Positions 1-64,000 of a stretch of 64,000 bases of DNA are shown piece by piece; the first letter of the stretch is position 1; the number at the start of each line of letters is the position of its first letter. The notes beneath the pieces were generated by a model, which was given only the letters and a program-made list of their open reading frames with translations, searched no databases and was not told the origin of the DNA. The position numbers and the translations under genes are program-made. This stretch comes from an uncultured Cohaesibacter sp. (lineage in GTDB: Bacteria; Pseudomonadota; Alphaproteobacteria; Rhizobiales; Cohaesibacteraceae): the NCBI RefSeq assembly GCF_963667045.1, contig NZ_OY762934.1, forward strand, positions 2,411,501 through 2,475,500, given 5' to 3'.

Positions 1-60
1 TCTCTCAAGGCGGTCAGTATAGATCGCGATCTGGATGGCGAAGCACAGGTTCTTGCCTGA
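1..60 (+). CDS. 3' end of an unidentified gene (partial)
   Basis: Reading frame 1 is open from the window edge and ends at a TGA at 58-60, giving a 19-residue hydrophilic tail ending DGEAQVLA. Composition is compatible with a real C-terminus, but it is too short to assign a family. It could be chance. Confidence 0.3.
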   Translation, partial: SLKAVSIDRDLDGEAQVLA

Positions 61-423
61 ACGCCTGCCTGTTTGGTGACCCATGATCGGGAAGGCGCCT
101 GTCCCTTCAGGCTCCCTTGTGCCTCCCCTCGTTCCTGCCCCGCAATGGAATGCAACAGAGCCTCACCGCCCCGGCCTGAGGATGCGCCACATTTCGTCAG
201 CCGTCGTCTGCGATTGTCTTTCTTCCTGTTTCCAACTATCTTTCTTTCAGAGGCGATGAAAGGGCCCATAGCGGCATGCCAAAGCCTCTCAGTCATAGGC
301 CATGCGTTCGGGTCGGGTCGGGTCGTTAGCATCCACACCAAACTGGACTGCTGGAGAAAGTGGGGAGCAATTGACCCCCGACAATTTGCCCTCAATTTAT
401 TGCATCAGACAAGCAGGCACAGC
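61..423. other. Intergenic region upstream of the methyltransferase gene
   Basis: The frame of the following gene stays open back to position 73, but that upstream part is Pro/Arg/Cys-rich and does not look like a protein domain, so I treat it as non-coding. It holds a short GGGTC tandem (about 313-327) and a TTGACC at 371-376 that could be a -35 element, without a convincing -10. Nothing else is seen. Confidence 0.45.
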
Positions 424-2352
424 ATGAACACGAAAGATCCAATTCTTGGCGCGGAGGGTGGCCACTGGAACCACCAGTCGCACGAAATGCTTTACGGCCA
501 GAATCTGAACGATGGCCTGGCCGACTTTATTCTTGATCATATCCAGCCAACGGATTTCATGGAATTCGGCTCCGGTCTGTGTGCTCTTGCCGACTATCTG
601 GGGCATAACGCCCGTCTCGGCACCTCCTGCCTGCTCGAACCCGATGTGCAGCTGGACAGGCCACTGGCGCCAAACCTGCATCTGCTCAACGTGAATGTCC
701 TGACGCAGCCGCCTCCGGCAATCCTTGACCGCACCTTTGACATGGTTCTGTCGATCGAGGTTGCAGAACATGTGCCCCGGGATCAGCATGCCGCCCTGTT
801 CGACTTTCTTGTCGCTCGTGCCGGACGCCATATCGTCTTTTCCGGCGCACGGCCCGGTCAGGGAGGACACGGCCACATCGCCGAGCGTCCGGAACTCGAG
901 TGGCGCGCTGAATTCACGTCACGGGGCTGCCGGTTCGATCCGCAACTGACCGCACGAGCCCGAGCCATGAGCAACCGGCGCAACATCAATCACCGGCGCA
1001 ACCTTCAGGTTTTCCACGCACCGAAGCGCTCTCAACGGATGGTCCGTCTGGAAGCCCGGATGAAGCCCTATCTGCAGGATCTGCTTGACATCGCGCTGCT
1101 GAATCCGGGGGGCTACACGGGCAATCTGGCCTATGTCGACCTCAAGGGAGCGCGAGGCTTGCGGCCTGAGCATTCCCTTCACTGGAAGCGCGAGAATCTG
1201 GCCGAACTGGCCGAACACGCCAGATCCATACTTGAGGTTGGCTTTGCCGGGGGGCATTCGGCCCTGTTGATGCTGCTTGCCAATCCCACATCAAAACTGA
1301 CCATCATCGATCCGCTCGAACTGCCCCATGCCCGCAAGTCGTTTGACTATCTGAACGCCATGTTCCCGGGTCGCTTGACGCTGCTCCCCGGCTTTTCAAC
1401 CGACCGGCTGCCTGAACTGGCCCCGGCGTCCTTCGATCTGGTTCATCTGGATGGCGGCAAGGACAAGACCATCGCCAGCGATCTTGAGCTATTGCGACCA
1501 CTGGTCACTGCGGATCATATCCTGTGCATCGATGACACCCAGAATGAAAATCTGAGCGCCGAGGTTGAACGCTGGGAGGCTCGGGGCGATCTTGACATGA
1601 CGGGGTTCGAAGCGATGAATGCGGCCTCCAGACAGAGCCGCTGGACCCATTGCATCGCCCGGTTTGGCAATCTCGACACGGTGCATGACCGCATCATCGA
1701 GAGGGTGCGGACCATTTACAAGGGGGTGGATCATCCCTCCATCTACACCAATCCGGAGCAACATGGAGCGCGGCGCTCGGACTATCTGATCAAGGCGATC
1801 CGGGACATCGACCGCCAGCGCCTTCCGGGTGCCTTTGTCGAAATCGGCGTGGCCGCCGGTCACTCCAGCGTCATCGCGGCACTGGCCTCAGCCAAGATAT
1901 TGGGCCGCCCCTTCTTCCTCTATGACACCTTTCAGGGCTTTGAGGAAAACCTGCCTGACGAGAAGGATCTTCAGGACCGCTCGATCAAGGACTATGACCT
2001 GACGAAATATACCAATGGCTCCTGCTCGGTGGACGCCGTGCGCGGGCGCATTCTGGCGGCCGGTCTCAGTGACAGCCAACTCTTCACCATCGAAGGCCCG
2101 GCCCAGCACACGCTCCAGTCCATTCAGCCGGAGTCTGTGGCGATCCTGCGGCTTGACGCCGACCTGTTCGACCCGACACTCGCCTCGCTTGAACAGCTCT
2201 ACGACCGGGTTGTTCCCGGGGGATACATCATCGTGGACGACTATGGGCATTGGAAAGGCTGCGCCGAAGCGGTAGACACTTTTTTTGCCCGGCGCGGCGA
2301 AACAATATCGTGGACTGAAATCGACTATACCTGCATCGGATGGAAAAAGTGA
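424..2352 (+). CDS. Three-domain SAM-dependent methyltransferase with C-terminal TylF-like domain
   Basis: About 642 residues from the ATG at 424, chosen because the predicted protein becomes domain-like only from there. Three Rossmann-type methyltransferase segments are visible: an N-terminal one with EFGSGLCALADYLG, a middle one with EVGFAGGHSALLML followed by VHLDGGKDK and CIDDTQN, and a C-terminal one with VEIGVAAGHSSVIAAL, LRLDADLFDPT and GGYIIVDDYG. The last matches the TylF/macrocin O-methyltransferase family, which methylates sugar hydroxyls. It overlaps the next gene, a glycosyltransferase-like protein, by 13 bases, so a role in modifying a surface glycan or glycosylated product is likely. 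The tandem arrangement is unusual. The substrate is unknown. Confidence 0.75.
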   Translation: MNTKDPILGAEGGHWNHQSHEMLYGQNLNDGLADFILDHIQPTDFMEFGSGLCALADYLGHNARLGTSCLLEPDVQLDRPLAPNLHLLNVNVLTQPPPAILDRTFDMVLSIEVAEHVPRDQHAALFDFLVARAGRHIVFSGARPGQGGHGHIAERPELEWRAEFTSRGCRFDPQLTARARAMSNRRNINHRRNLQVFHAPKRSQRMVRLEARMKPYLQDLLDIALLNPGGYTGNLAYVDLKGARGLRPEHSLHWKRENLAELAEHARSILEVGFAGGHSALLMLLANPTSKLTIIDPLELPHARKSFDYLNAMFPGRLTLLPGFSTDRLPELAPASFDLVHLDGGKDKTIASDLELLRPLVTADHILCIDDTQNENLSAEVERWEARGDLDMTGFEAMNAASRQSRWTHCIARFGNLDTVHDRIIERVRTIYKGVDHPSIYTNPEQHGARRSDYLIKAIRDIDRQRLPGAFVEIGVAAGHSSVIAALASAKILGRPFFLYDTFQGFEENLPDEKDLQDRSIKDYDLTKYTNGSCSVDAVRGRILAAGLSDSQLFTIEGPAQHTLQSIQPESVAILRLDADLFDPTLASLEQLYDRVVPGGYIIVDDYGHWKGCAEAVDTFFARRGETISWTEIDYTCIGWKK

Positions 2353-3116
2353 AACCGAAGATCGTGGCTTTTGTGAATGCCAACTATATTCCCGTTGCGA
2401 AGGTATGGTTGCAGCTTCTGGACGAACTGGATCTGCTTGAGCAGGTGTGCCTTGTTGCTCTTGACGAACAGGTGCAAGCGGCCTTTCCCCATATCGAGCT
2501 GCTCTATCGCCCCCTTCCCGTTGCGGAGGTTGGCTTTGGTGCCCTTTGGGCTCACCGGATTGCCGTGTTGAGTGAAATGCTCAAGGCCGGTCAGGCAATC
2601 ATCCATTCCGACGTTGACGCGATGTGGGCGCGTGATCCATGGCCAGCAATTAGGGCTTGTGGCGCATCCGCAGTCTTTTCGCAGGGCACCTTCTGGCCAC
2701 GCGACGTGCATGAACAGAATCGGGTGGTCGTCTGTTGCGGCCTGTTCTATCTGGCAGCAGACGCCTCCGTGCTGGCCTTTCTGGAAAAAGTGGATGAGGT
2801 TCTTGAGAGCGTTCAGGACGACCAGATTGCGATGAACCGCGTGATAGCGGCTGGCATTCCGGGCTGGTCCATGGAGGAGCCTTACGAAATTCCGTTCCGG
2901 GAGACCAACTTCCTTGCCTCCCGCACGCCGATGCATGCTGCGCTTGATCTGGGGGAAGGTCAAAGCCTTTCGCTCGCCGTCCTGCCCCACCATGCCTTTC
3001 CCCGCCTGATCGAGGCGATCAATGACGAGGTCGTGGTCGCTCATCCCCTGTCAGGGAAATCCATGGTCGAAAAACGCGATTGCATGTCAAGGCTCGGTCT
3101 TTGGCGCACACTTTAG
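2340..3116 (+). CDS. Nucleotide-diphospho-sugar transferase-like protein (glycosyltransferase)
   Basis: 258 residues. It has a short beta-strand start (KIVAFVNANYIPVAKVW) and a DxD-type motif, HSDVDAMW, with the aspartates near residues 91 and 93, as in the nucleotide-diphospho-sugar transferase family (PF03407-like), where DxD binds the metal and sugar nucleotide. The start lies inside the 3' end of the methyltransferase gene, so the two are probably translationally coupled and act on the same glycan. No signal peptide or membrane segment is seen, so it is probably cytoplasmic. Donor and acceptor cannot be told. Confidence 0.65.
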   Translation: MEKVKPKIVAFVNANYIPVAKVWLQLLDELDLLEQVCLVALDEQVQAAFPHIELLYRPLPVAEVGFGALWAHRIAVLSEMLKAGQAIIHSDVDAMWARDPWPAIRACGASAVFSQGTFWPRDVHEQNRVVVCCGLFYLAADASVLAFLEKVDEVLESVQDDQIAMNRVIAAGIPGWSMEEPYEIPFRETNFLASRTPMHAALDLGEGQSLSLAVLPHHAFPRLIEAINDEVVVAHPLSGKSMVEKRDCMSRLGLWRTL

Positions 3117-3841
3117 CCGGAAGCCTTGCGAACAGAGCCTTTCATGAACAGCAGGCAAAGCGCGAAGGCGACCTCGACCACGATGGTGATACCATAGGCC
3201 GGGGCAAAGGCCGCGGAAAGATCTGGCAGGAAGAGGCTGAGCGCACTGCCTGCCAGATAGACCGTTCCGGCCAGCATCAGCCCGTATCCCAGAAACCGCC
3301 CGAACAAGGGCGTAGCCAAAACAAGGGCGCCCATCAGCCAGCCGTTGACGCCGAAAAAGACCAACCCCAGATCATAGCCAAAGGCATACAACTTGAGACA
3401 CATCAGCGCCAGCTGTGAAGGATCGGCACCGATTGCACCTTTGTCGCCAGCGAGCAGCAAAAAGGCTGCCTGCATGGTCATGAGGTTGGCCGCGATGAGC
3501 GCCGTCTGGATCAGGCGGAAGACCATGGCCGAAAGGGCGAGACTCCGGACGGCTCCTGATGCCTTTTCAGAAAAGATGAGATAGAGCAGGATGGCCAACC
3601 CGGCATCGCACAGCGCCATGACAAGGTCTGCTCCCATCGCCAGCCGGAACAGACCGGGTGCCGACAGGATGGCTTTTGCGGTTGCCTGCGGATTGGCAAA
3701 GTCGATGAGCCTTGCCCGTATCCCTAGCTCGGCCAAGAGTCCGGTGACGATGATCACGCCATAGAGCAGCCCTGCCAGACGGGACATGGCGCGCCTGCGC
3801 ATAACGTCGTCTTGAGTGAGTGGAAAGGCCTGTTCGGTCAT
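3113..3841 (-). CDS. DUF4386 family membrane protein
   Basis: 242 residues from the ATG at 3841. The open frame extends upstream to 4594 but only as the shadow of the EamA gene. The protein is strongly hydrophobic with about six membrane segments and has the layout of the DUF4386 family (RLAGLLYGVIIVTGLLAE near the N-terminus, then LYLIFSEKA). The start overlaps the stop of the upstream EamA gene by four bases (ATGA), which indicates coupled translation. It converges with the glycosyltransferase gene, whose 3' end it overlaps by four bases. Molecular function is unknown. Confidence 0.75.
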   Translation of the reverse strand: MTEQAFPLTQDDVMRRRAMSRLAGLLYGVIIVTGLLAELGIRARLIDFANPQATAKAILSAPGLFRLAMGADLVMALCDAGLAILLYLIFSEKASGAVRSLALSAMVFRLIQTALIAANLMTMQAAFLLLAGDKGAIGADPSQLALMCLKLYAFGYDLGLVFFGVNGWLMGALVLATPLFGRFLGYGLMLAGTVYLAGSALSLFLPDLSAAFAPAYGITIVVEVAFALCLLFMKGSVRKASG

Positions 3842-4752
3842 CCCTCTGCCTGCTCCTTCATCAAGGTTGCACTCACGGGCATCTCCTTGCGTCTGGTGAG
3901 GGCAGCACCGGTTGCGACCCGTTGCCCCCACCAGACCGACCCGAGCACGATCACCGCGCCGATGAGCTGCACCGCAGACAGCGTCTGTCCCAGCCATAGC
4001 CAGCCAAGGGCAACGGCCGTGACCGGGCTCATCATCCCGAGCATCGAGACGGCACTTGGCTCCAGTCTGGCCACCCCACGAAACCACAGCCAGTAGGTGA
4101 ACGCTGCCCCGATGAGCCCGAGCCAGACAAGACCGGCCACGTTGGCCATCGTCAGCGAGGGGAGCGCAGGCTCCATGAACAGGGCAAGCGGCAGCAGCAG
4201 AAGCCCACCGGCCGCAAGCTGCCAGGCGGTGAAGGTCAGGGCAGGCACAGGCGGGTGCCATTTGCGGCTGAGCACCGTGCCCGCTGCCATGGAGGCGGCC
4301 CCGCCCAGACCGGCGGCAATGCCGATCGGGTCGAGCGCTGCGTCCGGCCCGAGCAACAGCAGCGCCACCCCCGCAACCCCGGCCAAAGCGGCAAGGATCG
4401 CCCGGGCGCGCAAGGGTGTTCCCAAGAGGCCGCGCGCCAGCAGGATGACCAGCAACGCCTGAACCGACCCGACCGTTGCGGCAACGCCCCCCGGCAGGCG
4501 GTAGGCGGAAACAAACAGCAGCGCCCAGAAAATTGCGAAATTGAGCATGCCGAGCAACAGGGACCGCCAAAGCCAGATGCCTCGCGGTAAGCATCGCGTG
4601 ACGATCAGCAGCAACAGTCCGGCAGGCAGAGCGCGCAACACCGCAAGGGTCAGCGGCACCCCGGCGGGCAGGAATTCCGTTGTCACCAGATAGGTGCTGC
4701 CCCAGATGGCCGGGGCAAGAGCCGTGAGAAAAATGTCGCGGGACCGTGTCAT
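3838..4752 (-). CDS. EamA/DMT-family transporter
   Basis: 304 residues from the ATG at 4752, preceded by a good AAGGAGA ribosome site; the open frame reaches 4821 but the extra residues are not membrane-like. It shows the ten-helix, two-repeat pattern of the drug/metabolite transporter superfamily, with an N-terminal APAIWGSTYLVTTEFLP motif and a second repeat carrying PVTAVALGWLWLGQ. Members export amino acids or metabolites across the inner membrane; the substrate cannot be inferred. It is the first gene of a two-gene operon with the DUF4386 gene. Confidence 0.85.
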   Translation of the reverse strand: MTRSRDIFLTALAPAIWGSTYLVTTEFLPAGVPLTLAVLRALPAGLLLLIVTRCLPRGIWLWRSLLLGMLNFAIFWALLFVSAYRLPGGVAATVGSVQALLVILLARGLLGTPLRARAILAALAGVAGVALLLLGPDAALDPIGIAAGLGGAASMAAGTVLSRKWHPPVPALTFTAWQLAAGGLLLLPLALFMEPALPSLTMANVAGLVWLGLIGAAFTYWLWFRGVARLEPSAVSMLGMMSPVTAVALGWLWLGQTLSAVQLIGAVIVLGSVWWGQRVATGAALTRRKEMPVSATLMKEQAEG

Positions 4753-5016
4753 GGAGGTCTCCTTTTCATGATCAGCGCAGAAGATGCAGGGAAACGGGAG
4801 ACCATTCCGGTCGAGGTTCAAGCCCGATATCTTTCATCAGATAGGGTGGCAGGTTGCAAGGCACGCGGCGATAATAGGGGACATGCCGTTCCTTGCGTCG
4901 AAAGCGGGAAATAAAGCGCATGGCCGTGAGCCAGAACCGCAGACAGGGAGCATTGACCGCCGGGCCGCCAAAAAGATGCTCATGCGGCCGGAGATCAATG
5001 TACCGACTGCCGATCC

Positions 5017-5640
5017 TCAGGCAACCTCCCTCTCAAGGGTCGAGGCGGCGAGACGGAAGGCAATCCGGGCCACATGCTGGCCCTGAAACCGAGCCCCATC
5101 GAGGTCCGTCGCGGTTGGCTGCAGGCCACCATCGGCCCCGGCGATGGTTCCCGCACCATAGGGCGAGCCGCCAATGATGCCATCCCGCGATGTCTGTCCG
5201 GCAAAGCTGTAGGGCAGGCCTGCAATCAGCATACCGAAATGCATGAGCGGGATCTGGGTGGACAGCAGCGTCGCCTCATGGCCGCCATGCTGGGAGCCGG
5301 TAGAGGCAAAGACTGCAGCCACCTTGCCGACCAGTGCATTCTGTGCCCAGAGACCGCCAGCCTGATCAAGAAACTGCTTCATCTGCCCGGCCATCATGCC
5401 AAAGCGGGTCGGGGTGCCGAAAATGATGCCATCATAGTCAGCCAGATCGGCCGGAGATGCCGTCGGGGTTTCGTCTTCGATAAAGCCGGCGTTGCGGCGA
5501 ACCTCTTCGGGCACCGTTTCGGGAATGCGGCGAATGTCGACGCGGGTACCCGGAACACTGAGTGCGCCTTCGGCTTCGGCCTGGGCCAGATCGCGGACAT
5601 GGCCGTAGCTTGAGTAATAGAGAACAAGAATGCGTGTCAT
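5017..5640 (-). CDS. wrbA: NAD(P)H:quinone oxidoreductase, WrbA family
   Basis: 207 residues from the ATG at 5640, preceded by GGAGAGG in the transcribed strand. It is a flavodoxin-like fold with the FMN-phosphate loop YYSSYGHV at the N-terminus, the [19 protein letters not shown] block, and [11 protein letters not shown], all typical of WrbA (type IV) two-electron quinone reductases. The enzyme reduces quinones to hydroquinones in the cytoplasm and protects against oxidative stress. A LysR regulator gene lies immediately upstream on the same strand, 123 bases away. Confidence 0.9.
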
Positions 5641-5763
5641 GATAACCTCTCCAGTTGTCAGCTTGCTATGCCGGAAAGGTAGCGCGGGCCTCAAGGCAGA
5701 TTAACCGGTGCGGTTTCACATCAGTCTTTACGAGGCGTCAACAATCCTCGGCGACCCGAAGTG

Positions 5764-6660
5764 TCAGCGGTGGAACGCTTTCAGCACCGTTTGCAGATGA
5801 TCGAGAAAGGCCGAAACCTTGGCATTCATGCCAAAGCGGGAGGTGGTGACAGCAAAGATTTCCCGCGGGGGCAGCTCGTATCGGGGCAGGACGCGCACCA
5901 GATCCCCGCGTTGTTCCGGCTTCAGGGCAATGAAATCGGGCAAGGTGCCGATGCCGTAACCCGCGACCAGAAGATCGCGCAGCACCAGGCTGTTGCCAAC
6001 CTTCAGCGAGGGCTCAAAGGCAACAACGGTCGGCCCGCCCGGGCCGCGCAGCTGCCACTCGGCGAGATGATCGGCCAGAAGGAAGCCGACGATCCGATGG
6101 GCCTTGATGTCTTCGGGGCTGTCGAGCCGCCCTGCCCTTTCCAGATAGGTCGGGGCAGCATAAAGACGCTGGTGCATCCTGCCGAGGCGTCGGGCGATCA
6201 GGGAGGAATCGGGCAGGCTCGCCCTCACCCGGATTGAAACGTCGAAGCCGCCTTCCACCATATCGACCACATGGTCGTCGAGAGACAGGGTCAACCGCAG
6301 ATCCGGGTGTTTTTCAAGAAAGGCTGGCAGCGTCGGCGCGATGACCTCCTGACCGAAGGAGTTGGGCGCATTGATCTTGAGGGAGCCGCCAACGGAGCCC
6401 GAGGCTTCGCGGATGCGGCCATCCAGCTGCCCCACCGCGTCAAGGATTGCGAGCGCCTCGTCATAGTATTTCTGCCCGGCTTCCGAGAGCGACATGCTGC
6501 GCGTCGTACGGGTGAGCAGAACGCAGCCAAGGCTGTCTTCCAGCAGCTTGATCTCCTTGCTCAACAGAGCGGCGGAGACGCCAAGATCCTCTGCCGCGCG
6601 GGCAAAGCTGCCGCGTTCGACAATGCGGCAATAGGCCGTCATGACTGATAGTCTGTCCAT
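5764..6660 (-). CDS. LysR-family transcriptional regulator
   Basis: 298 residues. The N-terminal 60 residues form the winged helix-turn-helix (SFARAAEDLGVSAALLSKEI, then RTTRSMSLSEAG), followed by a LysR substrate-binding domain with GSLKINAPNSFGQ and the usual VVGxL-type tail. It belongs to the CrgA/AaeR-like subgroup by sequence style. The gene points toward wrbA on the same strand, which makes wrbA a plausible target, although LysR targets are more often divergent. The inducer is unknown. Confidence 0.9.
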   Translation of the reverse strand: MDRLSVMTAYCRIVERGSFARAAEDLGVSAALLSKEIKLLEDSLGCVLLTRTTRSMSLSEAGQKYYDEALAILDAVGQLDGRIREASGSVGGSLKINAPNSFGQEVIAPTLPAFLEKHPDLRLTLSLDDHVVDMVEGGFDVSIRVRASLPDSSLIARRLGRMHQRLYAAPTYLERAGRLDSPEDIKAHRIVGFLLADHLAEWQLRGPGGPTVVAFEPSLKVGNSLVLRDLLVAGYGIGTLPDFIALKPEQRGDLVRVLPRYELPPREIFAVTTSRFGMNAKVSAFLDHLQTVLKAFHR

Positions 6661-6799
6661 AGGCTCGCTCGTTGCTCCCAGATACCGGCATCAGTTGCGG
6701 GCTGGCCAATGGCTGCCGCGCTCGGGCTACCATGCCGCCAAAGCCGGATCGTTGCAACCATTCGGGCTGCACGGTGTCGAACAGAAGGGACGCGGAGAC

Positions 6800-6824
6800 A
6801 AAAAAAGACCCCGTTCCCGGGGCC
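6800..6824 (-). terminator. Rho-independent terminator of the TRAP operon
   Basis: Read on the reverse strand: a 7-bp stem GGCCCCG/CGGGGTC with a GGAA loop, followed by seven T residues. It lies 48 bases beyond the dctM stop. Confidence 0.85.
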
Positions 6825-6832
6825 TTGAGGGA

Positions 6833-6857
6833 CACTGCCAGACAAGGTCTGGCAGTG
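6833..6857 (-). repeat. Perfect 11-bp inverted repeat between dctM and its terminator
   Basis: CACTGCCAGAC and its exact complement are separated by three bases (AAG). It lies just upstream of the terminator in the transcript, so it would form a very stable 3' hairpin, possibly protecting the mRNA from exonucleases. Confidence 0.7.
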
Positions 6858-6871
6858 GTATGTCTTGGGCT

Positions 6872-8146
6872 TTATTTGAAAAGATAGGGCAAGGTTGTTG
6901 AAATCGGCGGGATCATCGTGATTAGCAACAGCGTGACGACCAGTGCGCCAAGATAGGGAGCCGTTGCCTTCATGACCTTTTCGAGCGGCACCTTGGTAAT
7001 GGCGCTGGCAACGAACAGATCAAGGCCCACTGGCGGGGTGATGCAACCGATGGCAAGGTTCACGACCATGATCACACCGAAATGGATCGGGTCGATGCCC
7101 ATGTTGACAGCAACCGGCAGGAAGATCGGCGTCAGGATAACGACGGCGGCCGACGCGTTAACCAGCGTTCCGAGCACCAGCAGCAGTACGTTCATGATCA
7201 ACAGGAAGACGATGCCGGAGCTGGTGAACTGGATGACAGCCTCGCCGATCATGTGCGGGATCTGCAGGTTGGTCATCAGCCAGCCGAAGACCTTGGCCGC
7301 ACCGACGAGGAACATGATGAGCGTCGTGCCGATCACCGCCTTGAAGATAATCTCGGGGAAGTCACGGATGGCCAGTTCCTTGTAGATGAACAGGCCGACG
7401 ACGATACCGTAGACCGCAGCAACGGCTGCCGCTTCGGTTGGCGTGAAGATGCCGCTATAGATGCCGCCGATGATGATGACCGGGGTCATCAACGCCCAGA
7501 AAGCATCCTTGATGGCAAGAGCCAGACGCTTGCAGGAGAACGACCCGTCGGGGGGAATCTGGCCTTTCTTGGCAAGATACCAACCCATGCCGCACATGGC
7601 GCCGCCCATCAGCAAGCCGGGCAGAACACCAGCCATGAACAGATCACCGATGGAGACATTGGCGATAACCCCGTAGACCACGAAGGTGATCGAGGGCGGA
7701 ATGACGATGCCGACCGTACCGGCCGCAGCAACGATACCGGTTGCCATTTCGCGCTTGTAGCCCTTCTGCTCCATCTCGTTGACCATGGTGGAGCCGATGG
7801 CGGCGGTGGTGGCAGCCGACGAGCCGGAAATGGCGGCAAAGAACATGCCTGCGACGGCCACGGCCTGGGCCAGACCGCCCGTGAAGGAGCCGACCATGGC
7901 CTGCGCCACGCCGACCAGACGAGAGGTCACGCCACCAGCCGACATGAAGGCACCAGCCAGCATGAAGAAGGGCACGGCCATGAAGGAGAAGGAGTCGATA
8001 CCGGAAAACAGGTTGTTGGTGATCAGAACCTGCGGCAGGTCCATGTAGAACGCCAGAACGAAGGACACCGACAGGGCCAGCGCGTAAGCCACCGGAACCC
8101 CGATCAGAGCCAGAACGACGAAGGAAAGGATAAGGGTGATTTCCAT
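6872..8146 (-). CDS. dctM: TRAP transporter large permease, DctM subunit
   Basis: 424 residues, about twelve membrane segments, the standard length for DctM. Characteristic blocks are visible: GVPVAYALALSVSF near the N-terminus, AISGSSAATTAAIGS, GIVIPPSITFVVYG and the C-terminal GCITPPVGLDLFV. With DctQ it forms the membrane complex that imports organic acids using an ion gradient, receiving substrate from the periplasmic DctP. It is the third gene of the dctP-dctQ-dctM operon, 15 bases after dctQ. Substrate is probably a C4-dicarboxylate or related acid, judged only from the family and the DctBD pair nearby. Confidence 0.93.
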   Translation of the reverse strand: MEITLILSFVVLALIGVPVAYALALSVSFVLAFYMDLPQVLITNNLFSGIDSFSFMAVPFFMLAGAFMSAGGVTSRLVGVAQAMVGSFTGGLAQAVAVAGMFFAAISGSSAATTAAIGSTMVNEMEQKGYKREMATGIVAAAGTVGIVIPPSITFVVYGVIANVSIGDLFMAGVLPGLLMGGAMCGMGWYLAKKGQIPPDGSFSCKRLALAIKDAFWALMTPVIIIGGIYSGIFTPTEAAAVAAVYGIVVGLFIYKELAIRDFPEIIFKAVIGTTLIMFLVGAAKVFGWLMTNLQIPHMIGEAVIQFTSSGIVFLLIMNVLLLVLGTLVNASAAVVILTPIFLPVAVNMGIDPIHFGVIMVVNLAIGCITPPVGLDLFVASAITKVPLEKVMKATAPYLGALVVTLLLITMIPPISTTLPYLFK

Positions 8147-8161
8147 GATTTCAGCCTCCCG

Positions 8162-8680
8162 CTAATCCGTTACAACCGATGTGTCATCGGCGGGGTGGTC
8201 TTCTGCCTTGCTGGAAAGCGAGCGGAAGATCTTGAAGGTATCCTTGATGTGATACATCAGCATGAGAATACCCGAGACAGGCATGATGATATAGACATAG
8301 CCCATCGAGATGCCGAGGCCGGGAGACGTCTGGAAGGTCATGGTCTGAGCCATTTTCCAGCCCTGCACGATCAGCAGCAGAATGAAAACATAGCCGCAGG
8401 CATTGATGAACAGGTTGAGCACGAAGCCGGGCTTGGTGCCATTGAGAATGCGCGGCAGCAGTTCAACGGCCAGATGCCCGTCCTCGCCCATGATCAGCGC
8501 CGAGCCGAGGAAAACGACCCAGACGAACAGGAAGCGAGCCAGCTCTTCCGACCACTCGAAGGAAAAGCCGAACAGATAGCGGGTAATCACCTGTATGAAG
8601 ATGATAGTCAACATGACAAGCATGGCTATGACGGAGATCCCGTACAGCAGCTTGCGCAGGATTTTGAAAATGGCTTCCAT
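8162..8680 (-). CDS. dctQ: TRAP transporter small permease, DctQ subunit
   Basis: 172 residues from the ATG at 8680; a longer frame begins at 8734 but the true N-terminus is the first hydrophobic helix. Four membrane segments are present, with the family signature SFEWSEELARFLFVWVVFLG. A Ser/Asp-rich cytoplasmic tail is present. DctQ bridges the binding protein and DctM. It lies between dctP and dctM in the same operon, separated from dctP by about 230 bases that contain a stable hairpin. Confidence 0.9.
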   Translation of the reverse strand: MEAIFKILRKLLYGISVIAMLVMLTIIFIQVITRYLFGFSFEWSEELARFLFVWVVFLGSALIMGEDGHLAVELLPRILNGTKPGFVLNLFINACGYVFILLLIVQGWKMAQTMTFQTSPGLGISMGYVYIIMPVSGILMLMYHIKDTFKIFRSLSSKAEDHPADDTSVVTD

Positions 8681-8830
8681 GAGATAGGACCTTTTATCGG
8701 GGCCGGAAAAGCGGGCAGCAAATCTCCGGGCCAAGCCTTGGTGTTGATTGGATCAGGACTTGGTTTGATATGGCACGTATTGCAACAAGGGGAGTCCAGC
8801 ACACAAGCCTGACAAGGCTTGGTGTCAGGA

Positions 8831-8863
8831 GGCTGGCCCGGCGAGTGCTTGGCCGGGTCAGCC
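8831..8863 (-). promoter_or_regulatory. Intercistronic stem-loop between dctP and dctQ
   Basis: GGCTGGCCCGGC and GGCCGGGTCAGCC pair (one mismatch or wobble) around a GAGTGCTT loop. There is no T-run, so it is likelier an mRNA-stabilising or partial-termination hairpin that lets the binding protein be made in excess of the permeases, a pattern known in binding-protein operons. Confidence 0.55.
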
Positions 8864-8909
8864 ATGACCCAAGTTTGGGATGAGCCCGAGGGCTCTCTTG
8901 GGGCTGAGG

Positions 8910-9887
8910 TTAGTCCGCCAGAGCGTTGATCTTGTCGATGTTGTCCTGACCGACGGTGTCGGCGAACATCTTGATCACGGGGGCGGTGGCTTCCTTGAAC
9001 TTGGACCGGTCTACGTCGATGACTTCCATCTTGCCAGTTGCCACGATCTTGTCCCAATAGGCGTTGTCTTCATCTTCGGAGACCTTGCGCTGCCAGGCGA
9101 TGGCTTCCTTGGCGGCATCCTGAATGATGGCTTTCTGTTCGTCATTCAGTTTGGCCCAGCTGATCATGGAGATGATCATCGGTTCCGGAGAATAGGCGTG
9201 TGCAGTCTTGGAAGCGTATTTCTGAACTTCATAGAAGCGTTTGGTGTAGATATGGGCAGACGGGTTTTCCTGACCGTCAACCGTACCCTGCTGCATGGCA
9301 GAATAGAGTTCGCTCAGGGCCATCGGGGTTGGCGATGCGCCGAGGGCCTTCATCATTTCAACAAATACCTTGTTGGTCATGATGCGGATCTTCAGACCCT
9401 TCATGTCAGCCGGTTCCTTGATCGGGCGTACATTGTTGGTCATGTGGCGAATGCCGTTTTCCATGTAGCCAAGCAGCTTGATGCCGCGGCCTTCGAGTTT
9501 CTCGCCAAGCGTAAGCCCAACAGTGTCGAGCGACTTGTAGGCATGCTCGCGATCCTTGAACAGGAACGGCAGGTCGAAAATGGAAATCTGCGGCTGGAAC
9601 TGGCCCAGAACAGCGGTGCCCACCAGTGCCATGTCAACAGCGCCGAAGACCATGCCTTCGATCAGGTCTTTCTGACCGCCGAGCTGGGAGCTTGGGAAAA
9701 CCTTGACTTCGATGGAGCCGTTGCTCTTCTCATTGACGAGTTTTGCAAAATAGTCGGCGCCCTTGCCATAGGGGTGATCAGCCACGGCGATGTGGCCGAG
9801 CTTGAGGGTAACATCAGCAGCCCAGCTTGGGGCGGCAAGAGAAAGCGCCATGAGGCTGGCACCGAGAATACTAGCGAGACGGATCAT
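8910..9887 (-). CDS. dctP: TRAP transporter solute-binding protein, DctP family
   Basis: 325 residues with a clear Sec signal peptide (cleavage after about residue 23, APSWA-AD). The mature protein has the DctP layout: TLKLGHIAVADHPYGKGA, FPSSQLGGQKDLIEG, MKGLKIRIMTNKVFVEMM containing the conserved carboxylate-binding Arg, and GTVDGQENP. It captures substrate in the periplasm for DctQM. It is the first gene of the operon and lies about 125 bases downstream of a sigma-54 promoter, so expression should require an enhancer-binding activator such as the DctD-type protein encoded divergently. Confidence 0.93.
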   Translation of the reverse strand: MIRLASILGASLMALSLAAPSWAADVTLKLGHIAVADHPYGKGADYFAKLVNEKSNGSIEVKVFPSSQLGGQKDLIEGMVFGAVDMALVGTAVLGQFQPQISIFDLPFLFKDREHAYKSLDTVGLTLGEKLEGRGIKLLGYMENGIRHMTNNVRPIKEPADMKGLKIRIMTNKVFVEMMKALGASPTPMALSELYSAMQQGTVDGQENPSAHIYTKRFYEVQKYASKTAHAYSPEPMIISMISWAKLNDEQKAIIQDAAKEAIAWQRKVSEDEDNAYWDKIVATGKMEVIDVDRSKFKEATAPVIKMFADTVGQDNIDKINALAD

Positions 9888-10023
9888 TAGGTTTCCTCCC
9901 TATCCTGTCTTCGTTTGACCATGCGGTTCACTATGCGCCCGGTTACCTCCACGTGACCGGGCAGTCTTTGCTGGACAGACGCCCTCTTCAAGACGCCCAG
10001 TGTCCACCATTCCCCATATCAAG

Positions 10024-10039
10024 AGCAAGGGCCGTGCCA
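10024..10039 (-). promoter_or_regulatory. Sigma-54 (-24/-12) promoter of dctPQM
   Basis: On the reverse strand the sequence is TGGCACGGCCCTTGCT, matching the RpoN consensus TGGCAC-N5-TTGCW exactly. It points at dctP and would start transcription roughly 125 bases upstream of its ATG. Confidence 0.88.
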
Positions 10040-10270
10040 AACTGCATCTTGCAAGGAATGAAATGGTCAATATTGTTCCCTTTCGGATCAGTCCCATCTG
10101 AAGGACATCCCACATAAGAGACTGTAATTTCTACTTTTATCTAAAGCCAATGAGCATCAAATTGATCTTGAAAAAATTGCTGGCATCAAACAGCAATGCT
10201 TCTGATGCTGTCGATTTCCACGCGTCATACGAGATCGTCCTAAGCCCTTGGTATAGGACCGGGTCGGCTG

Positions 10271-10325
10271 TATGTGCGGATTTCCGGACGGGTGCAAATG
10301 CCCTGTGTCACAAAATCCGCACATA
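10271..10325. promoter_or_regulatory. 13-bp inverted repeat, candidate enhancer site for the DctD-type activator
   Basis: TATGTGCGGATTT (10271-10283) and its exact complement (10313-10325) flank a 29-bp spacer. It lies about 240 bases upstream of the sigma-54 promoter relative to dctP, a normal distance for an upstream activating sequence. Binding by the adjacent activator is inferred from position. Confidence 0.5.
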
Positions 10326-10671
10326 GACCAACGTCGCAAGGCCGATTTTGCGGTCGCAACAGTTGGTAATTGAGCGCGAACCTCGACCCACAGGCTCAAT
10401 GTGTATAAAGTCAAGAAAGAGGAAAAGCCTTGCAGGAAACCTGCGTCAGACCACCGGCAGGAATGCCGGTGAAACAGAACGCAGGAAGCATGGTTTGGGC
10501 GCTGTCGGCAGGCCACGGCGCAGGGAGGGTATTTGACACGATGAATCCAAGCAAAAGATCCGGGAATCCAGGCAGGAGATCCGGGGGCCCTGTCCGGTGT
10601 CACCTTCCTGTTGGCCATCCACCCCGCTCTGCGGTAGCATGCACCATGCCCCTGTCAGCGAGGACCGAGTC

Positions 10672-12036
10672 GTGAGTCAAATCGAAATTTCAATAGTCTA
10701 TATTGAAGATGACAAGAGCGTGCAGTTCGCCTATCGGCAGTCGATGGAGATTTCCGGCTTCACCGTTCTCGTCGCCGACAATGCCGAAGACGGGTTGAAG
10801 CTGGTCCGCAAGAATCCGGCCTGTGTGGTTCTCACCGACATCCGGCTACCCGGCATGTCGGGCATCAAGCTGATGGAAAAGGTGCTGGCCATCGACGAGG
10901 CCATTCCCGTCGTCCTGATCACCGGTCATGGCGATGTGGAAATGGCCGTCAATGCCATGAAGCTGGGCGCGCATGATTTCATCGAGAAGCCCTGCAACAA
11001 TCAGCGCCTGACCGAAATTCTGCAACGGGCGATCGAAAAGCGCCGTCTGGTTCTGGAAAACATTGCATCCCGACTGCAGCAGAAGGCCGCCGAAGGGCCA
11101 GTGATGATCGGGTCCAGCAACGCGATGAAACGCATTCGCGAGATGATCCTCAATATTTCCGACACCGATGCCGACGTTCTGGTTCAGGGCGAAACCGGCA
11201 CCGGCAAGGAAGTGGTGGCCAGTGCCATCCACATGTGGAGCTCCCGCCGCAGCGGCAATTTCGTACCCCTCAACTGCGCCGCCTTTCCCGACACCCTGTT
11301 TGAAAGCGAGATGTTCGGCCACGAGGCAGGCACCTTCACCGGCGCGATGAAGAAGCGGATCGGCAAGATCGAATATGCCCACAAGGGCACGCTGTTTCTC
11401 GATGAGATCGAAAGCATGCCGCTCGACATTCAGGCCAAGTTCCTGCGTGTCCTGCAAGAACGAACGGTCGAGCGTCTGGGTAACAATGTGCATGTGCCGG
11501 TAGACTGTCGTGTGGTCGCAGCAACCAAGGAAGACCTGCAAGTGCTGAGCGAGAAGAAGGCCTTCCGCTCGGACCTCTATTACCGGCTCAATGTCGTCAC
11601 GATCCATCTACCGCCTTTGCGGGAGCGGCGCGAGGACATTCCCGAGCTGTTCTATCATTTCGCCTCGCTGGCTTCCCGGCAATACCGTCGCCCGATGCCC
11701 GACATCAAACCAGAACTGATCATCTGGTTGCAGACGCAAGCCTGGCCGGGCAATGTCCGCGAGCTCAAACATTTCGCCGATCGCTACATTCTGGGCTTCG
11801 TCTCGCCGCAGATCGACGGTTTTTCCATTTCCGATGAAAACCGGATGAGCCTGACCGAGTGTCTTGATTCCTTCGAGAAACAGCTGATCGAGGATGCCTT
11901 GCGCCAGACCGGAGGGAATGTGGGAGCGGCGGCCAAACAGTTGCTGTTGCCGCGCAAGACCCTCTATGACAAGCTCAACCGTCACGACATCAAGCCGGAC
12001 AATTTCCGCTCGGGCGCGGGTGTGCAGACCGATTGA
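10672..12036 (+). CDS. dctD: Sigma-54-dependent response regulator, DctD type
   Basis: About 454 residues from a GTG at 10672, which is preceded by GAGGA at a good distance and starts right before the receiver domain; an ATG at 10639 in the same frame is the alternative. The receiver domain has acidic residues E12-D14, phosphoacceptor D56 and K106-like KPCNN. The AAA+ domain has Walker A GETGTGKE (173-180), the sigma-54 loop GTFTGA (220-225; consensus GAFTGA) and the WPGNVREL block. The C-terminus is a Fis-type helix-turn-helix (GGNVGAAAKQLLLPRKTLYD). It should activate the sigma-54 promoter of the divergent TRAP operon when phosphorylated by the neighbouring kinase. Confidence 0.88.
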   Translation: MSQIEISIVYIEDDKSVQFAYRQSMEISGFTVLVADNAEDGLKLVRKNPACVVLTDIRLPGMSGIKLMEKVLAIDEAIPVVLITGHGDVEMAVNAMKLGAHDFIEKPCNNQRLTEILQRAIEKRRLVLENIASRLQQKAAEGPVMIGSSNAMKRIREMILNISDTDADVLVQGETGTGKEVVASAIHMWSSRRSGNFVPLNCAAFPDTLFESEMFGHEAGTFTGAMKKRIGKIEYAHKGTLFLDEIESMPLDIQAKFLRVLQERTVERLGNNVHVPVDCRVVAATKEDLQVLSEKKAFRSDLYYRLNVVTIHLPPLRERREDIPELFYHFASLASRQYRRPMPDIKPELIIWLQTQAWPGNVRELKHFADRYILGFVSPQIDGFSISDENRMSLTECLDSFEKQLIEDALRQTGGNVGAAAKQLLLPRKTLYDKLNRHDIKPDNFRSGAGVQTD

Positions 12037-12066
12037 TCGGCCACCCGGCAGACTCCGTCCGCCCCT

Positions 12067-13773
12067 TCATTGCGCAGCCGTCCCCACATCGATCCATTCG
12101 CGCCATTTGATGACGAATTCGGCGCCGCCATCGGGATGGTTGCGGGCGATGATCGAGCCACCCGAATTCTCCACGATCCCCTTGACGATGGCCAGCCCCA
12201 AACCGGTGCCCTGCTGTTTGGTGGAGAAATAGGATTCAAAGATCTGCGACGGATCGGAAATGCCGCTACCATTGTCCCGGATCGTCACCACAACCTTGTC
12301 CGGTCCTTTGGTCCGGCTCTTCTCCTTGCTGATCCGGATCTCCAGCCGCTTCTTCTCCTGTGCGGCCATTGCCTCAAGGGCATTGGTAATGAGGTTGCTG
12401 AAGATCTGCCCGAGGCCGATCTCGTTGCAGGGGACCTGAATGACATTGTGGCTGGCCTGGAAATCGAGCGGCACATTGTTCTTTTTCAGCGTAGCCTGAA
12501 ACAGCCGGATGGAGGAATTGGCAACCAGCACGATATTGGCGTTGCCGCTGGCGATGCGGTGGCGGCTGGCGAAGGATTTCAGTTCCGAGATCTGCTGCGT
12601 CATGCGTTCGATATGGCTGGCAACCAGCGCCAGATTGTCATCGACCTGCGAATAGAGCTTGCGCGCCAACATCAGTCGTGAGGTGTCGAGCAGCATGTAG
12701 ATGGCCGAAAGTGGCTGGTTGAATTCATGGGCCAGCTCCGTCGCCATCTGGCCGATGGAGGCAAGCTTGCTGTTTTCCACGAGCTGGTTGCGCAGCTTGA
12801 GGATGCTGCGGTTGTATTTGTTGCGGAAACTGCGGAAGGAGAAGATGACGATCGCATAGAGCAACGCCACCAGAAGCAGCGCGAGCCCGGCCAGCGCGTA
12901 ATAATAATGGGTGCTCTGCAGCGAGAGGATCGTCCAGCCATAGGTGATGATATTCTCCTCGATGGAGAACTTTCCCGGCAACAGACAGCCGAACATGGAA
13001 TTCCTGTAGAAGGTCATGTCGCCGACCCTATAGCAGCGCTTGAGATCGATCGGGCTGAGCAGGTGACGGACAAACTGTTTCTCGGAATCGACCTTGTCGA
13101 TCGCAATCTGGCTGATGTCGCCGAAGGTCTTGTTCTTCCATGCCTTGTTCGAACTCAGGAAGATGATGTTATTCCGGTCGTGAACGAGGATTTCGTCCGG
13201 CCCGGACCCCCATACATCCTCAAGGCTTGACAGGTTGATCTCGATGGTGATGGCTCCGACGATCGCGTCACCAGAGCGGAGGCCATAGGATATGAAATAT
13301 CCCGGCGTCAGGGAGGTGATGCCGACGCCATAGAACTGCCCCAACCGACCAGCCATGGCCTCCTTGAAATAGGGCCTGAAGCCATAATTCTTGCCGATAT
13401 AGCTGTCCTTGCTATCCCAGTTGCTCGATGCAATGGCCTTGCCCGAGCGATCCTGCACGAACACCGTGGCGACATTGGTGGCATATTTGATCCGCTGCAG
13501 GAAAAAGCCGCTTTCGGTCGCGTCCAGATCGCCGGAGACAATGTCGACGATCTTCTGGTTCTGGGACAGGATGAATGGCAGGAACTTGTACTGATAGATC
13601 GAGGACTCGAGGCTCGACTTGTACATGTTGATGATCAGCGCACTGGAGTTGATGCGGTTTTTCATCTCCTCATAGAAGGGAAAGGAGATGATGATGAAGA
13701 GAAAGGAGATGATCAGCAGATGGAGCGATTTGATCCTTATGAAGGGCATCAGCTTGGCAATCATCATCTTCAT
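12067..13773 (-). CDS. dctB: Sensor histidine kinase, DctB type
   Basis: 568 residues. A membrane segment at about 17-34 and another at about 298-318 bracket a periplasmic sensor of the double-PAS (dCACHE) style (SSNWDSKDSYIGKNYGFRPY, FISYGLRSG). The phosphoacceptor H349 lies in LAHEFNQPLSAIYML, followed by the ATP-binding domain with N-box FSNLITNALEAM, G1 DNGSGI and G2 GTGLGLAIVKGI. This is the DctB arrangement, a membrane kinase that senses C4-dicarboxylates. It is convergent with the activator gene, with a 30-base gap between stops, rather than in an operon with it. Confidence 0.88.
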   Translation of the reverse strand: MKMMIAKLMPFIRIKSLHLLIISFLFIIISFPFYEEMKNRINSSALIINMYKSSLESSIYQYKFLPFILSQNQKIVDIVSGDLDATESGFFLQRIKYATNVATVFVQDRSGKAIASSNWDSKDSYIGKNYGFRPYFKEAMAGRLGQFYGVGITSLTPGYFISYGLRSGDAIVGAITIEINLSSLEDVWGSGPDEILVHDRNNIIFLSSNKAWKNKTFGDISQIAIDKVDSEKQFVRHLLSPIDLKRCYRVGDMTFYRNSMFGCLLPGKFSIEENIITYGWTILSLQSTHYYYALAGLALLLVALLYAIVIFSFRSFRNKYNRSILKLRNQLVENSKLASIGQMATELAHEFNQPLSAIYMLLDTSRLMLARKLYSQVDDNLALVASHIERMTQQISELKSFASRHRIASGNANIVLVANSSIRLFQATLKKNNVPLDFQASHNVIQVPCNEIGLGQIFSNLITNALEAMAAQEKKRLEIRISKEKSRTKGPDKVVVTIRDNGSGISDPSQIFESYFSTKQQGTGLGLAIVKGIVENSGGSIIARNHPDGGAEFVIKWREWIDVGTAAQ

Positions 13774-14009
13774 CCGTCAGATGGCTGGTTGGAATGCCCT
13801 GTCGCGGCGGGGCAGCATCGTGCGGGACATCATACCCGTGCTTTGGCAGAAATGACCAGCCCAGACAATAGGAGAGCCTGCCGCGGCAGCCAGCACGCCC
13901 GAAACAAGCCTGAGTCCCGATAAGGCACGCTTGGGACACGCACGAAAAAGGAGCTCCGAAAAGCCCCTCTTCACACATGATCCGGCCCTTAAGGACATCA
14001 GACCCGGGC

Positions 14010-14996
14010 TCAGACGTCTACCCAGCCATCGCTAAGATCGGCGGCATAGAGCGCGTCAATCGCTGCCTGGTTGGCTCGGGAACTCTCAAGCGAGAACAGG
14101 GGAATGTCTTCACCGGCAATCCTGTCGCCAATGGCCTCGACTTGCAGCTGATACTGATCGGCCGTCTGGAAGTTCCATTTCTTCATTTCGCTGTGGGATG
14201 CGTTGTAAAGGCTGACACTGACGGCATCATAGTTGAGCGAGTTGAAGGGAGCGGAGACCTCGATAACCCCTTTGTCGCCGTGGAAGGTCATGCTCTGGCG
14301 CAGCGCCAGCTGGGTCGAGCAATAGAAGGTCATGTCAAAGCTGCCGAAGTCATACTGGCAGTTGGCATAGATGTCGGTGCCAAAATTCGGGTCCCGCTCA
14401 ATGGAGGCTCTGGCCCGCAGCGGCTCCTTGCCAGTGGCAAACCGGGCAGTGACCGTCGGGTAGACGCCGATGTCCGGCAATCCGCCGCCGCCGAGCTCCA
14501 CCTTGTTGCGCATGTTGTTCGGATCGACATTGTAATAGGTGAAGACACCCTGAATATGCTTCAGCACACCGATGGACCCATCGGCCAGAAGCGAGCGGAC
14601 AAGCTGCCACTGTGGATGGTAGGTCACCATGAAGGCTTCGGTCGCCACAAGACCACTCTTGTCACGGGCTTCGATCAGCGCCTCGATTTCCCTTGCATGC
14701 AGTGAAATCGGCTTCTCGCACAACACATGCTTGCCAGCTTCAAGACAGCGCCGGGTCCACTCCACATGCTGCGATGTCGGCAAGGGGATATAGATGGCAT
14801 CCACATCCTTGCTGGCGAGCAGTTCCTCGTAGCTGCCAAACGCCAGCGGCATGCCAAATCGCTCGGCAAAGGCTTTTGCACTTTCCCCGCTCCTGCTGGC
14901 AACAGCCTGCAAGAGCCCATTTCTGGATGCATGGATGGCTGGCACCAATTGTTCACGTGCTATCTTTGCGGTTCCAAGTATACCCCAACGGATCAT
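14010..14996 (-). CDS. Gfo/Idh/MocA family oxidoreductase
   Basis: 328 residues. An N-terminal Rossmann fold (RWGILGTAKIAREQLVPAI) binds NAD(P); the EKPISLHAREIEALI block contains the conserved Glu-Lys-Pro with the catalytic-site lysine, and the C-terminal half is the usual beta-sheet domain (GGGGLPDIGVYPTVTARF). The family oxidises or reduces sugars, inositols and related compounds in the cytoplasm. It is a single gene; the substrate cannot be predicted. Confidence 0.88.
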   Translation of the reverse strand: MIRWGILGTAKIAREQLVPAIHASRNGLLQAVASRSGESAKAFAERFGMPLAFGSYEELLASKDVDAIYIPLPTSQHVEWTRRCLEAGKHVLCEKPISLHAREIEALIEARDKSGLVATEAFMVTYHPQWQLVRSLLADGSIGVLKHIQGVFTYYNVDPNNMRNKVELGGGGLPDIGVYPTVTARFATGKEPLRARASIERDPNFGTDIYANCQYDFGSFDMTFYCSTQLALRQSMTFHGDKGVIEVSAPFNSLNYDAVSVSLYNASHSEMKKWNFQTADQYQLQVEAIGDRIAGEDIPLFSLESSRANQAAIDALYAADLSDGWVDV

Positions 14997-15215
14997 TTGC
15001 TTCTCCCATGTTTCTTATTGGGATTGTACCAGTTGATATGTCACGATCACAACGACCAAAGTCACAATTTTGCTCGGCTTCAACCCCAATTCCGTTTAAA
15101 TCGTACACTTGGGTACTATAATTGGGCAGAACGATGGAGTGTGGTGGTGCCAAGATATAATTTGTTTTTCCATTTGAACGAATTGCCTCAAACCTTCGAG
15201 GAAGGTGAGCAGGAT

Positions 15216-15464
15216 ATGGCGACTTTGAAAATCTGGCGGGAGTCGTTCGAGGAGGTTGTCGTCAATCCGGGCAGCGTCCTCAAGCAATCGATGATGGTGA
15301 CACTGGACAATGTGGAGATGATGCCGGTGGGACAGACGCTCTCTGCCTACGCGGAAATCCAGGTCAAGAACCCCGATGAGGCCGTGAAGGTTGCCAGAAG
15401 CTGGCCGATCCTCGACAAGGGCTATGTGATGATTTCCGAAGTGGTCGACATGGAGTTCGACTGA
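15216..15464 (+). CDS. Conserved-looking small protein of unknown function (82 aa)
   Basis: Starts at the ATG at 15216 after a GAAGGTGAGCAGG purine-rich site and ends just before a strong terminator. Sequence is MATLKIWRESFEEVVVNP through PILDKGYVMISEVVDMEFD; it looks like a compact alpha/beta soluble protein with no signal or membrane segment. No family recognised. The Mu-like prophage inserted immediately after it, leaving gene and terminator intact. Confidence 0.6.
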   Translation: MATLKIWRESFEEVVVNPGSVLKQSMMVTLDNVEMMPVGQTLSAYAEIQVKNPDEAVKVARSWPILDKGYVMISEVVDMEFD

Positions 15465-15511
15465 TCTGCCTATGATGCACGGTCTGGCGGACCGTTTTCT
15501 TCACTAAAATC

Positions 15512-15536
15512 AAAAGGGCGCTCCGGCGCCTTTTTT
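15512..15536 (+). terminator. Rho-independent terminator and prophage insertion target
   Basis: AAAAGGGCGC pairs with GCGCCTTTT around a short loop, followed by a six-T tract. The prophage target duplication TTTTG (15533-15537) overlaps the T-tract. Confidence 0.8.
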
Positions 15537-15537
15537 G
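15533..15537. repeat. 5-bp target-site duplication, left copy
   Basis: TTTTG immediately outside the left end of the prophage, repeated exactly at 56409-56413. Five bases is the duplication length made by Mu-type transposition. Confidence 0.88.
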
Positions 15538-15690
15538 TGTGGGGGGACCTGTCATATTGCACAGAGAAAAGCCTACCGAGAATACGGCAGGCTGTTGAAA
15601 TCATTTGAGTATTCAGCGTTTCGTGAAAAATTCGACTTTGCACGAGAATGAGCCAACGGCCCTCAAAGGGACCATTTTCTTTGCACAGAC
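15538..15690. other. Prophage left end with transposase-binding-like sites
   Basis: Three TGCAC-containing sites: TCATATTGCACA (15552-15563), TTCGACTTTGCAC (15631-15643) and TTTTCTTTGCACA (15675-15687). The last is nearly identical to the inner right-end site read inward. The arrangement of three left sites, the first close to the terminus, is like Mu L1-L3. Assignment as transposase A sites is by position and similarity to the right end. Confidence 0.7.
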
Positions 15691-15706
15691 GGTTGGAAAT
15701 GTTCAG

Positions 15707-16369
15707 CTAGCGAGCAAAATGGTGGCCACACCAGACGACTTTGCCAATTAGCTGGAAGTTGGCCAGTTCCTCTTTCTTGAGAACTTCGGTACGATAGAGT
15801 GGATTTTCACTCATAACTTCCAGATCCCCCGTCAAAGTTTGGTTGAGGCGCTTTACTCTGGCCATGCCATTGAGGACAAAAGCAAAAATCCCATCGGTCA
15901 GCTCTTTTTTCTTTTGGTCGACCATTACCAAGTCGCCATCTCCAATCAACGGCTCCATGCTATCGCCATTGGTCGTCAAAATGATCAAATCGTTAGGATT
16001 ACTTCGTCCCAAACGTCGTCTGAGAAATTCGGCTGTAAACGGAATGTGGTCAAGCACGCGGGCTGTTTCGATATTCCAGAAGCCATTCCCTGCAGATAGA
16101 GATGCATCGTAGCGCGGGATGCCAACATACTCGCAAGATTTCGGTTTTTCACTCTCATCAAGCCTCATCGGCTCGGTGCCCTCTATAAGCCATTCGATGG
16201 TAACATCAAATAATCGCGCAATTCTTAGGGCTTTGTCGGCACTTGGCATGCCATCTTCAAGATAATTCCTGAGGGCTCCTACTGATATGCCGCACTTCTC
16301 GGCGAATTCAGTTCTACTCATGTCACCCATGAGCTTTTTTAAGCGTTCCGAGAAAGTGCCATTGTTCAT
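15707..16369 (-). CDS. Prophage repressor, HTH-XRE plus S24 (LexA/CI-type) peptidase domain
   Basis: 220 residues from the ATG at 16369; an in-frame ATG at 16396 would add nine residues. The N-terminal helix-turn-helix is about residues 5-60 (SRTEFAEKCGISVGALRNYL). The C-terminal S24 domain has the catalytic Ser in GDSMEPLIGDGD (S137) and the likely Lys in ARVKRL (K173), with a possible self-cleavage Ala-Gly at 93-94 (LSAGNG). It is the lysogeny repressor, encoded divergently from the early operon across the operator region. The S24 domain implies RecA-stimulated induction, unlike the repressor of phage Mu itself. Confidence 0.9.
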   Translation of the reverse strand: MNNGTFSERLKKLMGDMSRTEFAEKCGISVGALRNYLEDGMPSADKALRIARLFDVTIEWLIEGTEPMRLDESEKPKSCEYVGIPRYDASLSAGNGFWNIETARVLDHIPFTAEFLRRRLGRSNPNDLIILTTNGDSMEPLIGDGDLVMVDQKKKELTDGIFAFVLNGMARVKRLNQTLTGDLEVMSENPLYRTEVLKKEELANFQLIGKVVWCGHHFAR

Positions 16370-16438
16370 TTTTAGCAACAGTGGCCCGAAAGCCATCCTT
16401 ATTTACACAAGCCACTGTTTAATTAAGTTTTTGATTTA

Positions 16439-16524
16439 GCTATATAAAGCCAATATCCAGCTAAAATAGCTCAAAACACAACAATGGCAGGCTATATAAA
16501 GCTTTACATTGAGCTAAATATAGC
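16439..16524. promoter_or_regulatory. Operator array between repressor and early operon
   Basis: Four related sites with GCT...AGC half-sites: GCTATATAAAGC at 16439-16450 and again at 16491-16502, GCTAAAATAGC at 16460-16470, and GCTAAATATAGC at 16513-16524 (same pattern on the other strand). They lie in the AT-rich divergent region where the repressor and Ner should bind. Confidence 0.7.
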
Positions 16525-16631
16525 GCATCCTGTCTTCATTCGTTAATCACAGCAGGCAGCCACTAAGGCTAACTGCATGGTTCAGAAAAAAGCGGCCTGT
16601 TCCCGCAGCCCGCTTTTCACGAGGAGACATT

Positions 16632-16934
16632 ATGCCGAAGCGTAAATGGGACAAGTTTGCCATCAAAGCTGAGCTTCACAGACAGGGCTGGACTTTTACC
16701 GCCCTCGGTGAACGGTTCGGTTGTCACCGAACCAACATCAGCGTCGCACTGGACCGCCCCAATTCCACTGGCGAGAAAGCCATTTCTTGGGCCATTAGTA
16801 TTCCAGCAAAAGAGCTGTGGCCTGATCGCTACCCCAAATCAGCAACGTCTCATCGCATTTACGATAGCAGACGTCACGGTCCTTGCACCAGTCAAAAAGT
16901 TGCAACTCTAGCTGACAATGAGGCCGCTGCATGA
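16632..16934 (+). CDS. ner: Ner-like DNA-binding protein
   Basis: 100 residues, first gene of the early operon. The helix-turn-helix (WTFTALGERFGCHRTNISVAL) and the KELWPDRYP-like end match the Ner/Nlp winged-helix family. In Mu, Ner turns down both the early and the repressor promoters early in the lytic cycle. The protein extends about 25 residues beyond a typical Ner. Its stop overlaps the next start by four bases. Confidence 0.85.
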   Translation: MPKRKWDKFAIKAELHRQGWTFTALGERFGCHRTNISVALDRPNSTGEKAISWAISIPAKELWPDRYPKSATSHRIYDSRRHGPCTSQKVATLADNEAAA

Positions 16935-17140
16935 AGCGGTTTTTGTCAGTGTTTCAGGCCGGAACTGATGCTGGATCTCGCGGCATCAAATGGTTTTATC
17001 GTTGCTTCGACTATTCCGGAACAGAGAATGCCTTCCGAGATCTGATGGCGTTCTCATCTCTCGTTCTTTTTCAGAGCATTTTGATTTTTAGCTCCTGGTC
17101 TCTCAGCGGCTGGATAATCCTTCGGAGGCTAGGTCAATGA
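16931..17140 (+). CDS. Small early protein with one membrane segment
   Basis: 69 residues, ATGA overlap with ner. A single hydrophobic helix near the C-terminus (about residues 40-63, MAFSSLVLFQSILIFSSW). No family recognised. Its position in a tightly packed early operon supports it as a real gene, but composition alone is weak evidence. Confidence 0.5.
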   Translation: MKRFLSVFQAGTDAGSRGIKWFYRCFDYSGTENAFRDLMAFSSLVLFQSILIFSSWSLSGWIILRRLGQ

Positions 17141-17376
17141 CCTCTGAAACAACAAATTGCGAAGCCGAAAGCAATCAGGAAGATCTGCATTTCCGCTCTC
17201 TGTTTTGGAGTGCACGAGATCGGGTCCGGCTTAAGAATTGGTCCCTTTCCGGCAAAGGCTCCTTGAGGATCGATCTTGAAGTGACTGGCTCCCATGAGCT
17301 GGGAGATCTCGTGGCTCAACTCCGCTCCATCGAAGCCGCTCAAACCAAAAGCAAGCCTCCCAAACCGAAACGCTGA
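17137..17376 (+). CDS. Small early phage protein, unknown
   Basis: 79 residues with a CGGAGG ribosome site and a four-base overlap with the previous gene. Charged, soluble, with a Lys/Pro-rich C-terminal tail (KSKPPKPKR) that could contact nucleic acid. No family recognised. Confidence 0.55.
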   Translation: MTSETTNCEAESNQEDLHFRSLFWSARDRVRLKNWSLSGKGSLRIDLEVTGSHELGDLVAQLRSIEAAQTKSKPPKPKR

Positions 17377-17391
17377 AGGTCCACTTTCCTC

Positions 17392-17850
17392 ATGGCAAAA
17401 GCACGTGGCGACAAAATGACTGGCGATCTTCTCAGTTGGGAGCCTCCCAAGGTAGCTCCCCGCTTTGAAGAAACCCGTGTGCGTGCCTCATCCCTTGCCC
17501 GGAAAGTCTGCCGTGTGTTGGCCGAGTCTCTCAAAGAGGATGGGCGGAGCCGAGAGGACATTGCCGCTCAGCTATCCGAGTTTCTCGGAGAAGAAATCAG
17601 CCGGGACAGCATGGATGCCTGGACCTCGGAGGCACGGGAAAACAACAACATTTCTGCCTACCGCTATTTTGCTCTGGCCCGAATTCTGGGCAGCGCAGAG
17701 ATGCTCAACGAACTGCTTACAGATACCAACATGATTGTTGTCGATCAAAAATATCAGCCCCTTATCGAACGAGAATTGGCTCTTGAGAAGAAGGAGGCAC
17801 TGGAACAGTTCATTGCCAGCCGCGATAAGGAATGGAGGCTGAGCAAATGA
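17392..17850 (+). CDS. Early phage protein preceding transposase, unknown
   Basis: 152 residues, mostly helical. An internal segment (EDIAAQLSEFLGEEISRDSM) looks like a helix-turn-helix, and the C-terminus is a charged probable coiled coil (IERELALEKKEALEQFI). Proteins of this sort commonly sit directly upstream of transposase A in Mu-like prophages. It overlaps transposase A by four bases (ATGA), so translation is coupled. Function unknown. Confidence 0.65.
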   Translation: MAKARGDKMTGDLLSWEPPKVAPRFEETRVRASSLARKVCRVLAESLKEDGRSREDIAAQLSEFLGEEISRDSMDAWTSEARENNNISAYRYFALARILGSAEMLNELLTDTNMIVVDQKYQPLIERELALEKKEALEQFIASRDKEWRLSK

Positions 17851-20063
17851 CATCAGCTATCTGCGTTAGTGAAAATGGTTCCGCTCGCGAATGGTATAGT
17901 GCAAGAGAATTGGCCGAATTAAAGCTCGTTGGTTTGCCTCAAAGTGACAGAAAATCAATTATTCGATTTGCTGAGCGACATAATTGGCAGACTACGTCAT
18001 TCGCCCGCAAACGGTCTGGCCGAGGTGGGGGCTGGGAATATCATATTGATCTGCTTCCAGAGGCTGCGCGGGCTGATCTGAACAAACGCGTTGCCCTGGA
18101 CAAGCTCTCTCAGGAACCCGTGCAAAGTAAAAGGTCAGTTGTCGTCAAGGATGGCAATGCTCCTAACGCACGTCAACGCATCATGATGGAAGCGCGAGCT
18201 GCTCTCCTTGTAGAAATCGAGCGCCGCACCATCGTTAGTGACCTGTCTCGCAGGAAAGCCATTCTGCAATTCCTTGAGGATCTCACCCTCTACAGATCCG
18301 GGTTGCCGACCAGTGACCAGCATCGCCCAGACAAAACCGATTATGCGGCCCTTAGTGAAGCCGCCGAGCTTGCTGCCGAACGTCGGAACAGTCTTTCCTT
18401 GCGCTCCATCTATGGATGGTTTTCGGCTCGCGATGAGGGTGGTGTTACCGCCCTTGCACCTCAGATCAAGAAAAGGGCCAAGCCTCTAAATGAGGTCAAA
18501 TGGTTTGGCGATTTTCTCAAATTCTATGCTCGACCCTCAAAGCCAACCATAGCGGAAGCCCTTGGCGCTTATGTCGATACTTTAGGGAACAAGGATCTCG
18601 CTCCAACTTACAAGCAGGTGCGCACGGCGCTCTCCAAACTGGGCAATGTGGATCGTGTCCGGGGCCGTGAAGGTGCTTTGACCATCAAGGCGCGCATGGC
18701 CTATGTCAGCCGGTCGACGGAAGGATTGATGCCGACATCGATCTACACTGCCGATGGCAAAACCTTTGATGCCGAGGTCGCGCATTTGCTGACCGGCCAG
18801 CCTTTCCGTCCAGAAATCACCTCAGTAGTGGATGTCTTCACCCGAAAGTGTGTCGGCTTCTCCATCAGCCTGAAAGAGAATGTGATCGCTGTTGCCGATG
18901 CCTTGCGCAGGGCTAGCGTAGAGCATGGCATCCCGGCAATTTTCTATGTCGATAACGGACCTGGCTATAAAAACAAGACATTTGATGCTGACGCCACGGG
19001 CATGATGGGCCGTCTTGGTATCTCCAAGATGCATTCAATCGCCTATAATTCGCAAGCACGCGGCATCATCGAGCGGTTCCATGGGAGTGTCTGGAACCCT
19101 CTGGCGCGCAGCTATGTCACCTATGTCGGTCGCGGTATGGACAAAGAGGCTCGCAAGAAGGCCTTTGATGTTACCAGACGCGAAATCAAGACGCTTGGCA
19201 AAAGCCGTATTCTCATTGAATGGGATGAGTTTCTGGCCGACTGCGAGAAGGCGGTCGATGTCTATAACAACAAGCCGCACTCAGAGCTTCCGAAAACGGC
19301 TGATCCAATCACCGGCAGAAAGCGGCATATGTCGCCAAATGAATTCTGGGCGGCCCAGATGGCCAAAGGCTTTGAGCCAGTTTCCGTGCAACCGTTTGAA
19401 GTGGATGACCTGTTCAGACCGCATGAAATCCGCACGGTCAATCGGTGCCTCATTAACTGGAACACCAACCAGTATTTCCATCAGGCTTTGGAGCAGTATC
19501 ACGGCGATAAGGTCATTGTTGCCTATGACGTCAAAGATGCCAGCAAGCTCTGGGTGCGTAAAATCGATGAGGTGGATGGGGAGCTGCTGCCGGGTCGCCT
19601 GATCTGTGTCGCCGAGTTTGCTGGCAATGAAGAGCGCTATGTCTCGGTTTCCTACGAGCAGGCCGCTATCGAAAAACGGGCTCGTGCCCAGAAGCGCCGC
19701 CTTACCGACAAGATGGACAAAGTTGATGACCAATTGCGCTCGGATCTGGTGCTTGAGCATAACCCGGCTGAAAACCTCAATGTACTGGATGGCTTTGCCT
19801 CCACGTCGAGTGAAGCCGACGCATCCCTTGAATTGATCGAGCCTGCGCCTGTTCTGGAGATCTCCCCCTCGAAACCACGCAAACGCGTTTTCTCAACCGA
19901 TGAGGAACTGGCCGCTTGGGTGATCGAACATCCAGAAGAACTAACCCCTTCACGAAAAAAGGTGCTGACCGGATGTCTCCAGCGCAGCACCTCTTTGGAA
20001 CTGTTCCGCCTCAATGGTGTCGACGTGGAAGCCCTTCGAAACGTCCTCCGCGCCGCCGCCTGA
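17847..20063 (+). CDS. Mu-type DDE transposase A
   Basis: 738 residues from the ATG overlapping the previous stop; an in-frame ATG at 17832 is possible. The N-terminal Mu DNA-binding domain (EWYSARELAELKLVGLP, WEYHIDLLPEAAR) precedes a retroviral-integrase-like core with catalytic D303 (TADGKTFD), D369 (FYVDNGPGYKN) and E409 (GIIERFHG). A Mu-transposase C-terminal beta-barrel and a tail with an EELTPSRKK segment follow; the tail would contact ATPase B. It cuts and joins the prophage ends during integration and replicative transposition. Length is slightly above Mu A (663 residues). Confidence 0.95.
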   Translation: MTSAICVSENGSAREWYSARELAELKLVGLPQSDRKSIIRFAERHNWQTTSFARKRSGRGGGWEYHIDLLPEAARADLNKRVALDKLSQEPVQSKRSVVVKDGNAPNARQRIMMEARAALLVEIERRTIVSDLSRRKAILQFLEDLTLYRSGLPTSDQHRPDKTDYAALSEAAELAAERRNSLSLRSIYGWFSARDEGGVTALAPQIKKRAKPLNEVKWFGDFLKFYARPSKPTIAEALGAYVDTLGNKDLAPTYKQVRTALSKLGNVDRVRGREGALTIKARMAYVSRSTEGLMPTSIYTADGKTFDAEVAHLLTGQPFRPEITSVVDVFTRKCVGFSISLKENVIAVADALRRASVEHGIPAIFYVDNGPGYKNKTFDADATGMMGRLGISKMHSIAYNSQARGIIERFHGSVWNPLARSYVTYVGRGMDKEARKKAFDVTRREIKTLGKSRILIEWDEFLADCEKAVDVYNNKPHSELPKTADPITGRKRHMSPNEFWAAQMAKGFEPVSVQPFEVDDLFRPHEIRTVNRCLINWNTNQYFHQALEQYHGDKVIVAYDVKDASKLWVRKIDEVDGELLPGRLICVAEFAGNEERYVSVSYEQAAIEKRARAQKRRLTDKMDKVDDQLRSDLVLEHNPAENLNVLDGFASTSSEADASLELIEPAPVLEISPSKPRKRVFSTDEELAAWVIEHPEELTPSRKKVLTGCLQRSTSLELFRLNGVDVEALRNVLRAAA

Positions 20064-20091
20064 CAGCAAAACTTGAAAAGGAGAATACCAG

Positions 20092-20859
20092 ATGCGGAAT
20101 GTTTTTGTCGAGACCAGCAATGTCTCGCGCTTTCTCTCAGCCTTGGACCGGCTTAGCCAGCGTGGCGCTGATGAGGCCTGCCTTGTTGTCGTGGATGGCG
20201 CACCGGGGCTGGGCAAGACGACAACCCTCAAACACTGGGTTGCCCAGACCGGAAGTGTTTATCTCCGGGCAAAGAAGGAATGGACACCCAACTGGTTTAT
20301 GACCGAGCTTTTGGAAAACCTGCGGGTAACGCCGCCTCATGCATTCCAGAAGAAATACAAAACGGCGTTGGAGGAACTGGCGAGCCGTCAGGCCTCAGCC
20401 CAGATGGCCAATAGAACCTTTGGTCTTGTCATTGATGAAGCCGACCACGTTTCCAGCAAATCCCCCATTCTGGAGACCATTCGCGATATCTCTGACATGA
20501 TCGAGCTGCCGACCATTCTGGTTGGTATGGGCAAGGTGAATGATAACCTCAAACGCTTCCCGCAGGTTGCCTCTCGTGTTTCGCAGAAGGTGCGGTTCGA
20601 GAATTGCTCTGAGGATGATGTCAATGCTCTGATCTCCGGGCGCTGTGAAGTGCCGGTTGCTCCTGACTTGACCAAATTCATCCTCAAGGCCTCAGGCGGC
20701 TATAACCGGGAAATCCTTGAAGCCATCGCCAACATTGAGCGGTTCGGCCTTCGCAATGAGCCAGATGAAGGTGGCCTCACCATGGCCGATATGGTGGGCG
20801 AGACCCTGCTCATCGACCGCCAGCGCAATCTTCCCATTGCTGTTCCGGAGATGATGTGA
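20092..20859 (+). CDS. Transposition ATPase B (AAA+)
   Basis: 255 residues with a GGAGAATACC ribosome site. Walker A is GAPGLGKT (36-43) and Walker B LVIDEADH (about 112-119). It corresponds to Mu B, which binds target DNA as an ATP-dependent filament, provides target immunity and stimulates transposase A. It lies 28 bases after A, as in Mu. The stop overlaps the next start (TGATG). Confidence 0.92.
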   Translation: MRNVFVETSNVSRFLSALDRLSQRGADEACLVVVDGAPGLGKTTTLKHWVAQTGSVYLRAKKEWTPNWFMTELLENLRVTPPHAFQKKYKTALEELASRQASAQMANRTFGLVIDEADHVSSKSPILETIRDISDMIELPTILVGMGKVNDNLKRFPQVASRVSQKVRFENCSEDDVNALISGRCEVPVAPDLTKFILKASGGYNREILEAIANIERFGLRNEPDEGGLTMADMVGETLLIDRQRNLPIAVPEMM

Positions 20860-21449
20860 TGGCCGTCGGCGATCTATCCAACGCGGTTCTGCACCGTCTG
20901 TCTGATGGCCAATGCCACACTATTGATCATCTGGACTATGCCCTGCCTGACTTCAAACGACGCGAGATTGTCAAATGCGCAGGTCGTCTGGTCATGCGTG
21001 GTTTGCTCGAACGCGTGGAACTCGGTTGCTATCAACTGACCGATAACGGCAAACAAATTATTGCCTCTGGTCAGAAGATCACCTCCGGGCCAATCCGTGC
21101 AGATCGCGGATTGAGCCGCAAGCCACGCGAAACCCTTCGTCAACGGGCATGGAACGCTATGCGCATGTCGGGAGCCTTTACGATTGGTGACATCGTAATG
21201 GCCGCGTCTACAGGCTCCGAGAAAAATGCAGACAATAACCTGCAACGCTATTTCTGCGCGTTGGTGAAGGCCCGCTATCTGACTGTTTTGCCCGTTAGGG
21301 TGAGGGGAACGAAGCTCACGTCCAACGGCTTCAAACGCTTTCGCCTGATGAAAGATACAGGACCGATTGCCCCGATTTATCGCGCCAACAAAGGGTGTCT
21401 GTTTGACCATAACCTTGGCGAACGAGGGGAGATCATTCCATGTCAGTAA
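20859..21449 (+). CDS. Early phage protein with winged-helix-like segments, unknown
   Basis: 196 residues from the ATG at 20859, which overlaps the stop of B; a GTG at 20856 is an alternative. The N-terminal half (HRLSDGQCHTIDHLDYALPD... LVMRGLLERVELGCYQLT) resembles a winged helix, and a second similar unit (MRMSGAFTIGDIVMAAS) follows. It is likely a DNA-binding early protein. No family name can be assigned. Confidence 0.65.
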   Translation: MAVGDLSNAVLHRLSDGQCHTIDHLDYALPDFKRREIVKCAGRLVMRGLLERVELGCYQLTDNGKQIIASGQKITSGPIRADRGLSRKPRETLRQRAWNAMRMSGAFTIGDIVMAASTGSEKNADNNLQRYFCALVKARYLTVLPVRVRGTKLTSNGFKRFRLMKDTGPIAPIYRANKGCLFDHNLGERGEIIPCQ

Positions 21450-21784
21450 CGGCAAAAGACCTCCTTATGGAACAACTGGATCGGTTGGGCTCCAAGAAAG
21501 CCGTTGCTGATGAGCTGGACGTCAGCCGCACCCAGATCAGCCTTTATCTGGCGGACAAATACGAACAGGCAGGAGGTCGGGTTGACCGGCTGGAAGCCAA
21601 GATCATAGCCGCTTACAGCGACCGGGTGTTCTGCCCGCATTTGGGCTCCGACATCAAGCAAAGTGATTGTGAGGACTGCCGCACGGCCAGCATTCCCACC
21701 AGTGATCCGGCTCTTCTCAGGCGCTGGATTGCATGCAAGACCTGTCCTCTCAATCCAAGCCGGGAGGAGAGCACCGCATGTTGA
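21440..21784 (+). CDS. Early HTH protein with C-terminal cysteine cluster
   Basis: 114 residues. The N-terminal helix-turn-helix (SKKAVADELDVSRTQISLYL) is followed by CPHLGSDIKQSDCEDC and CKTCPLNP, a possible zinc-binding cluster of five or more cysteines. This combination is common in early regions of Mu-like phages. It overlaps its neighbours at both ends. Confidence 0.65.
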   Translation: MSVTAKDLLMEQLDRLGSKKAVADELDVSRTQISLYLADKYEQAGGRVDRLEAKIIAAYSDRVFCPHLGSDIKQSDCEDCRTASIPTSDPALLRRWIACKTCPLNPSREESTAC

Positions 21785-22029
21785 GTGAAAATCTCCGCGC
21801 TCTGCAGGAATGGTTTGTGGCCGCCTATAACAATGATGGCTTTACGCCCTCGGCTGCCCAACACTTTGCCGATCTGTTGCGTGCCCAGTCGGAGAAAGCG
21901 ATGCGTCTGGAAGCCGCCCTGTTGGCTCAGACCATTCCTCTGACCACCGACCATCTTGAAGACCCCAAAATCATCCTTTTCCCGACATGGCCGGAAAAGG
22001 CACGAAACCACAAAGAGAACGAAGGGTGA
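21778..22029 (+). CDS. Small early phage protein, unknown
   Basis: 83 residues from the ATG at 21778, overlapping the preceding gene by seven bases. Helical and soluble (LSENLRALQEWFVAAYNNDG). No recognisable family. Confidence 0.5.
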   Translation: MLSENLRALQEWFVAAYNNDGFTPSAAQHFADLLRAQSEKAMRLEAALLAQTIPLTTDHLEDPKIILFPTWPEKARNHKENEG

Positions 22030-22060
22030 ATCTCACCCTGATTTGAGAAGGATTTTTATC

Positions 22061-22684
22061 ATGTCAGAGCAAGAAAAGCAGATCCCGGAAGGGTATATGG
22101 AAAACGCCAAGGGTGCTTTGGTTCCAATCGAAACCATCAAGCCGGAGCATATCGTGGAGGATGCTCTGGTTCGCGATCTCATGACTGCAGCTGAAACGCT
22201 GAATGCCCAGTTGGCCGCGTTCAAGCAAAAGGCCTTTGGCGATGTGGAAGCCTTCCGCGAATTGATTTCCGAGAAATACGGAGCCAAGCGCGGTGGCAAG
22301 AAAGGCAACGTGACGCTCAATAGCTATGACGGCTCTCTCCAGTTGGTGGTGGCTGTCAATGAGAGCATTTCTTTCGGGCCTGAGCTGGAAGCGGCAAAAG
22401 CCCTGATTGACGAGTGTATTCAGGAATGGAGCAAGGATGCCAACGCCAATTTGCGCGCCTTGGTCGATGATGCCTTTCAGGTGGACAAGCAGGGCAAAAT
22501 CTCAACCGGGCGTGTCCTTGGCCTGCGTCGCCTCAATATCGAGGATGAGAAGTGGCTCAAGGCCATGGAAGCCATTTCCGATGCTCTCCGGGTGACTGGA
22601 TCAAAGAGCTACTTCCGCGCCTACAAGCGCCAGCAGGGAAGTGAAGAGCGCAATCCTGTTTCTCTCGATATCGCTAGCGTATGA
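22061..22684 (+). CDS. DUF3164 family protein
   Basis: 207 residues from the ATG at 22061, preceded by GAGAAGGA. It has the DUF3164 features: N-terminal PEGYMENAKGALVPIETIKP, a central helix AFRELISEKYGAKRGGKKGN and the C-terminal ALRVTGSKSYFRAYKR. The family is found in early regions of Mu-like phages; its biochemical role is not established. The stop overlaps the next start by four bases. Confidence 0.88.
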   Translation: MSEQEKQIPEGYMENAKGALVPIETIKPEHIVEDALVRDLMTAAETLNAQLAAFKQKAFGDVEAFRELISEKYGAKRGGKKGNVTLNSYDGSLQLVVAVNESISFGPELEAAKALIDECIQEWSKDANANLRALVDDAFQVDKQGKISTGRVLGLRRLNIEDEKWLKAMEAISDALRVTGSKSYFRAYKRQQGSEERNPVSLDIASV

Positions 22685-22929
22685 GGGGGGCGGACATGGT
22701 GCAGATTTCGGATGCTCAGAAGAAGGTGCTGCATAGCTTGCAGCATCTCATTGAACCGGACGAACAAAAGTTTCTGGTCTCGACGGCGGATGTGGCTGCA
22801 AGAGCTGGTCTGGATGGGGATTTCACCCGCAACGCTCTTAATCGTCTCTGCAACAAAGGTCTGGTTTGCCAGCCCTCCAAAGGCGATTGGGGCCTCACCG
22901 TAGATGGAGGCCAGTATGGGACGTCCTAG
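22681..22929 (+). CDS. Small early phage protein, winged-helix-like
   Basis: 82 residues (ATG at 22681 overlapping DUF3164, or ATG at 22696). STADVAARAGLDGDFTRNAL followed by GLVCQPSKGDWGLT looks like a winged helix. No family assigned. Confidence 0.55.
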   Translation: MRGADMVQISDAQKKVLHSLQHLIEPDEQKFLVSTADVAARAGLDGDFTRNALNRLCNKGLVCQPSKGDWGLTVDGGQYGTS

Positions 22930-23329
22930 TGCACCAACGCTTGCCAAAATCCATATTGCGAAGAAGGAACTGGGGCTTGATGACGCCACCTACCGGGCCT
23001 TGCTTCTGCGTGTAACCGGCAAAGACAGCTCTGGTCGAATGAGTGAAACCGAACGGGCAGTCGTGCTGAGCGAGCTGAAGCGGCTGGGTTGGAAGCCCAA
23101 AAGCACAGACGGCAAACACCGACCACCTTCCTCAAAGCCCTATATCCGGCTGATGTATGCCATTGCCAAGAATATCGACGCGAAAGGCTACTGGGAGCTT
23201 CCCTTCAAGGAGGCCCTGCGTGCCTTTGTGAAGAAAGAGACCGGCATTGATAACCCGGAATGGCTGACGTTCGAGCAAGCCAGCCCGGTGATCGAAGCCC
23301 TCAAGAAAATTGAACGGAGGGCTTCGTGA
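22916..23329 (+). CDS. gemA: GemA-like early regulatory protein
   Basis: 137 residues from the ATG at 22916, with GGAGG just upstream; an ATG at 22904 lies inside the previous gene. It begins with the typical HIAKKELGLDDATYRALL and has SKPYIRLMYAIAKN. This matches the GemA family (Mu gp16), which in Mu lowers host gyrase activity and alters host gene expression. It overlaps the previous gene by 14 bases and the next by four. Confidence 0.85.
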   Translation: MGRPSAPTLAKIHIAKKELGLDDATYRALLLRVTGKDSSGRMSETERAVVLSELKRLGWKPKSTDGKHRPPSSKPYIRLMYAIAKNIDAKGYWELPFKEALRAFVKKETGIDNPEWLTFEQASPVIEALKKIERRAS

Positions 23330-23586
23330 CCAAACCATTGTCTGCCGACTTTGTCACGGATCACGCTGTGGTTCGCTATATGGAACGGGTGCTCGACATG
23401 GATATAGAAGCGATCCGCGAGCTGATCGCTTCAGAAACCTCATATGCGGTGCAAGCAAAAGCCGATGCTCTGACAGCAGAAGGCAAGCGCTATGTGTTCA
23501 AGAATGGCCGGGTGATTACGGTTCTCTTGACTAAAAACAGAATGTCACATCTGAAGCGTCTCAGAACGGGAGAGAGACATGGGTGA
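23326..23586 (+). CDS. Small early phage protein, unknown
   Basis: 86 residues from a GTG at 23326 that overlaps the GemA stop (GTGA). Ordered alpha/beta pattern (DHAVVRYMERVLDMDIEAIR, KRYVFKNGRVITVLLT) resembling small toxin-like or RelE-type folds, though I cannot assign one. It overlaps the next gene by eight bases. Confidence 0.55.
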   Translation: MTKPLSADFVTDHAVVRYMERVLDMDIEAIRELIASETSYAVQAKADALTAEGKRYVFKNGRVITVLLTKNRMSHLKRLRTGERHG

Positions 23587-23977
23587 GCTTTTGACCGAGG
23601 ATATGGCCATGATTGCCGATATTGTAGGCCGCGATGTTGTCGATGAGCTGATGGCCACACTGCCGGGGATTGAGATCAAGGTTCCCTTGCATTGGACGGA
23701 AGACAATCCGCTTGCCCGTCTTGATCGGGAAACTGCCGATCTGCTGATCGAGCAATTCCCTGGCGATAAGTTCTATGTGCCAACCCGACTTCGCCAGGTC
23801 GATAACAAAACCGAGGCTCTCCGCTTGCATAAAGAAGGATTGGGCTCAATCGAGATCGCCCTCGCACTGCGCATATCAGAACGCTATGTCCGCATGCTGC
23901 TGGCGGGCAAAGCCCTGCCAAGCCGCGTTGATGAGCGCCAGATGGATATTGAGGACTTTCTGGGGCGGGTGGGGTGA
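23579..23977 (+). CDS. Mor-like transcription activator
   Basis: 132 residues with a GGGAGAGAC ribosome site. After an N-terminal helical dimerisation region it has FPGDKFYVPTRLR, resembling the GGQVYIPRG strand of Mu Mor, and a C-terminal helix-turn-helix (GSIEIALALRISERYVRMLL). Mor/C proteins activate middle or late phage promoters. It is the last early gene, exactly where Mor is expected. It is a somewhat divergent member. Confidence 0.7.
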   Translation: MGELLTEDMAMIADIVGRDVVDELMATLPGIEIKVPLHWTEDNPLARLDRETADLLIEQFPGDKFYVPTRLRQVDNKTEALRLHKEGLGSIEIALALRISERYVRMLLAGKALPSRVDERQMDIEDFLGRVG

Positions 23978-24156
23978 TCAGGCCAAATTCACAGTTTGAG
24001 CCCTTTCGAGATCTTCAAAATGAAGGAGCGTTCGCATCCGTAACAAAGGGCGGCTGAAAATCCAGCCCAATTGTATATACCGGCTGCTGTTCGCAAGAGA
24101 TTTCTCTGCATGTCGCTGAAAGTCGCTCATTGTTGCTGTTGACACGCTGGATCGGC

Positions 24157-24306
24157 CTATTCTCTCCTATTCCTTGCAATCGCTTTCTTTGCCAATTCCT
24201 TACGGTTCGCACAGCGGGAATAGAGGCTGGCCTTGGCTTCGGTTGTGTGGCCGAAGACGGGCATGATTTCTTTTCTCGCTGCTCCGGCTTCGGCAACGTC
24301 TGTTGC
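24157..24306 (-). pseudogene. Tyrosine-recombinase C-terminal remnant, copy 1
   Basis: The reverse-strand frame between stops encodes 49 residues including AEAGAARKEIMPVFGHTTEA and LYSRCANRKELAKKAIAR, the GH...Y end of a phage-type integrase with the catalytic His and Tyr regions. Everything upstream (core-binding domain, HxxR) is missing. A second, diverged copy lies at 24988-25110 in the same orientation. Confidence 0.75.
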
Positions 24307-24366
24307 TTAGAAATTGATCTGAGAGGTTTGGCTATAGCCTTCTGCATATTCGAGGGGATCTATCAA

Positions 24367-24951
24367 TCACACCACAGAAAAATACAGATACGTAGCGGGA
24401 TCATCGTTGCCAGCTTTGATTGCCCAAGCTTGATGAACATCGTCGGTCTCCAAGGCAAATTGCTCGCATCGCTCATTGTAGCGCAGCCGCTCTTCCTTGT
24501 GGCAGAAAAAGGTCGAAGCAATAAGCCCCCCGATTCTCATGTCTGCTTCATCTTCACTAATATTGCGTGCGTCGCCTCTAGCTTTGTCCAGTTTAGATGC
24601 AAGGACGACACTAGAGAATTGCGTCTTTTGCATCTGTTTGAATTCAAAAGACCAGCTGCGTTTGGAGTTTGAGATCCACAAATCGGCACGCCCCCAACTT
24701 TTTTTTCTTCGATCCGGCTTGGATCTTTTGGGTGTTGCGTATTCAGTCAGCGCTATGAACCCAGCCATATTTGCAGCCGACAGCAAATTGCCAACGCTGG
24801 TCACTTCACTGAATGCGAACAAATCATCATCTTCAACATAATTATGGTAGCGTTTGCGGATGACCAAAGCTTTATCTATCCATTTTTTCCAGGTCCTATA
24901 TTCTTCGCGCCGTTTGTCACCCTTAAGGTGTTCAATTGCATAAATCGACAA
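24367..24951 (-). CDS. Cargo protein, possible PD-(D/E)xK nuclease fold
   Basis: 194 residues, transcribed against the phage operons and visibly richer in A+T. Residues about 88-105 read GRADLWISNSKRSWSFEFK, that is, Asp90 then Glu103-Phe-Lys105 on successive strands, matching the D...ExK core of PD-(D/E)xK enzymes. No other domain is recognised. It lies between the Mor-like gene and the lysis module, framed by two integrase remnants, so it is imported cargo. A nuclease or restriction-like defence role is possible but only motif-based. Confidence 0.6.
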   Translation of the reverse strand: MSIYAIEHLKGDKRREEYRTWKKWIDKALVIRKRYHNYVEDDDLFAFSEVTSVGNLLSAANMAGFIALTEYATPKRSKPDRRKKSWGRADLWISNSKRSWSFEFKQMQKTQFSSVVLASKLDKARGDARNISEDEADMRIGGLIASTFFCHKEERLRYNERCEQFALETDDVHQAWAIKAGNDDPATYLYFSVV

Positions 24952-24987
24952 ATCTACTCCCCCTATTCAGTCCCATCGCCTTTTTTA

Positions 24988-25110
24988 CTAGATCCTTAGG
25001 TTCTCGCAGCGAGAATAGTGGCTGGCCTTGGCTTCGGTTGTGTGGCCCAAGGCTGACATAATTTCATTCGCGCAGCCACCCGCTTCGGCAGCGTCCGCTG
25101 AGATGCTATG
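24988..25110 (-). pseudogene. Tyrosine-recombinase C-terminal remnant, copy 2
   Basis: 40 codons between stops encode ADAAEAGGCANEIMSALGHT and the catalytic-tyrosine segment ASHYSRCENL, homologous to copy 1. The two copies share a 28-bp identical stretch (24225-24252 and 25020-25047) in direct orientation. Confidence 0.75.
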
Positions 25111-25228
25111 TCATAATCCGCCCGTTCGCCAGATGCGCAGTCAATAGCAATGTAATTTCGGCGCGGCACCCAATGTCTCAAATGTCCGCAGAGTGTGAGT
25201 TCGTGACGACCCTACCAAACAGGCTTCC

Positions 25229-25243
25229 CTCGGAACACTTCCG
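25229..25243. repeat. 15-bp element CTCGGAACACTTCCG, copy 1
   Basis: Contains the near-palindrome CGGAACACTTCCG. It sits between a cargo block and the next phage gene and recurs exactly at 49738-49752. Confidence 0.6.
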
Positions 25244-25309
25244 GCGCTTCCCGTAATTTAAAAGCAGACAGTGGTCTCAAAATTCGTTCCGAATTTCACG
25301 AGGCCAGTT

Positions 25310-26524
25310 ATGTCTGTTGTTGCCCAGTTGCGCCAAGGCGGTGGCGAAGTCACCGATATCACAGCCACCATTGAAGCCTTTGCCAGTCGTATCGGCTGCG
25401 AGGTCAACGTGCTTCGCGCCATCCTTGAGGTGGAAAGTGGTGGCGATGACTATGATAATCAGGGCCGCCTGATCATCCTGCCAGAGAAGCACGTCTTTAA
25501 TCGCCAGTTGCCGAAAGGGCTGCGCAAGAAGGCTTTGAGTTTGCGCTTGTCGGCAAGCCAGTGGTCTCGTGCCAACTATAAAGGGCTTGGCGGCAAGGGA
25601 TCAGATCAGCGCTGGACGCTCATGGAAAAATGGGCGCGTCTCGATGAGGAGGCCGCGCTCAAGTCCGCCTCCTATGCTTCTTTTCAGGGGATGGGGTTCA
25701 ATCATCGCCTTTGCGGCTATGGCACTGTTTCCGAATTCGTCCTGTCTTTGGCTCAATCCAGCACCCATTGTGTTGAAGCCTTCCTTTCCTTCCTTGAAAA
25801 TTCCGGCCTTGCTGATGAGTTGCGTGAGAAAGACTGGGAGGGGATTGCCCGCCGCTACAATGGCTCCGGTCAGGTGACCCATTATGCAAACCTGATGCGC
25901 AAGGCATATGAACGCTTTGGCGGATCGGAAGGGGCAAGGAAGGGCAAAGCATCAGCTCGGTTCACCATGCTCCGGCTTGGCTCGGAAGGCTACATGGTCA
26001 AGGCCTTGCAGGAGCGGCTCTGCGAGCTGGGTTATCATGTCAAGGTTGATAGCGATTTTGGCCCTGCCACCCGCCGTGCAGTGGTGGCTTTTCAAGTTGA
26101 TCATGGCCTGAAGACAGACGGCATGGTTGGCCCCAAAACCCAATCTGCTCTCGAAGTCGCTGTACCGATCAATCTGCAGCTCGGTAATAGCCGGGATAGC
26201 CTGACGGTCGCAGACTTGCGCAATTCCGGTTCCGACACCGTTAGGAAGGCCGATTGGCTAACGCGGCTTGGCGGTGCAGTTCTGGGCACTGGCACCCTTG
26301 CCGGTGGGCTGGATGGGGCAGACCCTGGAGGCCTGCTTGATGGTCTGGGCCAAATGACCGCAACTATGCAGTCTCTTCGGGTGCAGCTATCACCACTCTT
26401 TACTTTGATTGCTGACAACAAGTGGCTGGCTTTCGGTCTGGTCGGCCTTGCCATCATCTTTGTCGCCCATCAGATCAAACAGCGCCGCTTGATGGATGCT
26501 CAAAACTGGAGGCATGTGGGATGA
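25310..26524 (+). CDS. Endolysin: N-acetylmuramidase domain, peptidoglycan-binding domain, C-terminal membrane helix
   Basis: 404 residues from the ATG at 25310 (GAGG eight bases upstream); a GTG at 25271 is the far alternative. The N-terminal domain is DUF3380/N-acetylmuramidase type, with the likely catalytic Glu in LEVESGG (E42) and ILPEKHVFNRQLP. A PG_binding_1 repeat follows (about 210-275: LRLGSEGYMVKALQERLCEL, DSDFGPATRRAVVAFQ). The C-terminus has a hydrophobic helix, KWLAFGLVGLAIIFVAHQI. It cuts the cell wall at lysis. The C-terminal anchor suggests the enzyme stays membrane-tethered until the holin acts. Confidence 0.88.
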   Translation: MSVVAQLRQGGGEVTDITATIEAFASRIGCEVNVLRAILEVESGGDDYDNQGRLIILPEKHVFNRQLPKGLRKKALSLRLSASQWSRANYKGLGGKGSDQRWTLMEKWARLDEEAALKSASYASFQGMGFNHRLCGYGTVSEFVLSLAQSSTHCVEAFLSFLENSGLADELREKDWEGIARRYNGSGQVTHYANLMRKAYERFGGSEGARKGKASARFTMLRLGSEGYMVKALQERLCELGYHVKVDSDFGPATRRAVVAFQVDHGLKTDGMVGPKTQSALEVAVPINLQLGNSRDSLTVADLRNSGSDTVRKADWLTRLGGAVLGTGTLAGGLDGADPGGLLDGLGQMTATMQSLRVQLSPLFTLIADNKWLAFGLVGLAIIFVAHQIKQRRLMDAQNWRHVG

Positions 26525-26946
26525 TTGGCTGGATCGTCAAGCTTGGCACCAAGCTCCTTTCCTTTTTGGGGCTCGATATTGTCGACCGGGTGCTGTCCTA
26601 TTTCGAGCATAAGGCTGATGGTCTGACAGAACGTACCAAGATCGGTGCGCAGATCACCATTGAAGAGATCAAAGCGGATGTCGCAGCCCGTAATGCTGCG
26701 CGTGACATTGTCATTGCCGAACAGGGCTGGTGGCTCACGGCCATGATCCGTCCGCTCTTTGCCTATCCCACCATTGCCTATTATGGCGCTGTCATCGCCG
26801 ACAGTCTGTTCCACTTCCAGTGGGATGTTGCCAAGCTGCCCGATCCAATCGGCGACTGGGCTGGCTGGATCCTTGCTGCCTATTTTGTCACACGTCCAAT
26901 TGAGAAGGTTGTTCGCGGCCTCAATTATCGGAAAGGAAAGTCCTGA
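26521..26946 (+). CDS. Holin-like membrane protein (3TM type)
   Basis: 141 residues from the ATG overlapping the lysin stop. Hydrophobic segments near the N-terminus (GLDIVDRVLSYF region) and at about 75-95 and 110-130, plus the QGWWLTAMIRPLFAYPTIAY block, resemble the three-TM holin family seen in gene-transfer agents and alphaproteobacterial phages. Coupling to the endolysin supports a holin role. Confidence 0.7.
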   Translation: MIGWIVKLGTKLLSFLGLDIVDRVLSYFEHKADGLTERTKIGAQITIEEIKADVAARNAARDIVIAEQGWWLTAMIRPLFAYPTIAYYGAVIADSLFHFQWDVAKLPDPIGDWAGWILAAYFVTRPIEKVVRGLNYRKGKS

Positions 26947-27152
26947 TGTCCGAGGAAATCCATGCGCAGCTTGGAGAAATCAAAGGCCTTCTGAAAGGGA
27001 TCGATGGAAAGGTCAATGGCCTTGATCACCGCCTGGAAAAGCAGGATGAACGCCTGCGCATGGTCGAGAGACGCTCCATCACCAATTCGGTGATCACCTC
27101 TGGCGTGATCTCGATTGGCTTTGCCTTCATCAAAGACAAGATCGGGATCTGA
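26946..27152 (+). CDS. Small coiled-coil membrane protein of the lysis module
   Basis: 68 residues. An N-terminal amphipathic coiled coil (IHAQLGEIKGLLKGIDGKVN) is followed by one hydrophobic segment (VITSGVISIGFAFI). This resembles XhlA-type accessory lysis proteins. The start coincides with the last base of the preceding stop. Confidence 0.6.
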   Translation: MSEEIHAQLGEIKGLLKGIDGKVNGLDHRLEKQDERLRMVERRSITNSVITSGVISIGFAFIKDKIGI

Positions 27153-27161
27153 TATCCGGCC

Positions 27162-27662
27162 ATGGCGCATAAAGACGAAAAAAGGACCGATGCCCGCAGG
27201 GCCTACATCCGGGATCAGCAGTCTGTTCCGGTCATTGCCTTGTCTATTGGTGTATCCGAGGCCACCGTGCGCCGCTGGAAGCGAGACGCCAAGCAGAGTG
27301 GTGACAACTGGGATGTGGCGCGAGCCGCGCACATGATGGCGGGTGAAGGGCTGGAGACGGTTGTCTCCGGTGTGGTCGAGCAGTTCGTCACCCTGTTCAA
27401 AGCCACCATTGAACAATTGCAGGATGATGGCAACCTGTCGCCCGAAGAGCGCGTCAAGGCCATGGCCAGCCTTTCGGATGCCTTCAACAAGATGGTTGCC
27501 AGTGCCGGTCGTGTCGCGCCGAAGATTTCCGAGCTTGGTGTCGCCAACGATGTCTTGCAGCGGCAGGCCGAGTTCATTCGTGAATTCTACCCCCAGCATG
27601 CCGCAGCCTTTCTGGAAATCCTCGAGCCCTTTGGTGAGCGCCTTGTCGAGGTTTACGGATGA
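27162..27662 (+). CDS. DUF1804 family protein, probable small terminase subunit
   Basis: 166 residues. The N-terminal helix-turn-helix (VPVIALSIGVSEATVRRWKR) and helical remainder match DUF1804, encoded just before the large terminase in Mu-like phages (Mu gp27). It should recognise phage DNA at the start of packaging. It overlaps the terminase start by four bases. Confidence 0.85.
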   Translation: MAHKDEKRTDARRAYIRDQQSVPVIALSIGVSEATVRRWKRDAKQSGDNWDVARAAHMMAGEGLETVVSGVVEQFVTLFKATIEQLQDDGNLSPEERVKAMASLSDAFNKMVASAGRVAPKISELGVANDVLQRQAEFIREFYPQHAAAFLEILEPFGERLVEVYG

Positions 27663-29305
27663 GCAAACCAGCCCTTAAGAAGCAGCTCAAATCAAAGGAG
27701 TTCCTGAACGGCTTGACCGACATGGCGGAAGCCTTCCGCCTGAAGATCGAGCTGGAGGTGGAAGCCTTTCCGATTGATCCCCGGTTGCGCGCCGAAAGGC
27801 AAAAGAAGGTTACGGATGCCGAGACGGGCTATCGCTTTTTTGCCGAGACCTATTTCCCGCACTATCTGACATCAGCGCCATCCATGTTGCATGAGCATCT
27901 TTATGAAGACCTGCCGATGATGGTGACTACGAAAGACGGCCAGAAACGGCTTGTCATCGCGCCGCGAGGATCTGCCAAATCCACCCATATCAGTCTCATT
28001 TTCCCGCTCTGGTGCATCGTCCGAGGGCTCAAGCATTATATTGTCCTGATCATGGATGCCTTCGAGCAGGCAGCCGTGATGCTGGAAGCCCTCAAGGCCG
28101 AGCTGGAGGTTAATCCGCGCCTCAAATATGACTTCCCCGAGATCTTTGGGCAGGGCCGTGTCTGGCGTGAGGGCGACATCGTCACCCGTAACAACGTCAA
28201 GGTGGAGGGCTTTGGTACAGGCAAGAAAATCCGTGGCCGTCGCCATGGCCCTTATCGCCCGGACCTGGCCATCCTTGACGATATCGAAAACGACGAGAAT
28301 GTTGCCAGCCCCAAACAGCGCGACAAGTTGGAAAGCTGGATCGCCAAGGCTGTTCTCAAGCTCGGCCCGACCGACGGCTCCATGGACGTGCTTTATGCCG
28401 GGACCGTCTTGCACTTTGATGCGGTTATCGTCCGCTATTCCAAGAAGCCCGGATGGCATGTCACCGAGTTCCGCGCCATCCTCCAGTGGCCGGATGATAT
28501 GGCGCTCTGGGATGCATGGGAAGAAACCTATCTCAATGAGGGCGAGCCGGAGGCTGATGCCTTCTATGTTGCTAACAAGGAAGCGATGGATAAGGGTGCG
28601 GTTCTCAATTGGCCGGCCAATCACTCTTTGCTTTTCCTGATGAAGGAGCGTGCGGGCGATCATGCCGCCTTTGAAAGCGAGTATCAGAACAAGCCCCTCG
28701 CGCTCGATAATCCCTTCCAGAGCATCACATGGTGGGTGCGGATCAATCGGGACTGGTTGTTCTTTGGCGCTGTCGACCCATCCCTTGGCAAGAATAATCG
28801 CAATCGCGACCCATCGGCCATATTGGTTGGGGCCTATGACAAGGAAAGCGCCATTCTCGATGTGGTGGAAGCTTCCATACGCCGTCGCGTTCCGGATCTC
28901 ATCATCGCTGACATCATTTCCATGCAGCGGGAATATCAATGCCAGATGTGGTTTGCCGAGGTCGTGCAGTTTCAGGAATTCCTGCGCACTGAATTGATCA
29001 AGCGAGCGGCAAATGCTGGCCTTGCCCTGCCTGCTTATCCAGTCTCTCCGATCATTGACAAGAACCTGCGCATCGAGCGGCTTCAGATCCCGATCTCCGA
29101 TGGGACGATCCGCCTGCATAAGAGCCAGCAGACCTTGGTCGACCAGCTTCAGCAATGGCCGATGGCGGATCATGATGACGGGCCGGACTGTCTGGAAATG
29201 CTCTGGAAGCACACTATTGAAATGGCTGCCACCACTCTGACCGCCACCAGTATCACCACTGCCGCCCCGACCAGTCAGGGCACGTTAGGAGGCTATCGAC
29301 TATGA
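27659..29305 (+). CDS. Large terminase subunit (Mu gp28-like)
   Basis: 548 residues. The ATPase has Walker A APRGSAKST (about 101-109) and an Asp-rich LAILDDIENDENVASPKQRD segment as Walker B/coupling region. The C-terminal RNase H-like nuclease begins with FFGAVDPSLGKNNRNRDPSA and continues with ILDVVEASIRRR. It packages DNA headfully through the portal, cutting host DNA beyond the prophage ends as in Mu. It overlaps both neighbours by four bases. Confidence 0.92.
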   Translation: MSKPALKKQLKSKEFLNGLTDMAEAFRLKIELEVEAFPIDPRLRAERQKKVTDAETGYRFFAETYFPHYLTSAPSMLHEHLYEDLPMMVTTKDGQKRLVIAPRGSAKSTHISLIFPLWCIVRGLKHYIVLIMDAFEQAAVMLEALKAELEVNPRLKYDFPEIFGQGRVWREGDIVTRNNVKVEGFGTGKKIRGRRHGPYRPDLAILDDIENDENVASPKQRDKLESWIAKAVLKLGPTDGSMDVLYAGTVLHFDAVIVRYSKKPGWHVTEFRAILQWPDDMALWDAWEETYLNEGEPEADAFYVANKEAMDKGAVLNWPANHSLLFLMKERAGDHAAFESEYQNKPLALDNPFQSITWWVRINRDWLFFGAVDPSLGKNNRNRDPSAILVGAYDKESAILDVVEASIRRRVPDLIIADIISMQREYQCQMWFAEVVQFQEFLRTELIKRAANAGLALPAYPVSPIIDKNLRIERLQIPISDGTIRLHKSQQTLVDQLQQWPMADHDDGPDCLEMLWKHTIEMAATTLTATSITTAAPTSQGTLGGYRL

Positions 29306-30912
29306 GCCGCAAATCCCGCAGAAATCGTGGTCGCAACCGGACGGCTCAGCAGGCAAGCGCGTTGCCCAAGCCGGAGACGAATGCCTCAGTGCCCAGAAAC
29401 GGGGGGCAGCTCATTGCGACGGCACAGAATGATATCACCATTCCCTTCTATTCGGACATTCTGGTTCCGCAGGATCCGACCATCAAGGAGAAAGGCCCGC
29501 ACAAGGGCCTCAAACTCTATGATGAGGTAATGCAGGATGGCCGAGCGAAGGCAACGCTCAGCAAGCGCTATTCCAAGATTACGCGCCGTGAATGGATGGT
29601 GAAGGCGGCCAGCGAAGACGACCGGGACGTAAAGGCCAAGGAAGGCATTGAGGCAATACTCGATGCGCTGCCCTTTGATGCCATTTGCAAGGATCTGGCG
29701 AAAGCGATCCTCAAGGGCTTTGCGATCTCGGAGATTGTCTGGGGGCGCAATGAAGATGGGCTTGTCGTGCCAGTCAGGATCAAGTCCCATGATCCGATGC
29801 GCTTTGCCTTTGACAAGGACTGGAATCCGCGTCTGCTGACACCGGGCAATAGCATTGAAGGGGAAGCCGTTCCCAAACGGAAATTCATCACGCACCGGTT
29901 TGGGGCGGAAGGCAACAATCCCTATGGCCTGGGCCTTGGTTCCGTCTTGTTCTGGCATGTGCTGTTCAAGCGCGAGGGAGTTGGCTTCTGGATGAAATTC
30001 CTGGACAAGTTTGCCGCCCCCATTCCCTTTGGCAAGTTCGCGGTCGGTACTCCGAACAATGAGCAAAAGAAACTGCTCAACTCCCTGATTGCCATGGTGC
30101 AACAGGGCGCTTTGGTTGCGCCAATCGGAACCGAGGTCAGCTTTCTGGAGGCTGCCCGTTCTGGCAACGCCTCTTATGAGGAATGGTGTCGGTTCTGGGA
30201 TGAACAGACATCCGAGGTGGTTCTCGGCAGCACGCTTTCGACCAGCGTCAAGGGGCAAGGCTCTCGCGCCGCCGCCCAAACCCATGCCGATGAGACCGAC
30301 AGTATCGTTGACGATGACTGCGACCAGCTTTCCGATACGCTGAATGAAACCCTGCTGCGTTGGATTACCGAGCTGAACTGGCCGGGAGCCAAACCGCCAA
30401 CCGTCTGGCGTCCACGTCCTCGCAATGAGAGCGAGGAGGAAGATCAGAAGAAGAAGACAGCAGAGCGTCGCCAGTCTGACATTCGTTCCCTTGATGCTGC
30501 GCGCAGACAGGGCTTCGAGCCAAAGAACCTGCAGGAATGGCTCTCGAGCGTATTTGATGCGGAAATGATCCCGGTTGAGGTGACGGTTCCTTCTGACGAT
30601 CAGCAAAGCGCCTTTGCTGATGATGAAGGTCCGGTTGCTCACCTGATTGACCAGTTGGAAGATCTGGCCGGGCCTCAACAGCAGATCTGGCTTGAGCGGA
30701 TCCGCGAGAGATTGACCGGAGTTGCCAGCTTTGGTGAAGCCTCCAAGGTTTTGCTGGATCTGTCTGGCCAATTGGAAATTGATCCGATGGGCCGCATTCT
30801 GGGCGATGCCATCGCGCTTTCCGAGATCACGGGCCGGTCAGACATCATTGACGGGACGGGGATTTATCCTTCCAAGGCTGTCGGCTCAAAAAAAAAGACC
30901 AAAATCCTGTAA
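29302..30912 (+). CDS. Portal protein, DUF935 family (Mu gp29-like)
   Basis: 536 residues. Typical blocks: FYSDILVPQDPTIKEKG, LKLYDEVMQDGRAKATLSKR, and GSTLSTSVKGQGSRAAAQTH near residue 315. It forms the dodecameric ring through which DNA enters the head. The last codons are GGC TCA AAA AAA AAG ACC AAA ATC CTG TAA, with a nine-A run containing the heptamer A AAA AAG in the portal frame, which would move ribosomes into the MuF frame. Confidence 0.92.
   Translation: MSRKSRRNRGRNRTAQQASALPKPETNASVPRNGGQLIATAQNDITIPFYSDILVPQDPTIKEKGPHKGLKLYDEVMQDGRAKATLSKRYSKITRREWMVKAASEDDRDVKAKEGIEAILDALPFDAICKDLAKAILKGFAISEIVWGRNEDGLVVPVRIKSHDPMRFAFDKDWNPRLLTPGNSIEGEAVPKRKFITHRFGAEGNNPYGLGLGSVLFWHVLFKREGVGFWMKFLDKFAAPIPFGKFAVGTPNNEQKKLLNSLIAMVQQGALVAPIGTEVSFLEAARSGNASYEEWCRFWDEQTSEVVLGSTLSTSVKGQGSRAAAQTHADETDSIVDDDCDQLSDTLNETLLRWITELNWPGAKPPTVWRPRPRNESEEEDQKKKTAERRQSDIRSLDAARRQGFEPKNLQEWLSSVFDAEMIPVEVTVPSDDQQSAFADDEGPVAHLIDQLEDLAGPQQQIWLERIRERLTGVASFGEASKVLLDLSGQLEIDPMGRILGDAIALSEITGRSDIIDGTGIYPSKAVGSKKKTKIL
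30891..30897 (+). promoter_or_regulatory. Candidate -1 frameshift site A AAA AAG at the portal/MuF junction
   Basis: The heptamer is in phase with the portal frame and identical to the E. coli dnaX slippery site. A weak Shine-Dalgarno-like AAGG lies at 30874-30877, 13 bases upstream. A -1 slip continues into MuF as ...KKK-DQNPVSFAEVG, giving a fusion of about 964 residues. Confidence 0.6.
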
Positions 30913-32195
30913 GCTTTGCTGAGGTTGGGCCATTTGATGAGGCGTTGGACTTCCATCGCCAGAAAGTGCGCCTGCCAACCCGCACCTGGTCTGATCTGCT
31001 CCATCATGGCCATGACCGGGCTTTTGTTGTGGCCGGTGCGCAAAAGGATGCACTGCTGGAAGACTTCCAGCAAGCCATTGATGATGCAATCGCCAAGGGA
31101 ATGCCGCTCAAGGGTTGGCTTGATAAGGATGACACCTATCATCCCGGATTCATTGATCGCTTTGACGAGATCGTCAAAAAGCACGGCTGGGATTACAATG
31201 GGGGCCGCAACTGGCGTGCCCGTGTCATCTATGAGACCAACCTGAAAACCGCCTATGCTGCCGGTCGCTATAAGCAGATGACCGACCCGGCCACGCTCAA
31301 GGCATTTCCGTACTGGCAGTATAAGCATGCCTGGGAACGCATTCCGCTTCATCCGCGCGAGGAGCATGAAGCGTGGGATGGGCTGATCCTCCGGGCCGAT
31401 GATCCATGGTGGCAAACCTATTATCCGCCTAATGGCTGGAAATGCGGTTGTGGGGTGCGGCCTGTCAGTCGCGCCAAACTCAAACGGATGGGCAAGGAAA
31501 CACCCGATACCGCACCGTCCATCCAGCACGTACGCAGAAGCGATCCTGGCACAGGCGAAGAGATTGATTATCCTGCCGGTGTCGATATGGGCTGGGCCTA
31601 TGCGCCAGGACGAACATGGGCGGACGGAACCATTCCGCGTGAGCTGCAACGCAGTAACCCAAAACAACTCACCTTACCCCATATTGATCCTTTACCTCAG
31701 ATGAGTGCGATTGCCCGTCCCGTGCAAGCCGAGGTGCTGCCCAAAGGGCTGGAGGATGCAGATTATGTTTCGGCGTTCTTGTCTGAATTTGGCGCTGATG
31801 AAAGTGAGCCTGTGCTGTTTCGGGATAAAGCAGGCCAAGTGCTCGTTATCGGTGAGGACTTGTTCAAGCGGCCCGATGGCTCGCAGAAGCTCAATTCTTC
31901 CCGCTCTGTTCAGCTCTTGCGCCTTGCCGAGGCACTCAAAGATCCAGACGAGATCTGGGTAGATTGGGAATGGCATAGCCATCTCAAGAAATGGGTGCTG
32001 AAACGCCGCTATCTCCGGGCTGCTCCCAATCTGGCAGGTCTCAGTGTCTTTGAATGGGGGCAGGATGGTTGGAGTGGCACCACCATCTACAATGCGGAAA
32101 CAGGCCGAAAGCGAAAACCAAACCTCAACCAGATCAATACATGGCGTCGTGGGGCGCTGTTGTTCCGTCGCGCTTTGTCTGCTGACGAAAACTAA
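30897..32195 (+). CDS. MuF (gpF-like) head morphogenesis protein with C-terminal PBECR2-type nuclease domain
   Basis: About 432 residues in the -1 frame relative to the portal. The conserved MuF N-terminus (GPFDEALDFHRQKVRLPT, then HDRAFVVAGAQKDALLEDF) starts upstream of the only in-frame start-like codon (TTG at 30945), and an upstream stop at 30849 leaves no ATG or GTG, so it is probably made by frameshifting. The MuF core has WRARVIYETNLKTAYAAGRY and WKCGCGVRPVS. The C-terminal 130 residues (LFRDKAGQVLVIGEDLFKR to LNQINTWRRGALLFRR) match the phage Barnase-EndoU-ColicinE5/RelE-like nuclease family 2, suggesting an RNase carried in the virion. Confidence 0.85.
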   Translation, partial: DQNPVSFAEVGPFDEALDFHRQKVRLPTRTWSDLLHHGHDRAFVVAGAQKDALLEDFQQAIDDAIAKGMPLKGWLDKDDTYHPGFIDRFDEIVKKHGWDYNGGRNWRARVIYETNLKTAYAAGRYKQMTDPATLKAFPYWQYKHAWERIPLHPREEHEAWDGLILRADDPWWQTYYPPNGWKCGCGVRPVSRAKLKRMGKETPDTAPSIQHVRRSDPGTGEEIDYPAGVDMGWAYAPGRTWADGTIPRELQRSNPKQLTLPHIDPLPQMSAIARPVQAEVLPKGLEDADYVSAFLSEFGADESEPVLFRDKAGQVLVIGEDLFKRPDGSQKLNSSRSVQLLRLAEALKDPDEIWVDWEWHSHLKKWVLKRRYLRAAPNLAGLSVFEWGQDGWSGTTIYNAETGRKRKPNLNQINTWRRGALLFRRALSADEN

Positions 32196-32196
32196 A

Positions 32197-32222
32197 AAAG
32201 GCAGCCGATGCGAGCTGCCTTT
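32197..32222 (+). terminator. Hairpin after MuF, possible terminator
   Basis: AAAGGCAGC pairs perfectly with GCTGCCTTT around an eight-base loop. The T-run is only three bases, so termination may be partial. Confidence 0.6.
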
Positions 32223-32225
32223 CGA

Positions 32226-32266
32226 GTGAAATCGGTATGGAGGCCCGCACCGGCCCCCGATTTCAC
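32226..32266 (+). repeat. 10-bp perfect inverted repeat before gpG
   Basis: GTGAAATCGG (32226-32235) and its complement (32257-32266) enclose a GC-rich 21-base loop. It directly follows the MuF hairpin, making a double structure in the leader of the gpG gene. Confidence 0.6.
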
Positions 32267-32303
32267 CAAGCTCTAATATAGCAAATCAGCAAGGATGTTT
32301 CAA

Positions 32304-32807
32304 ATGCCGTTCCTGAGCTTCACATATGACTATGCTTCCGCCGACCGGGAAATCCGCCGTCTTATCGACCGGATCGAAGACAAGGCTGCGGTTCATCGTG
32401 TCATTGGCATGGCGCTCTATGACCAGACGATGGATCGGTTCGAGAAGGAGGAAGATCCGAACGGCAACAAATGGCCCCCCCTGACGCCACTCACTCTCTC
32501 AAACCGTCGACAGCCCAAAGGGATCCTTCGTGATAGCGGCGAGCTGATCCGCTCGATCCATTTCACAGCCAGCGCTACCAATGCTGAAGTCGGTACCAAT
32601 CTCAATCATCCCAAAGTTTGGGTCATGCAACATGGTGCGACCATCAAACCACGCCGGTTCCAATCCCTGCGCATTCCTGTTGCTGGTGGGGCAGAAGGCT
32701 ACGTCTTCAGCAAGGGTGTGAAGATCCCAGCGCGGCCCTATATCGGCATCGGGAGACAGGACGAAGAGGTAATCCGGGAAGAGCTGGAGGGGTATTTGGG
32801 CGAGTGA
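32304..32807 (+). CDS. Phage virion morphogenesis protein (gpG-like)
   Basis: 167 residues from the ATG at 32304, eight bases after AAGGA; an ATG at 32295 overlaps that ribosome site. It shows the gpG family pattern: RFEKEEDPNGNKWPPLTP, RRQPKGILRDSGELIRSI, GATIKPRR and ARPYIGIG. In Mu gpG acts in tail/head completion. The KAP cargo gene follows on the other strand, separating gpG from gpI. Confidence 0.88.
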   Translation: MPFLSFTYDYASADREIRRLIDRIEDKAAVHRVIGMALYDQTMDRFEKEEDPNGNKWPPLTPLTLSNRRQPKGILRDSGELIRSIHFTASATNAEVGTNLNHPKVWVMQHGATIKPRRFQSLRIPVAGGAEGYVFSKGVKIPARPYIGIGRQDEEVIREELEGYLGE

Positions 32808-33008
32808 GAGTTTTGGCCAATAGTCATAGTTGGCTTTTTAAACGAGTTAGACCATTAACAAAGGCGGCCCATTCCTGCCGTTCGATCTTTGATGATCTGT
32901 TGCAAGGTATCCCCGTTTGCGGACTTTTGTTCAGAGTACAGCAGAGCGTCCCAGCCAAGAAACACTACTTGCTGACTGCAGCCAAGTATGTGAGCACATC
33001 AAAAAAAA

Positions 33009-36000
33009 TCAGAAGTCGAGTGTCATCCATTTTTCCATGAAGGTCTTTGCACGTCGCCCATGTATGAGCTCGCTGACTTGTTTGATACGGTCTTTGTCGC
33101 CGGACTTTTTTGCAAAATCCTTGCATGAGGCCTCGACGCGATCCTTGGTAGTCGATTCTGCAGATTTTATGAAATCGGCGACCTTTGCTCTTCCTAGGCC
33201 GAAAAAGATATTCAAAACCTCCGCGTTATCGTTCTCCAACGCTGGACAAAGAAGACTACGCACAAGATTATCTTTTTGCTTTTTGCTTACTCGATCATCG
33301 GTGACCACAAGCTTTGACAGCAATGCAGGGAACACATCAACTGCGTGAACCAATGAAACAGCAGTTACGTTGTTGATTTCATCGCGTAGCCTACGAAGAA
33401 CATCACCATGATGCTTTTCTTCAATTGCGAGGAACAGATCGTCTCCATTCAAATCAACATTTTCAAATTCGGGATCACCACGCAACAAGCCAATGGCTGT
33501 TTTGACGAGAAGCTCCTTGAAGTCTGGAGATTCCATGATGAAATTGGAAGCTTCCACCCTTTGGCACAGTAGGTCGGAAATTCCATCGGATTCCTTGATA
33601 TGCGTCTCCCATTCAGCTGTTTCTATCGCCTGAAGCAATTGATCTACATGTTGATGCAGCTTACCCCAGCCGGAGCTCGTTAGCGTTTCTGTGTCTTGCA
33701 GAACCTTAGGGGATACCTGAGATAAGGTGATCTTCTTTACACTTTCGTCGGTAACGCGATTTGCAAACCGAGAAAGGAATCCGCTAAATTCGTCAGAATT
33801 CAGAACGGATTTCAAATAATTGTAGTTGTTTAAGATGGAGGGCAAGGTCAGCCATGGCAATGGATTTAGTTTAAACGCAGTCCGAACGACCTTATCAGCA
33901 AGGTTTTTCCTTAAACTAGACTCGTCGGCACCCAATTTTACCCAGTTGAACATCTTAGAGGTGTCCCGTGCCGTGATTGCGGTAATATTTGCCTGTTTAG
34001 CTGAAATATTTTGTTCCCCGTCGAAAAGTGCTTTGAACGCTTTGTAAGCGTCGGAGCTATCTGCAACCATATGACCGTTTGGATTGCGCTTCATTGGCTG
34101 AGGTAGGTCTCCGTCTAGATAGTCTTGGGCGGCCAAAAACAGCACATATCCAACCTCGTCTGCTTTTAGCTCGTTCAACTCTTTAAATATATTTTGGTAG
34201 AAACGGCCAGATTCGAACAGGTTGCCTAATTGCACATCTTTGCGTTGCTTTGCGTCTGCATAAAACCAAACGTCGCAAAGCAGCTTAAGAAGGCTCGCAT
34301 AGTCATCATCAAACTCGGCCTCCATTGCGAGAACCTCGACCAATGAGTTGGCAATTTCGACCCACTTTTCGGGTTTGAGCAGTTTAACTGAGTTGAATTC
34401 GGAAAAAGCTTTGACGGCAAATCTCGGGTCTTTTGTAGCAGCTTCTTCCAGATAACTATCGTTGTCTTCTGTAAAGGCAATTTTGGACGGGTTAAGCTTA
34501 AGTAATTCGATGTTGGATTCGTTGAGGCTCCCAGCTAATCCAAAAACGAAATCTGGTCGATTTGGAATACGCAGGTTTGCAAGCCTCTTTGTGAAGGCTA
34601 CCCCCATGTCTAGCGGCTCCAACTTCTCTTGCAATACCGTCAGGAAACCAGCTAATTTGCCTCCATATTCGGCATCAGCAGATTCATTATCTTTCAGTCC
34701 TAAATTTATTTTAGTCATGATGTTTAGAAGAATCTGATCAATATCCTCTTTTTCGCAGATATCTAAGATCAGCACCTCTCTTTCATAATTCTTAGCGGAC
34801 AAATTGAATGCAGGTAGTTGATTAAAGGCCGATACAATAGCTGCGCAAAAGTGTTGTTTTGCTTGCCCCTTGTACACTTTTGCCAGCTCCGAAAAGTTCG
34901 CAACGGCCTGTCCATACTCATCTGTCCCAACCCATTCACGAACTGAGTCTTGGACAACATCAGCAACGCGGTCTTCAAAGCCTGGAGCCGAAGACAGGTC
35001 AACGAGCGCTTTTTCATTGTCATCAGTCGCCGCCGTTTTAATTTTGTCGTCCAACAAAATTTGAAAGGCTAGCTCGGGTTCAACATTAAATGTTAGAGCA
35101 GCCATATTGCGATCTAGGTCGGGATCTGCGGCCAACGAAGCTATTTTGCTGTCCACGATCTTACCTTCAGTAAGCATTTGAGGGTTTGCTTCGAGTCGAC
35201 TTCTAAACGTCACGAATGCAGCAATTGTCGGCAAGCTAAATCGCCCCTGATGTAAGGTGAATTCGCCCGACAAATCATTGATAAACGATATAATTTGTCT
35301 TGGTGTTGCGACGCCGTTAGCCGATTGGATTAGTACTGTGAAAATGCGATAGACGCGGAAAAGAACATCTTCGTCGCATTGCTTCGGAAGAGCCTCTTTC
35401 ATTTTCTCAACGAAAAACTCGCGAACATTGGACATGACCGGCGGAGAGACCGTCAAAACCTCGTCAAAGGTTTTAGAAAACAGCTCACGAGAACCAAGTG
35501 ATAGCGACAAGATCTCGAGCTCGCCCCCTGACCCTTTCTGCAAACCGGCGTCGTCATCTTTCTGCTGTACTAGATGATGGTCGTATGGAACAATCGCCGT
35601 AATGGTTTCTCGCCCTTGGTGTGGCTTTCCATTCCCTCTTGAAAAGATAGATCGAACTAAGGCCCAGTAATCCGGTATTTCAGAGGTCGGTAGCCTGTCG
35701 ATGTTATCGAGGACGAAAACAACTCTATGGTTTCCGGTCTGGACCGTTGCCAGTATTTCCCGCAGCGTCTCACGAAATTCGTAGTCGTTTGGGTCAATCT
35801 CACGAATTTGTTGAGTTACTTTGTGATCTGAATGTTGCTTGGAGCTAACTAGTAACGTTTGAGAAAGTGCATCCCAATAGGAGTAGTCCTCCGTAATTTT
35901 TCGACCTCGCTGCCACCTAATTACAGCCCAGAGAAAGGTAAAAATTACAAAGCCTATCAGAATGGTGAATGGCAACGTGCCCACAAATGGCCCTTCGATT

Positions 36001-36518
36001 TTCTCCTGTGCGACATCATCGAATACTGATTTTGTCCAGAAATAAAAGACTGGCAAAAATGGAAGTAAAACAAGAACAACGACTCCGTGAAAATCCAATT
36101 TTGGTCGATTGTTTGTCTCGACTTCTGTCGTTTTCCCTTTAACACTCTTCTCTATTTTATCAAGTTTCTTATCTTTAGATTTGAACTCTTCTCTAGCCCA
36201 GTGCAGAAGGTGTTCCAAAAATGAGCGACGGAACGCGGAACCTTGAGATTTCCAAATGTCAAAAGTGAAAAAGTGATAGATGCGTGGCTTGCTGTCTTGA
36301 TTTTGTTGCTTTCTAAGAATGTCTTCTGCGATTTCAACGACGCTAGATTTTCCGCTTCCCCACGGTCCATCCAAGCCAATTGCTCGATCTTCCTGATCGA
36401 ATTCGGCGATGGCCTTGGACAATGCAAAAGCTGTTCTTTCATGGCCCTTTCCGTGAAATCGATCTTCTCGCGAGGGCTTATCAACAAGTATGTTGCGCTC
36501 AATCTCAGTGGTCTTCAT
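33009..36518 (-). CDS. KAP-family P-loop NTPase with two membrane segments (cargo)
   Basis: 1,169 residues, on the strand opposite to the structural genes and clearly more A+T-rich. Walker A is GPWGSGKSS (51-59); two hydrophobic segments (about 143-161 and 179-200) are inserted before Walker B VVFVLDNIDRLP (266-277), exactly the KAP NTPase layout, in which helices within the P-loop domain anchor it to the inner face of the membrane. The remaining 800 residues are helical and unassigned. KAP NTPases occur on plasmids, phages and in defence islands. It sits between gpG and gpI, so it is cargo and not needed for the virion. Defence or superinfection exclusion is a plausible role. Confidence 0.82.
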   Translation of the reverse strand: MKTTEIERNILVDKPSREDRFHGKGHERTAFALSKAIAEFDQEDRAIGLDGPWGSGKSSVVEIAEDILRKQQNQDSKPRIYHFFTFDIWKSQGSAFRRSFLEHLLHWAREEFKSKDKKLDKIEKSVKGKTTEVETNNRPKLDFHGVVVLVLLPFLPVFYFWTKSVFDDVAQEKIEGPFVGTLPFTILIGFVIFTFLWAVIRWQRGRKITEDYSYWDALSQTLLVSSKQHSDHKVTQQIREIDPNDYEFRETLREILATVQTGNHRVVFVLDNIDRLPTSEIPDYWALVRSIFSRGNGKPHQGRETITAIVPYDHHLVQQKDDDAGLQKGSGGELEILSLSLGSRELFSKTFDEVLTVSPPVMSNVREFFVEKMKEALPKQCDEDVLFRVYRIFTVLIQSANGVATPRQIISFINDLSGEFTLHQGRFSLPTIAAFVTFRSRLEANPQMLTEGKIVDSKIASLAADPDLDRNMAALTFNVEPELAFQILLDDKIKTAATDDNEKALVDLSSAPGFEDRVADVVQDSVREWVGTDEYGQAVANFSELAKVYKGQAKQHFCAAIVSAFNQLPAFNLSAKNYEREVLILDICEKEDIDQILLNIMTKINLGLKDNESADAEYGGKLAGFLTVLQEKLEPLDMGVAFTKRLANLRIPNRPDFVFGLAGSLNESNIELLKLNPSKIAFTEDNDSYLEEAATKDPRFAVKAFSEFNSVKLLKPEKWVEIANSLVEVLAMEAEFDDDYASLLKLLCDVWFYADAKQRKDVQLGNLFESGRFYQNIFKELNELKADEVGYVLFLAAQDYLDGDLPQPMKRNPNGHMVADSSDAYKAFKALFDGEQNISAKQANITAITARDTSKMFNWVKLGADESSLRKNLADKVVRTAFKLNPLPWLTLPSILNNYNYLKSVLNSDEFSGFLSRFANRVTDESVKKITLSQVSPKVLQDTETLTSSGWGKLHQHVDQLLQAIETAEWETHIKESDGISDLLCQRVEASNFIMESPDFKELLVKTAIGLLRGDPEFENVDLNGDDLFLAIEEKHHGDVLRRLRDEINNVTAVSLVHAVDVFPALLSKLVVTDDRVSKKQKDNLVRSLLCPALENDNAEVLNIFFGLGRAKVADFIKSAESTTKDRVEASCKDFAKKSGDKDRIKQVSELIHGRRAKTFMEKWMTLDF

Positions 36519-37008
36519 ATACTTAAATCACCATGTCTGTTTGGTGAAATATACTCTGAGCGAGAAATTATATCCAATAAAAACTCAAAGTTGCGCTTAC
36601 ATAAAATAGTAGTTCCCCGCCAGCACGGACTTTTACTGCCTGAACAAACCTCAAGAACCCTCGAATGGCTGCTTTAGCCTGCGGTATCGATGATCTCGCA
36701 CCTGCGACAAGCCCGCAATCCGCCCGCTATGCCATTTGCGTAGCTTGTTTAGCGTTGCCGCCTGTGTCGCTTTTTCCATCCCAGTCTGACCCGGATATAC
36801 CCCAGCTCCCAACACCCCGCGTTAAAGGCGCGTTAGAAAGCCATATAGAGGCACTTTGCCCTAGTGGGTTGCCCCCTCGTTGCGGTTGGTGATAGAAGGG
36901 CGCCAAATTTCCGATAAAATCCAGCAATGACAGCGCCCGGAACAGTTCCGGCGAGCGCTGTCATTTTATCTGCCATGTTGCCATCACCCTGTTTCAAGGA
37001 GATGCGGT
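36519..37008. other. Non-coding gap between KAP cargo and gpI
   Basis: About 490 bases. The first part is the AT-rich leader of the KAP gene; the rest is GC-richer phage DNA. Short frames (for example 36665-36892 forward, 36727-36927 reverse) lack ribosome sites and protein-like composition. The last part holds the nested hairpin at 36926-36965 and the GAAGGAGATG-type leader of gpI. Confidence 0.5.
36926..36965. terminator. Nested palindrome / bidirectional terminator before gpI
   Basis: An outer 11-bp stem (AATGACAGCGC and complement) encloses an inner 7-bp stem (CCGGAAC/GTTCCGG). TTTT follows on the forward side and ATTTTATC-like A/T flank occurs on both sides. The inner element resembles the 15-bp CGGAACACTTCCG repeats next to two other cargo genes. 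Confidence 0.65.
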
Positions 37009-38187
37009 GTGGCCAAGGTAGATGACAAAGACAAAACGAAGCGCATTGAGGTGTTCCGTCCGGGCACGTTTACGGCGATGGGCGGCATGTCGTTCAGCGC
37101 GACGGCTGAAGAGCTGGCTGATCTGGCTGAGCGTTATGATCCTCAGCTCTATCCTGTGCCTGTCGTTGTTGGCCATCCCAAAACTGACGATCCTGCTTAT
37201 GGTTGGGTGAAGGCCTTTTCCTATGATGACGAGGCTGACCGGCTCTATGCCGATATCGGCGAGCTGGAGCCGCAGTTCTCTGACGCGGTCGAGGGTGGCC
37301 GCTACAAGCGCATTTCCATGTCCTTTTACAAGCCGGGGGCTACGTCCAACCCTGCCGGTGATGCGCTCTATCCTAAACATGTCGGGTTCCTCGGGGCTGT
37401 TGCCCCGGCAGTTCCTGGTCTCAAACCAGTTGAGTTTGCCGGGGATGATGAAGATGCCATTGCTGTCGAATTCTCCGATGCCGCATTCAAGGATGTAGCC
37501 AGCCTGTTTCGCCGCTTCCGCGAATGGTTGATCGAGAAGGACGGGATCGAGACTGCGGACAATATCCTGCCCGACTATTCCATTCGCTGGATTGATGAGG
37601 CTGGCGATGTGCCGCCTGCGACCAGTTCCCCCGAATTTTCTGAAGACGTACAAAGTGAGGATGATGACATGGCCCTCAAGCCTGCAAAATCTCGTACTGC
37701 CCCCAAGCGTGGTCAGGGTGATGCTGATCAGATTGCTGCCTTTGCTGAACGTGAAGCCGAGCTGGATGCCCGTCAGGCGGCGCTTGATGAACGCGAAGCA
37801 GAGCAGCGTCATGCTGATCATGTCGCCTTTGCTGAAAGCCTTGTCGATGGTGGAAGGCTTCCATCGGGCAACCGTGCCAAGGTTGTCGCTCTGCTGGATG
37901 GGGCATCCGATCTGGATGCCGACGAAATCGAGTTTGCCGATGGCGCTGAGACCAAAAAGGCTGATCTGGTCGATCTCCTCAAGGATGTGCTCAAGACCCA
38001 GCCGCAAATTGTCCAGTTTGGCGAGATGGATCTTGGCGATGACCTGAACCCGGATGGCGTCAGCGATGATCAGATCGCGCATGAGGCCATTGCGTTCCAG
38101 GACAGCCAGCGTTCTGCCGGGATTGAAGTTTCCACCTCCGATGCCGTGGTGGCTGTGCGCAAGAAGCACGGCCTGTCCATCGACTAA
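37009..38187 (+). CDS. gpI-like prohead protease with scaffold domain
   Basis: 392 residues from a GTG with CAAGGAGATGCG upstream. The N-terminal half is the Mu I-type serine protease (FRPGTFTAMGGMSFSATAEE, VPVVVGHPKTDDPAYGWV with a His, KRISMSFYKP containing a candidate nucleophilic Ser). The C-terminal half is a charged coiled coil (EREAELDARQAALDEREAEQ) typical of scaffolds. It processes the head assembly and cleaves itself and the scaffold. An internal start at 37669 probably gives scaffold alone. Confidence 0.9.
   Translation: MAKVDDKDKTKRIEVFRPGTFTAMGGMSFSATAEELADLAERYDPQLYPVPVVVGHPKTDDPAYGWVKAFSYDDEADRLYADIGELEPQFSDAVEGGRYKRISMSFYKPGATSNPAGDALYPKHVGFLGAVAPAVPGLKPVEFAGDDEDAIAVEFSDAAFKDVASLFRRFREWLIEKDGIETADNILPDYSIRWIDEAGDVPPATSSPEFSEDVQSEDDDMALKPAKSRTAPKRGQGDADQIAAFAEREAELDARQAALDEREAEQRHADHVAFAESLVDGGRLPSGNRAKVVALLDGASDLDADEIEFADGAETKKADLVDLLKDVLKTQPQIVQFGEMDLGDDLNPDGVSDDQIAHEAIAFQDSQRSAGIEVSTSDAVVAVRKKHGLSID
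37669..38187 (+). CDS. Internal in-frame start: probable free scaffold protein (gpZ-like)
   Basis: The in-frame ATG at codon 221 of the protease gene is preceded by GTGAGG, eight bases upstream, better than most starts in this region. Translation yields 172 residues starting MALKPAKSRTAPKRG, exactly the scaffold coiled coil. Mu makes scaffold Z from an internal start in gene I in the same way. Confidence 0.7.
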   Translation: MALKPAKSRTAPKRGQGDADQIAAFAEREAELDARQAALDEREAEQRHADHVAFAESLVDGGRLPSGNRAKVVALLDGASDLDADEIEFADGAETKKADLVDLLKDVLKTQPQIVQFGEMDLGDDLNPDGVSDDQIAHEAIAFQDSQRSAGIEVSTSDAVVAVRKKHGLSID

Positions 38188-38219
38188 CCCTTTCCCCATT
38201 TCCGTTCAGGAGAGACCTC

Positions 38220-38597
38220 ATGCAAGCGCATATGGGCTTTATCAAGAATTATATGGCCGATGGCCTCATCAAGAAGAACCGCCTTATCACCTTTGGCGCA
38301 GAAGAAGGCCACATGGCAACTGCCGGTGTTGGTGATGTGCTGGTTGGCACATCGGGCATTCGCGGTGCGGCGGCAACGGGTGATCGGATCGATGTCTATC
38401 ACGACCAGATCCGCCCGGTGGAATATGGCGCTGCCGTTGCCTATGGCGACCCATTGACTGCCGATGCGGAGGGCCGTGCCATCAAGGCAGAGCCCGCCGT
38501 TGATGCCTCTTTGCCGATCATCGGTCGGGCGATGGAAGCCGGTGGTGTCGGTACCATCGGGTTTGTTTTCATTCAGCCATCCATTCTCTACGGCTAA
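38220..38597 (+). CDS. Capsid decoration protein, DUF2190-like
   Basis: 125 residues. Small beta-rich protein with GVGDVLVGTSGIRGAAATGD and VAYGDPLTADAEGRAI, typical of DUF2190/head-cement proteins encoded between the scaffold and the major capsid gene. It would bind the outside of the expanded head. Confidence 0.8.
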   Translation: MQAHMGFIKNYMADGLIKKNRLITFGAEEGHMATAGVGDVLVGTSGIRGAAATGDRIDVYHDQIRPVEYGAAVAYGDPLTADAEGRAIKAEPAVDASLPIIGRAMEAGGVGTIGFVFIQPSILYG

Positions 38598-38634
38598 GCC
38601 GTCTCCCTCTAACCCCTTTTAGAAAGGTTTAGTC

Positions 38635-39573
38635 ATGGCCACAGCTACGGACCAATTTACCCCGAGCCCGACGCTGACCAATATCGCGGTTTCCTACAGA
38701 AACCCCGATTACAGTCTCATTGCTGACGATGTGTTGCCTCGCGTGCCGTCTGCCCGCAACTTCAAATATCAGTCCTACAATGAAGCGGAAGCGTTCACCT
38801 TGCCGGACACGAAGGTCGGACGTCGTTCAACGCCGAACCAGGTCGAGATCGAAGGGACCGAGAAGGATTCATCGGTTGAGGATTTCGGCATCGACGTGCC
38901 TCTGGACCAGGTCACGATTGATGAAGCCAAGAAGAATGGCTTCAATCCCGAGCATCGGGCAACGGAACGGGCAACCGACATTGTCATTCTGGGCCGGGAA
39001 GTGCGGGTTGCCAGTCTGGTGACCGATGCATCCCAATATGATGACAGTCTGGTTGAAACGCTGGCCGGAACCGATCTCTTTGACGATCCCGCGTCTGATC
39101 CGCTCACCATCATTGAAGACCTGATGGCCTCCTGCTGGATCAAGCCCAACCAGATCACCTTTGGGCACAAGCCATGGTTTGCGGTGCGCAAGAACCCGAT
39201 TGTGGTGAAAGCCGTGCATGGCAATAGCGGTGACAGCGGTCGTGTCACGCAGGCCCAGTTTGCCGAACTGATCGGCGTCAAGCGGGTGTTGGTCGGCGAA
39301 GGTCGCGTCAATATCAACAAGCCCGGTGAAGATCCCGAGCTGGTGCGGGTCTGGGGCAACTCGGTTTCTGGCCAGTTCATCAACCGCACCGCCGACACCA
39401 CCGGAGGCCTGACCTTTGGCTATACGGCGCAGGTCGGCAAGAAGGTTGCCGGAACGCTTCCGGCCAATATGGGCCTTTATGGCGGCAAGCTGGTCCGGTC
39501 TGGCGAGAGTGTCAAGGAACTGATCATTGCCAACAAGGCGGGCTTTCTGATCCGGAACGCCACCTCGGCTTGA
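38635..39573 (+). CDS. Major capsid protein (Mu-like)
   Basis: 312 residues, ribosome site AGAAAGG. HK97-like features: N-terminal TLTNIAVSYRNPDYSLIADD, PRVPSARNFKYQSYNEAEAF, and the FGHKPWFAVRKNPIVVKAV helix region. Position after the decoration gene and a strong terminator immediately downstream agree with a highly expressed coat protein. Confidence 0.9.
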   Translation: MATATDQFTPSPTLTNIAVSYRNPDYSLIADDVLPRVPSARNFKYQSYNEAEAFTLPDTKVGRRSTPNQVEIEGTEKDSSVEDFGIDVPLDQVTIDEAKKNGFNPEHRATERATDIVILGREVRVASLVTDASQYDDSLVETLAGTDLFDDPASDPLTIIEDLMASCWIKPNQITFGHKPWFAVRKNPIVVKAVHGNSGDSGRVTQAQFAELIGVKRVLVGEGRVNINKPGEDPELVRVWGNSVSGQFINRTADTTGGLTFGYTAQVGKKVAGTLPANMGLYGGKLVRSGESVKELIIANKAGFLIRNATSA

Positions 39574-39585
39574 AGCTGATCTCAA

Positions 39586-39612
39586 GGGTGGCCCTACGGC
39601 CATCCGTCTTTT
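39586..39612 (+). terminator. Rho-independent-like terminator after major capsid gene
   Basis: GGGTGGCC pairs with GGCCATCC (one wobble) around CTAC, followed by GTCTTTT. Confidence 0.65.
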
Positions 39613-39637
39613 CCCTCAAATCTGAAAGTCTGAAGCC

Positions 39638-40102
39638 ATGTCTGAAGAGAAGATCTACCCGGTGCTTTCTGCTGTTCGTCGCAATGGCATTCTCTATAAG
39701 CCGAGCGATCCGGAAGCCAACCGAATTTCCATGACACCGAAAGAAGCAGTTCAGCTTCTCAAACTCAAGGTGGTCGGTGAGCCCGAAGAGGATGCGCCGG
39801 AAGAAGCCAAGACCGAAGATGGTGCGCCTGATGATGCTGGCAATTCCCCTGACGGGAAGTCTGAGAGCATCCTCTCTGATGAAGAGCGCAAGCAGGCGAT
39901 CCTCAACGCCTTCCCAAGTCTGAATGCAGAAACCGACCTGACCAAGGCCGGGGAGCCGAAGGTCTCTGTGATTGAAAAGCTGGTTGGCTTTGATGTGTCT
40001 GCCGATGAGGTGAAAGCTATCTGGACCGAGATGCAAGCTCAGAATGCTGCGCTCAAATTCGACCCGGAAAACAAAGCAAACAGCGAAGCTGGTAACGAAT
40101 AG
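39638..40102 (+). CDS. Mu-like head-completion region protein, unknown
   Basis: 154 residues. N-terminus YPVLSAVRRNGILYKPSD, a very acidic middle (EEDAPEEAKTEDGAPDD), then a helical end. Similar proteins follow the capsid gene in Mu-like phages (FluMu-type). Function is not known; head-tail joining is possible by position. Confidence 0.65.
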   Translation: MSEEKIYPVLSAVRRNGILYKPSDPEANRISMTPKEAVQLLKLKVVGEPEEDAPEEAKTEDGAPDDAGNSPDGKSESILSDEERKQAILNAFPSLNAETDLTKAGEPKVSVIEKLVGFDVSADEVKAIWTEMQAQNAALKFDPENKANSEAGNE

Positions 40103-40115
40103 GGCGCGTTAGGTC

Positions 40116-40598
40116 ATGGCTGAGACGGGAACATATTTAACGGTCGAAGAGCTGATTGCTCGCCAGGACGAAAGCGATCTGCTCGCACTTTGCGGGACGG
40201 GTGGTTGGAATGGAGCGGCTGGTCGGCAAATCGATCAAGCCCGTCTCACCTATCAAATCAAACGTGCCCAGAGCCTGATCTCCGGTTATGTCAAATCCCG
40301 CTATCCGGCTCTTGAAACCCTCTTGCCAGAGGAAATGCCCCAAGCCCTGAAAGGGGCATCGGAGACGCTTGTCCTCTATTGGCTGCGGGATCGTGTTCAC
40401 GACACATCCGGTGTTTCTGACGAATGGCGGGATCGTTATCGCGATGTGGTGAGCTGGCTCAAGGATATCCATGCGGGGCGGGCCGATCTCGATGTGCCGG
40501 GGCTTGAGCCTACTCTTTCCGAGGACAGTACTGCGGTTCAGTTTTCCTTCCCGGAAAGCCGTTCCGATCACATTTTGAAGGGATATGGCTTTGACTGA
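40116..40598 (+). CDS. DUF1320 family head-tail connector (Mu gp36-like)
   Basis: 160 residues. Typical start YLTVEELIARQDESDLLALC and conserved RAQSLISGYVKSRYPALET plus SDEWRDRYRDVVSWLKDI. DUF1320 proteins form the head-completion ring. The gene overlaps the next by 14 bases. Confidence 0.85.
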   Translation: MAETGTYLTVEELIARQDESDLLALCGTGGWNGAAGRQIDQARLTYQIKRAQSLISGYVKSRYPALETLLPEEMPQALKGASETLVLYWLRDRVHDTSGVSDEWRDRYRDVVSWLKDIHAGRADLDVPGLEPTLSEDSTAVQFSFPESRSDHILKGYGFD

Positions 40599-41088
40599 TC
40601 TCATTCTCAAAACCGACTTGCTGACCAATCTGGAAAGCGGGTTGGTCGAACGGCTCAAGGCGTTTCTGCCATCACCCTATTATATCGCGCCGTTTCCAAA
40701 TGAACCGGAACAGTTCGATATGGCGCGGATGGACGCGGTGTGTCTGGTCCACTATTCCGGTTCCCGCTACAGCAAGCCAACCGACCAGATCCGGCAGGTG
40801 CGTGAGCTTCAGTTTACGCTGGCTCTTTATATTCATGCCCTGCGTGGCGGTGTCGAAGATGACCGGCTTGCAGCCTATGGCACCATCGAGCTTCTTCGCA
40901 AGGCCGCCCAGAATGTGCGCCTTGATGGCTGCAAACCGTTTTATCTGGTCTCAGACCAGATGGTTGGTCAGCAGGCTGGTCGCTGGGATTGGCAGATCGA
41001 TATTGCCTGCGAGACCGTGGCGGTTGCCGCCGAGCACAATATTCCCCGCCCGCGTTATCCCCTCAACAGCGCAAGACAGGAGGTCTGA
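40585..41088 (+). CDS. Gp37/DUF1834-like tail completion protein
   Basis: 167 residues. DLLTNLESGLVERLKAFLPS and GGVEDDRLAAYGTIELLRKA match the Mu gp37 family, which acts at the head-tail interface. Overlaps the preceding gene, with the start inside its 3' end. Confidence 0.8.
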   Translation: MALTDLILKTDLLTNLESGLVERLKAFLPSPYYIAPFPNEPEQFDMARMDAVCLVHYSGSRYSKPTDQIRQVRELQFTLALYIHALRGGVEDDRLAAYGTIELLRKAAQNVRLDGCKPFYLVSDQMVGQQAGRWDWQIDIACETVAVAAEHNIPRPRYPLNSARQEV

Positions 41089-41090
41089 CC

Positions 41091-41315
41091 ATGTCTGACG
41101 CAAGCAAATCCGAGTTGGTCTTTAGTGACTATCTCTATTCCGGACCAGTCCAGTCGGTTTGTCTCAAGGCCAAAGGCACCGATTGCAGCATGGTCATCTT
41201 TCTGGATGAAACCCTTCATCCGGGCAAAACCTACAGCCTTCTGGATGGCCACCCGGTTGTTGAAGGCTGGAAGGCCATGAAGCTGATCAAGGCAAAAGGA
41301 GTTACCAATGGCTGA
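41091..41315 (+). CDS. Small Mu gp38-like protein
   Basis: 74 residues from the ATG at 41091 with AGGAGG immediately upstream. Beta-rich (LVFSDYLYSGPVQSVCLKAK, GKTYSLLDGHPVV). A short gene between gp37 and the sheath is standard in Mu-like phages. Overlaps the sheath start by eight bases. Confidence 0.7.
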   Translation: MSDASKSELVFSDYLYSGPVQSVCLKAKGTDCSMVIFLDETLHPGKTYSLLDGHPVVEGWKAMKLIKAKGVTNG

Positions 41316-42621
41316 GCGCAAATATGGTGCCGAGATTGTCACGGTCGATGATGGTGGCACGACTGTTACCGAGCTGAAAGCGGCAACGGCCCTGTTGGTT
41401 GGCACTGCCCCCATTCAGGACGTTCATGCAACTGCTGAAGAGCGTGCTGCCTACATCAACAAGAAGATCCTGATCAAGCGTCGTGACCAGATCGCAGAGT
41501 ATTTCGGGCCGGTGCGCGATGGCTACACCATTCCGGCAGCGCTGCATCAGATGTTCGATCAGGAAGGCACGCAAGGGATCGGCACCATTTGTGTGGTCAA
41601 CGTGTTTGATCCGGACACACATGTCACAGACGGAAGCCCGGATCCGAGTGTGGTCACCAATCTTGAAATTATCGGCACTTTTGATGCCGCTGGGCAGCCA
41701 TCGGGTCTTCAGCATGCCTATGCCTGCTATCAATCCTTTGGCTGGTTCCCAAAATTCCTTCTTGTCCCCGGCTTTTCGACCCTGACCGGTGTTCGGACTG
41801 CCATGCAGACCATCGCCAACAAGGTGCGGGCGCGCTTCTTTCTGGATGCGCCCTTGGGTGTTTCGGCCCAACAGGTCATTGAAGCGCGAGGGGACGGCGG
41901 TGACTTTGACTGGCAGGTCAGTTCCCGTCGTGCCGTTGGTTGCTGGCCCTATCTGAAGTTTGTTGATCTGGATCCGAACTCTGAGACTGCCGGTGAGAAG
42001 GTGCCTTTGTGGTATAGCCCGGTGCTGGCCGCCATCTGGATGCGCTATATCGTTGAGGTTGGCTATCATCACAGCCCGTCCAATCGGGAAATCATCTGCG
42101 AGGAACCTGCCCAGGAATGCCTCTATATTCCCGGTGACTTCACCTCCGATGTGCAGGAAATGCGCGCCAACGGCATTGTCACTTGCGAAGAGCGCCATGG
42201 CAAAGGGCCTCACACCTCGGGCAACCGCTCAATGGCGTGGCCAACCGATACCAATATGCGCAACTTCCTGCATGTGCAGCTCATCGAAGATGTGCTCCAT
42301 GAGGCGGTGCTTCACTATCTCGACCAGTGGAAGGACCGCAACGGTAATCCGGCCAATATCGAATTGGTCGAGGATCGCATCAATGCCTATGGGCTGGGCA
42401 AAACCACCGGCAAGGATCCCGCTCTTTCCGGTTTCCGGTTCGCCTTTGATCGCCAGCAGACGACCACGGCGACGGTTGCCGAAGGGCATTATTACTGGAC
42501 CATGAAATGGGCTCCGGTCGGTGTCATGGAATGGCTGACCGTCAATGACTGGATCGATACCGACCTGTTGGGCGATCCTTTAGGGCTTTCCACCACAGAC
42601 ACATCAACCGATGTGGCATAA
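41308..42621 (+). CDS. Contractile tail sheath protein (Mu gpL-like)
   Basis: 437 residues. N-terminal YGAEIVTVDDGGTTVTELKA and ATALLVGTAPIQD, the SFGWFPKFLLVPGFST block and NRSMAWPTDTNMRNFLHVQL are sheath-family features. It shows the phage is a myovirus. Sheath precedes tube as usual. Confidence 0.93.
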   Translation: MAERKYGAEIVTVDDGGTTVTELKAATALLVGTAPIQDVHATAEERAAYINKKILIKRRDQIAEYFGPVRDGYTIPAALHQMFDQEGTQGIGTICVVNVFDPDTHVTDGSPDPSVVTNLEIIGTFDAAGQPSGLQHAYACYQSFGWFPKFLLVPGFSTLTGVRTAMQTIANKVRARFFLDAPLGVSAQQVIEARGDGGDFDWQVSSRRAVGCWPYLKFVDLDPNSETAGEKVPLWYSPVLAAIWMRYIVEVGYHHSPSNREIICEEPAQECLYIPGDFTSDVQEMRANGIVTCEERHGKGPHTSGNRSMAWPTDTNMRNFLHVQLIEDVLHEAVLHYLDQWKDRNGNPANIELVEDRINAYGLGKTTGKDPALSGFRFAFDRQQTTTATVAEGHYYWTMKWAPVGVMEWLTVNDWIDTDLLGDPLGLSTTDTSTDVA

Positions 42622-42640
42622 CCGATAAAGGAGCAAGGCA

Positions 42641-43156
42641 ATGACAGATTATCGTCGGTACGGCCAATCGGTCCAGTCTGATGTTTATCTTGAAGACAAC
42701 AGCCTGATTGGCATCGCCAAGAGCTTTCAGCTACCGGCCATCAAATGGAAAACCGTTTCCATCGAGACGCTGGGTCAGGTCGCGGTCTATGAGCCGCCAA
42801 CCCGTGTTCTGGAAGCTTTGAGCGGCTCTTTCACAATGAGCTTCTTTGAGCCGGATCTGATGGCTGCTTTCTTCAATCCGACCAAATCGCAGAAGCTTCA
42901 GTTCCATCAGTATGTCGATCTCAACAATGAAGACGGATATGATGCGGAGCGGTCTTTCACGCGCATCTCGATCCTCACTTTGCGTGTCACCAGCTACGAA
43001 CATCAGGAAGTCTCTCTGGGGGAAAATGAAGATATCCCTCTGGAGTTTTCCTGCTCCCGCCTTGTCCAGCGCATTCACGATAGCGACCAGACGCTGCTGG
43101 AAGTTGATGTCTTCAACAACCGTGCAGGGAACAGTTCCGGCGATTTCTGGACCTGA
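42641..43156 (+). CDS. Major tail tube protein (P2 FII-like)
   Basis: 171 residues, ribosome site AAAGGAGCAAGG. YRRYGQSVQSDVYLEDNSLI, FQLPAIKWKT and the SGSFTMSFFEPDLMAAFFNP strand follow the FII tube family. It polymerises inside the sheath. A terminator-like hairpin follows. Confidence 0.88.
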   Translation: MTDYRRYGQSVQSDVYLEDNSLIGIAKSFQLPAIKWKTVSIETLGQVAVYEPPTRVLEALSGSFTMSFFEPDLMAAFFNPTKSQKLQFHQYVDLNNEDGYDAERSFTRISILTLRVTSYEHQEVSLGENEDIPLEFSCSRLVQRIHDSDQTLLEVDVFNNRAGNSSGDFWT

Positions 43157-43182
43157 TCTCTTCATTATGATGGTGAGCGACG

Positions 43183-43213
43183 AAGCCTCGTGCAGCATGC
43201 GCGGGGCTTTTTT
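43183..43213 (+). terminator. Terminator-like hairpin between tube and chaperone genes
   Basis: AAGCCTCG pairs with CGGGGCTT (one G-T wobble) over a loop of 11 bases, followed by six T. It probably lowers chaperone transcription relative to tube. Confidence 0.7.
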
Positions 43214-43246
43214 GTCATTTGTTCCATAGCCCATGAGGAGCTTGCC

Positions 43247-43624
43247 ATGTCTGCCACGGAAACTGGTGCTGCCAGCACGAAACGGTCGTCTGTCATCGAC
43301 AAACTGAAAAGCTATCGTTCCGCCAATGAGGGGGATGCCCGCTTTACTCTTCCCGAAACCGGTGTTGTCGTTTCCTTCCCCAAATTCCGCAAGCATGGTG
43401 TCTGGGCCAGTGCACTGCGGCTTGCCAAAAACAAGCTCGGCAAAGCCCAGATCCTCTATATCTGCCGGATCTGCCTGTTTGATGGTGAAAAGCTGACCGA
43501 GGCAGATTTCCGCGAATACATCCCGATGTCCGATGCCAATGAGCTTCTGGCCGAAATCTTTGGCTCCGATGACGAAGACGAGGATGATGAGGGAAACGGG
43601 CCAACGAATATGGGGGAGAGCTAA
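43247..43624 (+). CDS. Tail assembly chaperone (gpE/gp41-like), zero-frame product
   Basis: 125 residues from the ATG at 43247. Basic N-terminus, then YRSANEGDARFTLPETGVVV, a central ICRICLFDGEKLTEADFREY and a very acidic end (GSDDEDEDDEGNGP). These proteins coat the tape measure protein during tail assembly. The slippery heptamer G GGA AAC at 43591-43597 lies eight codons before its stop. Confidence 0.85.
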   Translation: MSATETGAASTKRSSVIDKLKSYRSANEGDARFTLPETGVVVSFPKFRKHGVWASALRLAKNKLGKAQILYICRICLFDGEKLTEADFREYIPMSDANELLAEIFGSDDEDEDDEGNGPTNMGES

Positions 43625-43797
43625 GGCTTTCCTCCCTTGATTGCCACATCTATCTCGTCAATCGCGGCTGGGCCTCATCCGATCTCGATGCCATGCAGGA
43701 GGAGGAATTCCTCTGTGTCTTTGAAGAGCAGATGGCCATGGATGAGGCCAGAGCCGAAGCGGAACGCAAAGCGGTAGAAAAAGCCTCCAAACGTTAG
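43591..43797 (+). CDS. -1 frameshift extension of the tail chaperone (E+E'-type)
   Basis: The heptamer G GGA AAC (43591-43597) is in phase with the chaperone frame. A -1 slip continues from 43597 to the TAG at 43795-43797, adding 66 residues (RANEYGGELRLSSLDCHIYL, then a helical Glu/Lys tail). The extension has no start of its own. The fusion is about 183 residues. Programmed frameshifting here is conserved across long-tailed phages, including Mu and P2. Confidence 0.85.
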   Translation, partial: GKRANEYGGELRLSSLDCHIYLVNRGWASSDLDAMQEEEFLCVFEEQMAMDEARAEAERKAVEKASKR

Positions 43798-43806
43798 AGT
43801 TTCCTG

Positions 43807-46323
43807 ATGACCATGCGCCTTGGCATTGTTGCTGACTTTACAGACCGTGCGACAAAGCGCATGGCCAAGTTGCTGCGTGCCAATCAGAAACTGGAAAAGG
43901 CCAACAAGGCCCAAGGGAGGCTTGCGCGATCCCAAGCCGGACAGACCAAGGCGCAGGCCGCAGCGCAAGGCAAGTTTGCTTCTCAGGTTGAGCGCTCCAA
44001 CCGCCTGATGGCTTCGCTCAAGGCAACAGCTTCCGCACTGGGCGGAACCATCAGTAGCGCCATCGCTGCGATGGGGCGCTTCACCGGTTCCATCTCGACC
44101 GCTATTCGCAAGGTCTTCAGTCTCAAGCAAGCGCTTGCCCGCATCCGAAACGGCGCGGGCTTGATGAAATCCGGCCTTGGCAAAATGGCTCGTGGTGCTC
44201 TGGTTGCGGGTGGGCTTAGCCTTGGCGCAGCCGGAGCTGCTGCGGGCGCTGCCAACATGGTGATTGGCCCTGCGGCCCAGGTCGAAACCTATATGGTTCA
44301 GCTTGAAGCGCTTGAGAAATCCAGCGCAAAAGCAAAACAGGCTATGGGCTGGATCACTGACTTCGCAGCCAAAACACCTCTGGAATTGCCAGAGGTGATC
44401 GAAGCCTATCGCCAGCTCAAGGTTTACGGCATTGATCCGACAAACGGCTCCATGCGCGCCTTGGTCGATACTATGGCCATGTCAGGTGGTGGCGCAGAGA
44501 CACTCCAAGGCATCATTATGGCTGTTGGCCAAGCCTGGACAAAGGGCAAGCTGCAAACCGAAGAAATCAACCAGATGGTTGAGCGCGGCATTCCTGTCTG
44601 GGATATGCTGTCAAAGGCAACAGGCAAAAGCGCAGCCCAGCTGCAGAAACTGGCGTCAGCCGGAGAATTGGGCAAGGACGTCATCTCCAAGCTCGTTGAT
44701 CTGATGGCTGATCGTGCCTCCGGAGCATCCGAGAAAATGTCTCGGACATGGAACGGCATGCTTTCGAACATGTCAGACCATTGGTTCCAATTCCGCCTTC
44801 TGATTGCTCAGAGTGGCGTGTTTGATTGGGCCAAGGAAAAGCTGCAGGGCTTCCTTGACACGCTCAATCGCATGAAGGCAGACGGCTCCCTGAAAGCTTT
44901 TGCAGAGCAAATTAGCAGCAACATCATCTCCAGCCTTCAGGCTATCTGGTCATTCGGACAAGAACTCTGGTCAGTGCTCCAGCAGGTTGGCAGTTGGCTG
45001 AAAATCGCAGCTGACGCTCTTGGCGGCTGGAACCGCTTGGTTGGCGTGTTCATCGCGCTGCCCTTGTTGGGCACGATTGCCAGCATCATCACCGGCTTTG
45101 CGCAATTGGCAGGTGGGGTGGTGCTGGTTGGTTCCGGTATTGCTGCGCTGTCCTTGCCCGTGGTGGCGGTTGTGGCAGGCGTTGCAGCCGTCGCGGCGGC
45201 CGCTTATCTCATCTATCAGAATTGGGATGGTATTGTCGATTGGTTCAGCAACCTTTGGGACCAAATCGTCAATCTTGCAAGTGGCGCATGGGATTGGTTC
45301 AAGTCCAATTTGTCCTGGCATCCACTTGCCCTGATCGCCAACAATTGGGGGGCGATTACCGGTTGGTTTGCTTCTTTCTGGGCTGGCATCAAGGGCTTGG
45401 CGCAAGCTGGATGGGATGCCCTCAAGACCCTCTTTGACTGGACCCCGCTTGGCCTCATCGTCAACAATTGGTCTGCTCTGACCGAGTGGTTCGGATCCTT
45501 CTGGGCTGGCATCAAGGGCTTGGCTCAAGTTGAATGGGAGGGTCTCAAGGCCCTGTTCGGTTGGAGCCCTTTGGGGCTCGTGATCAATAACTGGGGCTCC
45601 ATTGCGGAGTGGTTTGCTGGCTTCTGGGAAAAGCTCAAATCCCTGTTTGATTGGTCCGCTTTGCTTTCCGATGGGCTGCCTGCCGCCATTCAGAAGATTG
45701 TCGACACATTCTCAAACATCGACCTGTTTGATGCCGGGGTCAAAATCCTCAAATCTCTGTGGGATGGCATGTTGTCTCTTGTCGACCAGATGGTTTCCAG
45801 CATCAGCAGCAAGCTGTCCTCCATGATGCCAAAGCTTCCGTCCTGGCTTGGTGGTGGCAAAACCGAAGAGGTTCAGGCGCGCGCCTCTGGTGGCACCTAT
45901 GGACGCGGCCCGCTGCTGGTCGGGGAAAGGGGACCGGAACTCAGCTATGCCACACAGGGGGGCTTCATCGCCCATTATGGTCAGCTCGCTGAAATGGCCC
46001 GTCTGTCAGACAGGATCCGTCAGGGAGCAGCCTCTGCGGCCCTTGCGGCATCTGTTGCCACCGCGTCTCCTGCACTTGCTGCATCCGCTCCCGTCGCCGT
46101 CTCGCCGAGCCCACTGGCTATGGAGGCGAGTGGGAACAGTTCCAGCGCGCCGACTGCCACAGGTGGTGTACATATCGAGCTCAATTATGCGCCAACCATC
46201 ACGGTTGGATCTGGCTCCTCACTTTCCGAAGATGATTTTGAAGCCATGCTAGAAGAGCATGCCGACGTGTTGGTGGATCTCATCAAGCGGAAGCTGGATG
46301 AAGACGGGAGGCTTGAGTTCTGA
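43807..46323 (+). CDS. Tail tape measure protein
   Basis: 838 residues. N-terminal coiled coil (QKLEKANKAQGRLARSQAGQ), the conserved tape measure domain (ELPEVIEAYRQLKVYGIDPT, QAWTKGKLQTEEINQMVERG), hydrophobic segments at about 405-465, Trp-rich 41-residue repeats (521-617) and an Ala/Ser-rich end with PTITVGSGSSLSEDDFEAML. It sets tail length and forms part of the DNA channel. It follows the chaperones directly, as expected. Confidence 0.92.
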   Translation: MTMRLGIVADFTDRATKRMAKLLRANQKLEKANKAQGRLARSQAGQTKAQAAAQGKFASQVERSNRLMASLKATASALGGTISSAIAAMGRFTGSISTAIRKVFSLKQALARIRNGAGLMKSGLGKMARGALVAGGLSLGAAGAAAGAANMVIGPAAQVETYMVQLEALEKSSAKAKQAMGWITDFAAKTPLELPEVIEAYRQLKVYGIDPTNGSMRALVDTMAMSGGGAETLQGIIMAVGQAWTKGKLQTEEINQMVERGIPVWDMLSKATGKSAAQLQKLASAGELGKDVISKLVDLMADRASGASEKMSRTWNGMLSNMSDHWFQFRLLIAQSGVFDWAKEKLQGFLDTLNRMKADGSLKAFAEQISSNIISSLQAIWSFGQELWSVLQQVGSWLKIAADALGGWNRLVGVFIALPLLGTIASIITGFAQLAGGVVLVGSGIAALSLPVVAVVAGVAAVAAAAYLIYQNWDGIVDWFSNLWDQIVNLASGAWDWFKSNLSWHPLALIANNWGAITGWFASFWAGIKGLAQAGWDALKTLFDWTPLGLIVNNWSALTEWFGSFWAGIKGLAQVEWEGLKALFGWSPLGLVINNWGSIAEWFAGFWEKLKSLFDWSALLSDGLPAAIQKIVDTFSNIDLFDAGVKILKSLWDGMLSLVDQMVSSISSKLSSMMPKLPSWLGGGKTEEVQARASGGTYGRGPLLVGERGPELSYATQGGFIAHYGQLAEMARLSDRIRQGAASAALAASVATASPALAASAPVAVSPSPLAMEASGNSSSAPTATGGVHIELNYAPTITVGSGSSLSEDDFEAMLEEHADVLVDLIKRKLDEDGRLEF
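45367..45657 (+). repeat. 123-bp (41-residue) tandem repeats in the tape measure gene
   Basis: Units at 45367-45489 and 45490-45612 plus a partial third. The pattern is FxSFWAGIKGLAQxxW, LKxLFxWxPLGL, xNNWxxLTEW. DNA copies have diverged but the protein pattern is kept. Confidence 0.8.
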
Positions 46324-46796
46324 TGACGGTCTATGCCTATCTTGGTGACTTCGTTCTGGGGCAGGACAATGCCATGTCCGGCCCGAAGTCTGACAGCCAG
46401 AAATGGGGCAACAGCATCCATCAGCATAAGGTGGTGCGGGGCAAACCCGTTCCGCAATATGCTGGTGAGGAACTGGACAAACGGACCCTTACCTTCTTTT
46501 TCGATGAGAGCTTCTGCGATCCCCAATCGGAATATGCGCGCCTGAAAGCTGCCCGGTCGTCAGGCTCCGTCATGGCCTTTACGTCCGGCTATGGTGACTA
46601 CGACGGCACCCATTATCAGATCACGTCTGTGTCTCCCACAATTGAGAAGACCACCAAGGGTGGCCGTATCGTTCGCCTGTCGGCCAGCATTGAGCTGCTG
46701 GAAGTTCCCGGTGCAGCCATCTCCTTCAGCTCTGCGGTGTCGGCACTTGCAACAGCCGCGTCAGCCCTCATCAATCCCCTTACCAAGAAAGGATAG
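46323..46796 (+). CDS. Tail protein gpU-like
   Basis: 157 residues, start overlaps the tape measure stop. VYAYLGDFVLGQDNAMSGPK, GEELDKRTLTFFFDESFCDP and YDGTHYQITSVSPTIEKT fit the P2 gpU family, which closes the tail end. Followed directly by gpX. Confidence 0.85.
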   Translation: MTVYAYLGDFVLGQDNAMSGPKSDSQKWGNSIHQHKVVRGKPVPQYAGEELDKRTLTFFFDESFCDPQSEYARLKAARSSGSVMAFTSGYGDYDGTHYQITSVSPTIEKTTKGGRIVRLSASIELLEVPGAAISFSSAVSALATAASALINPLTKKG

Positions 46797-46799
46797 GTG

Positions 46800-47063
46800 A
46801 TGGCTGAGGTCGTTAAAACGGGCGAATATCTTGAGCATTTAACGGTTGCCGGGGATCGTTGGGATCTATTGGCATGGGACTATTATGGTGACGCCAGCAA
46901 GGATACGCTGATCATTGAAGAGAACCGGGATCTCTATGTTACCTCTCTGCTATCCATTCCTGCGCTGCTGCCAACCGGTCTGATCCTGCGTATCCCGGTG
47001 ATCGAGCAATCGGCGCTCGATGACAGCCAGTTGCCACCATGGAAACGGACTGGCAACTCATGA
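46800..47063 (+). CDS. Tail protein X (LysM-like, P2 gpX)
   Basis: 87 residues from the ATG at 46800; a GTG at 46797 is adjacent. YLEHLTVAGDRWDLLAWDYY and LLSIPALLPTGLILRIP show the short LysM-like fold of gpX. It overlaps gpD by four bases. Confidence 0.85.
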   Translation: MAEVVKTGEYLEHLTVAGDRWDLLAWDYYGDASKDTLIIEENRDLYVTSLLSIPALLPTGLILRIPVIEQSALDDSQLPPWKRTGNS

Positions 47064-48055
47064 GCCAGCTTGCCGAACCCGCCGTCTCTTTGATCATCAA
47101 CGGCATCGATGTCGGATCAGACTTCGCGCCTTTCCTTCTGGACTTCACCTGGACGGATAATCTGCACGGCAAGGCCGATGAGGTTGCCGTGCGGTTGCGG
47201 GATGATACCGGCCTTTGGCGGGGTGCGTGGCGTCCGGACGAAGGCGATATCGTTGAGGCGGGCATCGGCTACAAAGGCGGTTTGATGATGCCTTGCGGCT
47301 CCTATCAGGTCGACATTCCGGATGCCAGCGGCTCCCGTGGCAACGATATTGTCTGTTTTCGGGCCACATCAGCTTTTCCGGACAAGGATCAGCGCACCCA
47401 GAAGAGCAAAGGCTCAGAGAAGACCAACCTCAAGAAGATCATCACCGAAACGGCGGAAAATCTCGGTTACACCGTTTCGGGCGATATCGAAGACATCAAG
47501 TTCGACTACAAGCGCCAGCGCCGCGAGCGGGATCTTGCCTATATCAAGCGGTTGGCCGAGGACTTCGGGTATTTCGTCTCCATCAAGCATAAAAAGCTCG
47601 TTTTCTACAAACGGGAAGATCTGGAACAACAGGGGCCGGTCAAGACATTCGAGCTGACCGCTCCCACCAAAATCACCCGCTGGCAGGCGAAAGATCAATC
47701 CTCCAAAACCTACAAGAAGGCCAAGGTTTGCTATCTCGATCCCACCTCCAAGAAGCTGATCAGGGGTGAAGTGCAGGATCTTGCTTCCAAATCCGGCGAC
47801 GTGCTGAAGATCGATGAACGGGTGGAAAATGAGGAGCAGGCCAAGAAACTGGCAAAGGGCCGATTGGCAAAAGCCAATGAGAACAAGCGCACAGCCAGCC
47901 TGTCGTTGGTAGGCGATCCCACCATGGTGGCTGGCCTCGTTGTTGCCCTCGGCGCCACCTTTGGTCGCTATGCGGGTTCCTACCTCATTCACAAAGCCAC
48001 CCATTCCATGAAACGCGGCAAATACACCACTAGACTTGACCTCAAGGGGATTTGA
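47060..48055 (+). CDS. Phage late control protein D (gpD, baseplate hub)
   Basis: 331 residues from the ATG at 47060. SLIINGIDVGSDFAPFLLDF, GDIVEAGIGYKGGLMMPCGS and DLAYIKRLAEDFGYFVSIKH match the P2 gpD / gp27-type hub. It connects tube and spike. Confidence 0.9.
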   Translation: MSQLAEPAVSLIINGIDVGSDFAPFLLDFTWTDNLHGKADEVAVRLRDDTGLWRGAWRPDEGDIVEAGIGYKGGLMMPCGSYQVDIPDASGSRGNDIVCFRATSAFPDKDQRTQKSKGSEKTNLKKIITETAENLGYTVSGDIEDIKFDYKRQRRERDLAYIKRLAEDFGYFVSIKHKKLVFYKREDLEQQGPVKTFELTAPTKITRWQAKDQSSKTYKKAKVCYLDPTSKKLIRGEVQDLASKSGDVLKIDERVENEEQAKKLAKGRLAKANENKRTASLSLVGDPTMVAGLVVALGATFGRYAGSYLIHKATHSMKRGKYTTRLDLKGI

Positions 48056-48056
48056 G

Positions 48057-48587
48057 ATGACTGAGCGCTTTCGTAACAATGAGAAGAATTCGCCCTATCG
48101 GCGCGGGACCGTTAAGGAAATCAAGCAGGGGCGGATCCGTGTCACCTTCGGCGATGAGGACGAAACCGACAGTTTCTGGCTGAATGCCAATCAGGGCGGC
48201 ACCGGGGCCAACAAGAGCTGGTCCATGCCCAATGTCGGCGAACAGGTCAATTGCCTCATTGACTGGGATGGCGAGGATGGCTGCGTTCTCGGCTCATGCT
48301 GGAACAGCGAGGACAGCGCTCCATCGGATGATCCGGGTGTCGAGCACAAGGTCTTTGCCAGCGGCATGGAGATGATCATCGACCGGGCGAGCGGCAACAT
48401 CACGATCAAGGGGTTCAACTCGGCTGTGATGGAAGGCTCAGACCTGCATATCACCGCCAATGTCAAGGTAACTGGTGATTTCCAAGCAGAAGGCGGGGTC
48501 TTCACCCATAACGGCCAGACGGTCGGGGATGATCACAAGCATCTGGATGTGCTGACAGGGCCGGATAAGACAGGTATACCGGGATAG
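48057..48587 (+). CDS. Baseplate assembly protein V (spike)
   Basis: 176 residues from the ATG at 48057, one base after gpD. The OB-fold segment (YRRGTVKEIKQGRIRVTFGD, GEQVNCLIDWDGEDGCVLGS) and a beta-helical C-terminus (GNITIKGFNSAVMEGSDLHI, ending with a DDHKH metal-site-like motif) are typical. It is the membrane-piercing spike. A cargo gene follows before gpW. Confidence 0.9.
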   Translation: MTERFRNNEKNSPYRRGTVKEIKQGRIRVTFGDEDETDSFWLNANQGGTGANKSWSMPNVGEQVNCLIDWDGEDGCVLGSCWNSEDSAPSDDPGVEHKVFASGMEMIIDRASGNITIKGFNSAVMEGSDLHITANVKVTGDFQAEGGVFTHNGQTVGDDHKHLDVLTGPDKTGIPG

Positions 48588-48653
48588 CTAATGCAACCAA
48601 CCTTCGAATCGAATAAACATATGTTGCAATATTATCAGGCGGTTTAGAACACT

Positions 48654-49736
48654 ATGGCTAACAAAAGAAATACTGATTTTGATGAGATTTTTTCCTCACT
48701 CGTAAAAAGCGCATTTGAGTTCGTGGCGAAGGCGATTGATGAATTTGAAGCCTCGCCCAAATTCTCGACGATTCATTTTGCTACAGCCGTTGAGCTATTT
48801 CTTAAAGCTAGGCTTATGAAAGAGCATTGGTCATTAATTGTCGACAAGAGCGATCAACCAGATCGCCAGAAATTTCTAGCAGGTAATTTCAAATCGATTA
48901 CTCCCGGCAACGCGATTGAGCGTATGAATCGTGTCTTGGGGAGTCCTTTATCGGAAAGCGCAAAAAGTGCGTTTGTAGCCATTGCAAACCATCGGAATAA
49001 AATGATCCATTTCATTCATGAGGATACTGATGGTAAATCTCTTAGTGCAGATGCCAAGGAAAAGATCGTAACCGAGCAGTTGAGAGGCTGGTGGGAGTTG
49101 CACCAGCTTCTAACAGTTGACTGGAAAAGAGATTTCTCCGAGTTCGAGGAACTCACCCGTAAAGCATCATTTAAAATGGAGCGTCACAGAAAGTTTCTCG
49201 AGAAGAAGTTTCAAGAGAGAAAGGCTGACATTGCCGAATACCGTAAAAAAGGCTTAGAGATTAGGGAATGTCCCAGTTGTGGTTTTGAGGCTCTAAAACT
49301 TGAAGAGTGCACGCCTCAACTATTTCACACAGAATGCGTTGTCTGCAGGCATTCGGGAAATATGGCCCGCTTCAATTGCCCAGATGAAGACTGCAATGAA
49401 ATCATTGAGGTTTTAGATCCTTGGGACCTACCCTCAACCTGCTCAAAATGCGGCCAAACTATCGATCAAAACTTATTGCAGGAGCTATTGGATACAGAAC
49501 CTACGACCGTAGACAATTACGTTGACCGCTCCCCTATCAATTGCCCCTATTGTTCCGGGTATCAAACCGTCGTGCATCACCATGATGGCTACCTTTGCTG
49601 CAATTGCCTAGAATACTCCAAGGAAGTTGGCTATTGCGGTTGGTGCTCTGAAGGACAGCTTGGAGGTGTGCCTGAACATAGCGAGCTGGTGGGGTGCGAG
49701 TTTTGCGATGGCCGTATTGGGTGGGAGAGTGACTAG
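48654..49736 (+). CDS. Cargo protein: HEPN-like N-terminal domain plus multiple zinc ribbons
   Basis: 360 residues, A+T-rich. The N-terminal 160 residues are helical, with TIHFATAVELFLKARL and NHRNKMIHF, giving R114-x4-H119, the RNase motif of HEPN domains. A coiled coil (about 170-205) follows, then at least six CxxC pairs (ECPSCGF, ECVVCRH, STCSKCG, NCPYCSG, LCCNC, YCGWC, CEFC) forming zinc ribbons. It lies between gpV and gpW, breaking the baseplate operon but on the same strand. HEPN RNases act in many defence and toxin systems; zinc ribbons may bind nucleic acid. Role inferred. Confidence 0.72.
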   Translation: MANKRNTDFDEIFSSLVKSAFEFVAKAIDEFEASPKFSTIHFATAVELFLKARLMKEHWSLIVDKSDQPDRQKFLAGNFKSITPGNAIERMNRVLGSPLSESAKSAFVAIANHRNKMIHFIHEDTDGKSLSADAKEKIVTEQLRGWWELHQLLTVDWKRDFSEFEELTRKASFKMERHRKFLEKKFQERKADIAEYRKKGLEIRECPSCGFEALKLEECTPQLFHTECVVCRHSGNMARFNCPDEDCNEIIEVLDPWDLPSTCSKCGQTIDQNLLQELLDTEPTTVDNYVDRSPINCPYCSGYQTVVHHHDGYLCCNCLEYSKEVGYCGWCSEGQLGGVPEHSELVGCEFCDGRIGWESD

Positions 49737-49737
49737 C

Positions 49738-49752
49738 TCGGAACACTTCCGT
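49738..49752. repeat. 15-bp element CTCGGAACACTTCCG, copy 2
   Basis: Begins one base after the stop codon of the HEPN-like cargo gene and is identical to 25229-25243, which also follows a cargo block. Confidence 0.6.
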
Positions 49753-49815
49753 AACCTCTAGCCCCGTCTTTCCCTATTCTGCTGACAGGTTCATTTCCAA
49801 CGCGGATCTGTCAGC

Positions 49816-50202
49816 ATGGTGCATATCGAATATCTTCACTGGCAACATAAGGTCTCTCTGGGCGCTGAAGGCGCTTGGGGTGAGATTGTTGTTGGCCTTG
49901 ATGATCTGCACCAGGCAGTGCGGACAATTGTCCTGACGCCGAAGCGCTCGGTGCCAACCGAGCCCGAGAAATTCTGCGACGCGGTGAATTATCTCGACCG
50001 ACCGCCAGCAGTTGCCATTCCCGCCATCAAACGAGAAATCTGGGACGCCATCACCAAATGGGAACCCCGTATCGTGCTCTCCGGCATTGAAGCGGAGGTG
50101 ATCGACTTTGCCCATTATGCGGTGACCATCAGCTGGTATCCGGTCGAAGCCGTGCTCAAGGAAATCCAGCGCACCACGGTCCAGTTGCAGAGGGCAGCCT
50201 GA
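49816..50202 (+). CDS. Baseplate wedge protein, gpW/gp25-like
   Basis: 128 residues. GEIVVGLDDLHQAVRTIVLT and PAIKREIWDAITKWEPRIVL are the gp25/gpW lysozyme-like core (without enzyme activity in the family). The stop overlaps the start of gpJ (TGATG). Confidence 0.85.
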   Translation: MVHIEYLHWQHKVSLGAEGAWGEIVVGLDDLHQAVRTIVLTPKRSVPTEPEKFCDAVNYLDRPPAVAIPAIKREIWDAITKWEPRIVLSGIEAEVIDFAHYAVTISWYPVEAVLKEIQRTTVQLQRAA

Positions 50203-51350
50203 TGTCCTCTAGTATGATCAAAGCCTATAGCGCAGAGGAACTGATCGCCCGTGGCGCTCCGCAGTGCTTCACGGTCAATTCCTCGGACTGGAAAGCAAAG
50301 CTGGTCAACTGGTTCGAGAATGATGAGAGCGGGCCACAGCGTACGCTCTACCCGGCCCAATATGAGCAGATCCTGATTGATCTTCTTTCTTACGGCTTCT
50401 CCCTTCTGGGACAGGAAGGGCAGATCGCATCGAAACAGCGCTGGCTGCTCTTTGCCGAGGGCAAGCATCTCGATGTCGTTGCCGCCAACAATTCCACCTA
50501 TCGGCTGAAAGCGGCGGCAGCGACTTGCGAGCTGGAAGTCACGCTGGATGAAGCTCTGGCCGAAAACTTCTTTCTGCCGGAAGGCACGATTGTCGTTGGT
50601 GGCGATTTTACCTTTGTGACCGATGAGCAACTGAAGATCGAGGCCGGTCAATTGTCCGGTACCGTGGGGGCCACTGCCACGATGGAGGGTAACGCGGCGA
50701 ACGGTTTGGGCATTGGTCAAATCAATGCCTTTCAGGCTCCTCTGGCCGGTGTTTCTGTTGCCAATTTGACCAAGACGGAGGGCGGGGCTGATGAAGAGGA
50801 CGACGCCAGCCTGCGTATGCGCGCAGCCTATGCCCATGACCGGATCTCCAAAGCAGGGCCGAGGGAAAGCTACCGCCAACAGGTTCTGGCCTTCAGTTCC
50901 GCCATCGTCGCTGTTGCAGTGGTTCGGCCCGAGCCCGGTCATATCTGGATTTATGTTCTGCTTGAGGACGGGGTCCCGTCAGCGGACTATTGCGCCCGCG
51001 TTGCCGAATGGCTCGATCCGGAAGGCAAGCGTCCGCAAGGCGATGATGTCTCTGTCTTTCCAGCCGAAGCCGTGAGTTTTAGCATTAGCGGAACTGCCTT
51101 TGTCTCTGGCAATGCCTCTGCGGCCAAGACCAGCCTTGAAAGCGATCTGGCTACTGCCGCAGAAATCTGGCAACGCGGTCTAGGCTCCTATCTGGCCCTT
51201 TCGGCCTTAACCGTTGTTGCCCGGAACAGTTTCTCCAATCTCATTGATATCGATCTGGACGTGAGCGGTCTGGATGACCGCCAGTTGGAGCCGCATCAGT
51301 TCGGCGTTGTCGCCGCTATCGATCTGGCGGTGGAGGTCGCTGATGGCTGA
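50202..51350 (+). CDS. Baseplate J-like protein
   Basis: 382 residues. The J family pattern is present: EQILIDLLSYGFSLLGQEGQ, GKHLDVVAANNSTYRL, and DEEDDASLRMRAAYAHDRIS. It builds the baseplate wedge with gpI and gpW. Overlaps gpI by eight bases. Confidence 0.9.
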   Translation: MSSSMIKAYSAEELIARGAPQCFTVNSSDWKAKLVNWFENDESGPQRTLYPAQYEQILIDLLSYGFSLLGQEGQIASKQRWLLFAEGKHLDVVAANNSTYRLKAAAATCELEVTLDEALAENFFLPEGTIVVGGDFTFVTDEQLKIEAGQLSGTVGATATMEGNAANGLGIGQINAFQAPLAGVSVANLTKTEGGADEEDDASLRMRAAYAHDRISKAGPRESYRQQVLAFSSAIVAVAVVRPEPGHIWIYVLLEDGVPSADYCARVAEWLDPEGKRPQGDDVSVFPAEAVSFSISGTAFVSGNASAAKTSLESDLATAAEIWQRGLGSYLALSALTVVARNSFSNLIDIDLDVSGLDDRQLEPHQFGVVAAIDLAVEVADG

Positions 51351-52185
51351 TCAGGCAGTCACACGCGGCATTCCGCAAAAGGCCATTTCTCCCGGCATCA
51401 ATGACGAGCGCACGCGTGTTCTCGTGGCGGCGTTCAATGCCATGGCATCGGACTTTGATTTCTCCGGCTTGCTTATGCGCACCGGAGAGGAAATCTCGGA
51501 CGAAGCCCTTTGCTGTGCCGTTCATGATTTCTCTCTGACCGAGTTCATCGGCCCGGATGGCTTGCCTGCCAAGCTGGTGCGCAAGCTCATTGATGATGCC
51601 TGGCCTCTGCATGAACAGCAGGGCACGGACGCCGGTGTGAAACTGGGGCAAGAGCTCTTGGGCATTGGTGTCGAGATTGAACACTGGTGGCAGAAGGAGC
51701 CGGAGGGCTATCACGACACGCATACCATCACGCTCAATCTGGGGGACAGTGACGCCCCGGTGATTGAACCTCTGGGGCTGGAGGTGCAGCAGACTGCCCT
51801 GAAGACAATTGAGGCAACAAAGCGCTGGAGCCAGCAAACAGATCTCATCTGGCAGACCCGTGCCCGCATGGACCTCTATGTTCATGCCGTTGTCCAGGAT
51901 CTCAATCAGACAAAGATCCTGCCTCCGATCACGACTGATCTTGAAAGCGCCATGACACTGGGGCTTGCCGCTTCACTGTCTGTCGGCAACGTCATTCACA
52001 TCCGGCCAAAGGCCGTCACCCATGTGCAGCAAACCATGCGGCTCAATGTTGGCGGAACAATCGCGTCGGGAACCGTTAGCCAGCTTCGGCCATGGAGCCC
52101 AGGACGCCTTCGCTCACCCGCTCTCTATTTCGCGGCCATGATGATCAGGCCTTTCCGTTCCACCGTTATCATCTATCCGAGGTGA
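51343..52185 (+). CDS. Tail protein I-like baseplate component
   Basis: 280 residues from the ATG at 51343. KLVRKLIDDAWPLHEQQGTD and GVEIEHWWQKEPEGYHDTHT match P2 gpI. The C-terminal part from about residue 200 is longer than in P2. The fibre gene starts two bases after its stop. Confidence 0.82.
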   Translation: MADQAVTRGIPQKAISPGINDERTRVLVAAFNAMASDFDFSGLLMRTGEEISDEALCCAVHDFSLTEFIGPDGLPAKLVRKLIDDAWPLHEQQGTDAGVKLGQELLGIGVEIEHWWQKEPEGYHDTHTITLNLGDSDAPVIEPLGLEVQQTALKTIEATKRWSQQTDLIWQTRARMDLYVHAVVQDLNQTKILPPITTDLESAMTLGLAASLSVGNVIHIRPKAVTHVQQTMRLNVGGTIASGTVSQLRPWSPGRLRSPALYFAAMMIRPFRSTVIIYPR

Positions 52186-52187
52186 CC

Positions 52188-53531
52188 ATGTCAGATCCCA
52201 CATACTATACCCGATTGACCGATATTGGTTCAGCCGCACTGAACAACGCAATTACGGGAGGCGATTCCGTCGCCCTTACCGAGCTTGCCCTTGGTGATGC
52301 CAATGGTGCATCCTATGACCCAGACGGATCCGAGACCACTCTTGCCAATGAGCAGTATCGTCTGGCCATTTCTTCGATTACGCCGGATGCTCAAAATCCC
52401 GCTTGGCTGATTGTCGAGGCGGTCATCCCTCCCGATGTTGGCGGGTGGTGGATCCGGGAAGCCGGTATTTTCGATGCAAACGGCGCTATGTTTGCCATCG
52501 CAAAATATCCCGAAACATACAAGGCTGTTCTGTCCGATGGGACGGCCTCTACTCTGACAATCCAGATTGTCTTGCAGGTCACCAATACCGACAGCATTGA
52601 GCTGGTGGTCAATCCCCTTGATGGTTATGCCACACAAGGGTGGGTGGTCAGCGCCTTCCCTTGGGCAACCGAAGCAGAAGCCGTCAATGCGCTTATCGAG
52701 AACAAGCTCGTTGATCCAAAGCGGCTGGCGTATGTCCTGTCTCAGTTGGACATGGCCAGCAGTGAAGACCTGAACTCGCTTTCTCAAACGCTCGATCAGG
52801 ATCTATCCGGCAAGGCGGATGTCGATCACAATCATGATGATCGCTACTACACCAAATCCATCTCTGACGGGCGCTTCCTTGGAAAGACGGCCACTGCCGC
52901 CAATGCAACAAAGCTGGGCGGGCAGCTGGCGAGCTACTTTGCATCGGCAACCGGCTTGTCATCCGGCTATTATGACAAGGCCACATCCGATGGCCGTTTC
53001 CTCGGGAAGACGGCAAAAGCCGCTGATAGCGACAAGCTCGACGGTCAGCACGCGAGCTACTTTGCATCGGCAACCGGCTTGTCATCTGGCTATTATGACA
53101 AGGCCACATCCGATGGGCGCTTCCTCGGGAAGACGGCTAAAGCCGCTGACAGCGACAAGCTGGATGGAAAGCATGCGAGTGATTTCTCCCTTATGTCCGA
53201 ATATACGTCCGCACAGCAAACCATAACATCTGGCGGGCTTTTGACGCTGGCGCACGGACTTGGAGCAACACCTAAACTGGTATCAGGGTATCTGGTGTGC
53301 AAAGTCGCTGAGGAAGGCTACTCGGTGGGCGATATTGTGCCAATGAACCCGAACACCTTCTCTGGTGGCGGTACATTTTCAAACGGTTATGTGGTGGTTG
53401 TCGATAGCTCAAAGCTATACGTGCGGTTTTGTGCTGGCGCAGCTGTGTTCCATCCTCTTAATTATTCGTCCGGTTCCGCAAGAACCATAACCAACGCAAA
53501 CTGGCGTCTCGTGCTACAGGCATGGAGGTAA
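52188..53531 (+). CDS. Tail fibre protein
   Basis: 447 residues from the ATG at 52188. The N-terminal baseplate-attachment domain (YYTRLTDIGSAALNNAITGG, ALTELALGDANGASYDPDGS, GWWIREAGIF) is the DUF3751/gpH type. A HNHDDRYYTK motif (about 221) starts a trimeric shaft with two and a half 41-residue repeats, and a C-terminal head with TNANWRLVLQAWR. It binds the host surface. No invertase or alternate fibre ends are present. Confidence 0.9.
   Translation: MSDPTYYTRLTDIGSAALNNAITGGDSVALTELALGDANGASYDPDGSETTLANEQYRLAISSITPDAQNPAWLIVEAVIPPDVGGWWIREAGIFDANGAMFAIAKYPETYKAVLSDGTASTLTIQIVLQVTNTDSIELVVNPLDGYATQGWVVSAFPWATEAEAVNALIENKLVDPKRLAYVLSQLDMASSEDLNSLSQTLDQDLSGKADVDHNHDDRYYTKSISDGRFLGKTATAANATKLGGQLASYFASATGLSSGYYDKATSDGRFLGKTAKAADSDKLDGQHASYFASATGLSSGYYDKATSDGRFLGKTAKAADSDKLDGKHASDFSLMSEYTSAQQTITSGGLLTLAHGLGATPKLVSGYLVCKVAEEGYSVGDIVPMNPNTFSGGGTFSNGYVVVVDSSKLYVRFCAGAAVFHPLNYSSGSARTITNANWRLVLQAWR
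52863..53186 (+). repeat. 123-bp tandem repeats in the tail fibre gene
   Basis: Two full units (52863-52985, 52986-53108) and a partial third (53109-53186) encode SDGRFLGKTAKAADSDKLDG and ASYFASATGLSSGYYDKAT. Units 2 and 3 are nearly identical, so the array can expand or contract by recombination. Confidence 0.88.
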
Positions 53532-53535
53532 GGAA

Positions 53536-53982
53536 ATGACTGAACAGATCACGAAACACTACGTCACTCTCGAGGGTGTTTATTTGGGAGGCTTTGCGGG
53601 AACAGAGCCTCCGGATGGTGCTGTTGAAGTTGCCTTGGCCCCAGCATCAGCCCTTCAAATCTGGGACTTTGAACTGGGTGAGTGGGGGGAAGCTTCCACA
53701 TCCTCGCCAACAGAAGCTGACTATGAGGCATCAATCCAGTCGATGCTCGATACAGCGGCCACTGAGCGCCGATATTCGAGCGGGGCGACAATGGCCACTT
53801 ACGTCAACTCAACGAATGCGACCTGGGCGGCGGAAGCTGCCGCTTTTGTCAAATGGCGTGATGCTGTCTGGCTCTATGCCTATACCCAGCTTGACGCCGT
53901 CACGGCTGGGGAGATCGTGCCTCCTGCACTTGATGCATTCTTGGCGTCCCTGCCAACGGCTGACTGGCCAGAAGCAAGCTAG
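53536..53982 (+). CDS. Tail fibre assembly-like protein
   Basis: 148 residues, ribosome site GGTAAGGA. The N-terminus describes a short beta region (YVTLEGVYLGGFAGTEPPDG) and the C-terminus is helical (AAFVKWRDAVWLYAYTQLDA), as in fibre-associated chaperones (DUF4376-like). It directly follows the fibre gene. Confidence 0.7.
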   Translation: MTEQITKHYVTLEGVYLGGFAGTEPPDGAVEVALAPASALQIWDFELGEWGEASTSSPTEADYEASIQSMLDTAATERRYSSGATMATYVNSTNATWAAEAAAFVKWRDAVWLYAYTQLDAVTAGEIVPPALDAFLASLPTADWPEAS

Positions 53983-54257
53983 CCCCTCCACACAGTCAGA
54001 CTCATTGCGGAAGCCTTCCGGCGTTTCGATTTCTGTTTCAGACTAGATACTGGAGCGAGCGCCTCTGTTCTATTCGAGGCGCTAAGAATTCTCTCTCGCT
54101 GAGGAGCGGGAGATCTGGACCAAGGTCCAGATACCGGGACAAGATTGGCGTCCAGACCCGGTCGATGACAGCAAGCACAATCATCACTCCCGCCGCTTCT
54201 ATCGATAGAAAGCCAGTATGGGTGATTCCTTGCAAAAAGAACATAGTGAGAACAAAA

Positions 54258-55043
54258 ATGTTTGAAGCTGTCGCTCCCGTCAAACCAGTTGCCGCCTATA
54301 TTGGTGGGAAAATCAAACTCGCCAAACATATCGCTAGCCGCATCAGCGCCATCCCCCACGCCAATTATGTAGAGCCCTTTGTTGGCATGGGCGGTATCTT
54401 CTTCCGGCGGGCATCGCGCCCAAAATGCGAAGTCATCAATGACATCTCCAGAGATGTCATCACCCTGTTCCGCATTCTCCAGCGCCACTATCCGCAGTTT
54501 CTGGAAGTTCTGAAGTTCCAGCTCACCAGCCGGTCCGAGTTTGAACGCCTCAAGGCCACAGATCCGAACACCCTGACGGATCTGGAACGGGCCGCCCGCT
54601 TTCTCTACCTCCAACGCACGTCCTTTGCGGGCAAGGTTCATGGCAGCACCTATGGCGTTTCCCTTCGACCTGCACGGTTCGATCTCACCAAGCTGGTGCC
54701 CATGCTGGAAGACGTCCATGAGCGCCTCTCTGGCGTCACCATTGAGTGCTTGCCCTATGCTGACTGCATCAAGCGCTATGATCGGCCCGACACGCTGTTC
54801 TATCTCGATCCGCCGTATTGGCAGTGCGAGGACTATTACGGCAAGGGCATTTTCGGCCCGGAAGACTTCCAGCAGTTGGCCGATCAGCTCCGCAGCCTCA
54901 AGGGCCGCTTCCTCTTCTCCATTAATGATGTTCCCGAGATCCGGGAAATCTTCTCAGGCTTCGATATCGAAGAGGTGAGCCTTAGCTACTCGGCAAACAG
55001 CAAAGGCTCCACGCAGGCGCGTGAGCTGGTGATCGGGAACTAA
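54258..55043 (+). CDS. DNA adenine methylase, Dam/D12 class
   Basis: 261 residues from the ATG at 54258; an upstream frame to 54165 is not domain-like. SAM-binding VEPFVGMGGIFFR (about 38-50, the FxGxG motif I) and catalytic DPPYW (184-188) with the order of alpha-type amino-methyltransferases. N-terminal AAYIGGKIKLAKHI is the usual entry strand. It methylates adenine-N6, probably protecting phage DNA from restriction, a role played by Mom in Mu. Confidence 0.9.
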   Translation: MFEAVAPVKPVAAYIGGKIKLAKHIASRISAIPHANYVEPFVGMGGIFFRRASRPKCEVINDISRDVITLFRILQRHYPQFLEVLKFQLTSRSEFERLKATDPNTLTDLERAARFLYLQRTSFAGKVHGSTYGVSLRPARFDLTKLVPMLEDVHERLSGVTIECLPYADCIKRYDRPDTLFYLDPPYWQCEDYYGKGIFGPEDFQQLADQLRSLKGRFLFSINDVPEIREIFSGFDIEEVSLSYSANSKGSTQARELVIGN

Positions 55044-55154
55044 ACAAACAATTTCTTTGAAACTTTGCTCGGACAAATTGCGAATGTGTATCTTGAGCCG
55101 AATATAGCCGCTATGCCATTGTAAAATTGTTCCCTCTGACAAGGAGTCGACTAG

Positions 55155-56192
55155 GTGACAATAATTACCCCAGCCCTAATTGGCATGATTTCAGCCCTTA
55201 TCACGATCTTTGTCCGTGAGTTCGTTTTACCTCGTATCAATGAAGCAAGAACAAAACGAAAATCTGAAGAGGAGATATACAACGATTATATCCGCCCAAT
55301 CGTTCTCTCTCTAGAGGGGCTGATGTGGAGATTGGATGAAATAGTGAATATGCCAGGACGAGGGGCTTACCTGAGCCAACCGGCTGGTTCATCTAGTTAC
55401 GCCGAATATAAGAATATCAGTACAGTCTATAGGCTTGCTGTCGTGATCGCCTGGTTTAGAGCTTTTGAACGCGAGTTGCTAACTCTGCGTTCGGTAGATT
55501 TTCTGGAGAGTGACCGCCTCAGAATTGCAATGAGTAAATTCAGAAGTGTATTAGCTGATGGAAAATCCATAGAAATTCAGCGTCTGGAGAAGGCTATGAA
55601 TTTGCTCGGCGTTGAACCGCCGGAGCAAGTCAAAAAGGAAGAATTAGCTCTTTGCATCGAAAACATCTTGGACAAAACACTTGGCCAAGAAAAATCGAAA
55701 GGTGTGCGGGCTCTTAGTTCGCATGAGGCTGAGAAATGCGTTTCTGAGATACTATCTGAGATTGCTGCGTATACCGAACAAGATGCCTCTCACTTCGACC
55801 TATCTGATTTGGAAGTACGCCAATTTTCTGAAATTCTGTCCATCCACCAAACATGGATATATCGAGATTGGCAAGCCGCAATTGGGGATGCAATGCTCGT
55901 TGAAGTCAAATCTTCTTCTCGCAAATTTGAGGTAATGGGATTCGGAGAATTTGAAGATTTGTGGATTGACGAAAAGCCAAGGTGGATGACACGGCTAGCT
56001 GAATTATTTGTGAATTTTAAACCAATCGGAGATGCGTCGCAGGACGCAAGAAGGACGCAAATATCCAATCTACTATTTACAACTTCGCAGCTACTCGTCT
56101 CGCTATCTGAATATGACGGATCAATAAAAAAAGCAATGGAGACAACACTCCATAAGGCTCGATCTCTTTCGGAAAATGTAACTCTAAAATAG
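55155..56192 (+). CDS. Cargo protein with N-terminal membrane anchor, unknown
   Basis: 345 residues from a GTG with AAGGAG upstream; A+T-rich. One hydrophobic helix at residues 4-26 (ALIGMISALITIFVREFVLP) followed by a charged stretch, then a long helical cytoplasmic domain without a recognised family. It is the last prophage gene, 216 bases from the right end, where Mu carries accessory genes. Possible superinfection exclusion or defence effector, but no motif proves it. Confidence 0.6.
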   Translation: MTIITPALIGMISALITIFVREFVLPRINEARTKRKSEEEIYNDYIRPIVLSLEGLMWRLDEIVNMPGRGAYLSQPAGSSSYAEYKNISTVYRLAVVIAWFRAFERELLTLRSVDFLESDRLRIAMSKFRSVLADGKSIEIQRLEKAMNLLGVEPPEQVKKEELALCIENILDKTLGQEKSKGVRALSSHEAEKCVSEILSEIAAYTEQDASHFDLSDLEVRQFSEILSIHQTWIYRDWQAAIGDAMLVEVKSSSRKFEVMGFGEFEDLWIDEKPRWMTRLAELFVNFKPIGDASQDARRTQISNLLFTTSQLLVSLSEYDGSIKKAMETTLHKARSLSENVTLK

Positions 56193-56355
56193 CAATTCCA
56201 AAGTCTTTTAAGCAAACGTCATTCTTACTGTCCCTTGCTTTCAGAATAGCAAATATGGTCGCTTTTGGGGCGTAAAAGAACGGTCAAATCAAACCATTAA
56301 ACTGTCTAGGAAAAACAGTGGCTAAAGCGCAAGATAACTGGGCCGATTGGATAGG

Positions 56356-56408
56356 CGACTTGTGCAAAGAAAAGTGTCGACTTGTGCAGAGTGAAAAGGC
56401 GCGCCACA
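56356..56408. other. Prophage right end with two transposase-binding-like sites
   Basis: CGACTTGTGCA at 56356-56366 and again at 56378-56388, exactly 22 bp apart, each followed by AAAG/GTGAAAAG. This spacing equals the contiguous R1-R2 pair of Mu. The end is CCACA at 56404-56408. Confidence 0.8.
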
Positions 56409-56413
56409 TTTTG
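56409..56413. repeat. 5-bp target-site duplication, right copy
   Basis: TTTTG directly outside the right end, identical to 15533-15537. Confidence 0.88.
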
Positions 56414-56513
56414 TTGCCTGCCACACACCGCAAGACCACAACGCGCAAGACAGACCGGTCTCGCTGTTAGCAACCGATGCAAAGGTCAAATTTGTGGAAG
56501 AAAAAAAGAGAGA

Positions 56514-56590
56514 TGGCGCGCCCGAAAGGATTCGAACCTCTGACCCCCAGATTCGTAGTCTGGTGCTCTATCCAGCTGAGCTACGGGCGC
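56514..56590 (-). tRNA. tRNA-Arg(ACG)
   Basis: 77 nt including encoded CCA. Acceptor stem GCGCCCG/CGGGCGC, D-loop TAGCTCAGCTGGATAGAGC, anticodon stem CCAGA/TCTGG with loop CTACGAA (anticodon ACG), and GGTTCGAATCC T-arm. It lies about 100 bases beyond the prophage and was not the integration site. Confidence 0.95.
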
Positions 56591-56793
56591 TTCCCTCGTT
56601 GCCGGCTCGTTTGTGCTCGGCAAGTGAGGCTGTTGTCTAATCCCTATTGACCGACTTGGCAAGGGCGTTTGCGTTTTTATTTCACTTTTTTAACAGCGTA
56701 GCTTTTGCCTGTGAAAAGAGACGCCGTTTGTTGCCCGGTGCATCACGGCAAACGGCGCAAGGAAAGCCAATGGCGCCATACGCAGTATCAGGA

Positions 56794-57672
56794 TCAGCTT
56801 CGCCTTTGCCAGCTATCCGTTTGCCACATATGCGTAAATGCCTCCCGATAGGTCGGATAGCGCAGAACGCCGCCGATCAGTTCGTGCAGGCGGATGTTGC
56901 TGCAGCGCTTGTTCTCGCCGTAGAAGCTGCGGGCCATCGGGGTCATCTCCGCTTCCTTGAATGATTGCTCCTGCGGGCGTGGCAGGCCCATCAGGTCGGC
57001 GCAGAAATAGATGACCTCCTGCGGCGCGGCCGGTTCGTCATCCACGACATTGAGAATGCCCCTGTGGCGCCGTCTGGCGGCTATGGAAACGGCAAGAGCG
57101 ATGTCATCAACATGAATGCGGTTGAACATCTGGCCGGGCTTGTTGATGGCGCGGCAGGTGCCTGCATCAAGCTTGATCATCTGGTTCCGTCCCGGACCAT
57201 AGATGCCTGCCAGTCGGTAGATACCGAGAGGGACATCGATCTCGGCAGCCAGCGCCTGCCATGCGGCTTCGGCCGCGACCCGCTGGACCGAGCGGCTCGA
57301 CACCGGGCGACAGTCCGTCTCCTCATCGACCCAGACCCCATTGTGGTCGCCATAGACCCCGACGGTGGACAGATAGCCGATCCAGCGCAGTGACGGCATG
57401 GCCGTGAGTTCGGCCCACAAGCTGTTGAGCACCGGATCCCCATCCGCATCCGGCGCGATGGACACCAGAACATGGGTCGCTTCGGCCAATGTCGCTTTCA
57501 ACTGGTCTGAGGGCGCCTTACCGTCGAACAGGATCGCCTCGACGTCGTCGACGCGCATGGCGTCAGCCTTGCTTTCAGATCGGGTGGTTGCGGCAATCCA
57601 GTCGCATTCGGAGGACAACTCCCGTGCAATCGCCCGAGCGCTATAGCCATATCCGAAGATAAACAGTTTCAT
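56794..57672 (-). CDS. SDR-type NAD-dependent epimerase/dehydratase family protein
   Basis: 292 residues from the ATG at 57672, which overlaps the queG stop by four bases. LFIFGYGYSARAIARELS is a modified Rossmann glycine loop (GYGYSA), followed by YLSTVGVYGDHNGVWVDE and IYRLAGIYGPGRNQM. This is the SDR a5/YeeZ-like group, whose substrates are unknown. The Tyr of the usual YxxxK is not obvious (SRSVQRVAAE instead), so catalysis may differ. Co-transcribed with queG. Confidence 0.8.
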   Translation of the reverse strand: MKLFIFGYGYSARAIARELSSECDWIAATTRSESKADAMRVDDVEAILFDGKAPSDQLKATLAEATHVLVSIAPDADGDPVLNSLWAELTAMPSLRWIGYLSTVGVYGDHNGVWVDEETDCRPVSSRSVQRVAAEAAWQALAAEIDVPLGIYRLAGIYGPGRNQMIKLDAGTCRAINKPGQMFNRIHVDDIALAVSIAARRRHRGILNVVDDEPAAPQEVIYFCADLMGLPRPQEQSFKEAEMTPMARSFYGENKRCSNIRLHELIGGVLRYPTYREAFTHMWQTDSWQRRS

Positions 57673-58838
57673 TGTGCCATTCCTTTCAGCGCCAATTGCC
57701 ACTCTTCCTTTACATCAGGATCCTGTTCTGGACCACCTAGGTCTTTTGCCAGTTGGGCAAAGTCCTGTTGATGCATCAACTGTCCGAGCGCCCAGACGGC
57801 AGCCCCCCGCACCACCGGGTCTGCATCGCCAAGATGGGGCTTAACCCTGCCAACCAGATCCGCCCTGCCCGCATTGCCCGCCGCAATCAGCACGTTGCGC
57901 AAAAAGCGGTTGCGCCCGATGCGCTTGATCGGCGAGCCGGAGAAATGCTGCCGGAAGGCCGCATCGTCCAGCACCAGAAAATCGGCAATAGCGGGTGCCT
58001 TGAGATCGTCGCGGGCCTTCAGCTTTGCCTCGCTCGCCACTTCGGCAAACTTGTTCCACGGGCAGGCCGCAAGGCAGTCGTCGCAGCCATAGACACGATT
58101 GCCGATGGCGCGACGGAGCGCATGGGGCACAGGTCCCTTGTTCTCGATGGTGAGATAGGAAATGCAGCGTCGGGCATCGATCTGGTAAGGTCTGGGGAAG
58201 GCTCCCGTCGGGCAGGCCTGTTGACAGGCCACACAGGAGCCACAGTGATCACTTTCCGGCCCATCGGGGTCCAGATCCAGATTGGTAAAGATCGCGCCCA
58301 GAAACAGCCATGAGCCAAGCTCGCGGCTGACCAGATTGGTGTGCTTGCCCTGCCAGCCAAGCCCGGCGAGCTGGGCCAGCGGCTTTTCCATCACCGGCGC
58401 AGTATCAACGAAGACCTTGATCGCGCCATCCGGCTGGCCCTCGCGCAGGCGCGAGAGCAATTTAGCCGACAGCTGCTTGAGCCGCCCCTTGATCAGATCG
58501 TGATAATCGCGATGGCGAGCATAGACCGAGATGTTGGCCCGGTCCGGGCTTGCCAGCAACAGGCGCGGGTCCTCGTCGGGGCCATAGTTGAAGCCGAGCA
58601 TGATGATCGACTTCACCTCATCCCAGAGGTTGGCCGGGTGGGCGCGCCGTTGCAGCGTCTCTTCCATCCAGTCCATGGAGCCGTGATAGCCCTCACCGAC
58701 AAAGCGCCTGAGGGTTGCCTCCCGGTTCCGGGCATCTTCCGCACGACAGATCCGCATCCGGGCAAAGCCCAATGCTTCGGCCTCCCTTGCAAGGAAGGTC
58801 CTCAAAGTCGCCTGTCTATCCGGATTTGGCACGCTCAT
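57669..58838 (-). CDS. queG: Epoxyqueuosine reductase
   Basis: 389 residues. The two 4Fe-4S clusters are CGSCVACQQACPTGAF and YGCDDCLAACPWNKFA; the N-terminal cobalamin-binding region (DNA DYHDLIKGRLKQLSAKL, FVDTAPVMEKPLAQLAGLGW) and a C-terminal HEAT-like segment (HLGDADPVVRGAAVWALGQL) complete the QueG layout. It converts epoxyqueuosine to queuosine in tRNA. It overlaps the downstream SDR gene. Confidence 0.95.
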   Translation of the reverse strand: MSVPNPDRQATLRTFLAREAEALGFARMRICRAEDARNREATLRRFVGEGYHGSMDWMEETLQRRAHPANLWDEVKSIIMLGFNYGPDEDPRLLLASPDRANISVYARHRDYHDLIKGRLKQLSAKLLSRLREGQPDGAIKVFVDTAPVMEKPLAQLAGLGWQGKHTNLVSRELGSWLFLGAIFTNLDLDPDGPESDHCGSCVACQQACPTGAFPRPYQIDARRCISYLTIENKGPVPHALRRAIGNRVYGCDDCLAACPWNKFAEVASEAKLKARDDLKAPAIADFLVLDDAAFRQHFSGSPIKRIGRNRFLRNVLIAAGNAGRADLVGRVKPHLGDADPVVRGAAVWALGQLMHQQDFAQLAKDLGGPEQDPDVKEEWQLALKGMAQ

Positions 58839-58862
58839 GCCCCATCATTGTCGGAGAAATGC

Positions 58863-59555
58863 CTAGAAGTCCAGATCCATGTAATGGCTCGACGGGGGAA
58901 TGCCCTTGAGGCTGTCATTGAGAAGCGGACGGAAGGCCGGACGCGACTTGATGCGCTGATACCACTCCTTGACCATGGGTTCCTTTTCCCAGGGCACTTC
59001 CCCCAGATAATCGATGGAAGACAGCATCGCCCCTGCGGCAAGGTCGGCATAGGAGAAAGTCTCGCCAGCCAGCCATTTGCGCCGTTCGGTCAGATAGGCA
59101 ATATAGTTGAGGTGAATCCGCAGGTTGGCCCGCGCTGCCCTGAGCAGGGTCGAATCAGGCGAACCGCCTCCTTCGCTGGGGCGGCGCATGCGCTTGTAGA
59201 CCTTCTCCTCGATGAAGAATCCGGCGGTATCATCCACGGCCTTGACCAGGAACCAGTGCACCAGACGACGCACTTCGGCGCGCAGGTTGGGATGATCGGG
59301 CATCAAACGGCGAGCCCCGAGCGCATAACCGCGGGTCTCGTCCAGATATTCCGCAATCGTCATCGCACCACAGACCGGCGGCCCGTCATTTTCCCTCAGC
59401 ACAGGCACTGTGCCCGCCGGATTGACCAGCAGGAAATCTTCCGTCCGTTCCCAGGGCAGAATTTCCTTCAATTCAGCCGTTGCCTTACATTCGGCCAAAA
59501 TCAGGCGTGTAAAGCGAGAAGGAACCGACATCATGGTGTGATAGAGCAGCAGCAT
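58863..59555 (-). CDS. Glutathione S-transferase family protein
   Basis: 230 residues from the ATG at 59555 with GAAAGGAAA upstream; an in-frame ATG at 59582 lacks a ribosome site. Thioredoxin-fold N-terminus with YHTMMSVPSRFTRLILAE, NPAGTVPVLRENDGPPVCG (cis-Pro), and a helical C-terminus with AGETFSYADLAAGAMLSSID. Cytosolic conjugation or reductase role; substrate unknown. It is upstream of queG on the same strand, separated by 24 bases, so the three genes may form an operon. Confidence 0.88.
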   Translation of the reverse strand: MLLLYHTMMSVPSRFTRLILAECKATAELKEILPWERTEDFLLVNPAGTVPVLRENDGPPVCGAMTIAEYLDETRGYALGARRLMPDHPNLRAEVRRLVHWFLVKAVDDTAGFFIEEKVYKRMRRPSEGGGSPDSTLLRAARANLRIHLNYIAYLTERRKWLAGETFSYADLAAGAMLSSIDYLGEVPWEKEPMVKEWYQRIKSRPAFRPLLNDSLKGIPPSSHYMDLDF

Positions 59556-59764
59556 TGCCCGTGAGTTTCCTTTCGTCCTCATGCTTTGTCGAGCAGAAAA
59601 CTGGCAAAAGTGTGGATGCCAGTTGATTCAAGTGTGAAATGATTATCAGCTAATTAATGGACGTGATTTATAAGCGCCCACTACAAGGCCAGCCCCCGTT
59701 CGGGGAGTAGAACGCGAACATAGTGGCAGAAATATTTTTCTGCCAGAAAAAGATTGGGATAAAA

Positions 59765-60571
59765 ATGGATCTTGCCACATATTTCGAAGCCGTCATTTTA
59801 GGGCTGATTGAGGGCCTGACGGAATTTCTCCCCGTGTCCTCAACCGGTCATATATTGCTGGCCGGTCATTTCCTCGGCTTCCAGAACGATGGCAAGACCT
59901 TCGAGGTGCTGATCCAGCTCGGGGCCATTCTGGCGATCCTGACCGTTTATTTCCATCGCCTCCTGAAGATCGCCATTGATCTTCCCACCAGCCGCAAGGC
60001 ACGGATGTTCGTCTTCGGCATCCTCCTGGCCTTTCTTCCGGCTGCCGTGCTCGGGGCAAGCCTTCATGGCTTCATCAAGCAAGTGCTGTTCGAAAGCCCA
60101 CGGCTTATCTGTACCACGCTGATCATCGGCGGCGTGTTGCTCGCCTGGGTCGACCGGCTCGACCTCAAGCCGCGCTACACGGACATCATGGACTACCCGC
60201 TGTCGCTGTGCTTCAAGATTGGCCTGTTCCAGTGTCTGGCCCTCATTCCGGGCATGTCGCGATCCGGCTCAACGATTGCCGGTGCGCTGGTGATGGGAAC
60301 CGACAAGCGATCAGCTGCGGAATTCTCTTTCTTTCTAGCCATGCCGACCATGGCGGGTGCCTTTGCCTATGACCTCTACAAGAACCGGGACATCATCAGC
60401 CTGGATGAAGCTGGCGTCATCGGCGTCGGCTTTGTGGCCGCCTTCATTGCCGCCGTCTTCGTCGTTCGGCAGTTGCTCGACTTTGTTTCCCGTCACGGAT
60501 TCATGCCGTTCGCCATCTGGCGCATCGTCATCGGAGGGCTCGGCCTCGCCGGGCTCTATCTGGTGGGCTGA
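59765..60571 (+). CDS. uppP: Undecaprenyl-diphosphatase
   Basis: 268 residues from the ATG at 59765; the open frame from 59723 adds a poor extension. Seven or eight membrane segments. Signature motifs [14 protein letters not shown] (17-29) and PGMSRSGST (162-170) form the active site that recycles undecaprenyl diphosphate for peptidoglycan and glycan synthesis at the inner membrane. It is divergent from the glutathione S-transferase gene. Confidence 0.96.
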
Positions 60572-61090
60572 CGCCCCTGCGACCAGGAAAAGAAGGACAG
60601 CGCCCGGCGCTGTCCGGATCTTGCAAGGATTGACTTGCCTTTGGGCAGATTTTCCTGTGTTACGGAAAATTTTCCTTCAAACGATCTGCTTTGCGTCCAA
60701 CTAACGCGCACTTTTTCACAGACACGAATAAATCCGTATCACGATGTGATACTATTTCAGGTTGCCACGCCGCCATATTCATCAGCCCACCAATTTTTCT
60801 GCACCGCGATCAATTTCCTCGACGGTCTGGGGAAACGCGAGACTTTTCCGCTGTTTTTTCAAGATATTTCAGACTGTTGAATTCACTTGCCCAGCTCCTG
60901 CACCCCCATCCTCCGGGAAGGCATCCGATTGGCAAACACCGGAAAGCCGGCCTCCCGAAGTGCGGTTTCAAGCCCCGAATGCCTTATGATTTCCTTAACC
61001 GGATGATCCCAGCGTATGGGGTAGCGTTACCTAAAACTCTCCGTGCCCGCCGCTGTGGCTCTGGCACGAAACTTCTGTCGGGGAAATGGG
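60572..61090. other. Intergenic region between uppP and the chemotaxis receptor
   Basis: About 520 bases without a supported gene. It holds a 9-bp perfect hairpin after uppP (GGACAGCGC / GCGCTGTCC, 60595-60615) without a T-run, and a 12-bp palindrome GGAAAATTTTCC (60664-60675). Promoter of the receptor gene must lie in the remainder but no clear motif was found. Confidence 0.5.
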
Positions 61091-63094
61091 ATGAGACATC
61101 TTTTGCTGAACCGGTTGCTTGCGGCGATAGTTTCCATACCGGTATTGGCCATTCTGGGACTGGGCGGCTTCCTGTCCTATAAGTCCTTTCAAAACTACCA
61201 GCAAATGAAATATGCCACCGACCTCGTCGCGCTCGGCAACGCTGGCGGGCAGTTGTCCGATGGCCTGCCCAGCGAGGTGTTTTCCTCCCCGAGTGAACGT
61301 AGTAGCCGTCGCAATGAGACCGATCAGCTCTACGACAAGGTTCTCGCGCAGTTTGATGCTCTGGCATCCGATGATCCGGGTCTGATGGAAATCAGGGACG
61401 AGCTCAGAGGCATGCGGTCGAATGTGGCAGCCTTTCGTGCCGAGATCGACAAGGGCAATGATTCCCCCGTACTGGGTGTTAAATATCTTCAGCCCATTTC
61501 CGCCCTTGCCAACAAGCTGATGCGGCGCGGGGCATCCCTCATCCCCGACGCGGAATTGTCCGGCAAACTGCTTGCCTATTTCGCCAGCCAGCAAATCCGC
61601 GATAGCCACAACATGATCAGCAGTGTCGTGCCGCCAGTGTTCGAGGCCAAAACCGCCAATCTTGCCCAGATCGCCATCATCCTGCGCGGCCAGCTTCAGG
61701 AAAGCTATTTTGCACCGCTGTTCACTGACAATGGTCCGCCTGACGCTGTCGCTGCCTATTCGCGATACCTCGATAGCAATGATGGCAAGGCCTTCGCGAG
61801 TTTCTTTGATGGCATCTTCCAGCACCATGATCATCTGCCAGCCAGCCTCATCGAGCAGTGGACCAACACCGCAAAGGCCCATGACAGAATCACATTGCAG
61901 CTGACCGAGGAAGCCTTCATGGCCAGTCAGGCACTGGCAACCGCGAAGCTGGCAACGGCCTGGAAACAGGTGCTCATCTACAGCCTTGGTACGCTCGGCA
62001 TTCTTCTGGCCGCCGTCAGTATCAGCGTCTTCGGCCTGCGTGCCCTGCAGCGCCTGATTGGTGACAGTGAAACCATACTGGCCAGACTGGCACAGGATCA
62101 TCTGGAGATCGATATTCCCTATACCGGACGCAAGGATGCCATTGGCAAGATGGCAAGGTCATCAGAGCTGTTGCGAGCAGCGCTGATGAAACGGCGGGCG
62201 CTGGAAGCAGAAGCGCAGACACGCGAGGCCAACGCCCAGACTGAACGCCGGACGATGATGGCCCAGCTCGCCGACCAGTTCGAGCATTCCGTCGGCGGTA
62301 TCGTCAATGAGGTTTCAAGTTCGGCCAGCCAGTTGCAGCAGACCGCTTCCGAGTTGCAGCGTTCGGCCGAACAGACCTCTGATCAAGCCGGATCGGTTGC
62401 CTCCTCCGCCGAGGAAGCCGGGGCCAATGTCTCCTATGTCGCCAGCGCGGCGGAAGAACTGGAAGCCTCCATCCGGGACATCAAGCGCCTGGTCGACAAT
62501 TCCGCATCGCAAAGTCAGGAAGGGTCTGGCAAGGCCGAAACCACACGGGGCATCGTCAGTGAACTGCAGAAGGCTGCGCTTCACATCGGCGACATCGTCA
62601 ATCTGATTTCGGGCATTGCAGAGCAGACCAACCTTCTGGCGTTGAATGCCACCATCGAGGCAGCACGAGCCGGGGAGGCAGGCAAGGGCTTTTCCGTCGT
62701 GGCGGCAGAGGTCAAGGAACTGGCCAACCAGACCAGCAAGGCGACCGAAGAGATCAGCCAGCAGATCAACCACATCCAGCTGACCACGGATCAGGCTGTG
62801 GGTGCCATCGGCAGCATCGCCGAAATCATAGGCGAGATCAGCAAATCCTCCGGAGCCATCGCCACCGCCGTGGAGGAACAGGGCCATGCCACAGGCGAGA
62901 TCGCCCAGGCCGTGGTCAATGCGTCTTCCGGCACCAGCCATGTGTCCAACAGCATTCAGGAAGTGGCGCAAACGGCCAACAGCACCGGCAGCAGCGCCTC
63001 GCAGGTGCTTTCCGCCTCGCAGAATCTGACCAGTCAGGCACAGGACCTCAAGGAGCAGATGCAGAAGTTCCTCGAAACCGTGCGGGCGGCGTAA
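61091..63094 (+). CDS. Methyl-accepting chemotaxis protein with periplasmic NIT-like sensor
   Basis: 667 residues from the ATG at 61091. TM1 is about residues 7-30; the periplasmic domain (about 30-295) carries [20 protein letters not shown], like nitrate/nitrite-sensing NIT domains. TM2 is about 296-322, then HAMP ([20 protein letters not shown]) and the signalling domain with tip [18 protein letters not shown]. It should signal to CheA. The ligand is not known; NIT assignment is by pattern only. Confidence 0.88.
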
Positions 63095-63163
63095 ACAGGG
63101 GCGGCATGATCAGAGCATCCCCGCACTTGAACCTGCGGGGGCTCCTTTAAGTGACGTCTGATG

Positions 63164-63808
63164 TTATCCCCGCGGGAGGGTCATTTCCGACAATATCTGA
63201 CTGAATTGCTCGACGCCAACTGCGCCGGGCACCAGATATTTGCGATCAATGATCACGGCGGGCACACTGTTGACGCCCTGCTGTCGCCAGAAAGCCATGT
63301 CTTCACGCACTTCCCTGTCGTAGCGCTGCTCGCTCAGGATGGCGCGGGCCTCGTCGGCGTCAAAGCCCAGATCGGCAACGATCCCGACCAGCACTTCGCG
63401 ATTGCTGATGTCGAGCCCGTCGGCGAAATAGGCTTTCTGAAAGGCCTGTTTGACCTCCGTGTCGCGCCCTGAGAGCCCGGCCCAGTGGATGAGCTGATGG
63501 GCGTCATGGGTGTTGAACATGCGCATGTCGTCGGTGAAATGGAACCGGAAGCCAACCTCGGCACCAAGCTGCGTGATGTGGTCGCGGTTCTGCTTGCTCT
63601 GCGCCGGGGTGACGCCATATTTCTCGCGCAGATGCTCGCCCAGATTCTGCCCCTCCGGTGCCATGTTCGGATTGAGTTGGAAGGGCCGCCAGTGGATCTC
63701 GGCCTCAAGACCCAGCTGTTCCAGCGCCACGCGCAGCTGGTTGTACCCTATGGCGCACCACGGGCAGACCACATCCGAGACGATATCGATGTGAAGGGGT
63801 TGGGTCAT
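63164..63808 (-). CDS. DsbA-family oxidoreductase, FrnE-like
   Basis: 214 residues from the ATG at 63808. DIVSDVVCPWCAIGYNQL contains the CPWC active site, and VNSVPAVIIDRKYLVPGAVG the cis-Pro loop, both typical of cytosolic FrnE/2-hydroxychromene isomerase-like DsbA proteins. No signal peptide. Possible redox or polyketide-related function. Confidence 0.9.
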   Translation of the reverse strand: MTQPLHIDIVSDVVCPWCAIGYNQLRVALEQLGLEAEIHWRPFQLNPNMAPEGQNLGEHLREKYGVTPAQSKQNRDHITQLGAEVGFRFHFTDDMRMFNTHDAHQLIHWAGLSGRDTEVKQAFQKAYFADGLDISNREVLVGIVADLGFDADEARAILSEQRYDREVREDMAFWRQQGVNSVPAVIIDRKYLVPGAVGVEQFSQILSEMTLPRG

Positions 63809-63863
63809 GTCGGCTTCCTCTATAAGGGATAATCCTGAGCATATAGGAAGCCGACCCCGGCGA

Positions 63864-64000
63864 TTAAAGCCCCAGCTTGCCTTCACGCAGGCGGAACAGG
63901 GTGACGCCGGTCGAGATGGCCAGGTTGAGGCTCTCGGCCCGGCCTGCCATCGGGATCTTGACCAGATGATCACAGGTCTCGGCAAAATCGTCCGGCAGGC
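63864..64000 (-). CDS. SpoU/TrmH-family RNA 2'-O-methyltransferase (3' part)
   Basis: Only the last 45 codons are in the window. LVKIPMAGRAESLNLAISTG followed by VTLFRLREGKLGL is the SpoU motif 3 region (knot that binds SAM). Upstream part continues beyond 64000. Confidence 0.85.
   Translation of the reverse strand, partial: LPDDFAETCDHLVKIPMAGRAESLNLAISTGVTLFRLREGKLGL

Follow-up and report, generated by a model that had tools for sequence, protein, structure and literature searches.

To our knowledge, most cases of recoding described in tailed phages concern the tail assembly chaperones. The fusion made by frameshifting of the lambda G/GT type is a minor product. Like the junction described here, G/GT is a pair of structural genes with a conserved, mostly −1 shift (excerpts of PMC4378225 and PMC7302621), but G and GT are tail genes that use a heptamer, whereas here the head portal and MuF would be joined at a homopolymer of nearly fixed length, found in all codon phases. 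Two products per gene, as expected here, are also made from dnaX, by transcriptional slippage on nine A (A9) in Thermus thermophilus and by frameshifting on A AAA AAG in Escherichia coli (PMC3711429, in excerpt). There the shift shortens the protein, whereas the portal-MuF shift would append a whole downstream protein, and the SD motif and downstream structure of E. coli dnaX appear mostly absent from portal-MuF junctions. In Microbacterium phages of clusters EA3, EA5, EA8 and EB, portal and MuF are one polypeptide by permanent gene fusion (PMC7302621, same excerpt). SPP1 gp6/gp7 and the MuF polymorphic toxins provide a further comparison, with a portal-bound MuF, targeting to the procapsid interior and toxin-like C termini (passages of PMC6316719 and PMC5576092); gp6 and gp7 are products of separate genes that bind non-covalently, whereas a covalent fusion is predicted here. 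The same junction, with A8, lies between genes 36 and 37 of Rhodobacter phage RcapMu, an inducible phage (PMC10783043, PMC5488378, in excerpt). The part of its GenBank record that we consulted notes, on the portal being short, that a 'possible +1 frameshift would allow readthrough' and that the MuF start has no good ribosome-binding site; it says +1 and, in that part, names neither a slip site nor conservation nor a fusion to MuF. Frameshifting or slippage between portal and MuF was not described among the top literature matches listed, in a search that reached few subscription journals; the frameshifting treated in the excerpt of PMC3398947 concerns a sigma-factor pair, not portal and MuF.

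The window, that is the whole stretch of 64,000 nucleotides analysed here, comes from an uncultured Cohaesibacter sp. and harbors the following features.

27659–29305, + strand: large terminase, upstream neighbour of the portal gene (PHROG 38)
29302–30912, + strand: portal open reading frame, Mu gp29-like, 536 residues, the proposed default product (Pfam PF06074, PHROG 113)
30601–30849, + strand: C-terminal portal domain of about 95 residues, about residues 434–516 (hhalign)
30852–32195, + strand: MuF reading frame, shifted by −1 against portal (open frame, free of ATG, GTG and TTG before 30945)
30888–30896, + strand: A9 run, candidate slip site (sequence and relatives)
30897–32195, + strand: part of the MuF frame added to portal in the predicted 964-residue fusion (computed)
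30910–30912, + strand: stop codon TAA that ends portal in its default frame (sequence)
31212–31457, + strand: Phage_Mu_F domain (Pfam PF04233)
31773–32168, + strand: PBECR2, nuclease-like C-terminal domain (Pfam PF18810)
32295–32807, + strand: Mu G-like virion morphogenesis protein, downstream neighbour of MuF (Pfam PF05069)

The portal gene ends with GGC TCA AAA AAA AAG ACC AAA ATC CTG TAA, so that four sense codons stand between the A9 run and the stop. The original observation, that nine A lie in the overlap of a portal ending at 30912 and a MuF open in the −1 frame, proved correct, as did the presence of A AAA AAG in the proper phase for a −1 shift and the fusion of about 964 residues, computed at exactly 964 with the predicted junction peptide GSKKKDQNPVSF. 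TTG 30945 had been taken for the only start-like codon of MuF; indeed no ATG, GTG or TTG precedes it, but GTG 30966 follows. Conserved MuF sequence was also expected upstream of this TTG, and an alanine invariant in eight relatives and a partly kept PFxEA motif are found there. Within the window, no other stretch of A or T reaches nine bases, and the genome (5,241,083 bases) has only ten matches to A9 on both strands, of which the junction run is one; the run is therefore not due to chance.

For comparison, 155 distinct classifiable portal-MuF loci were assembled; 63 carry an A8–A10 run at the junction and 92 do not. The run is A9 in 57, A10 in three and A8 in three of the 63, and when these were clustered at 75% nucleotide identity, 26 of the 27 clusters had A9. 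All three codon phases occur (phase 1, 29; phase 2, 4; phase 3, 30), and the run is exactly A9 in 29/29, 1/4 and 27/30 of these, respectively. As in slippage of the A9 type, about nine or more A of the coding strand stand at the frame transition, independent of codon phase. The base after the run is C (42 loci), G (20) or T (one), and the 27 A9 runs in phase 3 end in AAC (19) or AAG (8). In the 447 kb of the run-bearing loci, 898 of 2905 lysine codons are AAA; only two other A8 or T8 runs were found and no A9 or T9. Judged by these sequences, the run and the overlap are conserved, across a large set of Mu-like phages, far above the level expected from codon usage. Where hosts of the run-bearing phages are named, they are alphaproteobacteria. 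A dnaX-type A AAA AAG, originally proposed as the signal, is in phase in just 9/63 loci; since relatives keep nine A in any codon phase instead, the heptamer is not the conserved element. Shorter runs are no hidden class, because A7 occurs in the overlap of only one of the 92 run-less loci (L010). Some runs deviate in length: in the late clade the run is A8 in L052 and L053 and A10 in L007, which speaks against a pure length constraint, and the A8 of RcapMu, a length termed non-slippery (PMC1088944, in excerpt), speaks against polymerase slippage.

The run is found before or after one homologous domain of about 95 residues. In our portal this domain is C-terminal; it is homologous to the stretch that follows the run in phages of the RcapMu type (hhalign probability 98.8 over 93 columns), where it is part of the MuF reading frame. 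The distance from the run to the MuF core is 14–32 or 101–115 codons, and in the 50 unfused −1 loci, the window included, the portal stop follows the run by about two codons (median, estimated by script). The shift needed to reach MuF is −1 in 50 of the run-bearing loci and +1 in two; one locus is broken, and in ten portal and MuF are already one frame. These ten still retain A9 or A10. On a quick tree of the early clade, the fused label changes six times, at least four of these changes being forced by starred branches. Two groups of loci, when aligned, show an indel next to the run that alters the frame, while the run remains A9. A −1 relation is likewise seen in relatives in which the ATG of MuF overlaps the portal stop as ATGA.

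The unfused run-bearing loci of the late and of the early type differ in the start codons available to MuF. After the run, the unfused late loci are devoid of ATG in 13/13 and of ATG, GTG and TTG in 10/13, the start-less downstream frame that would mark recoding. In four of the 13 (L008, L009, L052, L053), a start codon of the MuF frame lies upstream of the run. Between run and MuF core, ATG is present in 15/40 unfused early loci and ATG, GTG or TTG in 38/40, leaving two without; if CTG, ATT and ATC are counted too, at least one start codon is found in 53/53 unfused run-bearing loci.

The joining of portal and MuF by a frame change at the A-run, as originally predicted, is thus strongly supported by the comparison of relatives, and a fusion made by slippage there, of polymerase or ribosome, is very probable. 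We propose that the A9 is a programmed slip site on which RNA polymerase slips and that the fusion is a minor constituent of the portal dodecamer; for this statement as a whole, drawn from sequence comparison, we put the probability at about 0.55. On the nine A, RNA polymerase would produce some mRNAs with one additional A (or two fewer). Ribosomes on these would pass from portal into MuF and make the fusion, and unslipped mRNAs would give plain portal. Mixed dodecamers would then carry one or few MuF domains on the C-terminal side of portal, inside the head, and the covalent fusion would replace the non-covalent binding of the SPP1 gp6/gp7 type. Probably a fraction of portal is read on into MuF, by which a minor protein of the head, nuclease-like at its end, would be built in at a set proportion; the fixed ratio of MuF to portal that was originally suggested would follow from this model. 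It is tempting to extend the proposal to a large lineage of Mu-like phages, in which polymerase slippage would set the make-up of the portal ring and selection would have held the run near nine while its phase, its place relative to the one domain and the default product changed repeatedly; this we regard as somewhat short of an even chance.

Slippage of the polymerase is favored over, and is at least as likely as, programmed −1 ribosomal frameshifting, in which slippage of ribosomes on either A AAA AAA or A AAA AAG would yield an identical fusion, the mRNA being unaltered. The latter is a serious contender, albeit with a probability clearly below one half. The pattern X XXY YYZ is present, with A AAA AAA in phase in 63/63 loci, so that ribosomal slippage is possible in each, and A AAA AAG in 9/63; the direction is −1, as predicted, in 50 of the 52 loci that are unfused and readable. 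The A8 of RcapMu, in phase 2, is barely long enough for the heptamer, and in an IS cluster for which no stimulator has been established, frameshifting on A AAA AAC is proven (PMC4066793, in excerpt). Two run-less relatives, L131 and L134, carry C CCC CCT in phase where the A-run is absent, which would suit ribosomes and was counted against the polymerase. On the other hand, in phase 3 a heptamer requires only seven A, yet nine are found in 27/30 runs. Stimulators of the dnaX type are few near the 63 runs, which was counted for polymerase slippage: an SD-like motif (four or five bases, from our own motif list) lies within 22 nt upstream in only 2/63, and downstream structure over 50 nt appears weak (mean z −0.40; 6/63 below −2). 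Over 90 nt, the mean z is −0.93 and 11/63 are below −2 in a pseudoknot-free folding model; the locus in the window has +0.89 (50 nt) and −0.65 (90 nt). Work on dnaX indicates that slippage on A AAA AAG is reduced where a tRNA-Lys has the anticodon CTT. The host genome encodes one such tRNA next to two with TTT (Rfam tRNA search, ARAGORN). Finally, efficient slippage would make it easier to understand why the default frame has changed repeatedly.

That the run is incidental and MuF is translated separately, from TTG 30945 or a rarer start coupled to portal termination, appears improbable. MuF does have an ATG in 81/91 run-less unfused relatives, often as ATGA overlapping the portal stop, the TTG is shared by L051 and L052 with the window's own locus (L005), and the stretch between run and MuF core contains a start codon of some kind in most early loci; indeed, a separate start is conceivable chiefly in this early type, with its ATG, GTG or TTG in 38/40. 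However, the unfused late loci have no ATG after the run, a start at TTG 30945 would omit the invariant alanine and PFxEA, and the run is conserved far above codon usage. Moreover, when six loci of the genus were compared, CTG replaced the TTG in three (L050, L053, L054), L050 having a MuF 98% identical to ours, and a start at 30945 is disfavored. As improbable is a contingency tract, in which slippage in DNA replication would toggle MuF on and off. In its favor, the late clade varies within the genus (A8 in L052 and L053; A9 in L050, L051, L054 and L055), and copies in the draft genome of Pannonibacter sp. SL95 have A10, A9, A9 after a missing base and A7, differences that may be assembly errors. 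Phase variation predicts a variable length between fixed flanks; the early clade shows the opposite, with indels in the flanks of an unchanged A9 in the two aligned groups, and 57/63 runs are exactly A9. Phase variation is therefore disfavored, despite some support from the late clade. An error of sequencing or assembly in a truly fused or truly separate gene is hardly credible: homopolymers are error-prone, but A9 recurs in 4/6 further genomes of the genus with a readable junction and in phage sequences from many projects, including records of isolates, and on these grounds an error was rejected.

If slippage at the A9 is the correct reading, recoding would link the head portal to MuF and offer a means of loading a head with internal or ejected proteins in a low, fixed number. 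It would account for the annotation of RcapMu, with a MuF that lacks a good start and a portal that appears short, and MuF toxins would gain a covalent route into the virion. The natural series of three phases, two positions, two default frames and one main run length could be used to separate polymerase from ribosomal slippage.

The portal matches Portal_Mu (PF06074; E 3e-95, 319.8 bits against a curated cut-off of 23.9) and is of the Mu type; the best PDB matches of its structure model, which has a mean pLDDT of only 58, are the portals of JBD30 and Mu. The MuF frame matches Phage_Mu_F (PF04233; E 2.1e-12, 48.2 bits against 29.6) and PBECR2 (PF18810; E 3.9e-29, 101.7 bits against 27.1), and this combination of a MuF domain with a toxin-like C-terminal domain would place it in the MuF polymorphic toxin family. 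Its structure model is weak (pLDDT 70) and found nothing in the PDB at E 0.001 or better, and its profile matched none of the solved chains at E 0.1. PBECR2 was found in all scanned MuFs, 45/45 from the run-bearing set of 63 and 16/16 from the run-less set of 92, and this equal frequency leaves PBECR2 unsupported as a cause of slippage. Among the relatives of L134 (11 loci, 10 classified), the MuF frame contains a start codon in all eight besides L131 and L134.

The window contains a Mu-like prophage. Its genes are those of a contractile-tailed phage and comprise repressor, transposase, DNA transposition protein, terminase, portal, protease, major head protein, tail sheath, tape measure, baseplate and fibre. 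Its portal and MuF are encoded as follows:

29302-30912, portal ORF (PF06074)
30852-32195, open MuF frame, -1 relative to portal (PF04233 and PBECR2)

The portal ORF ends with GGC TCA AAA AAA AAG ACC AAA ATC CTG TAA, and these last codons include nine A's at 30888-30896. This is the sole A/T run of at least nine in the window, the next longest being A8 at 33001 and T8 at 24699; the 5,241,083-base genome has ten nine-A matches, counting both strands. The MuF frame has no ATG, GTG or TTG upstream of 30945, a position that already falls within the conserved N-terminal stretch of MuF.

Relatives of this junction were drawn from genomes, viral contigs and phage records, and a script extracted both reading frames (portal and MuF) from each locus, together with stops, starts and runs. 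In the first pass 183 of 199 loci could be placed, 142 of them distinct, and the remaining 16 had no usable match to one of the two genes; the last pass placed 198, of which 155 were distinct, i.e. differed within the 360 bases surrounding the MuF core start. A junction run of at least eight A's is present in 63 of these and absent from 92. Since the loci were retrieved by similarity to a few queries, they are not a random sample, and many are related; clustering reduces the 63 to 46 groups at 90% nucleotide identity and to 27 at 75%, of which 26 include an A9. Run length is A9 in 57 loci, A8 in three (RcapMu, L052, L053) and A10 in three (L007, L110, L157), followed directly by C (42), G (20) or T (1). 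Outside the junction run, the 447 kb of these 63 loci hold no A9 or T9 and two A8/T8, and 898 of 2905 lysine codons are AAA. Among the 92 run-less loci, L011 and L179 have an A8 close by, outside the overlap, and only L010 has an A7 within it. L010 is one of four near copies of a phage (L007 to L010) in one draft genome, that of Pannonibacter sp. SL95, which differ both within the run and next to it (A10, A9, A9 preceded by a missing base, and A7); this may be real variation, decay or assembly error.

The run occupies two positions. In the late type, to which the window belongs (14 loci), it lies 14-32 codons upstream of the MuF core and downstream of the portal C-terminal domain. In the early type, that of RcapMu (49 loci), it lies 101-115 codons upstream, and the unfused portal ORF stops shortly past it. 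The early-type stretch 3' of the run is homologous to the late portal C-terminal domain (hhalign probability 98.8, 93 columns). In L124 and L170, early-type relatives lacking the run, the homologous stretch opens the MuF gene with an ATG overlapping the portal stop (ATGA): the domain has changed place between the portal and MuF genes. Length and score limits left 129 of the 155 MuF cores, among them all 63 with a run, and a quick tree of these places the types in two clades (SH-aLRT 100), which branch together with six ATG-start relatives from an unresolved fork. Presence of the run requires four changes on this tree; it may have arisen once with later losses, or twice.

Start codons were counted from the run to the first codons of the MuF core. 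ATG is missing from 13/13 late and 25/40 early unfused loci, and ATG, GTG and TTG together from 10/13 and 2/40; thus, the late type is nearly start-free and the early type is not. With CTG, ATT and ATC included, none of the 53 lacks a candidate. Run-less unfused loci have an ATG in 81/91 and some start codon in 90/91, counted over a stretch that extends as far as 80 codons upstream of the core and hence is not the same. In the RcapMu record, MuF is annotated as lacking a good ribosome-binding site, and the portal as short, with the remark 'possible +1 frameshift would allow readthrough'. The same record marks a 'potential -1 frameshift' at position 837 in RcapMu35, the gene before portal.

To enter MuF, 50 of the 63 loci require a -1 shift (one A more or two fewer) and two (L052, L053) one A fewer; the frame is continuous in ten, here called fused, and broken in L009. 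In the early clade the fused label requires six changes on the quick tree, at least four of them forced by starred branches, which merit less trust in a tree of this kind. Fused loci were aligned with near unfused ones to locate the frame change. Relative to L094 and L096, the loci L097, L098, L100 and L102 lack two bases directly upstream of the run, with A9 throughout, and L152 and L153 differ by one extra base in the former directly downstream of an A9 present in both. L162, L164 and L099 have several indels on both sides, so that no single cause can be assigned, and L115 and L158 show no indel in the aligned bases, which places the cause elsewhere. An indel beside an unchanged run is therefore seen in two early groups only. 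In the late clade the run itself differs (A8 in L052 and L053, A10 in fused L007). One added A leads to a stop 5-7 codons after the first codon of the run in nine fused A9 loci and after 23 codons in L007, so each of the two default frames could yield both the plain portal and the fusion.

We consider it somewhat probable (about 0.55), on sequence grounds, that RNA polymerase slips on the nine A's and that a portal-MuF fusion would be made beside plain portal. Nine is the main run length in phase 1 (29 of 29) and phase 3 (27 A9, two A8 and one A10); the four phase 2 runs are one A8, one A9 (broken L009) and two A10. The phase 3 A9 runs have two A's beyond the need of a slippery heptamer, their last codon being AAC or AAG. 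SD-like motifs occur in 2/63 loci, downstream structure is weak, and the host has a tRNA-Lys CTT alongside two TTT (48 tRNA matches in all, the others also checked). The figure was lowered from 0.58, since early indels beside the run are confined to two groups and A9 accounts for 27/30 phase 3 runs.

Ribosomal -1 frameshifting, the original prediction, is a weaker candidate, if slightly stronger than we had rated it. A AAA AAA is in phase in 63/63 loci, though every A9 contains one; the direction is -1 in 50/52, which may be inherited, since relatives with the ATGA overlap also carry MuF in -1. The RcapMu run is A8, and C CCC CCT in L131 and L134 fits a ribosomal site, a case made by two related loci only. 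These GC-rich relatives (IMG 3300033112) have MuF in -1 and no A-run; their overlap contains a single in-phase C CCC CCT, and there the MuF frame of L134 lacks ATG, GTG and TTG and that of L131 has GTGs. Phase variation by replication slippage at the run is very improbable, even after a small upward revision.

In portal dodecamers, crown and wing are located inside the head (PMC11445458). The closest solved relatives of the window's portal are those of JBD30 and Mu; its model has pLDDT below 50 at residues 509-536 and no structure past residue 519. We infer that its C-terminal tail points into the head, in which case fusion subunits, as a minority in the ring, would place a few MuF in each head. 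That a Mu-like lineage sets the make-up of its portal ring by polymerase slippage on A9, giving a mixed dodecamer, is a tentative proposal at a little under even odds, slightly reduced for the same two limits.

Among the sources covered, the sole frameshift passage found in PMC8601537 concerns tail chaperones, 'frameshift' does not occur in PMC10783043, and 'portal' is absent from the first 300,000 of 475,107 characters of the review PMC5009743 and from the main text of PMC3711429. Within that scope, the kind of site is known, and its portal-MuF member and the features of this member seem undescribed.

A KAP-family P-loop protein of 1169 aa (PF07693, E 3.7e-19) is encoded at 33009-36518 on the opposite strand, with the Mu G-like gene on one side and the protease on the other; it has a PADLOC match to PifA at residues 17-124 (E 2.1e-13), and its gene is a candidate for cargo or defence within the head module. 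The window phage carries a tail sheath gene (41308-42621), whereas RcapMu is described as siphovirus-like (PMC5488378); phages of different tail types share the head module that carries the proposed slip site.
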